A DNA stretch of 38,339 bases from Halomonas chromatireducens. Lineage in GTDB: Bacteria; Pseudomonadota; Gammaproteobacteria; Pseudomonadales; Halomonadaceae. The first letter of the stretch is position 1. The number at the start of each line of letters is the position of its first letter. The translations under genes were made by a program, and so were the position numbers. A model generated the notes under the pieces. It was not told the DNA's origin. It worked only from the letters and a program-made list of their open reading frames with translations, and did not search any database. Shown piece by piece: positions 1-38,339 of the stretch. Location: assembly GCF_001545155.1 (NCBI RefSeq), contig NZ_CP014226.1, positions 2,034,777 through 2,073,115 of the forward strand, given 5' to 3'.

Positions 1-253
1 GAAATGAGGCGCGTCAGATAATATTGATGAACGCGCAAGATGTTCACTCAATATCAGGACGTGCGGTCCAATCACTGTTAATTGGAAATCTTAGGACTTT
101 ACATTGCTATGTGTCGGGTCCCGTGTGATTGACCACCCGCTTAGTAAATAACTCAGGGCGTTTGGTCTGCCATTGATTTCGCCAGCGCCTAAGTATAGCT
201 CGGCCACCTATGCAGAATTCGCACGCTTGCGCGTTTAGCCGGAACCAATAATA
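1..253. other. Upstream flank of integron integrase; no gene seen
   Basis: This stretch is less GC-rich than the rest of the window and no convincing ORF was found. In integrons the cassette attachment site and cassette array normally lie on this side of intI, reading away from it. I looked for GTTRRRY/RYYYAAC core sites on both strands and found no clear pair, so no attI or attC site is called. A possible intI promoter is TTTAGC near 234 and TATGTA near 257, spaced about 17 bases, which would place the -10 inside the LexA-like box. Confidence 0.4.
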
Positions 254-269
254 CTGTATGTATATCCAT
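254..269 (+). promoter_or_regulatory. LexA (SOS) box-like operator of integrase
   Basis: The 16-mer CTGTATGTATATCCAT agrees with the gammaproteobacterial LexA consensus CTGTATATATATACAG at 13 of 16 positions. It lies 20 bases before the integrase start and overlaps the presumed -10 region. SOS control of intI genes through such a box is established for several integrons. The final G of the CAG half-site is T here, so binding may be weakened or lost, in keeping with a decayed integrase. Confidence 0.5.
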
Positions 270-288
270 ATCATGAGGGAGCTACTCT

Positions 289-900
289 ATGGATACGCAC
301 AACAGACCGCCGAAGCTGATGGACCGGGTGAAGGCTACCATGCGGGTGAAGCGCTACAGCCCACGTACCGAGAAAACCTACTGCTACTGGATACGCTACT
401 TTATTCGCTTCCATGGCGTGCGCCATCCCGCCAGCATGGGAGGCTCCGAGGTGCGCGCCTTTCTGGAACACCTTGCTGTAGAACGCCATGTGGCAGCCGC
501 CACACAGAACCAGGCGCTGAATGCCATCGTGTTCCTCTATCGCCATGTCCTTGAGCAGCCCTTAGGAGACATCGGTGAATTCTCGCGCGCCAGGCGCCCA
601 CGCCGGCTGCCAGTGGTGCTATCCCACGAGGAAGTGATGGGCGTGCTGAGCCACCTATCTGGCTCCATGTATCTGATGGGGACATTGATGTACGGCTCAG
701 GGCTGCGGCTCATCGAAACATGCCGCCTACGTGTCCGGGATATCGACTTCGAACGTCAGATTATTACGGTGAGAGCTGGCAAGGGCGACAAGGACAGAAC
801 CACCCTGTTCCCTGCGATCTGCATTCCCTTCTTGCAGCATATACGCATGTGCTGGGAAAGGGCTTTGCCGGCGTACGTAGCCCTCTGGGATAAGGGATGA
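289..900 (+). pseudogene. intI: Truncated integron integrase (IntI-type tyrosine recombinase)
   Basis: The 203-residue product matches the first two thirds of integron integrases, which normally run to about 320 residues. The SAM-like core-binding domain (about 10-95) includes [18 protein letters not shown]. It is followed by RRLPVVLS and the start of the catalytic domain, with the first catalytic arginine in GSGLRLIE (R140) and the beta-hairpin lysine region GKGDKDR (165-170). The reading frame stops just where the IntI-specific insert should begin, so the H-x-x-R box and catalytic tyrosine are absent and recombinase activity is not expected. A GAGGGA ribosome-binding site precedes ATG 289. 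About 50 bases after the stop, a short GQSPLT reading resembles the usual IntI C-terminal VRSPLD; this may be a remnant left by internal deletion, but the match is very short. No clear cassette was found in the window. Confidence 0.85.
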
Positions 901-1121
901 TCGAAACATTCAGGCACGCTACCGCCAGGAGTGCTGCTCTCGAGCCCCCTACCTGACGGTCAGAGTCCGCTGACATGCCTCCATCGGGTTGAGAACCCGC
1001 TTCGAAACATGTGCTTATATGCAGCTAACCAAATGAACCATCGGCCTGCGTTGCCGCCTCTTGAGAAAAAGAAGCGATCGATGCAGGTCCGCATTGAGTC
1101 TCCCTCGCCTGATACCCAGCG

Positions 1122-1892
1122 CTATGCCACATCCTGCACCTCCCGACACTTAGGATAGGCCGAGCAGCCCCAGAACCGGTTGCCGGCGTTTGCACTCCGT
1201 TTCGACGTACGCAGCACCATGCCACTGCCACACTTCGAGCAGGTTCGTTCAGCGCTGGACTCGAAGCGGGCCTTGAGGTGTTTCACGTGCTGGCGGTGCG
1301 TTTGCCGATTGGGCGCCAACCGGCCGGTTGTAATGCTTTCCAATACTTCCTGGACCTGGGAATCCGACAGCACAGGCTCCCGGAACGACCTGATGTACCG
1401 CACATAGCCACCACCGATGGTGACGTTGCCAGGCATCCTGGTCTTGAAGACGGCGCTGCCGGAGAAGACCACCAACGAGTGAATGGTGTCCGCCGGCACG
1501 TCGAGCAGGGCTTCCAGCGCTTTCACATGCTTGTAGTTCTGACGCAGCGGGTTCTGGAATTTGAACGACTTGCGGTAGATCTTCTGGGTCCACTGCGCCT
1601 GCCTTTCGCTGCCGAAGATCCAGCCCGTCATGTGCTTGGTTTCGATGACGAAAATGCCGTAGCGGGAGACGAGTACGTGGTCGATCTGGGTGGTGCCGTC
1701 GGGCGTGGCAAGCGTAACGTTATGGATGCCTCGGTATTCATCCGCCGGCAGCCGCACCTTGGCGATCAGCTTGACGAAGGCTTCACCGAATAGGCCCTTG
1801 AACCAGCGAGTCTTGAAGATTCCGAGAAGCACGACGAGCGGAAGCACCCACCACAGCGGCCTTGCGGCTTCAAATATGATCGCGTAATCCAA
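1122..1892 (-). CDS. NERD-domain (nuclease-related) membrane protein with topoisomerase-type zinc finger
   Basis: The product is 256 residues. An N-terminal hydrophobic segment (about 12-26, PLWWVLPLVVLLGIF) probably anchors it in the membrane. A NERD domain follows (about 35-150) with the motifs GEAFVKLI, IDHVLVSRYGIFVIETK and a lysine-rich FQNPLRQNYKHVKAL block. The C-terminus carries a C4 zinc finger of the topoisomerase I type (CSKCGSGM, then WGCSAYPKCR). NERD domains are restriction-endonuclease-like and often occur in DNA-processing proteins; the fused finger suggests nucleic-acid binding. The start is TTG at 1892, chosen because the family normally begins with a short MDY-type sequence and no better in-frame ATG exists; no strong ribosome-binding site is visible. 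The gene stands alone beside the integron remnant. The real substrate is unknown. Confidence 0.8.
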   Translation of the reverse strand: MDYAIIFEAARPLWWVLPLVVLLGIFKTRWFKGLFGEAFVKLIAKVRLPADEYRGIHNVTLATPDGTTQIDHVLVSRYGIFVIETKHMTGWIFGSERQAQWTQKIYRKSFKFQNPLRQNYKHVKALEALLDVPADTIHSLVVFSGSAVFKTRMPGNVTIGGGYVRYIRSFREPVLSDSQVQEVLESITTGRLAPNRQTHRQHVKHLKARFESSAERTCSKCGSGMVLRTSKRSANAGNRFWGCSAYPKCREVQDVA

Positions 1893-2034
1893 GATGTCAT
1901 CTCAGCTGTGGGGTCCCGGCTTCAGGCCTTTGCTTCAGCCCACTTAGCCCCAAGCTAACGGTTTCATACGTGTAAATCTACGTAACGCGGCTGATTTTTG
2001 ACCTAGGTCGCGTCAGCATGGGAAATGGCTTACG

Positions 2035-2058
2035 CCATGTAAGCAATTCCTTACATGG
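2035..2058. repeat. Perfect 9-bp inverted repeat (possible operator)
   Basis: The arms CCATGTAAG and CTTACATGG are separated by 6 bases. A further CTTAC copy at 2029-2033 pairs with GTAAG at 2039-2043, giving three alternating half-sites about 10 bases apart. That spacing suits a dimeric DNA-binding protein better than a terminator, since no T-tract follows. The binding protein is unknown. Confidence 0.45.
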
Positions 2059-2329
2059 GTGGTTTTCAATTCTCGCCAAAGGGGAATACAAAGCGCAGCG
2101 GCGCGGGCCCGGGATTGACCGTCTTCCCCGTACCGCTGCCGTACTCCAGCACGCAGCTATCCGGGCGCAGGGACTTTGGGTGATGGCGCGCTTTTTCTGG
2201 TACGTACTCTCGTCGCGAATGAGGCGATTGGCGCAGCGCGTAGCACTTTTGTTGGCATGAGAGGGCAAGCCGCCAGCTTTCATGCAGCGCGCCGGCTTCG
2301 CAAAGGTCACTCCATGCTAGACTGGCCCG

Positions 2330-2374
2330 GAGGCCAAAGGCCTCGACTGCCCGCTTCCGTCCGCTGTGCGGACG
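2330..2374. promoter_or_regulatory. Two hairpin-forming repeats before the esterase gene
   Basis: GAGGCC and GGCCTC (2330-2344) flank an AAA loop. CGTCCGC and GCGGACG (2358-2374) flank a TGT loop. They lie 47-91 bases upstream of the esterase start, so they may sit in its leader or mark the end of upstream transcription; no T-tract follows either hairpin. The function is inferred from position only. Confidence 0.35.
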
Positions 2375-2420
2375 TTCGATGGGACAGTTTCATGCGCTCT
2401 ACTCATGGCAAGGAGGCCAT

Positions 2421-3323
2421 ATGTCAACATCTTCAGATAACGGCAATCGACTGACGGATTTAAAACAATTCGGTACTGACCCCGGGTCATTGCATGCGGA
2501 TACCTATATCCCGAAAAACTTCCCGACGAACGGACCGCTCATCGTCGTGCTGCACGGCAGCACCCAGTCTGCCGAAAGCTATGATCACGGATCAGGCTGG
2601 TCTGCTCTCGCCGACGAATGCGGGATAGCGCTCCTATATCCGGAGCAAAGAAAGACCAACAACCCCCTTAGCAGCTTCAACTGGTTCAAGTCTGGCGATA
2701 CCCACCGCGGCGGCGGTGAACCTCTCTCTATTCGCCATATGATTGAGCAGGTCGTTGAAGATCATGGCATCGACCCGGCGCGCGTCTTCATCACGGGCTT
2801 GTCCTCGGGTGGCGCCATGACATCTGTGATGTTGGCTACCTATCCGGAGGTGTTCGCGGGGGGCGCGATCATCGCCGGGCTGCCCTACCGCAGCGCGGAC
2901 TCCCTGATGCAAGCAATGGTTCGCATGAAGGGAGTTGGGGGCCCATCGGATAGCAAGCTCGACGCGCTAGTACGCGGCGCCTCGACATTCGACGGCCCTT
3001 GGCCAACGATCTCGGTCTGGCATGGCGGCAGCGACTCGACCGTCGACAATGCCAACGCCGATTCTATCGTCCGGCAGTGGCAGAAGATTCACGAGGTCGA
3101 GGGACCACCGACACGGGTGGAGAAGATTGACGGTTTTCCGCGACAGGTATGGTGCAACGCGGACGGCCGGGAGGTGATCGAGGAATACATCATCGAAGGA
3201 ATGGGCCACGGCACCCCGATCATGGCCGAGGGAGACGAGGGCCTCGGGGAGGAAGGCAAGTATATGCTGGAAGTCGGCATTTCCTCGACCCGCCACATAG
3301 CGCATTTCTGGAACCTTACGTAG
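2421..3323 (+). CDS. PHB-depolymerase-family esterase (alpha/beta hydrolase)
   Basis: The 300-residue alpha/beta hydrolase belongs to the LpqC/poly(3-hydroxybutyrate) depolymerase family. LIVVLHGSTQS (40-50) supplies the oxyanion strand, GLSSGG holds the nucleophile S128, the acid is probably the Asp in WHGGSDSTV, and the histidine is in GMGHGTP. Family members hydrolyse polyester oligomers, feruloyl esters or other short esters; the actual substrate cannot be read from sequence. There is no signal peptide, so it probably acts in the cytoplasm. The start at 2421 was chosen over an in-frame ATG at 2379 because AAGGAGG (2410-2416) lies immediately before it and the added 14 residues do not look like a family N-terminus. 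It sits in accessory DNA with no operon partner. Confidence 0.85.
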   Translation: MSTSSDNGNRLTDLKQFGTDPGSLHADTYIPKNFPTNGPLIVVLHGSTQSAESYDHGSGWSALADECGIALLYPEQRKTNNPLSSFNWFKSGDTHRGGGEPLSIRHMIEQVVEDHGIDPARVFITGLSSGGAMTSVMLATYPEVFAGGAIIAGLPYRSADSLMQAMVRMKGVGGPSDSKLDALVRGASTFDGPWPTISVWHGGSDSTVDNANADSIVRQWQKIHEVEGPPTRVEKIDGFPRQVWCNADGREVIEEYIIEGMGHGTPIMAEGDEGLGEEGKYMLEVGISSTRHIAHFWNLT

Positions 3324-3361
3324 TAGGGGAACTGTGGCCGGGCGTTTCATGACGATGCCGC

Positions 3362-3640
3362 TCAACACGTGTAAAGCACGGCTGTACGGCAACGCTCGGC
3401 CGTCGTCTTCAGCGACCGCAGGCTGCGATTTAATGGATTTGTTAAAGCCATTACGGGCGACCTCTCAGCCTTGCAAGAATATACAGCCATCAGCCCAATA
3501 ACGATAAAAGTGCCTATCATTGCAATGTAGACATATCCTGGAATAATCTGCTCTTCGTACTGTCCATGCTTGTGAGATACAAGACCAAGCTGGGCACATT
3601 GTGGGTCACTTGGACTAAAAGCCATAGTGAGAACTACCAT
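3362..3640 (-). CDS. Possible small single-span membrane protein
   Basis: The 92-residue ORF has one clear hydrophobic helix (YIAMIGTFIVIGLMAVYSC) in the middle and a basic C-terminus. I do not recognise it. Local base composition is AT-richer than the neighbours, which suggests acquired DNA. No good ribosome-binding site precedes either ATG (3640 or 3625). It may be a chance ORF. Confidence 0.25.
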   Translation of the reverse strand: MVVLTMAFSPSDPQCAQLGLVSHKHGQYEEQIIPGYVYIAMIGTFIVIGLMAVYSCKAERSPVMALTNPLNRSLRSLKTTAERCRTAVLYTC

Positions 3641-3737
3641 AGTACTATTGCTGTGACTTCTTTCGTGGTCATACTTTACCCTTTAACGCTGACGTTAGCT
3701 CGCAGCCCCGTCAGCAGCACTCGATCGCGTGGGCTAG

Positions 3738-3926
3738 TGGCGCCGACACTACAAGAAACTCCAGCTCTTCAAGACCTTTGTTGTAAAGCTGATGCGGGAC
3801 CCCAGCGGGGAGATGACGCCAGCGTCGCTGAGCACTTCCAAGGCCTCGCAAAAAAAGCTCAAGAATAATATGGGCAAGCCGATGAACTTTATACTAGGCA
3901 AAATGCAACTTAATGTTAGCAAATAA
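3738..3926 (+). pseudogene. Open segment or gene tail, unrecognised
   Basis: Directly after a TAG at 3735 an open frame of 62 codons runs to TAA at 3924-3926. Its lysine-rich translation (including KTFVVKLMRDPSGEMTPASL and KKLKNNMGKPMNFILGK) looks like real protein rather than a shadow. It may be the 3' end of a broken gene, or a 44-residue protein starting at ATG 3792. Its last 14 bases overlap the next small ORF, a compact arrangement common in phage or plasmid DNA. The function is unknown. Confidence 0.35.
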
Positions 3927-4083
3927 GCAATTAGTATATCCGAGTGGACGGCACCGGCAGTGGCTAATGGATGCAGAGGCGCCTTGGCGCCATGAAGCCC
4001 GCCGAGCAGACGAGATCAAAGCAGAGCGCAAGCGCGCTGTCGTGAACTGTAGAATCCTGGCGTTGATGCGCCAGTGGAGGTGA
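3913..4083 (+). CDS. Small hypothetical protein, translationally coupled to the next gene
   Basis: This 56-residue basic protein is unrecognised. It is rich in Arg and Ala with a predicted helical stretch (EARRADEIKAERKRAV). The main support is context: its start overlaps the end of the preceding open segment, and its TGA stop lies inside the GGAGGTGA ribosome-binding site of the following ORF, so translation is probably coupled. Its own ribosome-binding site is weak. An alternative start is ATG 3967 (38 residues). Confidence 0.4.
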   Translation: MLANKQLVYPSGRHRQWLMDAEAPWRHEARRADEIKAERKRAVVNCRILALMRQWR

Positions 4084-4087
4084 CGCC

Positions 4088-4294
4088 ATGAACTGGACCA
4101 AACTCCCTGACAACTGGTGGTGCAACGAATTCGGCGACCAGATCCACCGCTACGAGATCCTGGACGACGAGGACCGATGCCAGACCGAGTACCACCTCCG
4201 CCACGCAGGGGAGCGTCTGCCTTGGAGTGGCAAAACCCACACATTGGCCGAAGCCCAGCGGCAGTTGGAGCACAGCCGGATGTCGATGACCTGA
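4088..4294 (+). CDS. Small hypothetical protein
   Basis: The product is 68 residues, acidic and aromatic-rich (MNWTKLPDNWWCNEF, YEILDDEDRC). No family is recognised. An excellent Shine-Dalgarno sequence (GGAGGTGA, 4075-4082) lies five bases before ATG 4088, the best translational signal in this accessory region. The length and packing resemble small phage or plasmid accessory genes. Confidence 0.55.
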   Translation: MNWTKLPDNWWCNEFGDQIHRYEILDDEDRCQTEYHLRHAGERLPWSGKTHTLAEAQRQLEHSRMSMT

Positions 4295-4802
4295 GAATCA
4301 GCGTTTCCTCTGGCTCATGGCACCCGATAGCACTGCTCCGCGAAGCCCGTACCCACCTGGCGAACGGAGACCAGCTTCAGCGGCGGGTTCGTAATGCGGC
4401 GCTCCAACAGCGGTATTTTCTGACAAGGATGAGCTGCTTCTGGCACCTGGAAGATGAGCTGCGCCACGTCATAAGAAAAATTTATGGTCACTGCAGCTTT
4501 AGCTCGCGACTGGCGCCATCAGGCGGCTGGATAACAACCCACTCGCTTAATGTAACTTGATGTAAGTCATAACCTGCCTCTGGCTTAGCGCGTACGCTGA
4601 TCGCATGATTTCCTACTTTGCTAGACGAGCCCTCCTGACCATGGATTCCTGATCTTGAAGGGCCACCTGATGCCGGCGGGATGCATCGGAACACGACGCC
4701 CAGGGACGACCGTAGGGTAGCAATGCCGAAGCCCCGAATGAGGCTAAGCACTGCCGCCGCGAGCCTTCTCACGCAACACCCCACTTAGACAAGGGCCCGT
4801 GC
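4295..4802. other. Non-coding stretch containing a degenerate palindromic repeat
   Basis: No gene was found. The segment contains a diverged copy of the repeat family that forms the 11.2-12.2 kb array (about 4390-4520). The remainder is the leader of the diguanylate cyclase gene, where I see no clear promoter or riboswitch motif. Confidence 0.5.
4390..4520. repeat. Dispersed copy of the palindromic repeat family
   Basis: The left arm GCGCTCCAACAGCGGTATTT (from about 4400) is also found at 12172 in the tandem array. The right arm GCAGCTTTAGCTCGCGACTGG (4494-4513 core) matches 11510-11527. The two arms are about 75 bases apart and partly complementary, so the copy keeps the overall hairpin-with-loop layout while its interior differs from array units. 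It shows the family also occurs as single elements. Confidence 0.6.
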
Positions 4803-5861
4803 ATGCATCCTTACCAAGCGAATCAAGACCATCGCCGGGCGGTGCTGCAGGCAATGTTACTGGTCACCATCGCCAGCTCCCTTGTCTTTGCGGCCCTCAA
4901 CTTCCCCGACAGCATGATTCTGGTCGCCTGGATCCAGGTAGCCCTTGCCGCCTTCGCCGCTGCCCTGCTGGTCGTGGTTCGTCGCACCCAACGAGTACAG
5001 GCATGGTGTCTGCGCTTCATGCTGGTGTTGCTGTCAGCGACCATCCTGCTGCTCAGCCGCCCGGAAATTTCGGCGTACGCCTTCATCTGGCTGCTGGTCA
5101 TCCCGCTGATCAGCCATCTCCTGCTCGGTTCCCGGCTGGGTCTGCTGCTCTCGGTGGGCTATATGTCGGTTGGCGGGGCCATCTATTTGTACCGCTTTGG
5201 CGGCAGCCCCGAACTCGTTCGGGTGGAGGTACTGGCCAACGCTGTCATCGCCGCTCTAACCACCCTGGGTATGTCGCACTTTTACGAACGGACCCGCGAA
5301 CGATCCGAGCTGAAGTTGACGCGCCTGGCGGCAATCGACCCGCTTACCGGGCTGGCCAATCGCATGCGTCTCAACGATGTCTTCCTGTGGGAGCAGGCAC
5401 AAGCGCGGCGCAAGGGGACTCCGCTTTCGCTGCTGATGCTGGACCTGGATCTCTTCAAGCGGATCAACGACGAGCACGGTCATGAGGCCGGCGACGCAGT
5501 GTTGGTCGCCTTCGCCCGTATGCTGCGCGAGCGCCTGCGAGAGACGGACCTCATCTCACGCTGTGGCGGCGAGGAGTTCCTGGTGCTGCTGAACAACACC
5601 GATGGCAAAGGCGCTATTGCCGTTGCCGAGGCGTTGAGGCAGAGCCTGGAGCAATTGGCCATCGCGTACCGGGACAAGACCCTGAAGCTCACCGTCAGCA
5701 TCGGCGTCGCCGAATACGGGCCAGACGGGATGGACCTGGATACGCTCAGCCGAGTCGCCGATGAAAGGCTTTACCAGGCCAAGGCGAATGGTCGTAACTG
5801 TGTCTGCGGCAGCCCGGCAATGGGGGCCGCAGTTGAGCCGGCGACGGCTGTCGTCGAATAG
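4803..5861 (+). CDS. Membrane diguanylate cyclase (GGDEF domain)
   Basis: The 352-residue protein should make cyclic di-GMP from two GTP. About five or six hydrophobic helices occupy residues 15-160 and form an unrecognised membrane sensor. The GGDEF domain follows (about 173-335), starting with the usual DPLTGLANR. The active-site motif is GGEEF (255-259). An allosteric inhibitory RxxD site (RETD, 246-249) lies five residues before it, so product feedback is expected. No EAL domain is present. The start at ATG 4803 follows an AAGGG-type ribosome-binding site; an overlapping ATG at 4799 is in another frame. The gene stands alone. Confidence 0.9.
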   Translation: MHPYQANQDHRRAVLQAMLLVTIASSLVFAALNFPDSMILVAWIQVALAAFAAALLVVVRRTQRVQAWCLRFMLVLLSATILLLSRPEISAYAFIWLLVIPLISHLLLGSRLGLLLSVGYMSVGGAIYLYRFGGSPELVRVEVLANAVIAALTTLGMSHFYERTRERSELKLTRLAAIDPLTGLANRMRLNDVFLWEQAQARRKGTPLSLLMLDLDLFKRINDEHGHEAGDAVLVAFARMLRERLRETDLISRCGGEEFLVLLNNTDGKGAIAVAEALRQSLEQLAIAYRDKTLKLTVSIGVAEYGPDGMDLDTLSRVADERLYQAKANGRNCVCGSPAMGAAVEPATAVVE

Positions 5862-5892
5862 CCGGGTAGCCGGGCCGTATCCGCACAAAAGG

Positions 5893-5919
5893 GCCAAGCC
5901 TTGGTCCGCCCGGCTTGGC
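5893..5919 (+). terminator. Possible hairpin terminator after the diguanylate cyclase gene
   Basis: The arms GCCAAGCC and GGCTTGGC are separated by 11 bases and lie 31 bases past the stop codon. No T-tract follows, so intrinsic termination would be weak. Confidence 0.3.
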
Positions 5920-6027
5920 TGGCATGGGCATTTCACGAGCTGAAGCTATCCTGATTGGCATTGGTTTCTATCAATACGCAGATTCGACCCTGACAACAGC
6001 CGTTTGCCAACAACCCGGAGCCCGTTC

Positions 6028-6774
6028 ATGTCACGTGCTATCGACATTCCTGCCGCCGACGGCACCATCGACGCCCTTCTCTTTACGCCCGCTGACGCCA
6101 ATCACCCCCTTCCGGCCGTGGTGCTGTTCACCGATATCGGCGGCCTGCGCCCCTGCTATCACGAGAAGGCCCAGCAGGTGGCGGACAACGGCTACGCCGT
6201 GCTGATGCCCAACGTCTACTACCGCAATGCGCGCGGCCCCGTGGTGCCGGAAGGCAAGTCCTTCCGTGACCCGGACGTGCGCCCCACGCTGTTCGGGTAT
6301 GCCGGCGAGCTCACCGCCGGAGCGCAAGCACGCGACTTTGCCGCCCTGCTGGACTGCATCGACAGCGAGAGTGAATTCGAGGAGGGAAAGATAGGCGTAA
6401 TTGGCTACTGCATGACCGGCGCCTTCGCCCTGCGCATGGCCGCCAAACACCCCGACCGCGTTGCCGCCGCGGCGGGCTTCCACTCGGCCAACCTGGCAGT
6501 CGCCGGCGACTCGAGCAGCATCGTGCATGGGATCGACACCATCAAGGGGCGCGTTTATCTAGGCCACGCCGACAAAGACGACCTGCTGCCCCCCGACCAG
6601 ATCGCCCGCATGGACGAGGCGCTGGCCATGGCCGGCGTGCATTTCACCACCGAGCTCTACAAAGGCGCTGCCCACGGCTTCACCGCCAAGGACGCCCCCT
6701 CCTTTGACGCCGCCGCCGATGCCCTGCATCACAAGCGGATTGCCATGCTCCTGGAGGAGACGCTGCAAAGATAG
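6028..6774 (+). CDS. Dienelactone hydrolase family protein
   Basis: The 248-residue alpha/beta hydrolase has the Cys-Asp-His triad of dienelactone hydrolases: C128 in GYCMTG, the aspartate in GHADKDD (182-185), and H216 in AAHGF. The family hydrolyses dienelactone in chlorocatechol breakdown, but many members act on unrelated esters, and no aromatic-degradation genes are nearby, so the substrate is open. There is no signal peptide. The start at 6028 is preferred over ATG 6004 because CCGGAG lies eight bases upstream and MSRAIDIPAADG matches the usual N-terminus. It is monocistronic in this window. Confidence 0.87.
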   Translation: MSRAIDIPAADGTIDALLFTPADANHPLPAVVLFTDIGGLRPCYHEKAQQVADNGYAVLMPNVYYRNARGPVVPEGKSFRDPDVRPTLFGYAGELTAGAQARDFAALLDCIDSESEFEEGKIGVIGYCMTGAFALRMAAKHPDRVAAAAGFHSANLAVAGDSSSIVHGIDTIKGRVYLGHADKDDLLPPDQIARMDEALAMAGVHFTTELYKGAAHGFTAKDAPSFDAAADALHHKRIAMLLEETLQR

Positions 6775-6894
6775 CGCTGTCGAATCACAAGCGGCCCCAT
6801 AAAAGGGACCGCGATAGTGGGAAAGCGAAACCGTCTTTGATTATCTAGCGGTGGCTTCGCCAGCCATGACGCGCCACCGCATAAGAGAAAGAAC

Positions 6895-6935
6895 GCTGTT
6901 GGAGGCAGCTTTAGCTCGCGACCGCGGTGTTGCCT
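6895..6935. repeat. Half-copy of the palindromic repeat in the 6775-7065 gap
   Basis: The segment TTGGAGGCAGCTTTAGCTCG followed by CGACCGCGGTGTTGCC matches the right arm plus the adjoining spacer of array units (compare 11504-11557). The left arm is not recognisable. The rest of the 6775-7065 gap shows no gene. Confidence 0.5.
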
Positions 6936-7065
6936 AGCCTTACCGATGAAGATCAACAGTAGCGCTGCCACAAAAGTAAAAATCAACTGCTTTAGCTTCT
7001 ACCAGGTAGTGACCTATAGCCATCTCCGGCATAGGGGTTGGGCCAAACAGAATCGCAAGGGTTCT

Positions 7066-8880
7066 TCAGCGCTCCCCGGGGGAAGATTCGCTGCTGGAAG
7101 AATACAGGCGATACAGGCTACGCCCTTCGCTCTTGGCTTGATACATCGCCTTGTCTGCTCTTCCAAGCACGTCAGAGTGGGTCATTTCATGCTCATCGAG
7201 CATCGCGATCCCTATGCTCACGGAAACGTTCAGGCTGATTCCCGCCAGCGAAACGGGATGTTCCAGGGCACGCAGGAACCGAGTGGCAACCGTGACGGCT
7301 TCTTCTGCATGCTCGATCCCCTCCAGCAGGATAGCGAATTCGTCGCCGGAGAGGCGAGCAGCCAAGCCGGGCGGCCTGACGCTCTGTTTCAGGCGCTCGG
7401 CTATTTCCCGCAGCACCATGTCTCCCATGATGTGCCCATGCTCATCATTGATCGCCTTGAAGCTGTCGACATCGAGGAACATGATGGCAAACCCGCTCCT
7501 CTCCCCGCCGGCCTCATGCCGTTTGGGTAACTGCTCCAGTCGCTCAAGCAGGTGCGCCCGATTGGGCAGGCCCGTCAGGTGGTCGTGCATCACCTCATGC
7601 TTGAGTTGCTGCTCCACGGTCTTGCGGGTGGCGATCTCTTTTTCCAGCTCCCAGGTACGTTCCCGCACTCTGAGTTCCAGGGTGGCCTTGGCCTCGCGCA
7701 GAGAGGCCAGGGCACGCTTGCGTTCGAGACTGCTGGCGATCTGGCTGGAAACGAACCGCAAGAGCTCCGAATCCTTCGGCTGAAAGAGGGTGTCATCGCG
7801 ATAGCTCTGCACGGCCATGACTCCCAGTACCCGCCCTTCACAGCGTAACGGCACGCCGAGCCAGGAGTGGGGGCGCCTTCCCTTGATGGTAATGCTGCCC
7901 TCGGCCTCGAGAGCTGCGATCTGGCGTTTGTCGAGCAGCACATCCGCGCCGAGGCGCAAGACATGTTCGGTCAATCCATCACGAAGGCGCCGCTTCGGGC
8001 TCGGTGGATCATAGTCGTTGGCATAGTAGGCGAAGTCGATCGCCTCGCCATCGTCAACCAACAGTGCGATGAAGAAATTGTCGGCATAGAGCAAGCTGCC
8101 CAACTGGTAGTGGATCGTGCGGTAGAAGTCCTTCTCCCGGCCGGTGTCGCCCGCTTGCTCCGCGATATGATAGAGCGCCCGCTGGATCAGCTCGTTACGC
8201 TTGCGCTCAGCGATCTCCTGAAGCAGCTTGGCGTTGGCGTCGGCCAGCTCCCTGGTGCGCAGCGCCACTGCCCGTTCGAGGTTCTCCCGATATTCTCGCC
8301 GCTGCAGCGTCGTCAGAATATGGCTGGCCACAAAGCTCAGAAGCGCCTGGTCCTCAGGCCCGTATACTTCGGCCTCTTCATAGTGCTGAACGACGAGAAT
8401 CCCATGCACCTGACTCCCTTCGAGCATGGGAACGCCCAGCCAATCCTTCGGTGCCACCCCCAGCGGCCGGAACTCCCCCGGCAATTCGGCACCGATCTTG
8501 TCGAGGGTTCCGCGAAGCGGCTTGCCCAGGCGAATCGTGTACCAGGTGAGGCTGTACTCGATTTCATCCAGCGGGATCGGCGCCTCCATTCCGGCCGCCG
8601 TCACATCGGAGAATGGCGTCGCGACATCGGCAAAATAGAGGAATCGAACGTGCTGTGAGTCCTGGTCATAGCGGGCAATGAAGAAATTATCCGCATACAT
8701 CAGCTCGGAGATGATGCCGTGCAGCCGGCTGAGCATCACGCTCATCTCCAGCTGTGCTCCAGAGAGCTCAGAGATGGCATAAAGTGCCCGCTGAACCCGT
8801 TCTGCCTTTTCGAGTTCACTCACCTTGTCGAGTAGCGCCTGGTAGGCGGAACTCGGCACCACGCCATCGCCAAATGTCAT
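7066..8880 (-). CDS. Diguanylate cyclase with two tandem GAF domains
   Basis: The 604-residue protein is predicted to be soluble. Two GAF domains (about 30-195 and 230-400) are clearly duplicated: both begin with an RALY helix, contain a YADNFFIA motif and end in an FVxSxI helix. Coiled-coil linkers rich in ELA..KLLQEIAERK and RVRERTWELEKE follow each. The GGDEF domain occupies about 430-595 (HDHLTGLPNR, FLDVDSFKAINDEHGH), with SGDEF as the signature near 520. SGDEF variants can be active. The position of the inhibitory RxxD site reads RPPG, so product feedback is probably lost, unlike in the cyclase at 4803. The GAF ligand is unknown. The start at ATG 8880 fits the coiled-coil N-terminus; a large upstream gap allows its own promoter. 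Confidence 0.9.
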   Translation of the reverse strand: MTFGDGVVPSSAYQALLDKVSELEKAERVQRALYAISELSGAQLEMSVMLSRLHGIISELMYADNFFIARYDQDSQHVRFLYFADVATPFSDVTAAGMEAPIPLDEIEYSLTWYTIRLGKPLRGTLDKIGAELPGEFRPLGVAPKDWLGVPMLEGSQVHGILVVQHYEEAEVYGPEDQALLSFVASHILTTLQRREYRENLERAVALRTRELADANAKLLQEIAERKRNELIQRALYHIAEQAGDTGREKDFYRTIHYQLGSLLYADNFFIALLVDDGEAIDFAYYANDYDPPSPKRRLRDGLTEHVLRLGADVLLDKRQIAALEAEGSITIKGRRPHSWLGVPLRCEGRVLGVMAVQSYRDDTLFQPKDSELLRFVSSQIASSLERKRALASLREAKATLELRVRERTWELEKEIATRKTVEQQLKHEVMHDHLTGLPNRAHLLERLEQLPKRHEAGGERSGFAIMFLDVDSFKAINDEHGHIMGDMVLREIAERLKQSVRPPGLAARLSGDEFAILLEGIEHAEEAVTVATRFLRALEHPVSLAGISLNVSVSIGIAMLDEHEMTHSDVLGRADKAMYQAKSEGRSLYRLYSSSSESSPGER

Positions 8881-9272
8881 GCGCTGCCCCTGTTCGCTGC
8901 CTTATGCTGCTATATTGGCATCATCCCACCGTTCTTGATACGTGGTTCTCAGGGAACGGGGAACCCGACACACCCTGCTGCGAACAGAGGTGGCCAGCCA
9001 GTGCCGGGGCGCTTCAGCGCAAAGGCTACTGCTGCTTCCACTGATACATGATGAAATCGCTCGGTCCATCCGTGTAGCGGTCGTAGAAGGCCCCCGCCAG
9101 CCTGCTTGTGAGCCGCGTGGTAACGAAAGAACATGCCGCCTGTCATGAGTGTACTAGCTGCCTAGTCTGGGGCCACTTGATTCCCGCAGCATGCAGCTGG
9201 TGAAAATCGGCGATCTAAAGAGCATCTTTCCCGTAAATGTTCATCTCCCGTTGGCGGGTAAAAAAGAAGAAC
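8881..9272. other. Intergenic stretch with a gene remnant
   Basis: No intact gene was found. On the minus strand an open frame at 9026-9142 gives a 38-residue, protein-like C-terminal end (including LAGAFYDRYTDGPSDFIMYQ), listed separately. The rest holds the leader of the GAF-GGDEF gene and the region downstream of the membrane-protein gene. Confidence 0.4.
9026..9142 (-). pseudogene. C-terminal remnant of an unidentified protein
   Basis: The frame is closed by TGA at 9143-9145 upstream and TAG at 9026-9028. The translation between has a natural C-terminal look (RLTSRLAGAFYDRYTDGPSD, then aromatic and charged residues) and no start codon with a ribosome-binding site. I do not recognise the family. 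Confidence 0.3.
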
Positions 9273-9797
9273 TTATTGGAGCTGCTGTTGTTCAGGCCCA
9301 TCGATATCGGCAAGCTGCGTACTGCGCCAGATAACGACGGCTCGGCCCAGGAACATGCCGCCAAACAAGCCGTAAACCAGGCTGACAGAAGCGGCAAAGG
9401 TGGCCGTATCGGCCATGGGCAGTTGCATCCCAACGATGACGCCCACGGTGAACTTGGCACAGAAGATAGCCAGCATGAGGATAAGCGGCTGCCAGCTTCC
9501 CGGCACCAGAAAACTCTGCTGCTGCGGGGAGAATCGCACGCCTCTTGGGATGGCGAGCTTGATATGCAGCAATACGGCGAGGCCGATGCCAAACGCCCAG
9601 AGTGCCAAGTTGATTGGATCGTCGCCGAACGCATGGATGAGACCGTAACATCCAAGGAAGAGAAAAATCGCCGGGATGATGCCCAGCCGGGAGAGGCCGA
9701 CGGTACGAGCCTTGCTCTGCTGGACTCCCCTATAAAGCAGAAACAGCAGCAACGGCCATACCCATAGGGGCGTGTTTCTGATTATCTCGATCAGCAT
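9273..9797 (-). CDS. Small integral membrane protein of unknown function
   Basis: The 174-residue protein has about five hydrophobic helices, starting with a conserved-looking MLIEIIRNTPLWVWPLLLFL and a following GVQQSKARTV loop. From memory it resembles the DUF6622 family; this is not verified. A strong ribosome-binding site (GGAGGGAA) lies six bases before ATG 9797. There is no operon partner on this strand, and the flanks contain gene debris. No enzymatic motif is visible, so no function is proposed. Confidence 0.75.
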   Translation of the reverse strand: MLIEIIRNTPLWVWPLLLFLLYRGVQQSKARTVGLSRLGIIPAIFLFLGCYGLIHAFGDDPINLALWAFGIGLAVLLHIKLAIPRGVRFSPQQQSFLVPGSWQPLILMLAIFCAKFTVGVIVGMQLPMADTATFAASVSLVYGLFGGMFLGRAVVIWRSTQLADIDGPEQQQLQ

Positions 9798-9857
9798 GGT
9801 CGATTCCCTCCGACTTGTATTGCCTCAGCATAGGCAAGAGTAAGACAAGCGCCCCAG

Positions 9858-10020
9858 TCAGTGCTCACTCACGCAGCAGACCCGCTGGAATGCCCCTTCC
9901 CATTCATCGGGGGTAATTTCGCGTACGCCATCCAGCAATCGCTGGCGACCTTTTCCCCAGCCCCCGGTAGTCGACTTGCTACAAATTGGGCATGGTCTTG
10001 GAAACGTGCTCGGCAACTTT
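9858..10020 (-). pseudogene. Debris with a fragment of an alpha/beta hydrolase
   Basis: At 10020-9982 the minus strand reads KVAEHVSKTMPNL followed by a stop. This closely matches SEHVRKTMPNL in the truncated hydrolase at 10765-11202; the two share the 15-mer TTGGGCATGGTCTTG (9986-10000 and 10925-10939). Beyond the stop, in another frame, the sequence reads GRQRLLDGVREITPDEWEGA and continues to a stop at 9858; it looks like a protein end from a different gene. The segment appears to be a patchwork of decayed coding pieces. Confidence 0.5.
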
Positions 10021-10082
10021 AGTTTACCCTTCACGATCCAACGGGATGGCAACAAGGCCTGACGAACCCGAAGGGTGGTCCA

Positions 10083-10568
10083 ATGGAAGAGTCTCGTGTA
10101 GAAGACACCAAGCGCTTGCTGAAGCATCGCCTTTACCATGATGAACTGCCGGAGGAGCACGAAGATCCTCTGATCAGGCACCTGCATCGCATCATACGCC
10201 TTGCCGTCAAGGTGCTGTCCATCCTGATGGTACTGGTCATTATCTGGGGTGTGATCGACGTGGTCTACATGCTTTACACCCGGCTTATGACGCCCCCCTT
10301 CATGCTGTTTGAGGTGAGCGATATCTTCGCCATCTTTAGTGCCTTCATGGTGGTACTCATCGCCATCGAGATATTCATCAACATTCGCCTTTATCTGGGC
10401 ACCAACATGTTGCCGATCCAGTTGGTCATCGCAACCGCGCTCATGGCAATCGCCCGTAAGGTGATCATCATGGACACCGACTACGTAACTGCGATGGAAA
10501 TCATGGCGATCGCGGCCGTCGTCCTTGCGCTCGGCATCACCCACTGGCTGGTAACGCGCAGACCGTAG
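10083..10568 (+). CDS. PsiE-family membrane protein
   Basis: The 161-residue protein has a charged N-terminus (about 1-38) and four hydrophobic helices, with the family signature IEIFINIRLYLG and the helix after it (LVIATALMAIARKVIIMD). PsiE is named for phosphate-starvation induction in E. coli; its biochemical function is unknown. A GAAGGGTGG ribosome-binding site precedes ATG 10083. I see no clear Pho box. The gene is flanked by two decayed fragments of one hydrolase family, so it may sit in a rearranged spot. Confidence 0.82.
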   Translation: MEESRVEDTKRLLKHRLYHDELPEEHEDPLIRHLHRIIRLAVKVLSILMVLVIIWGVIDVVYMLYTRLMTPPFMLFEVSDIFAIFSAFMVVLIAIEIFINIRLYLGTNMLPIQLVIATALMAIARKVIIMDTDYVTAMEIMAIAAVVLALGITHWLVTRRP

Positions 10569-10653
10569 GGGCTTATTTGGCTGCCTGAACAGAATGACAA
10601 GTAACGCTGTCAATTCCAGGCCCCATGGCCTCACTTTCGCTCTAGCTCACTTG

Positions 10654-10713
10654 GCCGGCATCCAAGCGAGAACAGTTCAAGGCTTGCCAAGACTGTCTCG
10701 CCGGGATGCCGGC
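10654..10713. repeat. Long imperfect inverted repeat between PsiE gene and hydrolase remnant
   Basis: The outer arms GCCGGCATCC and GGATGCCGGC pair, and the inner parts AGCGAGAACAGT and ACTGTCTCGC continue the pairing with a small bulge, around a loop of about 15 bases. No T-tract follows on either strand. It could be a weak bidirectional terminator between converging genes or a REP-like element; it is not the array repeat. Confidence 0.45.
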
Positions 10714-10764
10714 GTATGTGGAAAAAACCTCTGCCAGGCAACTACAGAGGCCTGGTGGAGACCG

Positions 10765-11202
10765 CTATTGTGCCGGCTCGATCACCCAGGGCTCCAGATC
10801 CACCTCGTTCCTGCAGCTGTCGTCGACCGGTGCGTCTGGGTCGTCGAGAAAGGCATTGATCATGGTGGAGCGACATTCGTTGACGGGATTGTGCCCCAGT
10901 CCTTGAAACTCGACGTACTGCAGGTTGGGCATGGTCTTGCGAACATGCTCGCTCCAGCGTGTGCCGCAGCAGGGGTCCATCTGGCCATGGATGGCCAGGG
11001 CCGGGGTATCCGATACCGGCGGATCGTTGTGCTCAGCGGGCACGGCTCCGTCTTCACCCCACCAGCCGCACACCCACGGGGGCTCGAAGCCCAGAATGGC
11101 CGGCTCGGTCTGCACCGCGGCGATCGAGTCTTCGCGCGTGGGCCGATTCGTGCCCATGTCGTTGCACACATGAGCCAGGAAGTAGCCCAGCGCATGGGGG
11201 CG
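10765..11202 (-). pseudogene. C-terminal fragment of a TAP-like alpha/beta hydrolase
   Basis: The 145 codons match the C-terminal part of secreted or periplasmic alpha/beta hydrolases of the tripeptidyl-aminopeptidase-like (TAP C-terminal domain) type, which are normally about 450-550 residues. The catalytic aspartate lies in LAIHGQMDPCC and the histidine in FQGLGHNPVNEC. The nucleophile serine region and everything upstream are missing: an in-frame TGA (11203-11205) and then the tandem palindrome array replace it. A GTG at about 11169 could start a short product, but it would lack the nucleophile. The break beside the repeat array suggests that repeat-mediated rearrangement removed the 5' part. 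Confidence 0.75.
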
Positions 11203-11224
11203 TCAAACGGCGATATGGGGCCCG

Positions 11225-12205
11225 TCCTCCGCCAGGAGGGGAGAACCCAAGGCGCCTGGCGGCGCCAGTCGCGACGCAGAGCGGCGCTCCAACAGCTGTT
11301 TTTACTTGCCATTGCAGACATTTACCATCTTGTTGGAGGAAGCTTCAGCTCACCACTGGAGGCCGAAGGACTCCCGGCGGTGTTGCCGATGTACACGACC
11401 ACCACTTACGTGGGCAGCCTCCGCCAAGGCGCCTGACGGCGCCAGTCGCGATGGGAACCAGCGCTCCTACAGCTGCTTTTTCACCGACGGTGCCACACCG
11501 CTGTCGGAGCAGCTTTAGCTCGCGACTGGAGGCCGGAGGACTCCCAGCGGTGTTGCCGATGTACACGACCACCACTTACGTGGGCAGCCTCCGCCGGGGC
11601 GCCTGACGGCGCCAGTCGCGATGGGAACCAGCGCTCCTACAGCTGCTTTTTCACCGACAGTGCCACACCGTGCTGTAGGAGGAATCTTTAGTTCCGGTCC
11701 GACGCATCGGCGACTGGAGGCCGAAGGACTCCCGGCGGTGTTAGCGATGTACACGACCACCACTTACGTGGGCAGCCTCCGCCAAGGCGCCTGGCGGCGC
11801 CAGTCGCGACGCGGAGCGGCGCTCCAACAGCTGTTTTTACTTGCCATTGCAGACATTTACCATCTTGTTGGAGGAAGCTTCAGCTCACGACTGGAGGCCG
11901 GAGGGCTCCCGGCGGTGTTGTCTGCGATGGCAATAATCACGGGCCTTGGCAGCCTTCGCCAAGGCGCCTGGCGGCGCCAGTCGCGAAGCAGAGCGGCGCT
12001 CCAACAGCTGTTTTTTCTTGCCATCGCAGACATTTACCATCTTGTTGGAGGAAGCTTCAGCTCACGACTGGAGGCCGGAGGGCTCCCGGCGGTGTTGCCG
12101 AGGTACAAGACTACCACTTACGTGGGCAGCCTCCGCCGGGGCGCCTGACGGCGCCAGTCGCGATGGGGACCAGCGCTCCAACAGCGGTATTTTCCGTCAA
12201 GGAGA
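11225..12205. repeat. Tandem array of five and a half palindromic repeat units
   Basis: The marker GGCGCCAGTCGCGA recurs at 11261, 11439, 11609, 11796, 11973 and 12150, giving periods of 178, 170, 187, 177 and 177 bases; the last unit is cut to its left half. Each unit has a left arm beginning CCAGTCG, an AT-richer loop, and a right arm ending CGACTGG, so it can fold into an imperfect hairpin with arms of about 30 bases. A spacer of about 80 bases follows, containing GGCGCC-TGAC-GGCGCC in most units. Two arm/loop versions alternate. Type A (11261, 11796, 11973) has GCTCCAACAGCTG and GTTGGAGGAAGCTTCAGCTC. Type B (11439, 11609) has GCTCCTACAGCTG and GGAGCAGCTTTAGCTCGCG or a diverged form. No coding potential is consistent across units. 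Confidence 0.85.
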
Positions 12206-12283
12206 CAGCTGGCGAGTGGCGACGCGACGTCGTAGAGTGGCGCCACACTATCCTGGCTAGCAACGGCAAAGGAGCGATAAGGC

Positions 12284-12499
12284 GTGAACCCCGAAGATCT
12301 GGAAACGCTGGTGACACTCAGGATGCCGTTCGGCAGGTACGGGGGCTGGCTGATCGCCGACCTGCCCGGCTCCTACCTTAACTGGTTTGCACGAGAGGGC
12401 TTCCCGCCCGGCGAAATCGGCCGGCTGCTGCACCTGATGCATGAGATCGACCATAACGGCCTCAGCGATCTGCTTGATCCGCTGCGCCGGAAGGCCTGA
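12284..12499 (+). CDS. DUF3820 family small protein
   Basis: The 71-residue protein matches the DUF3820 (QSregVF-type) family: MPFGRYGGWLIADLPGSYL is the family core, followed by a helical C-terminus (GEIGRLLHLMHEID). The function is not established. The start is GTG at 12284 with GGAG nine bases upstream; no in-frame ATG fits the family N-terminus (PEDLETLVTLRMPFG). It lies just past the repeat array and converges on the ZipA-like gene with a 27-base gap. Confidence 0.8.
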   Translation: MNPEDLETLVTLRMPFGRYGGWLIADLPGSYLNWFAREGFPPGEIGRLLHLMHEIDHNGLSDLLDPLRRKA

Positions 12500-12526
12500 G
12501 CGGGCGGACTGGACTGAAAGTCGGTT

Positions 12527-13162
12527 TCAAATGACCTGCTTCCGTAGCTGTTCGAACTCCTCTTTGCTGACTTCGTTGCGATCGGCGTCGAGAATATGTC
12601 CACCGATGGCGACGATGGACTGGGTGATGCGAATCAGCGTTTCCGGGTTGCGTGCTACGCTGCGCTTGTTGATGAAGTGGATGAGGATCGAAACGCCCGG
12701 AACGATCGGCTGGTCATCACCCTCATGAATGGGCGGCAATGTGCCGGGGGGCGAGGAGTTGGCGATGGTGAGCTTGTAGCCGGCCTGGGGGTCGCGGAGC
12801 ACATAGACGCCGAGCTTCTCATCGTAGTGAGCATTCACCTCCCGGAACAACTTGGCCAGCCGACGGTTGGTATCCAGCCCCGGCCAGTCGAGCACCACGA
12901 AGAGGCACTGCTTGATATCGGTGCCCGATACCGTCTGGAAGCGATGGGTGGAGGGCTGTGGTGGCTCCGCGGGCTCAGCGACCGCTTTCCGAGCAGGGGC
13001 TTCTGGCTCGGCGGGCACGGCTGGCTCGGCCGGTTGCACAGTTTGGGCAGCCGGCGGGGTGGCGCTGCGCCTGGCGCGGCCGGAAAAGTACATCACCATG
13101 CAGATCATTGCCAGCAACAGCGCCCCGCCGGCCAATAGCAGAACCACGAAAGCCGGTTCCAT
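12527..13162 (-). CDS. ZipA-like membrane-anchored protein
   Basis: The 211-residue protein has the layout of the division protein ZipA: an N-terminal membrane helix (about 5-27), a Pro/Ala/Glu-rich linker (about 33-72) and a C-terminal globular domain. The domain order resembles ZipA-C, with FVVLDWPG, GYKLTIANSSPPGTL, a PGVSILIHF strand and a final helix ending GGHILDADRNEVSKEEFEQL. ZipA tethers FtsZ to the membrane. This protein is shorter than typical ZipA and lies away from ligA, the usual neighbour, so it is probably a paralogue or distant relative rather than the main ZipA. A good ribosome-binding site (AAGGGGAA) precedes ATG 13162. Confidence 0.6.
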   Translation of the reverse strand: MEPAFVVLLLAGGALLLAMICMVMYFSGRARRSATPPAAQTVQPAEPAVPAEPEAPARKAVAEPAEPPQPSTHRFQTVSGTDIKQCLFVVLDWPGLDTNRRLAKLFREVNAHYDEKLGVYVLRDPQAGYKLTIANSSPPGTLPPIHEGDDQPIVPGVSILIHFINKRSVARNPETLIRITQSIVAIGGHILDADRNEVSKEEFEQLRKQVI

Positions 13163-13593
13163 TCCGTTCCCCTTGTTGTTATGCCTTGTTGTGTCTTGTT
13201 TCCAATCGCTGGGACGATACCTGCCTCATACAGCACAATCAATGTGGGGAAGGCGAGCACGGGCTTGCGGAAAGCGCGATGTCCAGCGGGGTCCATTCGG
13301 TTCAACGGACATTCAATAATATGCCGATACACTTTGCCAGGCCATGGGGGCTATCAACGCAACGGCATACGTCAGTCGCGCCGATCCGGGCAGTACGACG
13401 CTGATCGTTGAAGCCTGCCTATGGCAGGCTGGAGATGAAAAAGCCATTCTAGAGTCAAACGTCAGGAAGACGGTGGAAGAGGAGGAACCAGCCTTTCGAA
13501 GTGACACTGGCCAGTAAGGGTGCCGGACTGTCAGTAGATGGAAAGGCAAGCGGGCCAGTGTCTGAGGTGCCCTCTACTCAGGAGCGTTGCCCG
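13163..13593. other. Divergent intergenic region with a hairpin
   Basis: The 431 bases between the ZipA-like gene and phoH contain no convincing ORF. AGCCTGCC and GGCAGGCT (13412-13430) form a perfect 8-bp stem with a TAT loop, without a T-tract. In-frame GTG 13501 would lengthen PhoH by 31 residues, but those residues do not look like family sequence. Confidence 0.45.
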
Positions 13594-15009
13594 ATGGTCC
13601 GACTCGACAAGAAAGCCAAGCGGCTCTATGTGCTGGACACCAATGTCCTGATCCACGACCCCGCTGCCCTGTATCAGTTCGAGGAACACGAGGTGGTCAT
13701 CCCCATGACCGTGCTCGAGGAGCTCGACAAGCACAAGAACGGCCTGCGCGAGATCGCTCGCACCGCCCGCCAGGTCAGTCGCACCCTCTCCGACCTGACC
13801 AACCAGGTCTCATTCGACGAAATCCAGCAAGGCATTCCCATTCCCCGCGCCGGTGGCACCCCGATGGGTCGGCTGCGGTTTCTCTGCTACCCCGAACTGA
13901 AGTCCCTCGAGCACCTGGAAGAGAGCCCCGACAACCGGCTGCTGGCGGAGACCTGCCGGCTGCGTGACGAACGTCCCGATGCCTCGGTCATCCTGGTTTC
14001 AAAGGATATCAACCTCCGGGTCAAGGCCGCCGCCCTGCGGGTACCGGTCGAGGACTACCTGACCGACCGCGTCTTCAGCGACAGCGATGCCATGCTCGAA
14101 GGCGTCCGCATCTATCCCGACTCGGAAGCCGGCGACAACGGCCCCTGGGGCCAGCTCGAGGTGGACGTCACCGTCGAGCGGGTCGACCATCACACCTTCT
14201 ACCACCTGGAAGGACGCATGCCCGCCGACTGGCACCTGGGCATGCTGGTATCCGACAGCGAGAATGGCGCCAGCTTCGAGGCTATCGTTCGCGAACTGGG
14301 CCCCAACCACGCCCGGCTGCAGTTGCTCACCAACTATCGCCACAAGGCGGGTGTCTGGGGGGTCCATGCCCACGACAGCCGCCAGAACTTCGCCCTCAAC
14401 CTGCTGATGGACGATGACATCGACCTGGTGACCATCGCCGGCAGCGCCGGCACCGGCAAGACCTTCATGACCCTGGCCGCGGCGTTCCAGCAGACCCTGG
14501 ACGCCAAGCGCTTCGAGCGCATCGTCTTCACCCGGGCACCGATCACGATGAGCGAGGACATCGGCTTCCTGCCCGGCACCGAGGAGGAGAAGATGTCACC
14601 CTGGATGGGGGCCTTCCATGACAACATGGACAACCTGCTGCGCGACGAGCATGACGGCAGCACCAGCTGGAGCCAGGATGCCACCCGAACGCTGATCGGC
14701 TCCCGGGTGCAGATTCGCGCCCCAGGCTTCATGCGCGGCCGCACCCTCAACGATACCTTCCTGATCATCGACGAAGCGCAGAACTTCACTCCCAAACAGC
14801 TCAAGGCCCTGGTGACCCGCGCCGGGCGCAACACCAAGATCGTCTGCCTGGGCAACGTCGGTCAGATCGACACGCCCTACCTCACTGCCAATACCTGCGG
14901 CATGGCGGCGGTGGTCCAGCGCTTCAGCAACTGGGCACATGCCAGCCATGTGACCCTGAGAAGCGTGGAGCGCTCACGCCTGGCACTCGCCGGCGAAGAG
15001 CTGCTCTGA
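13594..15009 (+). CDS. PhoH family protein with N-terminal PIN domain
   Basis: The 471-residue protein combines a PIN nuclease-like domain (about 5-160; YVLDTNVLIHDP supplies the first acidic pair) with a PhoH P-loop ATPase domain (about 255-455). Walker A is GSAGTGKT (283-290) and Walker B is LIIDEAQN (390-397). This is the PhoH2/YlaK arrangement, for which RNA helicase and ribonuclease activity has been reported in some bacteria. The start at ATG 13594 has CAGGAG nine bases upstream, and MVRLDKKAKRLYVLDTN is a normal family start. It converges on the antiporter operon with a 35-base gap. Confidence 0.92.
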   Translation: MVRLDKKAKRLYVLDTNVLIHDPAALYQFEEHEVVIPMTVLEELDKHKNGLREIARTARQVSRTLSDLTNQVSFDEIQQGIPIPRAGGTPMGRLRFLCYPELKSLEHLEESPDNRLLAETCRLRDERPDASVILVSKDINLRVKAAALRVPVEDYLTDRVFSDSDAMLEGVRIYPDSEAGDNGPWGQLEVDVTVERVDHHTFYHLEGRMPADWHLGMLVSDSENGASFEAIVRELGPNHARLQLLTNYRHKAGVWGVHAHDSRQNFALNLLMDDDIDLVTIAGSAGTGKTFMTLAAAFQQTLDAKRFERIVFTRAPITMSEDIGFLPGTEEEKMSPWMGAFHDNMDNLLRDEHDGSTSWSQDATRTLIGSRVQIRAPGFMRGRTLNDTFLIIDEAQNFTPKQLKALVTRAGRNTKIVCLGNVGQIDTPYLTANTCGMAAVVQRFSNWAHASHVTLRSVERSRLALAGEELL

Positions 15010-15020
15010 CACCATGACCC

Positions 15021-15058
15021 TCTGGCTGGAGCGGGCATACCGCCCTACTCCAGCCAGA
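15021..15058. terminator. Bidirectional hairpin between phoH and antiporter operon
   Basis: The perfect 11-bp arms TCTGGCTGGAG (15021-15031) and CTCCAGCCAGA (15048-15058) enclose GGGC and GCCC, which extend the stem. The right arm overlaps the last codons of the minus-strand gene. There is no T-tract on either side, but the position between converging genes suggests a shared transcription end. Confidence 0.55.
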
Positions 15059-16853
15059 ACCCCAGCAACAGCAGCACCGCCACCCCGATCATCAGCGGCA
15101 CGGCCAACTGCCGAAAGCGCCGCTCGTAGCGTGTCAGGCCGTCGATCCAAGCCATCGCCCTTTTTTCCTGCGCCACCAGCCGGGCTCGCAGGCGTGAGCC
15201 ACGTGTTTCGAGGCCATCGCCGAACGCCTTCAGGCCGACGCCGAAGCGTCTCGTCAGGGCAGCATAGAGCCACCAGAGATCCCCCGGCATCAGCCGCCAG
15301 ACGACGCGCCGTCGCCGGGTGATATCCGCAAGCCCGTAGAAACCCAGGCCCGCCAGCGCCAGGCCTGCGCCCGCCGGCCACAGCAGGCCCGGCAGCTCGT
15401 CGGGCGGTGGCCACGGGGCGTCGACCACGCCTCCGGCAACGGGTAGCCAGAGCGGCAAACTGGTGGCGGCCACGATAGCGAACAGCCAGGCCAAGGGCAT
15501 GGCTCCGAGCAAGGGTATGGCATGGAGACCCCGCTCGCGCCACTGCCGCCATAGCGCCCGTGCCATCAGTAGCGTGGTGCCCACGGCAGCGAGGCTCAGC
15601 CAGGTGAGCAGGGCGCCATGACCTCCCTCGTACAGCACGCTCTTGAACGCCCACTTGCTGGCCAGGCCGGAAGCCAGCGCGCCTGTCAGCGAGAGCGCCG
15701 GCAGCGCCAGCAGCGGCCACAGCAGCCAGGTCGGCAGCCTCGGCGGGTGTTCGCTGATGCCGATGCCCAGGAACAGCGCCCCCTTGGTCATGCCGTGGTG
15801 AGCGGCGAACAGCACTACCGCCACCGACAGCGCCGGCCATAGCGCCGGGTCGGTCAGGCCGATGCCCACCAGGGCGGTGAGCATGCCCATCTGGCTGACG
15901 CTGGAGTAGGCCAGCACCGCCTTGGGATGGCGCTGAGTGATGCCGAACAGGGCCGCGCCCAGTGCCCCCGCCACGCCCAGCACCGTCACCAGGCGCCCCA
16001 GGGGCTCGAGCCCGGCAGCCGGGTCACCCAGCGGCAGTACGCTGAGCCAGCCCACCAGGCCCGCCTTGATCATCACCCCGCTGAGTATCGCACTGGCCGG
16101 CGTCGGGGCCACCGGATGGGCCAGCGGCAGCCAGACATGAAGCCCCACTACCCCGGCCTTGACGCCGAACCCCAGCCACAGCATGGCCGCCATCCAGGGA
16201 CCCTGTTCGGCGACCGCGATGCTCTCACGCAGGCCGGTAAGGGTCAGCGTTTCCGCACTGCCCGCCGCCCAGAGCAAACCGCCGAGGATCAGCGCCTCGC
16301 CGAACAGGGCCATGATCAGATAGGCCCGCCCCCCAAGGTGGGCGTCGCGGTTATCGGCGTGGACCACCAGGCCATAGGCGGCGAAGGTCATCACCGCGAA
16401 GCCCAGGTAGAAGCTGGGAATGTCCTCGGCCAGCAACAGCAGCAGATTGCCGGCAAGGGTCAGCGGCCAGAGCATGGCCAGGCCCGTCAGGCGGCGAAAG
16501 GTGTCGCCATCTCCCGCTTCGCCGGCCTGCTGCTCGGCAATCAGGTACCCCCGGGCATAGACCCCGGCCAGCCCCCATAGCAGGGCACTGAACAGCAGCC
16601 AGGGCCGACGCGCCTCATCGAGCTGCCACACGCCGCCAAGCAGCCACCCCTCCAGCAGCAGGGTCGCCTCACCCGGCCATAGCGCCAGCACCAGGGCCGG
16701 CAGCGGTGCCGAGGCCCACCAGGCATCCAGCAGCTTCGGCCGGGGGCCCGGTCGCCACAGCGCATCCTGCTCCATCACCAGCCGCAGCGGGCTTCGCAGC
16801 ATCAGCACCAGGGGCCAGAGAACGGCCAGTATCAGCAGCAGCGTCGCGGTCAT
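15045..16853 (-). CDS. Proton-conducting antiporter subunit (NuoL/M/N-MrpA/D family), last gene of operon
   Basis: The 602-residue membrane protein has about 14 helices plus a basic amphipathic stretch and a final helix (LAVPLMIGVAVLLLLGFWL). Key family features are present in the central lysine helices (GFGVKAGVVGLHVWLP and SGVMIKAGLVGWL) and the discontinuous helix SSVSQMGMLTAL. Where the family normally has an essential glutamate in TM5, this protein reads GFAVMTFAAYGLVVH, with Ala in the aligned position; the two sister subunits keep Glu. The start ATG 16853 overlaps the previous stop as ATGA, so translation is probably coupled. It is presumably part of a membrane complex with the three upstream genes. 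It may be structural or regulatory rather than a full proton channel. Confidence 0.85.
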   Translation of the reverse strand: MTATLLLILAVLWPLVLMLRSPLRLVMEQDALWRPGPRPKLLDAWWASAPLPALVLALWPGEATLLLEGWLLGGVWQLDEARRPWLLFSALLWGLAGVYARGYLIAEQQAGEAGDGDTFRRLTGLAMLWPLTLAGNLLLLLAEDIPSFYLGFAVMTFAAYGLVVHADNRDAHLGGRAYLIMALFGEALILGGLLWAAGSAETLTLTGLRESIAVAEQGPWMAAMLWLGFGVKAGVVGLHVWLPLAHPVAPTPASAILSGVMIKAGLVGWLSVLPLGDPAAGLEPLGRLVTVLGVAGALGAALFGITQRHPKAVLAYSSVSQMGMLTALVGIGLTDPALWPALSVAVVLFAAHHGMTKGALFLGIGISEHPPRLPTWLLWPLLALPALSLTGALASGLASKWAFKSVLYEGGHGALLTWLSLAAVGTTLLMARALWRQWRERGLHAIPLLGAMPLAWLFAIVAATSLPLWLPVAGGVVDAPWPPPDELPGLLWPAGAGLALAGLGFYGLADITRRRRVVWRLMPGDLWWLYAALTRRFGVGLKAFGDGLETRGSRLRARLVAQEKRAMAWIDGLTRYERRFRQLAVPLMIGVAVLLLLGFWLE

Positions 16854-18355
16854 GGCAGGTACTCCTCCGTGGCCACGAGCGTTGCCAGGTCCAGCGGGCT
16901 GAAGGGCAGCCCGGCCAGCAGACCCGCCAGCAGACTGAACAGCGCCGTAGCCAGGGACGGCCACAGCAGCCAACCGCTGGTCTCGAAGCGCCCCAGGCAG
17001 CGCTCTTCGGGCCACTGCCCCTTGCCGTGTGCTGGCCCGGCACGAAACCATAGCCGGTGCAGGATCGGCAGGAAGTAGGCGGCATTGAGCAGGCTGCTGG
17101 CCACCAGCACGCCGATGACCCAGGGCATGCCGGCCTGCACGGCGCCCAGGCCCAGATACCACTTGCTGATGAAGCCGGCCACTGGCGGCAGGCCGATCAT
17201 CCCCAGCGCGCCGACGGTGAAGGCCAGGCTGGTCAACGGCATGCGCCGTCCCGCCCCGTCGAGTTCGTCAATCCGGTGAATGCCCAGTTCCTCGGCGTAG
17301 TTCCCGGCGCAGTAGAACAGCGTCACCTTCATCAGGCCCTGGTGCATCAGATGGGCCAGCCCGGCAATGGTGCCGAAGGGGCCGAACAGGCTGATGCCAA
17401 GCACGATGTAGGAGACCTGGCTGATGGTGGAGTAGGCCAGACGCGGCTTCAGTTCCTGCTGCGCCAAGGCACGGATCGAGCCGTAGAGAATGGTGAAGAC
17501 AGACAGCACTGTCAGCACAGTGAGCAGCCCAAGCTCGAAGGTCAGCTGGATGCCGTAGACGTCGTACACCAGGCGCACGATGCCGAAGGCGCCCGCCTTG
17601 ACCACCGCCACCGCATGCAGCAAGGCGCTGACCGGTGCCGGTGCCACCATGGCCCGCGGCAGCCAGCCGTGCAGCGGCACCAGGGCGGCCTTGACCCCCA
17701 GCCCCAGCAGCATTACCAGGAACAGCCCGATAAGCAGCGGATGATACGACGGGGCCAGGTCGCGCAGCATCTCGCGCTCACCGAAGGTGACGTCCCCCAC
17801 CAGTGCATGCATGCCCACGACCCCAAGCAGCAGCACCAGGCCCCCGGTCAGTGTGTAGCGCAGATAGACGGTGCCGGCAGCCAGCCCCGCCGGATGCCCC
17901 CGATGCACCACCAGCGGGTAGGTGGAGAGCGTCAGCAGCTCATAGAACAGCAGGAAGGTGAATAGATTACCGGCCAGGGAGATGCCAATGGTGCTGGCCA
18001 CACAGAGGCTGAAGAAGGCGAAGAAGCGCTTGCGATTGGGGGAGTCCTCCAGGTAGCCGATGGCGTAGACCGTCGTGGCCAACCACAGCAGCGACGATAG
18101 ACCGGCAAACATCATCCCCAACGCATCGACCCTGAGCAGGAACTCGACCCCTGGCACCACGGTGAAGCCGAACGCAAACTCTCGTCCCTGATAGAGCCCC
18201 ACCACCATCAGCCCCACCAGCAGCAGCTTGAGCAGTGCCGCCGAGAGGTTGAGCGCCGCCCGTGCCCGCCAGGCCCGTTCCGGCAGCAGCAGGATCAGCG
18301 GCGCCACCAGCAGAGAGGTGGCAAGGGTGATCAGCGGCAGCCATGCCTGGCTCAT
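16850..18355 (-). CDS. Proton-conducting antiporter subunit (NuoM/MrpD-like), third gene
   Basis: The 501-residue protein has about 14 membrane helices. The TM5 glutamate is present in FLLFYELLTLSTYPLVVH, and the channel lysines in LGLGVKAALVPLHGWLP and VAVVKAGAFG. The HGWLPRAMVAPAPVSALLHA motif is typical of the Proton_antipo_M domain. It should conduct protons or couple them to cation exchange. It starts at ATG 18355, overlapping the upstream stop as ATGA, and its own stop overlaps the next start the same way. MrpD is the nearest type by length and motif, but no classical Mrp neighbours (mrpE, F, G) are present. Confidence 0.88.
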   Translation of the reverse strand: MSQAWLPLITLATSLLVAPLILLLPERAWRARAALNLSAALLKLLLVGLMVVGLYQGREFAFGFTVVPGVEFLLRVDALGMMFAGLSSLLWLATTVYAIGYLEDSPNRKRFFAFFSLCVASTIGISLAGNLFTFLLFYELLTLSTYPLVVHRGHPAGLAAGTVYLRYTLTGGLVLLLGVVGMHALVGDVTFGEREMLRDLAPSYHPLLIGLFLVMLLGLGVKAALVPLHGWLPRAMVAPAPVSALLHAVAVVKAGAFGIVRLVYDVYGIQLTFELGLLTVLTVLSVFTILYGSIRALAQQELKPRLAYSTISQVSYIVLGISLFGPFGTIAGLAHLMHQGLMKVTLFYCAGNYAEELGIHRIDELDGAGRRMPLTSLAFTVGALGMIGLPPVAGFISKWYLGLGAVQAGMPWVIGVLVASSLLNAAYFLPILHRLWFRAGPAHGKGQWPEERCLGRFETSGWLLWPSLATALFSLLAGLLAGLPFSPLDLATLVATEEYLP

Positions 18356-19845
18356 GGCCCACCTCCCGTAATCTCCAGCAGCGCCAGGGGCCACGTCGCC
18401 GCCAGGCCCAGCACTAGCGAGGCAACGGCCAGGATCAGGGCGATCAGGTCCATTCTCAGGGGAACCGGCCGGTAGTCCTCCAGCTCCACATCCTCGACGA
18501 AGGAGTAGCGGAACACGCGGAACACATAGGCGGCGCTGAGCAGGGTGCCCACCGCCAGCACCAGGAGCCAGGGCCACTGCCCCGCCGCCAGTGCCGCATG
18601 GAGCAACAGCCACTTGGCGGTGAAGCCGGCGCTGGGCGGCAGGCCCACCAGGCTGATGGCGGCGATCCCGAAGCTCAGCAACGCCAGCGGGAAGCGCCGG
18701 CTGGCACCGGCCAGGCCCGACACCCGCGACTCGCCGGTGGCCAGCATCAGGTTGCCGACGGCCAGGAACATGGCGGCCTTGGCCAGGCTGTGGGCCAGCA
18801 GCTGCAGCCAGACGCCGTCCCAGGCGATGCTGGCCACCGCCGGGGCCGTGCCGATAAGCAGCGGGAAGGCGATCAGCAGGTAGCCCAGCTGCGACACCGT
18901 GGACCAGGCCACCACGTCCTTGAGCTTGTCGACCCGCCAGGCCAGCAGGCCGCCCCACACCACGGCCGCCGCCCCCATGCCACCCACCACCCAGGCCGCC
19001 ACAGCTGCCTGGGGTGCGAATACCAGCCACAGCTGCAGTGCGATGAAGAACGAGGCCTTGATCACCAGGGCGGCATGCAGTGCGCTGACCGGCGTCCAGG
19101 CCGAGCCATGCACCGGCGCCAGCCAGGCATGCAGGGGAAAGGCCGCCGCCTTCAACAGCAGCCCGGCGCTCAGCAGCGCCATGGCCACCCACAGCACCGG
19201 ACCCGCCTCGACCGTCTCGGCCAGCCCCGCCAGGTCCAGGCGCCCCCAGGCCCCCAGCAGCAGCGCCACGCCCAGCAGGAAGGCGAGCGAACCGATCAGG
19301 GCGAGCAGCAGATAGCGCATGCCCGCCGCCAGCGCATCCTCCCGCCCTGGCAGCAGCATGAGGCCCACCGCGCTCAGCCCCATCAGCTCCAGGCCGATGT
19401 AGAGCGTGAACAGGTCGGCGGCCAGCCAGATCAGCGACAAGCTAGCCGCCAGCAGCCCCATCAGCGGCCAGAGCCAGGCCGGCCCCCTGCCCTGGGCCTG
19501 CACCGCAACACGCAGATAGGCCGGGGCATAGGCGGCGCTTGCCAGCACCAGCAGCTGGGTGAGCAGCAGCAACAGCAGCGTCAGGCCATTGGCACGCCAA
19601 TGCAGCATCAGGCCGCCGAGCTCAAGCACCCAGGCCTGGGTGCCCTGGGACACGACCAGCGGCGTCAGGGTCAAGAGCGGCAGCAGGGCCAGCAGCGACG
19701 CCAGAACCGCAGGCCAGCTGCGCTTGGGCCGACAGGCAGCGCCGAGCACACCCAGCAGCAATGGCAGAACGACGACCAGCAGCGCCATCACGCTGCTACC
19801 CGTCGTGGGTAGCTGGGTCGTCACCAGGCCCAGGCGTTCGATCAT
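18352..19845 (-). CDS. Proton-conducting antiporter subunit (NuoL/M/N-MrpA/D family), second gene
   Basis: The 497-residue, 14-helix protein carries the TM5 glutamate in LYIGLELMGLSAVGLMLL, the channel lysines in GLLLKAAAFPLHAWLAP and ALVIKASFFIALQL, and the helix STVSQLGYLLIAFP. The last soluble loop (FRYSFVEDVELEDY) precedes a final helix. It starts at ATG 19845, overlapping the stop of the fusion gene upstream as ATGA. Expected role: one of three proton-pathway subunits in the complex encoded by 20513-15045. Confidence 0.88.
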   Translation of the reverse strand: MIERLGLVTTQLPTTGSSVMALLVVVLPLLLGVLGAACRPKRSWPAVLASLLALLPLLTLTPLVVSQGTQAWVLELGGLMLHWRANGLTLLLLLLTQLLVLASAAYAPAYLRVAVQAQGRGPAWLWPLMGLLAASLSLIWLAADLFTLYIGLELMGLSAVGLMLLPGREDALAAGMRYLLLALIGSLAFLLGVALLLGAWGRLDLAGLAETVEAGPVLWVAMALLSAGLLLKAAAFPLHAWLAPVHGSAWTPVSALHAALVIKASFFIALQLWLVFAPQAAVAAWVVGGMGAAAVVWGGLLAWRVDKLKDVVAWSTVSQLGYLLIAFPLLIGTAPAVASIAWDGVWLQLLAHSLAKAAMFLAVGNLMLATGESRVSGLAGASRRFPLALLSFGIAAISLVGLPPSAGFTAKWLLLHAALAAGQWPWLLVLAVGTLLSAAYVFRVFRYSFVEDVELEDYRPVPLRMDLIALILAVASLVLGLAATWPLALLEITGGGP

Positions 19846-20513
19846 GACGCCTGCCCGCCGCTGGCCGAAGCCGGCTCCCGGCTCGGCACCAGGGCACCCA
19901 GGCGACGAACCAGCAGCGCGCCCAGCGCCGTGCCGAGCAAGGCCACGACCAGGCCGGTAAACACCAGCCCCTGGCCCGCGGCGGGCGCCGTCTCGCCCAC
20001 CAGGGACATCAACAGCAGGAAGATACCGGTACCGGTGACATTGAATGCCAGCAGCCGACGCAGGAGATGGGTATGCAGGGCGAAGGCCCATAGCCCCAGG
20101 CCGATCAGCACCAGCCCGCTCCAGCGCGCCAACAGGCTGCCATCGCTGGCCGGCAAGCTGCCCAGGGCGGTCGCGAGCATGCCAAGGATGGCTAGAACGG
20201 GTAACAGGTGGAAGAGCCCCCGCCGCCAGATCAGCGGGACAGGGTCCCTGGCATGGGCCAGCCGAGCCGTCGGCGTTCTCCCGGCGAGGCCAACGCCAAG
20301 GGCGTGGAACAGGAAGCCGCCCGTCAAGGCGGCTCCCAACAGGGTTTCCAGCAGCGCCAGCCAGAGGAAACCCAGCTTCCACCAGGCCAGCGCCACGGCG
20401 AGGGCAAACAGCACGAACAGCGAACAGGCGCGAACCAGATGGCGATCGAGAAGGACAAAGGCCGCCAGCAATACAGGCAGCGTTACCAACAGCACATCGT
20501 CAAGTGGGGGCAT
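19842..20513 (-). CDS. Fusion of DUF4040/MbhD-like and MrpC/NuoK-like subunits
   Basis: The 223-residue protein has about seven helices. The first three (about 5-72) match the DUF4040/MbhD type, ending LLETLLGAALTGGFLFHAL, which corresponds to the E-x3-GAGLT signature. A basic loop (about 76-95) follows. The rest (about 98-210) matches MrpC/NuoK, with HTHLLRRLLAFNVTGTGIFL and a final GQGLVFTGLVVALLGTALGA helix. In Mrp and membrane-bound hydrogenase complexes these are separate subunits or part of MrpA, so this gene appears to fuse two. It is the first membrane gene of the operon and starts 15 bases after the zinc-ribbon gene. A conserved-looking Glu (LLE) lies in helix 3. Confidence 0.75.
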   Translation of the reverse strand: MPPLDDVLLVTLPVLLAAFVLLDRHLVRACSLFVLFALAVALAWWKLGFLWLALLETLLGAALTGGFLFHALGVGLAGRTPTARLAHARDPVPLIWRRGLFHLLPVLAILGMLATALGSLPASDGSLLARWSGLVLIGLGLWAFALHTHLLRRLLAFNVTGTGIFLLLMSLVGETAPAAGQGLVFTGLVVALLGTALGALLVRRLGALVPSREPASASGGQAS

Positions 20514-20528
20514 AGGCAGCGCGACGCC

Positions 20529-20753
20529 TTATTTATCGTTACGGTTGACGACCTTCTCGATCAAGGCTTCGCTTTCGCTGCTTGAGCCCTCCTTGAGCAT
20601 TTTAGCGGCTTCTTCATAGGAACAGAGATGGTGGTTGCAGGAAGCACAGACCACCTTGTCGTCGGGATTATGAGCTCCCGACACGCGGTAGAGGTGGCTG
20701 CCGCAATTGGGGCAGGCCTCGGGCAGGCGTAAGTCCTCGGAAAGATCGGGCAT
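20529..20753 (-). CDS. Small zinc-ribbon protein leading the antiporter operon
   Basis: The 74-residue soluble protein has two CxxC knuckles (CPNCG and CASCNHHLC, 16 residues apart), which should bind one zinc ion, and a charged C-terminal tail. No family function is known to me. The start ATG 20753 has GGAG nine bases upstream; GTG 20759 would be too close to it. Fifteen bases separate it from the DUF4040-MrpC fusion, so co-transcription is likely. It could be an assembly or regulatory factor, but that is inferred from position only. Confidence 0.75.
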   Translation of the reverse strand: MPDLSEDLRLPEACPNCGSHLYRVSGAHNPDDKVVCASCNHHLCSYEEAAKMLKEGSSSESEALIEKVVNRNDK

Positions 20754-20793
20754 CGTCACAGTCTCCTTGTGATTGATTGCAAAGGCGTCAAAG

Positions 20794-20819
20794 CCAAGGT
20801 TTCAATAAAGAAACCTTGG
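20794..20819 (-). terminator. Intrinsic terminator-like hairpin after trpB
   Basis: The perfect 10-bp arms CCAAGGTTTC and GAAACCTTGG enclose a 6-base loop, followed on the minus strand by CTTTG. It lies 53 bases after the trpB stop and 40 bases before the zinc-ribbon start, so it probably separates the two units. A TTGACG directly after the hairpin could serve as a -35 element. Confidence 0.65.
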
Positions 20820-20872
20820 GGTTTATCCTGCCTGACTCAACCCCAAAGGGCCAATTCCTACCCGGCTATCGC

Positions 20873-22075
20873 TTACAGACCCAGTTTTTCCGCAACGTAG
20901 TCGGCGTCCTTGTCACCCCGGCCGGAGAGGTTGATCAGGATATGTTCACCCTTGGGCAGCGTGGGGGCTACCCGCATCGCCCAGGCCACCGCATGGGCAC
21001 TCTCCAGCGCCGGGATGATCCCCTCCACGCGCGACAGTGTCAGGAAGGCTTCCAGGCACTCATCGTCACTGGCCGTCTCGTAGTCGACCCGACCCAGCTC
21101 CTTCAGGTGGCTGTGCTGCGGACCGACGCCAGGATAGTCGAGGCCGGATGCAATGGAGTGAACCGGCATCGGGTTGCCCGCCTCGTCCTCCAGCACGTAG
21201 CAGGCCATGCCGTGGATCTCGCCGGGCTTGCCCAGGGTCAGGGTGGCGGAGTGGCGCTGGGTGTCGAGTCCCTCGCCGGCGGGCTCAACACCCACCAGAT
21301 GCACCGACTCGTCTTCGAGAAAGGCGGGGAACATGCCGATGGCGTTGGAGCCGCCGCCGACACAGGCGGTGACGTGGTCGGGAAGGCGGCCGTGGCGCGC
21401 CAGGAACTGCTCGCGCGCCTCGCGGCCGATTACCGACTGGAAGTCACGGACCATCTTGGGAAACGGGTGCGGCCCCACCACCGAGCCGATGGCATAGATA
21501 TAGTTCTGGGGATCCTTGAGGTACTCCTCGAAGGCGCTGTCGACGGCATCCTTCAGCGTCGCGGTGCCGCGGGTCACCGGCACCAGCTTGCAGCCCAGGA
21601 TCTTCATCTTGGTGACGTTGGGGTGCTCCTTCTCGATATCCACCTGCCCCATGTGAATCTCGCAGGGGATCCCCACCAGGGCGCATGCCGTGGCCAGGGC
21701 CACGCCATGCTGGCCGGCACCGGTCTCGGCGATCACCTTGGTCTTGCCCATGAACTTGGCCAGCAGGGCCTCGCCCAGGCAGTGATTGATCTTGTGAGCG
21801 CCGGTATGGTTGAGGTCTTCGCGCTTGAGGTGGATCTGCGCCCCACCGAGCTTCTCGGAGAGCCGACGGGCATGGAAGATCGGGCTGGGCCGGCCGACAT
21901 AGTCAGAGAAGAGCTCGGCAAGCTCCTGCTGAAAATCCTCGCGCACGCGGATCTCTTCATAGGCGGCATCGATCTCGTCCATGACCCGCTTCAGTTCGGG
22001 CGGAATGAGCTGGCCGCCGAAACGGCCGAAGTAGCCCTGGGAGTCGGGAAGATTGGCAAAGGGGGAAGTGCTCAT
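20873..22075 (-). CDS. trpB: Tryptophan synthase beta subunit, stand-alone
   Basis: The 400-residue PLP enzyme joins indole and serine to make tryptophan. The PLP lysine is K95 in HTGAHKINH, the substrate loop is ETGAGQHG and the phosphate-binding loop is GGGSNAIG. Length and motifs fit the main TrpB1 type. trpA and trpF, its usual neighbours in gammaproteobacteria, are absent here; it follows a prenyltransferase gene at an 87-base distance. ATG 22075 is preferred over an in-frame upstream start because AGGA lies eight bases before it and [11 protein letters not shown] resembles the usual N-terminus. It may use salvaged indole or pair with a distant TrpA. Confidence 0.92.
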
Positions 22076-22162
22076 GGCGTAATCCTGACGGCATCCGAAG
22101 TATCCGCTCATCTTGCCCAGCCCGGCCATGGCTGTCGAGGCAGACCTTGGATGAAACGGGCC

Positions 22163-23092
22163 TCAGGCGGCCAGCAATAGTCCCGCATTGAGCAGGATCA
22201 AGCTTCCCAGCAATACCCCGACCTTGAGGCCCATCAACGGAAGCAGCGGCTCAAGCACGCCCCGCTCCACATCGGCCGGCAGACACCAGAGCCCACGGGC
22301 CAACCAGACGGCAGCTGGAATGACCAGCCACATCAGCCAGGCCCCGGCGGGCAGCGCACCGGTGAGCCAGGCCAGCGGAATGACGGCGAAGGCGGCAAGC
22401 ACCAAGGCCGCCGAGAGCCGGGCCGCACGAAGGGCCCCTAGTCGGATGGCCAGGTGATCGCGTCCCACGCGCCGGTCGGGCTCGATATCGGGAAGCTGGT
22501 TGACCAGCAGCAGCGCGCTGACGAGCAGCGTCGGAACCAGCGAGGCCGTCAGCACCGTAAGCGAAAGCGTTCCGGTGAGCGCCTGGTAGGCGCCCGCCAC
22601 CATCAGGATGCCGAAGCCTGCTCCCGGCGCCATCAGGCAGAGCCAGGGCCGCCGGGTCAGCCAGCCGGTATAGGCGACGACCAGCAGCAGGCCCAGCAGC
22701 CCGTAGGGCAGCATCACCGCTCCCACCTCCCACAGGAAGCCTGCACCGATCGCCACTAAGCCGGCCAGGCAGGCCCAGGCGGCCACCCGCACGGCACCGG
22801 CGGCCGCGGGATTCTCCGGCAGCGAGCCGCTTCCCCCCGAAAACGGCGTCCGGGTGGTGAGACTGTCCAGCCCGCTACGGTAATCATGATGTTCGTTGAA
22901 CAGATTGACAGCGGCATGGGCCAGGAGCGCCGCGATCATGACCAGCAGGATATCGAGCCCCGCCGGCGAATGGCCGTCGAACCAGGCTGCGGTAACCGCC
23001 AGGCCGGCGCACAGGGGAGCCAGCACCAGGAAGTTGGGTCGACTGCTGCGCAGGCAGGCGTGCAGGGACGCCCCTGGTGCAACCCGTTTCAT
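22163..23092 (-). CDS. UbiA/MenA-type prenyltransferase
   Basis: The 309-residue membrane protein has about eight helices. The first prenyl-diphosphate motif is in NLFNEHHDYRSGLD (N-x6-D-x5-D) and the second in NQLPDIEPDRRVGRDHLA. The region TRTPFSGGSGSLPE is typical of the MenA branch (1,4-dihydroxy-2-naphthoate prenyltransferase), but other quinone or chlorophyll-type substrates are possible, and no other menaquinone genes are present. It lies between the carboxylesterase (31-base gap) and trpB on the same strand. The ribosome-binding site at ATG 23092 is weak. Confidence 0.85.
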   Translation of the reverse strand: MKRVAPGASLHACLRSSRPNFLVLAPLCAGLAVTAAWFDGHSPAGLDILLVMIAALLAHAAVNLFNEHHDYRSGLDSLTTRTPFSGGSGSLPENPAAAGAVRVAAWACLAGLVAIGAGFLWEVGAVMLPYGLLGLLLVVAYTGWLTRRPWLCLMAPGAGFGILMVAGAYQALTGTLSLTVLTASLVPTLLVSALLLVNQLPDIEPDRRVGRDHLAIRLGALRAARLSAALVLAAFAVIPLAWLTGALPAGAWLMWLVIPAAVWLARGLWCLPADVERGVLEPLLPLMGLKVGVLLGSLILLNAGLLLAA

Positions 23093-23123
23093 GTGATTTC
23101 CGCCCTGGGTCTGCGCGCCGACC

Positions 23124-23792
23124 CTAACGGGCCAGCCGCTGGCTCAGCCACTTGCCGATATCGCCGATCTGCTGGGGGCAGACCGCATGGGCCATGGGAT
23201 AGCTGCGATAGTTCGCCGGGTGGCCCAGCGACAGCAGCTTCTCGTAGCCCGCCTTGCCCAGCTGCTCGGGTACCACCGGATCGAAGGAGCCGTGGTGTAC
23301 TTCCGCCGGCAGGTCACGGTTGGCCTCGGCCAGGGGGACGCTGTCGGCGGTGGCGAAATAGGTGGAGAGCGCCAGCAGGCCGCCCAATGGCTCGGGGAAC
23401 GAGAGCGCCGCGTGATAGGCCACCGCGCCCCCTTGGGAGAAGCCGGCCAGAATGATCCGCCGGCTGTCGATGCCGTGGCCGATCTGCTCCCTGATCAATT
23501 CCTGGATGCGCTCGGCGGAGGCCACCAGCTGCTTCTCGTCGACGCGGCGATCGAGACTCATCTCCAGGATGTCGTACCAGGCCGGCATGACCATGCCGCC
23601 ATTGATGGTTACCGGGAGGCGCGGCGCATGGGGCAGGATGAAGCGAACGTTGGCATCGGCCGGCAGCGGCAACGCCGGGACCAGCGGTTCGAAGTCGTGG
23701 CCGTCGGCGCCCAGGCCGTGAAGGATGAAGACGCAGGCATCGGCGGGCTTGCCGCTCTTCGGCTCGATGATCAGTTCATCGTGGCTACTCAT
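23124..23792 (-). CDS. Carboxylesterase/acyl-protein thioesterase-type hydrolase
   Basis: The 222-residue alpha/beta hydrolase belongs to the EstB/carboxylesterase 2 family. The oxyanion turn is LHGLGADG (25-32), the nucleophile S119 lies in GFSQGG, the acid is D171 in GSFDPVVP and the histidine is H202 in PMAHAV. Such enzymes hydrolyse short acyl esters or thioesters in the cytoplasm. There is no signal peptide. It starts at ATG 23792 and is followed closely by the prenyltransferase gene. Confidence 0.88.
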   Translation of the reverse strand: MSSHDELIIEPKSGKPADACVFILHGLGADGHDFEPLVPALPLPADANVRFILPHAPRLPVTINGGMVMPAWYDILEMSLDRRVDEKQLVASAERIQELIREQIGHGIDSRRIILAGFSQGGAVAYHAALSFPEPLGGLLALSTYFATADSVPLAEANRDLPAEVHHGSFDPVVPEQLGKAGYEKLLSLGHPANYRSYPMAHAVCPQQIGDIGKWLSQRLAR

Positions 23793-23870
23793 GAGCTTGG
23801 TTCCAATCTAAGGAATGGGCGAAAAGCGACACCCTATCGTAAAGCCGGGTTCACCGCGAGCAAGCACCGC

Positions 23871-25640
23871 TCAAAAGCCCCAGAACAGGGGGATCAGCGT
23901 CAGCGCCGTGGCCGCCACCAGCAGGTTGAGCAGCCCGCCCACGCGGAGGTAATCGCCGAAACGGTAGCCACCGGGTCCGTAAACCATCAGGTTGGTCTGG
24001 TAGCCGATGGGGGTGAGGAAGCTCGCCGAGGCGGCGAACATGACTGCCACCACGTAGGGCATGGGACTCACCCCCAGGCTTTCGGCGCTGGCCATGACCA
24101 CGGGAAAGACGATGACAGCCGCAGCGTTGTTGGTCACCAGTTCCGTAAGCAGCGCCACCAGCACATAGGTACCGAGCAGTAGCAGCCAGGGGTTGCCACC
24201 GGCGAGCTCCAGTGCCATGCCTGCCAGTATGCCGGCGGCACCGGAACTCTCCAGTGCCGCCCCGAGGCCGAAGGAGGCGGCAATGGTCAGCAGTACCTGG
24301 GTGTCCAGGCCCCGCTTGGCCGCTCCCACCGAGCAGCATCCGGTGACCAGCACCAGCAGGGCACCCAGCATGGCGGCGTTCATCATGCTCATCACGCCGA
24401 AGGTGGCAAGCCCCACCACTCCAAGCAGGATGCTCCAGGCCAGCCAGGCCTTCTCATGCACCGGGCGCGCTGCGCCATTGAGCTGGCTGATCAACAGGAA
24501 GTCCCGGGACTGACGGTGGCGCTCGATGAACGGAGGGCGTGCCTCCAGCAGCAAGACGTCGGAGGGCTGCAGGCGCACCTGCCCCAGGTTGCCGGCGACC
24601 CGCTCACCGCCGCGGCATACGGCCAGCACGGCAGCCCCGTATAGCGTACGGAAGTGGCCATCGCGTATGCGTTGTCCCACGAACTGGCACTGGTCGGAAA
24701 CCACCGCCTCGACCAGCCTGCGCTCCTTGAAATCCTTCTCCAGGCTGGAATCACCATGGAGCGACGGCACCAGCCCGCGAATCTGCTGCAACTCTACTGC
24801 CGCCGCCGAGGTCCCGGCGAAGACCAGCCGGTCGCCGGCCTTGAGCCGCTCCCCCGGCCCCACCACGCTGACGATATTGCCACCACGCTCGATCTCCACC
24901 AGGAACAGCTCCTGCAGGTGCCGCAGGCCAGCCTCCTCCACCGTCTTTTCGACCAGAGGGCCGCCAGGCTCCACCTCCATCTCGATGGTGTATTCCCGGG
25001 GGTTCTCGAAGGCCTGGGTCGCATCACGGCGCTGGGGCAGCAGGCGGTGCCCAATGAAGAGCAGATAGATCAGGCCAACTGCGGCAACAGGGATGCCAAC
25101 CAGGGCGATATCGAATAGCCCCATGGCCAAGTCCGGGTAGCGCTCTACCAGCAGGCCGTGTACCACCAGGTTGGTACTGGTGCCGAACAGGGTAATGGTA
25201 CCGCCCAGGATCGAGGCAAAGCTGAGCGGCATCAGCAGTCGGTGCGCGGGTATCCTCAGGCGCCGACTCCAGCTGAGCACGGCGGGGGTATAGGGGGCCA
25301 CCACCGGCGTGTTGTTGAGAAAGCCGCTGAGCGCCGCGACAGGTATCAGGAGCCGCACGCGCGCACCGCCCGGGGTTCGCGGGCGCCCCAGCACGAAGCG
25401 AATGATCAGATCGATGCCGCCGGTGTCGCGAATGCTCGCCACCAGCACATAGAGAAAGGCCACGGTGAACAGGCCGCTGTTGGAAAAGCCGGCCAGCGCA
25501 TCACCGCTATCGATGACCCCCAGCGTCAGCAGCAGAACCAGGGCGCCAAGCAGCACCATGTCAGGCCCGATCCGCGTCAAGGCCATCAGCGGGAAGACCG
25601 CGATGACAACACTGAGTGCGATCCAGGCGTCGAAGGGCAT
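23871..25640 (-). CDS. SLC13/DASS-type transporter with two internal TrkA-C domains
   Basis: The 589-residue membrane protein consists of two transport halves (about 1-200 and 400-589) around a soluble centre (about 205-385) with two TrkA-C (RCK C-terminal) domains. Conserved ion/substrate motifs are LNNTPVVAPYTP, FGTSTNLVVHG, ELVTNNAAAVIVFP and PIGYQTNLMVYGPGGYRFGDY. Relatives carry sulfate, dicarboxylates or other anions with Na+. TrkA-C domains usually bind ligands that gate transport. It is monocistronic on the minus strand, with GGAA before ATG 25640. Confidence 0.9.
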   Translation of the reverse strand: MPFDAWIALSVVIAVFPLMALTRIGPDMVLLGALVLLLTLGVIDSGDALAGFSNSGLFTVAFLYVLVASIRDTGGIDLIIRFVLGRPRTPGGARVRLLIPVAALSGFLNNTPVVAPYTPAVLSWSRRLRIPAHRLLMPLSFASILGGTITLFGTSTNLVVHGLLVERYPDLAMGLFDIALVGIPVAAVGLIYLLFIGHRLLPQRRDATQAFENPREYTIEMEVEPGGPLVEKTVEEAGLRHLQELFLVEIERGGNIVSVVGPGERLKAGDRLVFAGTSAAAVELQQIRGLVPSLHGDSSLEKDFKERRLVEAVVSDQCQFVGQRIRDGHFRTLYGAAVLAVCRGGERVAGNLGQVRLQPSDVLLLEARPPFIERHRQSRDFLLISQLNGAARPVHEKAWLAWSILLGVVGLATFGVMSMMNAAMLGALLVLVTGCCSVGAAKRGLDTQVLLTIAASFGLGAALESSGAAGILAGMALELAGGNPWLLLLGTYVLVALLTELVTNNAAAVIVFPVVMASAESLGVSPMPYVVAVMFAASASFLTPIGYQTNLMVYGPGGYRFGDYLRVGGLLNLLVAATALTLIPLFWGF

Positions 25641-25761
25641 GGGGTAGTTCCGTCGGAAATTAAGGCCCCATTGTGCCTAACGACACTTATTCCATAAAGA
25701 TATTTGTGGAGATTTATCTATTCGTTAATCGAATATAATGATTTGGTATACCCTCTCAAAA

Positions 25762-25789
25762 AGCAGGGTCCGCTTTCGCGGACCCTGCT
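25762..25789 (-). terminator. Intrinsic terminator of the first cold-shock gene
   Basis: The perfect 12-bp arms AGCAGGGTCCGC and GCGGACCCTGCT enclose a four-base loop, followed on the minus strand by TTTTGAG. It lies 51 bases after the csp stop. Confidence 0.9.
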
Positions 25790-25839
25790 CAGCACTGCCT
25801 GAGGCAGCGCACATCAGATCAAACCGGGTCGGTGAAGAC

Positions 25840-26046
25840 TCAGTCGACGACCTTGATGTTGGAAGCCTGGAGGCCTTTCTTGCCCTGGGTGACGTCGAAG
25901 GAAACCTTCTGGCCGTCTTGCAGGGTCTTGAAGCCGTCAGCCTGGATCTCGGAGAAGTGGGCGAACAGATCGTCGCCGTTGTCGTCCGGAGAGATGAAGC
26001 CGAAGCCCTTGGTGTCGTTGAACCACTTGACAGTACCAGTAGCCAT
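25840..26046 (-). CDS. Cold-shock protein (CspA family), copy 1
   Basis: The 68-residue single cold-shock domain has RNP1 as KGFGFISPD and RNP2 as DLFAHFS, so it should bind single-stranded RNA or DNA and act as an RNA chaperone. It differs from copy 2 at only a few positions (DDNGDD versus DEGGDD, IQAD versus IQVD, KVVD versus KSVD). The start ATG 26046 has GAGGA nine bases upstream; a longer in-frame reading through the leader is not supported. Terminator at 25762-25789. Confidence 0.95.
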
Positions 26047-26170
26047 TGTCGAATGTCCTCGAATAGCATTGTGATTTACCGGGAAATACCCGAGTTGCAG
26101 TGGGTAAGACAAGAAACTGTTCACCGGGAAATCGATGCCATGAGCCTTCGATGACCACTTGCGATGTTCG
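26047..26170 (-). promoter_or_regulatory. Conserved leader of csp copy 1
   Basis: About 125 bases upstream of the start are nearly the same as the leader of copy 2, including the shared block TTACCGGGAAATACCCGAG (as read on the plus strand), which can fold on itself through CGGG and CCCG. Long conserved leaders with thermosensing structure are established for cspA-type mRNAs. A TTGACG (-35-like) lies at 26214-26219 on the minus strand in the same relative place as in copy 2. Confidence 0.6.
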
Positions 26171-26248
26171 TCTTGCTACCAACTGAGCCTAGCTTGGCTC
26201 CTGCGCCTGCAGACGTCAAATGCTAATTCACAAATGCCGAATGCAGAA

Positions 26249-26270
26249 AGGGCTCGCCTGAGCGAGCCCT
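26249..26270 (-). terminator. Intrinsic terminator of the second cold-shock gene
   Basis: The arms AGGGCTCGC and GCGAGCCCT enclose a four-base loop; TTTCTG follows on the minus strand. It lies 42 bases after the csp stop. Its sequence is unlike the copy 1 terminator, so the duplication did not include it or it was replaced. Confidence 0.85.
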
Positions 26271-26311
26271 AACCTGTGCTACCTCGCGGTAGCGCACATC
26301 ATGTCAATCGA

Positions 26312-26518
26312 TTAGTCGACGGACTTGATGTTGGAAGCCTGAAGGCCTTTCTTGCCCTGGGTGACGTCGAAGGAAACCTTCTGGCCGTCTTGCAGGGTCT
26401 TGAAGCCGTCAACCTGGATCTCGGAGAAGTGGGCGAACAGGTCGTCACCGCCTTCGTCCGGAGAAATGAAGCCAAAACCTTTAGTGTCGTTGAACCACTT
26501 AACTGTACCAGTAGCCAT
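26312..26518 (-). CDS. Cold-shock protein (CspA family), copy 2
   Basis: The 68-residue protein is almost identical to copy 1, with the same RNP motifs. It starts at ATG 26518 with GAGGA nine bases upstream. It is the upstream member of a head-to-tail pair that arose by duplication of gene plus leader. Each copy has its own terminator and probably its own promoter, so expression may be independent. Confidence 0.95.
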
Positions 26519-26645
26519 TATCGAATTCCTCGAATAGCGTTAGATGTTACCGGGAAATACCCGAGTTATGCTGGGTAAGACAAGAAACTTTCACCGGGAG
26601 ATCGACGCCATGAGCCTTCGATGACCACTTGCGATGTTCCACTTG
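26519..26645 (-). promoter_or_regulatory. Conserved leader of csp copy 2
   Basis: It aligns over its full length with the leader of copy 1, with about a dozen differences and a few one-base gaps. TTGACG at 26691-26686 (minus strand) could be the -35 element; with 17-base spacing the -10 would read CATTCT, which is poor, so the promoter call is tentative. Confidence 0.55.
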
Positions 26646-26779
26646 CTAACCAACTGGCGCCAAGAATGCGCCTTTGGCAGGCCCACGTCAAACACTATTT
26701 CATCGAAAAGCCTCAAAAGCGACCAAACACAACACCTCCTTGACGGACCGCACCGGCCCGTACTGGGCCTGGGCACGGC

Positions 26780-26798
26780 GCGGTCGTATTACGACCGC
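26780..26798 (-). terminator. Hairpin at the end of the GMC oxidoreductase gene
   Basis: The arms GCGGTCGT and ACGACCGC enclose a three-base loop and overlap the stop codon. No T-tract follows, so termination would need help. Confidence 0.35.
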
Positions 26799-28444
26799 TC
26801 CGCCAGGATCCAGCCTGCCGCCTTCTCGGCAATCATCAGGGTCGGGGAGTTGGTATTGCCACTGGTGATGGTCGGCATGATGCTGGCATCCACCACCCGC
26901 AGCCCCTCGACGCCGCGCACCCGCAGGTGCGAGTCCACCACCGCCGTGGGGTCGTCGTCGCGCCCCATCTTCGCCGTGCCCACCGGATGGAAGATGGTGG
27001 TGCCGATATCGCCCGCCAGCCGTGCCAGCTCGTCGTCTGTCTGATACTCGAGCCCGGGCTTGACCTCCTCGGGACGATACTTGGCGAAGGCCGGCTGCTC
27101 GGCAATGCGGCGGGTGACCCGCAGCGAGTCCGCCGCCACCTTGCGATCCTCCTCGGTGCTCAGGTAGTTGGGCGCGATGGCCGGCGCCTGGCGCGGGTCA
27201 CGGCTCTTGATGCGCACGCTGCCGCGACTGGTGGGATTGAGGTTGCACACGCTGGCCGTGATCGCCGGATAGTCGTGCAGCGGCTGGCCGAAGGCTTCCA
27301 GGCTCAGCGGCTGGACGTGGTATTCAATATTGGGGTGCTCGTACTCGTCGCTGCTGCGGGTGAAGGCGCAGAGCTGGGAAGGCGCCATGCTCATGGGGCC
27401 GGTACGCTTGAGCACATACTCCATGCCGATCTTTGCCTTGCCCATCCAGGAGGCGGCCAGGGTATTGAGCGTCTTGGCCCCCGTGACCTTGTAGACAGAG
27501 CGGATCTGCAGGTGGTCCTGCAGGTTCTCCCCCACGCCGGGCAGCTCGTGTACCAGGGGAATGTCGTGCTCGGCCAGCAGAGACGCCGGCCCGACGCCAG
27601 AGAGCTGCAAGAGCTGCGGCGAGCCGATGGCGCCGGCGGCCAGGATCACTTCACGGGTCGCCCTAACCTGGCTGATGACGCCGTCGCGCTCGAGCTCGAC
27701 GCCGGTAGCACGAGGCTTGCCCTCGCTGCCACTCTCGAACAGCAGTCGGTGTACCTGGGTGGAGTGCCAGAGGACGAAGTTATCGCGCTTCACGCACGTC
27801 GGTCGCAGGAAGGCCTTGGCCGCGTTCCAGCGCCAGCCGCTACGCTGATTGACCTCGAAGTAGTCGACCCCCTCGTTGTCGCCGCGGTTGAAGTCGCGGG
27901 TACGGGGGATGCCGGCCTGCACCGCCGCCTCGGCGAAGTCATCCAGCACCTCCCACTTGAGGCGCTGCTTCTCCACCCGCCATTCGCCGCCATGGCCGTG
28001 GTAGTCGCGGTGTGCGGCGTCCGCATCGCCGCCCTCGTCGAGGCGGTAGTGGTGCTCGTGCTTCATGAAGTCCGGCAGGCAGTTCTCCCAGCGCCAGGCG
28101 TCATCGCCCACCAGCTCGGCCCAGCCGTCGTAGTCCCGGGCCTGGCCGCGCATGTAGAGCATGCCGTTGATGCTGGAGCAGCCGCCCAGGGTCTTGCCCC
28201 GGGGAAAGATAAGCGAACGGCCGTTGAGCCCCTTGTCGGGCTCGGTGCGAAAGCACCAGTCGGTGCGCGGATTGTTGATGCAGTAGAGGTAGCCCACCGG
28301 GATGTGCACCCAGTGATAGTTGTCGCGCCCCCCGGCCTCGATCAGCAGCACCCGGTTATTCGGGTCTGCACTCAGGCGGTTGGCCAGCAGGCAGCCGGCG
28401 GTGCCGGCGCCTACCACGATATAGTCGAATTCCTGCTCTGCCAT
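26789..28444 (-). CDS. GMC-family FAD-dependent alcohol oxidoreductase (choline-dehydrogenase-like)
   Basis: The 551-residue flavoprotein begins with the FAD-binding GAGTAG (12-17) and has the GMC signatures PRGKTLGGCSSINGMLYMRG and GAIGSPQLLQLSGVGP. The catalytic histidine is in TIFHPVGTAKMG and the second active-site residue is the Asn in SGNTNSPTLMIAEKAA. It oxidises a primary alcohol to an aldehyde; the family includes BetA, but betaine genes are absent and the partner here is a CoA-acylating semialdehyde dehydrogenase, so choline need not be the substrate. The start ATG 28444 places MAEQEFDYIVVGAG at the expected N-terminus. It lies 250 bases downstream of mmsA on the same strand. Confidence 0.9.
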   Translation of the reverse strand: MAEQEFDYIVVGAGTAGCLLANRLSADPNNRVLLIEAGGRDNYHWVHIPVGYLYCINNPRTDWCFRTEPDKGLNGRSLIFPRGKTLGGCSSINGMLYMRGQARDYDGWAELVGDDAWRWENCLPDFMKHEHHYRLDEGGDADAAHRDYHGHGGEWRVEKQRLKWEVLDDFAEAAVQAGIPRTRDFNRGDNEGVDYFEVNQRSGWRWNAAKAFLRPTCVKRDNFVLWHSTQVHRLLFESGSEGKPRATGVELERDGVISQVRATREVILAAGAIGSPQLLQLSGVGPASLLAEHDIPLVHELPGVGENLQDHLQIRSVYKVTGAKTLNTLAASWMGKAKIGMEYVLKRTGPMSMAPSQLCAFTRSSDEYEHPNIEYHVQPLSLEAFGQPLHDYPAITASVCNLNPTSRGSVRIKSRDPRQAPAIAPNYLSTEEDRKVAADSLRVTRRIAEQPAFAKYRPEEVKPGLEYQTDDELARLAGDIGTTIFHPVGTAKMGRDDDPTAVVDSHLRVRGVEGLRVVDASIMPTITSGNTNSPTLMIAEKAAGWILAERS

Positions 28445-28600
28445 GACGTGCTCTCTCTCGACATGCCGCCGGCAATCTAGGCCAACAGCAAAGCGTCTCT
28501 TGTAGTACGGCAGTTGATGCCCGTTCGAGGCTGCTCCGAGGGGAAGACCCCGGATCGCCGGACCGTCGATGAGGCGCTGTGAACCCATCCCTGGGCGCTA

Positions 28601-28622
28601 CATTTGCCATCCCTGGCAAATG
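28601..28622. repeat. Inverted repeat between mmsA and the GMC gene
   Basis: The arms CATTTGCCA and TGGCAAATG enclose four bases. It sits in the 250-base gap, without a T-tract, so it could be an operator or a processing hairpin controlling the downstream GMC gene. Confidence 0.4.
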
Positions 28623-28694
28623 ACCTCCTCTTCGGTCTCCCCTCGGCGCCTCTCACTAGCGTCTTTGCCCATGCTGAAGCCTAGTCGGCAGGGA

Positions 28695-30206
28695 CTACTT
28701 ATGGGTCGGCATGGCGAACTCGGCGCCGGCGTTGATCGAGTCCGACCAGCGCTGCATGATCGACTTCTGCTTGGTGTAGAAGCGCACGCCCTCTTCGCCG
28801 TAGGCGTGCGTATCGCCGAACATGGAGCGCTTCCAGCCGCCGAAGCCGTGCCAGGCCATGGGTACCGGGATCGGTACGTTGATGCCCACCATGCCCACCT
28901 GAATGCGGCGACCAAATTCGCGCGCCACGCTGCCGCTTTCGGTGAAGCAGCTCACGCCGTTGCCGAACTCGTGGTCGTTGATCAGCTGGATTGCCGTGGC
29001 GATATCGGGCACCCGCACGCAGGCCAGCACCGGACCGAAGATTTCCTCGCGGTAGATGGTCATCTCCGGGGTGACGTGATCGAACAGCGAGCCGCCCATC
29101 CAGAAACCCTCGGCGCAGCCCTCGCCGGTCGTGGCGCTATCGAAGTCACGGCCGTCGACCACCAGTTCGGCACCCTCTTCCACGCCCTTGTCGATATAGC
29201 CGGTGATGCGCTGGTGTGCCTGAGCGGTGACGATGGGCCCCATCTCGGCATCGAGCTCCATGCCGTTCTTGACCTTGAGCGACTTCGCCCGCTCGGCCAG
29301 GCGCGGCACGATCTGATCGGCCACGTCGCCCACCAGCACCGCCACGCTGATCGCCATGCAGCGCTCGCCGGCGCTGCCGTAGGCGGCACCGATCAGGGCG
29401 TCGACGGCCTTGTCCAGATCGGCATCGGGCATCACCACCATGTGGTTCTTGGCGCCGCCCAGGGCCTGGACACGCTTGCCGTGATGCGCACCCCGCTCGT
29501 AGATCAGGTTGGCGATGGGGGTGGAACCGACGAAGGAGAGCGCCTTGACGTCTGGGTGTTCGATCAGCGCCTCGACCGAGGCCTTGTCGCCCTGGACCAC
29601 GTTGAACACGCCATCGGGCAGGCCCGCCTGCTTGAGAAGGTCGGCGATCAACAGCGAGGGGCTGGGGTCGAGGGGGCTCGGCTTGAGGATGAAGGTGTTG
29701 CCGGCGGCGATGGCCAGCGGGAACATCCACATCGGTACCATCACCGGGAAGTTGAAGGGAGTAATGCCCGCCACCACGCCCAGCGGCTGGCGCATCGTCC
29801 AGTTGTCGATGCCGGTGCTGACCTGCTCGGTGTAATCGCCCTTGAGCAGCTGCGGGATGCCGCAGGCGAATTCGACGATATCGATGCCGCGAGCCACCTC
29901 GCCTTGGGCGTCGGTGAATACCTTGCCGTGCTCGGCGGTGATGGCCTGGGCCAGCTCATCCTTGTGGGCGTTGAGCAGCTCCAGGAAACGGAACATCACC
30001 CGGGCGCGGCGAATCGGCGGGGTATCGGCCCAGCTCGGGAAGGCGGCCTTCGCCCCTGCCGCGGCGCGGTCGACGTCGGCCGAACCGGCCAGGGCCACCT
30101 GACCGGTCACCTGGCCGCTGGCGGGGTTGGTCACCGCCCGGCGCTGGGGGGCCTCGGCCGCGATACGCTGGCCGTCGATATAGTGATCGATATTGGTCGT
30201 TGTCAT
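28695..30206 (-). CDS. mmsA: CoA-acylating methylmalonate-semialdehyde dehydrogenase
   Basis: The 503-residue aldehyde dehydrogenase converts methylmalonate or malonate semialdehyde plus CoA and NAD+ to propionyl- or acetyl-CoA and CO2, in valine, beta-alanine or inositol breakdown. The catalytic cysteine is C283 in GERCMA. The usual ALDH general-base glutamate is replaced, the region reading QALGGAKNH, which is characteristic of the CoA-acylating MmsA/IolA branch. [18 protein letters not shown] is also typical. TGAGG lies eight bases before ATG 30206. It diverges from the LysR-type gene, which probably regulates it. Confidence 0.95.
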
Positions 30207-30306
30207 AATGGTTGCCTCAGTTCGATGCGTTCTGCCAGGAAATCTGTGCTAGCTACCAGAGTAACGCGCTACTCGTGGCAATCAATTGAGTAATTCCTAA
30301 CCAGGA

Positions 30307-30323
30307 TATAAGCTTTTCTTATA
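30307..30323. promoter_or_regulatory. LysR-type (T-N11-A) binding site candidate
   Basis: The palindrome TATAAG-CTTTT-CTTATA contains a T-N11-A core typical of LysR-type regulator sites. It lies in the 171-base divergent region, 54 bases before the LysR start and 100 bases from the mmsA start, a usual position for autoregulation plus activation of the divergent gene. CTTATAATA could also serve as a -10 element. Confidence 0.6.
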
Positions 30324-30377
30324 ATACAGGGGAGACCCCTCCCCCCCGCCCCTCCCTTCTTCTCCCTGGAGCGCGCC

Positions 30378-31784
30378 ATGCAGGACCTGCAAACCCTCCG
30401 CGCCTTCATCACCGTGGCACGGGAAGGCAGCGTGTCCCGCGCCGCCGAAAAGCTCCACCTGACCCAGCCGGCGGTCAGCCTCAAGCTCAAGCAACTGCAG
30501 GAAAGCCTCGGGCTGGCCCTATTCCAACGCCGCCCCCAGGGCTTGAAGCTGACCGCCGATGGCTACGCCCTGCTGCCCGCCGCCGAAAGGACCCTGGCGG
30601 CCATGGCCGCCTTCGAACAGAGCGCCCAAGCACTCCACAGCACGCTGCGCGGACGGCTGAAGATCGGCACTATCGTCGACCCGGAGTTCATCCGGCTGGG
30701 TGCCTTCCTGCACCGGCTGGTGGGTCGCGCACCCCAGCTTGAGACAGAACTACAGCACGGCATGAGCGGCAGCGTATTGAAATGGATCCGGCGCGGCGAG
30801 CTGGATGTGGGGTTCTATCTGGCGCCATCGGGCGAGGGGCCGGGAGACGATTCGCAGGATGTGGCGCACCGGGAACTGACACAGTTTCACTACCACGTGA
30901 TCGCCCCCGCCGGCTGGAGCGGGCGACTTACCCGCACCGACTGGCCGAGCCTGGCCGCCCTGCCGTGGATCGTGACCCCGCAGGAATCCGTCCATCACCG
31001 GCTGCTGCAGGGTGTGCTGCAACCCCAGGGGCTTGCCCCCAATGGCGTGGCCCAGGTGGATCAGGAGGCCTGCATGCTGGACCTGGTGCGCGCCGGCGTG
31101 GGGCTCAGTCTCGCCCGCGATGCCCTGGCCATGGCCGAGCGCCAGGAGCGTGGCCTGGTGGTGGTCGAAGGGGTTCGCCTGCCCTGCTCGCTGAACTTCG
31201 TCTGGCAGCACCAGCGCGGCGATGAACCCGTCATCGTCATGGCGGAATGCAACGAAGACACCAATGCATCGCTTGACGACAAGGCACTTGTAGGACGCGC
31301 CGAGTGGATTGGCTTGCCCGACATAGGCACTTATCTTAGGGCTCGTGTCGATTCCGGTGCCAATACGTCCTCTCTTTCAGCCAAGGACATCACCCGTTTC
31401 GAACGCGATGGCGAAGATTGGGTGCGTTTCAGATTGGGCATCACTGATGACGATATCGTGGTCGACAAGGTCCGCAACGAATGGATCGAGGCGCCTGTCG
31501 AGCGGCGCGTACGCATCGTGCAGGCCGCCGGCAGCGAATCGCGTCCCGTTGTCAGCCTGCTGATGACCCTGGGGTCGATTCGCGAGCCGGTTGAGTTCAC
31601 CTTGAATGACCGCACCCATCTCAACTTTCCCGTACTGCTGGGACGCCGATTCCTGATGGATATCGCGCTGATCGATGTCGCCGAGACTTACCTGCATCCA
31701 AGACCCGAATTCCCCGGAGGTCGACCTGCTGCAGAGGCGGAGCAGGACGATCTCAACGATCAGGAGGAGGAAGACGCTGAATAG
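30378..31784 (+). CDS. LysR-type regulator fused to a retropepsin-like (RimK-associated) protease domain
   Basis: One uninterrupted 468-codon frame holds two proteins. Residues 1-287 are a LysR regulator: winged helix-turn-helix at 1-60 (TFITVAREGS-type helix, HLTQPAVSLKLKQLQ) and a substrate-binding domain at 88-287, cut just before the usual last helix. Residues 288-468 are a retropepsin-like aspartic protease of the COG4067/PF05618 type (often named ATP-dependent zinc protease), with the catalytic motif DSGANTSSL (D325) and LNFPVLLGRRFLMDI. Such proteases are normally separate genes beside ATP-grasp ligases. An in-frame ATG at 31239 (residue 288) could start a free protease, but no clear ribosome-binding site precedes it. 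GGAG lies eight bases before ATG 30378. The next two genes are the protease's usual partners. Confidence 0.85.
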   Translation: MQDLQTLRAFITVAREGSVSRAAEKLHLTQPAVSLKLKQLQESLGLALFQRRPQGLKLTADGYALLPAAERTLAAMAAFEQSAQALHSTLRGRLKIGTIVDPEFIRLGAFLHRLVGRAPQLETELQHGMSGSVLKWIRRGELDVGFYLAPSGEGPGDDSQDVAHRELTQFHYHVIAPAGWSGRLTRTDWPSLAALPWIVTPQESVHHRLLQGVLQPQGLAPNGVAQVDQEACMLDLVRAGVGLSLARDALAMAERQERGLVVVEGVRLPCSLNFVWQHQRGDEPVIVMAECNEDTNASLDDKALVGRAEWIGLPDIGTYLRARVDSGANTSSLSAKDITRFERDGEDWVRFRLGITDDDIVVDKVRNEWIEAPVERRVRIVQAAGSESRPVVSLLMTLGSIREPVEFTLNDRTHLNFPVLLGRRFLMDIALIDVAETYLHPRPEFPGGRPAAEAEQDDLNDQEEEDAE

Positions 31785-31814
31785 CGGCGCCTCCAGCCCC
31801 AACAAGGAAGCTTC

Positions 31815-33320
31815 ATGTCACGATTGCCCTTCTATCTTATTGTAGGCTTGCTGATGGTGGTGGGCATCGGCATGAGCGTGCATCGGCACGTCCAGTTCGA
31901 GGTTCCCTGGACCCAGGGGGAGCAGCGAACAATATGGGAAGTGGAAGCAATCATCGATTTCACCGCCCTGGGCGATCCGGTACGCGTGGACCTTGCCCTG
32001 CCCCAACATCAGCGCGGCTATCGCCTCCTGACCGAGAATACGGCCTCACCGGGCTATGGCCTGTCGTTTCTCCAGGACGAAACCGGTCGCCGCGCCCAGT
32101 GGTCGATACGTGAAGCGGCCGGCAGCCAGCAACTCTACTACTCGGCGCGCCTGCTGGTGACAGAGGACCGACGTCAGCGTGAGTTGCCAGTGCCCCCCCT
32201 GCGCGAAGTGATCTGGGAGCGCCCCTACGATACTGCAGCCGCCCAGGTAATCGAGCGCGCCTGGACTCGAAGCGCCGACCCCTACACCTTTGCCCGCGAG
32301 CTGATTCATGACTTCAGCGAGGATCGTCAGGGTGAAAACGCCCGACTCCTGTTGACCCAGTTCGATCGCAGTACGCTGCTGGTCAGGCTGCTGAACCAGG
32401 CCGGCGTCCCCGCGCGCGAAGCCAGCGGGCTGCTCCTTGAAGACGGACGTCGCCGCCAGACGCTTACCCCCTGGATCCAGGTCTTTGCGGGCGAAGACAA
32501 TTGGTCAATCTTCAACCCGACAACCGGGCAACAGGGACAACCCGAGAACCTGCTGCTGTGGGAGAGCGGCGGTCGTGCCGTACTGGAGGTCCAGGGAGGA
32601 ACCAACTCCCGGGTGACCTTCTCGATGCTGTCACGCAATCAGCCTGCCGCCGCCGCCGTGCGCAGCCAGCTGGCCGATGACACCCTGCTGAATTTTTCTA
32701 TACATAGCCTCCCTCTCGAAGAGCAGGCCCTGTTCCAGACCATTCTGCTGATTCCGATCGGCGCGCTGGTTGTGGTTTTCCTGCGGATCATGGTGGGAAT
32801 CAAGACCTCCGGCACCTTCATGCCGGTGCTGATCGCACTGGCCTTTATCCAGACTACCCTGCCCACCGGGCTCATCGGCTTTCTCCTGATCGTTGCCGTC
32901 GGCCTGGTAATCCGAAACTACCTTTCCTATCTCAACCTCCTGCTGGTCGCGCGAGTGTCGGCGGTGATCATCACGGTCATCGCCATCATCTCGATCTTCT
33001 CGGTGCTCTCTTACCGCGTGGGCCTCAATGCCGGGCTGACCATCACTTTCTTCCCGATGATCATCCTTGCCTGGACCATCGAGCGTATGTCGATCCTTTG
33101 GGAAGAGGAAGGTCCCAAGGAGGTGCTCATTCAGGGTGGTGGCAGCCTGGTCACGGCCGTATTGGCCTACCTGGCCATGAACAACCCCTGGATCCGCCAC
33201 ATCACCTTCAATTTTCTTGGCGTTCAGCTCATCATCATGTCGCTGATCCTGCTGCTCGGGAACTATACAGGGTACCGCCTACTCGAATTGCGGCGCTTCA
33301 AGCCTGTTACCGAGGACTGA
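31815..33320 (+). CDS. Inactive transglutaminase domain fused to seven membrane helices
   Basis: The 501-residue protein has an N-terminal membrane helix (about 5-22), a periplasmic region (about 25-300) with a transglutaminase-like fold and seven helices at the C-terminus (about 312-495). The transglutaminase part includes ERAWTRSADPYTFARELI, LNQAGVPAREASGLLL and WIQVFAGEDNWSIFNP. The usual catalytic Cys is absent: the expected active-site helix begins GENARLLLTQFDRS. This matches the family described as inactive transglutaminase plus 7TM, predicted to work with an ATP-grasp ligase and a retropepsin. AAGGAAG precedes ATG 31815. It lies 30 bases after the fused regulator-protease and four bases before the ligase gene. 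Confidence 0.85.
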   Translation: MSRLPFYLIVGLLMVVGIGMSVHRHVQFEVPWTQGEQRTIWEVEAIIDFTALGDPVRVDLALPQHQRGYRLLTENTASPGYGLSFLQDETGRRAQWSIREAAGSQQLYYSARLLVTEDRRQRELPVPPLREVIWERPYDTAAAQVIERAWTRSADPYTFARELIHDFSEDRQGENARLLLTQFDRSTLLVRLLNQAGVPAREASGLLLEDGRRRQTLTPWIQVFAGEDNWSIFNPTTGQQGQPENLLLWESGGRAVLEVQGGTNSRVTFSMLSRNQPAAAAVRSQLADDTLLNFSIHSLPLEEQALFQTILLIPIGALVVVFLRIMVGIKTSGTFMPVLIALAFIQTTLPTGLIGFLLIVAVGLVIRNYLSYLNLLLVARVSAVIITVIAIISIFSVLSYRVGLNAGLTITFFPMIILAWTIERMSILWEEEGPKEVLIQGGGSLVTAVLAYLAMNNPWIRHITFNFLGVQLIIMSLILLLGNYTGYRLLELRRFKPVTED

Positions 33321-33324
33321 CACC

Positions 33325-34326
33325 ATGTGGGCAAGACCTAGCCAATTGCTGGAGCGCGGTATCATCGGCATGAACCGCCGCAACATTCGCTACATCGGTC
33401 GCTACAACGACCGTCGGCTCTACCCGCTGGTGGACGACAAGCTGCAGACCAAGCTGCTGGCCGAGCGGTACGGCATCACGACGCCGGCGCTGATCAGCAC
33501 CGTGACGACTCAGTTCGGCATCAAGCAACTGCAGAAGATGGTGGCGGGACACGAAGGCTTCGTCATCAAGCCCGCCAAGGGTAGCGGCGGCAAGGGTATC
33601 CTCGTCATCGACCGCATCGATGGCGACGGCTTCATCAAGCCCAGCGGCGTACGCCTGGAATTGAAAGACCTCGAGCGACACGTCTCCAACATCCTGTCAG
33701 GGCTCTATTCACTGGGCGGCACCCCGGACGTAGCGATGATCGAAGCCCTGATCAACTTCGATGAGCACCTCTCCGAGTACACCTACGAAGGTGTGCCGGA
33801 CATCCGCGTCATCATCTTTCAAGGCTACCCGGTGATGGCCATGATGCGCCTTTCCACTGCCGCCTCCGACGGCAAGGCAAACCTTCATCAGGGCGCCGTG
33901 GGGGTGGGGCTCGACATCGCCTCGGGTACCGCCGTGCGGGGCGTGCAGTTCGATCGCCCGCGGCGCGAGCACCCCGATACCGGACACGAGCTGGCCAGCC
34001 TGCTCATACCCGACTGGCAAAATCTATTGGAGCTGGCCGCCGGCTGCTTCGAGATGACCGGGCTTGGCTACCTCGGCACTGATATGGTGATTGACCGCAA
34101 CCGCGGACCCATGCTGCTGGAGCTCAACGCCCGCCCCGGCCTCGCGATCCAGATGGCCAATGGGGAAGGCCTGCGTTCACGCCTGGACCTGATCGAAAAG
34201 CAGCCTGCCGGCCTCGGTGTGGCAGAGCGCGTAGCCTTTGCCCAACTGCACTTTGCTCGCTGTGGAGAGCTTAAGAATATGGCTCCTCGCCCCCAGCCGC
34301 TGGCCGCCCCTCTGTCCAGCGCGTAG
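33325..34326 (+). CDS. ATP-grasp protein, alpha-L-glutamate ligase-like
   Basis: The 333-residue ATP-grasp enzyme has a glycine-rich nucleotide loop (FVIKPAKGSGGKGILV, about 80-95) and the metal-binding LLELNARPGLAIQMAN near 258-273. It belongs to the RimK-related branch that joins an amine to a carboxylate with ATP, but its substrates are unknown. The N-terminus (MNRRNIRYIGRYNDR) is typical of the family found beside 7TM-transglutaminase proteins; in-frame ATG 33370 is an alternative start. With only four bases from the previous stop, co-translation is likely. Confidence 0.87.
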   Translation: MWARPSQLLERGIIGMNRRNIRYIGRYNDRRLYPLVDDKLQTKLLAERYGITTPALISTVTTQFGIKQLQKMVAGHEGFVIKPAKGSGGKGILVIDRIDGDGFIKPSGVRLELKDLERHVSNILSGLYSLGGTPDVAMIEALINFDEHLSEYTYEGVPDIRVIIFQGYPVMAMMRLSTAASDGKANLHQGAVGVGLDIASGTAVRGVQFDRPRREHPDTGHELASLLIPDWQNLLELAAGCFEMTGLGYLGTDMVIDRNRGPMLLELNARPGLAIQMANGEGLRSRLDLIEKQPAGLGVAERVAFAQLHFARCGELKNMAPRPQPLAAPLSSA

Positions 34327-34358
34327 AATGGGACAATCTTCCCAGCATCGGGTCACCC

Positions 34359-34811
34359 ATGACCGATTCACATAGCCTGCTGCAACAGGCAGAAAGACAG
34401 TGTCAGCGCCACGGAGTACGCTTCACCCCGATTCGCAGGCGCGTCCTGGAAATGATCGCCGGAGCCACCGGTGGCATAAAGGCCTACGACCTTCTCGACC
34501 GCCTGGCCGTCGAGCATGCCGCCGCTCGCCCCCCGACGATCTATCGCGCCCTCGACTTCCTGATCGAGCAAGGTCTGGTGCATCGCATCGAGTCGCTGAA
34601 CGCCTACGTGGCCTGCCCCTGCCCCGAACATGCACACGGCTTTCAGCTGCTGATCTGTCGCCATTGCGGTCGGGTCGAGGAACTGCATCTGGATGAGGTC
34701 AACGATCAGCTCAACACTCAGGCGCGCCATTTCGGCTTTCGCGTCGAACGCCAGACCATCGAGCTGCTGGGTAGCTGTGATGTCTGTCTAAAGGCCACTG
34801 CTCGCGCCTGA
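34359..34811 (+). CDS. zur: Fur-family zinc uptake regulator
   Basis: The 150-residue Fur-family repressor has a DNA-binding winged helix (about 20-80, with PPTIYRALDFLIEQGLVHRI). Its structural zinc site is C100/C103 (CRHCG) and C140/C143 (CDVC). Its regulatory zinc site includes H75, a cysteine of the ACPCPEHAHGF segment and E108. The pattern matches E. coli Zur rather than Fur. It would repress zinc-uptake genes when zinc is sufficient. It lies 32 bases after the ligase-like gene and 39 bases before hisI. Confidence 0.87.
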   Translation: MTDSHSLLQQAERQCQRHGVRFTPIRRRVLEMIAGATGGIKAYDLLDRLAVEHAAARPPTIYRALDFLIEQGLVHRIESLNAYVACPCPEHAHGFQLLICRHCGRVEELHLDEVNDQLNTQARHFGFRVERQTIELLGSCDVCLKATARA

Positions 34812-34827
34812 CGTCAGTGCCCGAGCT

Positions 34828-34840
34828 CAATACCGTATTG
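34828..34840. promoter_or_regulatory. 13-bp palindrome before hisI
   Basis: CAATAC-C-GTATTG is a perfect palindrome ten bases before the hisI start. It does not match the known gammaproteobacterial Zur box. Given the zur neighbour it is a candidate operator, or simply part of a promoter (TATTGT). Confidence 0.35.
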
Positions 34841-34850
34841 TGGAACCGTT

Positions 34851-35303
34851 ATGGTCAATACCTTCAAGGAACTCGAACGGGCCGAGCTCAACGCACAACG
34901 CCCCCTAACCGCGATTCTTGCTGCCATCCGCTTCAACGCCGACGGCTTGATCCCCGCCATCGCCCAACAGCATGACAGCGGCGAGGTGCTGATGATGGCG
35001 TGGATGAACCGGGAGGCGCTGGAAGAAACGCTGGATACCGGCAGGATCTGCTACTGGTCGCGCTCGCGGAACAAGCTGTGGCGCAAGGGAGAGTCCTCCG
35101 GCCAGCAACAGCACCTGCGCGACGCCCGCCTCGACTGTGACGGAGATACCCTGCTGCTGCAGGTGGAGCAAACCGGTCCCGCCTGTCATACCGGGCGGCG
35201 CAGCTGCTTCTACGTGGCGCTGGAGAATGACGTCGCGCGGATCAATAGCGAGCCACTGATCGACCCCGATACGCTCTACCAGAAGCCCCAGGAGGGACGC
35301 TGA
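34851..35303 (+). CDS. hisI: Phosphoribosyl-AMP cyclohydrolase
   Basis: The 150-residue enzyme opens the purine ring of phosphoribosyl-AMP in histidine synthesis. All motifs are present: [25 protein letters not shown], the metal site DCDGD (95-99), and the zinc ligands C96, C112 and C119 (ACHTGRRSC). There is no HisE domain and no other his gene nearby. The extra N-terminus (about 1-25) is longer than usual. In several bacteria a second hisI belongs to the Zur regulon as a back-up for zinc starvation; the zur neighbour makes that possible, although its zinc ligands are intact. yidD follows after three bases. Confidence 0.9.
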
Positions 35304-35306
35304 GCG

Positions 35307-35657
35307 ATGAATTGCCTGGCAGCCTGGCTCCATCGACTGGGGCGTCTGCTGGCTCGCGGGCTCGGCCTGCTCATGCTTGGCCTGGTGAAGCTCTACCAGA
35401 TCACCTTGAGCCCCTTGCTGGGTCCCCGCTGTCGCTTCTGGCCCAGCTGCTCCCACTACACGGCGGAAGCGATCAAGATTCACGGGGCGTTCAAGGGAGG
35501 CTGGCTGGCCGCTCGCCGAATCGTGCGCTGCCACCCGGGTAGCGAAGGTGGGATAGACCCGGTACCCGGCGGGCCCAGCGAGCAGCTGTGCCGCGACGAC
35601 CCTGAGCTCGACCAGGACTTCCGCTGCCGTTGCACCGGACATGCTTCGGAGCGCTGA
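35307..35657 (+). CDS. yidD: Membrane protein insertion efficiency factor
   Basis: The 116-residue YidD protein has an N-terminal amphipathic/hydrophobic segment and the core [30 protein letters not shown] and [20 protein letters not shown]. YidD helps YidC-dependent membrane insertion. It normally lies between rnpA and yidC; here it follows hisI, so it may be relocated or a second copy. A C-terminal extension of about 30 residues with three cysteines ([16 protein letters not shown]) is unusual. Confidence 0.9.
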
Positions 35658-35782
35658 AGCCCTACTGTCATCTCTGAATCATGGATACCCTGTAGTAGCC
35701 CGCTAACACCCTCCTTCAGCTCGGCCGTGCCAGACTGGTCAACGGCAACCCAACCACAACGAGCCGATCAGGAGATACGCCA

Positions 35783-36364
35783 ATGTCCGCCAAACGTTTG
35801 CTCTTGCTATGTGGCGATTTCGCCGAAGACTACGAGACCATGGTGCCTTTCCAGGCCCTGCAGGCCGTGGGGCATCGTGTCGATGCCGTGTGTCCCGACA
35901 AGCGGGCCGGCGACAGCATTGCCACCGCCATCCATGACTTCGAGGGCGACCAGACCTACACCGAGAAGCCGGGACACCGCTTCACCCTCAATGCCGATTT
36001 CGCGGATATCGATCCCGCCGAGTACGACGGCCTGGTGATTGCCGGCGGTCGCGCCCCGGAATACCTGCGCCTGAACGACAAGGTCATTCAGCTTGTGCGT
36101 CATTTCTTCGATACCGACAAGCCGGTGGCGGCGATCTGTCACGCAGCCCAGCTTCTGGCGGCCGCCAGGGTACTGGAAGGCCGCACCTGCGCAGCCTACC
36201 CTGCTTGCCGCCCCGAAGTGGAGCTGGCCGGCGGGCGCTACGCCGACATCGCCGTGGACGATGCCGTGACCGATGGCAAGCTGGTCACCGCCCCGGCCTG
36301 GCCTGCTCACCCAGCGTGGCTCGCCCAGTTCCTGGTCGTTCTCGAGACACGCATCGAGCTATAG
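35783..36364 (+). CDS. DJ-1/PfpI family protein
   Basis: The 193-residue protein has the PfpI/DJ-1 fold. The nucleophile C119 is in [10 protein letters not shown] and the conserved glutamate is E18 in FAEDYE. Members act as glyoxalase, deglycase, protease-like or chaperone proteins; the exact role here is unknown. An AGGAG eight bases before ATG 35783 supports the start. It is monocistronic. Confidence 0.9.
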
Positions 36365-36487
36365 GCGCCAATCCGAAAGGCTCCCAGGAAGGGTTCTTAA
36401 GCGAGGTTCACTTCCAGCCACTTGCCCTGGCTCGCGCCCGACGCCATGATGGAAATGTCGGCCGGGCCAGCGAGGGAGGGAAACGGC

Positions 36488-36895
36488 ATGTGCAGACTAT
36501 TCATCGGCGCAGAGCCGGGTCTCTGGCAGCCTCAGACCCGCTCCATGCGGCTCGACGGGGTCTCCACCAGCGTTCGCCTGGAACGCTTCTTCTGGGCGGT
36601 ATTGGAAGAGGTCGGCAGGCGCGACGGTCTCACGCTCAATCAGCTGGTGGCGAAGCTCTCACGGGAATGCACGGAAGCCGGACATGACCCCGCCAACTTC
36701 GCCTCCTTCCTGAGAGTCTGCTGCGGGCGCTATCAGGCACTGCAACTGGCGGGTGAGATACCGGTCGCGACTGACGTCTCGATCGGTAGCCTGGATGCCG
36801 AGGGTATTCTTGCGCGGGAGCGGGTGCGCCACATCGCGGCGCGCCCCGCGGCCTCGCGTCAGGCAGAGGCCGCCTCCCGCGCCGCCACTTCGTAG
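36488..36895 (+). CDS. Ribbon-helix-helix domain protein
   Basis: The 135-residue protein contains an aryl-sulfate-sulfotransferase-associated type ribbon-helix-helix (RHH_4) domain: TRSMRLDGVSTSVRLERFFW forms the ribbon and first helix. FASFLRVCCGRYQAL follows and an Ala-rich tail ends it. It is likely a DNA-binding regulator. ATG 36488 is chosen over the upstream in-frame ATG 36422 because GGAGGG lies seven bases before it and MCRLF matches the family start. Its 3' end overlaps sufE on the other strand by 37 bases. Confidence 0.8.
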   Translation: MCRLFIGAEPGLWQPQTRSMRLDGVSTSVRLERFFWAVLEEVGRRDGLTLNQLVAKLSRECTEAGHDPANFASFLRVCCGRYQALQLAGEIPVATDVSIGSLDAEGILARERVRHIAARPAASRQAEAASRAATS

Positions 36896-37290
36896 ATCGT
36901 CTTCAGCATGGCGTGCAGCCCGTTGCTGCGCGTCGGCGAGAGATGCTTGTCCAGGCCCAGGTCCTGCATGAAGTGCGGGCTTGTGGCGCAAATCTCCCCA
37001 GCGGGGCGTCCGCTGTAGATGCGCAGCAGTACCGCAATCAAGCCTGACACGATGGCCGCATCCGAGATGGCATCGAAGTGGAGCATGTCCCCCTCGCGCC
37101 GATAGTGCATCCAGACATTCGACTGGCAGCCCTGGATCTTGCGCTCGGGCGTCTTCCACTCCTCGGGGAACGCCGGTAGCTGCTTGCCCATGTCGATGAT
37201 GTACTGGTAGCGATCCATCCAGTTGTCGAACATCTCGAACTCATCCAGCAATTCCTGCTGCGCCTGTTCGGCGGTGGCTTCAGTCGTCAT
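36859..37290 (-). CDS. sufE: Cysteine desulfuration protein SufE
   Basis: The 143-residue sulfur acceptor takes persulfide from the desulfurase SufS and passes it to the Fe-S scaffold. The active cysteine is C55 in KIQGCQSNVW. The N-terminal FDNWMDRYQYIIDMGK helix and the LLRIYSGRPAGEI segment are typical. sufS is not adjacent. GGAG lies six bases before ATG 37290. It lies 27 bases downstream of the recombinase chimera and converges on the RHH gene. Confidence 0.93.
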   Translation of the reverse strand: MTTEATAEQAQQELLDEFEMFDNWMDRYQYIIDMGKQLPAFPEEWKTPERKIQGCQSNVWMHYRREGDMLHFDAISDAAIVSGLIAVLLRIYSGRPAGEICATSPHFMQDLGLDKHLSPTRSNGLHAMLKTIYEVAAREAASA

Positions 37291-37317
37291 GGGAACTCCG
37301 TGGTTGGCATGTGCCCA

Positions 37318-38339
37318 TTATACCGATTCATCCAGGGGTTCGTCCGCCCCAACCGGCAACCCGTGCAGCGATGACTGGCGATGCCACTCCTCATCCTCGG
37401 CGTGCAGGTAGCGAGCCGTGGTATCCAGTCGGGAGTGCCGCGCGGTACTCGCCAGGTAGCGAAGCTCCACGCCGGCCTGGGCCTGGTGCGTCAACGCCGT
37501 ATGCCGCAGCCAGTGAGGTGTCGCTTGCCGCAGCCGCTGCACCTGCGCCTTGCCGCCCTGCTCGGCTTCCAGGGCCTCGGCGGCATCGCTGAAGGCTTCG
37601 CGAATCAGGCGATAGAGCTGGTTGTCGCCCAGGCCGCGGCGCCCATTCAGGCCGCGCAGCAACGGCGTATCCTCGCCGGACTCCGGCAAGGGTGCCAGGC
37701 CCAGGCCGGCTCGCCACTCCCCCAGCAATGCAAGCATGTCCTGCGGCACGGGAATGTACGCTAGCTTGTCGCCCTTGCCCACGACCCGCCACCACCAGCG
37801 CCCTTCCCGCATGACGAAGTCATCCATGCGTGTCGCCGCCATTTCACTGATCCGCGGCGCCAGAAGGTAGGCGAAGCCGAAGATCATGCGACGTCGAGAA
37901 CGATTGAAGCGCGCCTTCGCACCGGCACCCTCCTCCAGCGGCCGTTCCAGCCATTGCCACAGCCACTCCCACAGCGGGCGCTCCAGGTAGCGCTCGATCC
38001 TGGACTGGCGGTTGTCGAGGCGACGGCGCTTGTCACGCATCAGGCGGAAGGGATTGTGTGCCACCCAGCCCGCCTCGACCAGCCAGGCAAACAGGCCCTG
38101 AAGAATCACCAGGCTCTGCCGACGACTGGCCGGTGACAGCGGTCCGCGAAACGGACGCCACTCCGGGGAATGCCTGGGTCTCGGTGTCAGTATCCAGTCG
38201 TCTCGCCGCTCTTCGGCCCAGCGGCCGGCAAGCAGATTGAGGCCGTCGGCATCCACCACCAGAGGCAATCCTGACATCAGCGATGACTGGAGCATGCCCT
38301 GTCCCCAGGCGCCCTGCCCAAGCCCCGGCCCCACCACAA
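37318..38339 (-). CDS. Chimeric ORF: NnrD (NAD(P)HX dehydratase) fragment fused to tyrosine recombinase; runs off window
   Basis: The open frame enters from the window edge. Its first 50 or so residues match the middle of NAD(P)HX dehydratase (YjeF C-terminal/NnrD): VVGPGLGQGAWGQGML, GLPLVVDADGLNLLA and DWILTP. At about 38160-38187, where NnrD should continue with TPHPGE, the sequence switches in frame to RHSPEWRPFRGPLSPASRRQ, the inside of a tyrosine recombinase, and stays so to the end. The catalytic residues are visible: R in APRISEM, K in GKGDKLAYIP, HWLRHT, RHSRLDT and Y in TARYLH. Both proteins are therefore incomplete: the recombinase lacks its N-terminal arm-binding part and NnrD its C-terminal half. 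It may be a real deletion fusion or an assembly join. Confidence 0.8.
   Translation of the reverse strand, partial: VVGPGLGQGAWGQGMLQSSLMSGLPLVVDADGLNLLAGRWAEERRDDWILTPRPRHSPEWRPFRGPLSPASRRQSLVILQGLFAWLVEAGWVAHNPFRLMRDKRRRLDNRQSRIERYLERPLWEWLWQWLERPLEEGAGAKARFNRSRRRMIFGFAYLLAPRISEMAATRMDDFVMREGRWWWRVVGKGDKLAYIPVPQDMLALLGEWRAGLGLAPLPESGEDTPLLRGLNGRRGLGDNQLYRLIREAFSDAAEALEAEQGGKAQVQRLRQATPHWLRHTALTHQAQAGVELRYLASTARHSRLDTTARYLHAEDEEWHRQSSLHGLPVGADEPLDESV

Follow-up and report, generated by a model that had tools for sequence, protein, structure and literature searches.

The frame at 30378-31784 (+ strand) of the window, which is the whole 38,339-nucleotide stretch that was analysed (G000:C1:2034777-2073115, where G000 is the Halomonas chromatireducens record), raises the question of whether a LysR-type regulator and a retropepsin-like protease are truly joined in one gene. 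The frame was open over 468 aa and contained no internal stop. Pfam placed HTH_1 at residues 4-62, LysR_substrate at 89-284 and Zn_protease (PF05618) at 305-442. The open frame, the Pfam matches and the presence of the DSGANTSSL motif confirmed the first-pass annotation in reading a LysR protein and a retropepsin-like protease in one frame, and the two domains are no chance reading. A frameshift at the join was ruled out, the frame being intact across 31212-31236; once such a join exists, its in-frame state is a 1 in 3 matter. That annotation had proposed either a regulator-protease linking the mmsA regulon to a ligase system or a deletion fusion in one strain, and the data supported it in part, coming nearer to the one-strain fusion and not supporting the regulator-protease link.

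The two halves of the frame had different origins. In blastn comparisons with the same-genus relative G005, contig C2 was colinear with window 23405-31236 (90.7%) and contig C7 with window 31212-38183 (87.6%). The change of origin at 31212-31236 fell within the two parent genes rather than at the edge of either, and the window bases resembled the lysR relatives to the left of the join and the rloA relatives to its right. The parts of the frame and the divergent neighbor are as follows:

28695..30206, - strand: mmsA-type methylmalonate-semialdehyde dehydrogenase, divergent from lysR (TIGR01722, 679.4 bits; same neighbourhood in G005)

30378..31236, + strand: LysR-family regulator, residues 1 to about 286 (blastn against G005:C2; Pfam HTH_1 and LysR_substrate; separate proteins in relatives)

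31212..31236, + strand: the join, 25 bp, of which lysR and rloA of G005 share 22 bases and the reading frame; the exact core is 11 bases

31237..31784, + strand: RloA-type retropepsin (PF05618), starting near native codon 103 (blastn against G005:C7; DSGANTSSL kept)

The LysR part carried both the HTH_1 and LysR_substrate domains (Pfam) of a LysR-type regulator and did not have the native C-terminal end of its orthologs, the last 13-21 residues of the relatives' proteins (299 aa in the lysR locus L109, 307 aa in G005) being replaced. Of 15 lysR loci of relatives, the 9 that were in the correct orientation encoded 300-307 aa; the remaining 6 rows came from the opposite strand and were left aside. 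Among the matches listed, LysR-type regulators of Halomonas, Billgrantia and Marinobacter shared up to 96% identity over residues 1-289; they differed from the fused frame in being 295-322 aa long with no protease match (best 120 listed). The mmsA-side neighbourhood of lysR was common to the window and G005. On this side, two similar copies of about 390 bp were found in tandem (25795-26185 and 26314-26700), also present in G005; in other frames these copies could, on reading, encode putative minus-strand cold-shock proteins, and the one frame translated had stops and no cold-shock protein.

A pot-like operon was directly 3′ of lysR in two loci of relatives (L108, and L109 from H. alkalisoli) and about 4.7 kb beyond lysR in G005; with the L109 region as the query, it was found in G000 at 1530130 (1.53 Mb). 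The G005 region downstream of lysR matched G000 only at lysR and at three places of 34-48 bp (40 of 122 candidates scored), and 737 bp of L109, comprising the lysR end and what follows, had no match in G000 among the 40 of 176 first-look candidates scored. At G000 ~1530125-1530130 (L212:10126-10131), an amino-acid-ABC-ATPase-like gene broke off in its middle, close to the SGGQ motif, and ran into the pot-like permease gene, which was likewise cut.

The protease half contained a PF05618 domain with a D[ST]GA active site (126 bits, cut-off 27; DSGANTSSL) and was followed directly by rloB-like and rloC-like genes, the RloB model scoring under its own cut-off:

31815..33320, + strand: rloB-like, inactive transglutaminase with 7 TM helices (PF14400, PF14402; NF052267, 340.9 bits, below the cut-off of 900)

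33325..34326, + strand: rloC-like, alpha-L-glutamate-ligase-like ATP-grasp (TIGR02291, 434.9 bits against a cut-off of 314.2; PF14397)

With the whole fused protein as the query, the scores were below the curated NCBIfam cut-offs for RloA3 (NF052264, 122.2 of 210), RloA2 (108 of 250) and RloA (84.8 of 280), and the name RloA rests on resemblance because the best NCBIfam match, RloA3, was under its cut-off. The domain, the D-S/T-G-A site and the neighboring rloB-like and rloC-like genes are shared with the secreted proteases RloA, RloA2 and RloA3 of Pseudomonas aeruginosa (PMC12239564), whose signal peptides point to a periplasmic or extracellular location; the window's protein differs from these in that a LysR stands where they have the signal peptide and the greater part of the N-terminal linker. 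Solved structures of RloA relatives are 9g59, 9g58 and 2pma. RimB, the cytosolic retropepsin of the RimK system, is likewise a PF05618-type protease with no signal peptide (PMC11957791), whereas the fused protein scored 90.4 bits with the RimB model, under the cut-off of 200. Two more G000 loci resembled the protease part (3329612-3330028 and 2339044-2339445; 36 and 40% identity). These might serve as a backup for a lost RloA, and the locus at 3329612, with one TGA counted within the match, may at a guess be RimB.

The intact RloA of G005 has 282 aa (L039:8329-9177) and starts with a lipoprotein-like signal (LLISGC). Met 31239, which had been taken as the start of the protease, proved to be an internal residue of the linker that follows the lipoprotein-like signal. 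It corresponds to codon 103 of the G005 protein, which is Arg there, while G009 has Met. The RloA part in the window has lost this signal and most of the linker, and the fused frame showed no N-terminal signal peptide. A lipobox-like site was found in all 17 RloA orthologs read, out of the 22 genomes that have an ortholog; these signals were called by pattern (16) or by eye (L041), not by a signal-peptide program. In one of the 17 (L029), the stretch read had no D[ST]GA.

The two genes were separate in the relatives. A LysR ortholog was found in 15 of 24 other genomes of the same genus (71-95% identity) and a protease ortholog in 22 of 24 (62-87%). All 14 genomes with both genes had them apart, on different contigs in 10 and 0.88-1.10 Mb apart on the same contig in 4. 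A simple deletion between adjacent lysR and rloA was ruled out, since the two were neighbors in none of these 14 relatives. The suggestion of a fusion in one strain is thus closer to the data, but a deletion does not account for it, as the genes come from distant places.

The fusion was found only in this assembly within what was searched; together with the separate genes of the relatives, this is the outcome that the first-pass annotation had named as refuting its proposal. A listed match across the join was present in G000 and in none of the 89 other genus genomes (90 searched of 400 asked), 60 of which matched one half, or both halves at separate places. The protein search covered 5.8 billion clustered proteins and scored 7998 candidates; the best 120 of 3246 hits, among which the window's own protein was absent, covered no more than 65% of the query, and none spanned the join or showed the two-domain architecture. 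In the genome-contig search, from which records of this genome or very near ones may be left out, the 80 loci kept, from 260 confirmed, had matches within residues 1-301 only. The genus genome searches and the genome-contig search ruled out that the fusion is usual in the genus, and among the matches listed no second genome or protein record had it. No LysR-retropepsin fusion was named in the titles or abstract openings of the papers listed by the literature search, and the term LysR was absent from the main text of the Rlo paper (PMC12239564).

These data bear on whether the frame might encode a working regulator-protease, in which LysR would sense a ligand and LysR oligomers would assemble a cytoplasmic retropepsin, a reading we consider very improbable. 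The main motifs are kept in both domains. RloA proteases are described as dimers that cleave RimB substrates in vitro (PMC12239564), so that two protease halves could in principle be brought together in a LysR oligomer. That such a retropepsin would trim the acidic tails which the downstream ATP-grasp ligase makes is scarcely to be expected. The fusion was not found elsewhere among the relatives, the best protein hits and the contig loci listed; the orthologs are secreted and the signal is lost here; the LysR C-terminal end is cut; and the surrounding record is chimeric. The proposed link between the mmsA regulon and the ligase system was not supported, given an architecture not found in the relatives searched or the best protein hits, a secretion signal that is cut off, and a record with several chimeric joins. 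It is highly unlikely that a real one-strain rearrangement made a cytoplasmic LysR-retropepsin whose oligomerisation drives the dimerisation, and with it the activity, of a normally secreted protease under mmsA-type inducer control.

A different possibility is a real, very recent rearrangement in this one strain, in which microhomology-directed repair or template switching put the rlo block beside lysR. We regard this as unlikely; the homology at the join speaks for it. The bases match at 22 of 25 positions, the join peptides in G005 are QRGDEPAI (lysR) and QRGEEPVI (rloA), and the lysR locus L108 has 17 exact bases in common with G005 rloA at the join. At three other joins in the record the homology was 1, 2 and 4 bp (by eye; two with G005 as a parent stand-in). 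In a Salmonella study, longer junction homology marked true rearrangements and not ligation chimeras, with verified cut-offs of 8-12 bp (PMC3411829). The join is also mid-contig and not at an N, the completeness score of the genome was 99.99%, and no second assembly of the species turned up; together with the greater homology (11 or 17 exact bases, 22 of 25), this counts against an artefact. The product of such a rearrangement would be a clipped LysR of doubtful activity that carries a protease with no signal peptide, the secreted RloA being lost, an outcome to which we give little probability. Single and double rloA deletions of P. aeruginosa showed normal growth (PMC12239564), and loss of one RloA could therefore be borne; the two further G000 loci similar to the protease part are in keeping with this rearrangement as well.

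The missing start of rloA was detected elsewhere in the record. Codons 1-24 were located at G000 2018247-2018318, a distance of 47.7 kb ahead of the join, and the preceding DNA was colinear with the rloA locus of G005; 207 bp of G005 rloA had no match in G000 among the 40 of 81 first-look candidates scored. The displaced codons were followed by 1785 bp of single-copy DNA, which by its letters reads as mrp-like antiporter genes plus a P-type ATPase end, then by an exact 115-bp copy of G000 958954-959068 (FAD-oxidase-like by reading) and an exact 106-bp copy of G000 3507601-3507706 (M16-peptidase-like by reading), and after these by the recombinase locus that in G005 comes after the rlo block. 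The scar from which the rlo block is missing corresponds to L065:12248-14324 (G000 2018247-2020323). The far end of the block in the window was formed by two further parts:

37318..38181, - strand: tyrosine-recombinase-like C-terminal part (name from the letters), the end of a block of about 7 kb with rloABC in G005

38182..38337, - strand: exact 156-bp copy of an nnrD-like gene part (name from the letters), source G000 ~886.5 kb, with two bases between it and the N at the window's edge

Together, 37318-38337 (-) formed a second in-frame chimeric ORF at the contig end, with an nnrD-like start and the tyrosine-recombinase-like C-terminal part. Under a rearrangement, the pieces of 115, 106 and 156 bp could be templated insertions at the scars, a doubtful reading even though small exact inserts and microhomologies of 1-4 bp resemble break-repair scars. 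The inserts are exact copies, and thus nothing shows them to be older than the sequencing. Several unrelated genes would also have to be cut at once.

The record itself was made of pieces. The window was flanked by single Ns at G000 2034776 and 2073116, and the next Ns were at 2090738, 2099223, 2107678 and 2110464, which indicates pieces of 38.3, 17.6, 8.5, 8.5 and 2.8 kb strung together. With those at 954145, 963777, 1404655 and 1520544, ten single Ns were counted in 207,006 G000 bases, in stretches chosen around joins and thus no random sample, compared to 2, each of them in G005, in 554,797 bases of other genomes. All 4 Ns tested had exact copies (34-207 bp) of unrelated loci next to them: 2073116 had one of 156 bp to its left and none to its right; 2034776 had two to its left (34 and 45 bp) and only 82-99% copies to its right; 2107678 had 159 bp to its left and 127 bp to its right; and 2110464 had 207 bp to its left and 157 bp to its right. 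Such N flanks are the expected look of chimeric reads or forced contig joins. Similar pieces flank all four of the contig-joining Ns tested, and at these an origin in assembly or library is the simpler explanation, which argues against the rearrangement.

Chimeric junctions occur in draft assemblies and libraries. The record resembles these in its short, exact, unrelated pieces, which are joined with 1-4 bp overlap and also occur beside single-N joins, whereas the lysR-rloA join differs in its longer homology and its two long partners. 454 ligation chimeras were described in the Salmonella study (PMC3411829). Because the other joins in the record also cut genes mid-way, with exact copies beside Ns, we favour an artefact: the LysR-RloA frame is probably an assembly or library chimera, falsely joined in the record, and most likely no real regulator-protease gene exists behind it. 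A small share of probability is kept for a real rearrangement because of the longer homology at the join and the Salmonella criterion.

The record is a set of pieces strung with single Ns and no finished chromosome, the window being one such piece. If the join is false, a stretch of about 7 kb, from rloA codon ~94-103 to part of the recombinase gene, would have been attached to the clipped lysR end via the 25-bp chance resemblance of lysR and rloA, and its other end would have been capped by the 156-bp nnrD-like copy. We infer that the error arose in the library, amplification or assembly, not in the cell. A defective assembly or library is one cause that explains the displaced pieces, the copies, the Ns and the join, which, like the separate genes in relatives, are direct observations. 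The living cell most likely has lysR and rloA as separate genes, both intact; the LysR regulator would stand beside mmsA, and a secreted RloA lipoprotein would head rloABC.

A tempting new domain architecture is thereby removed as probably false. Since this one-contig record holds several chimeric joins, other fusions, truncations and odd neighbourhoods in it need to be checked against relatives. Were the join genuine, a cytoplasmic regulator would have captured a secreted protease, which is rare; even then, the simplest result of the rearrangement would be that the secreted RloA is lost and LysR is clipped.
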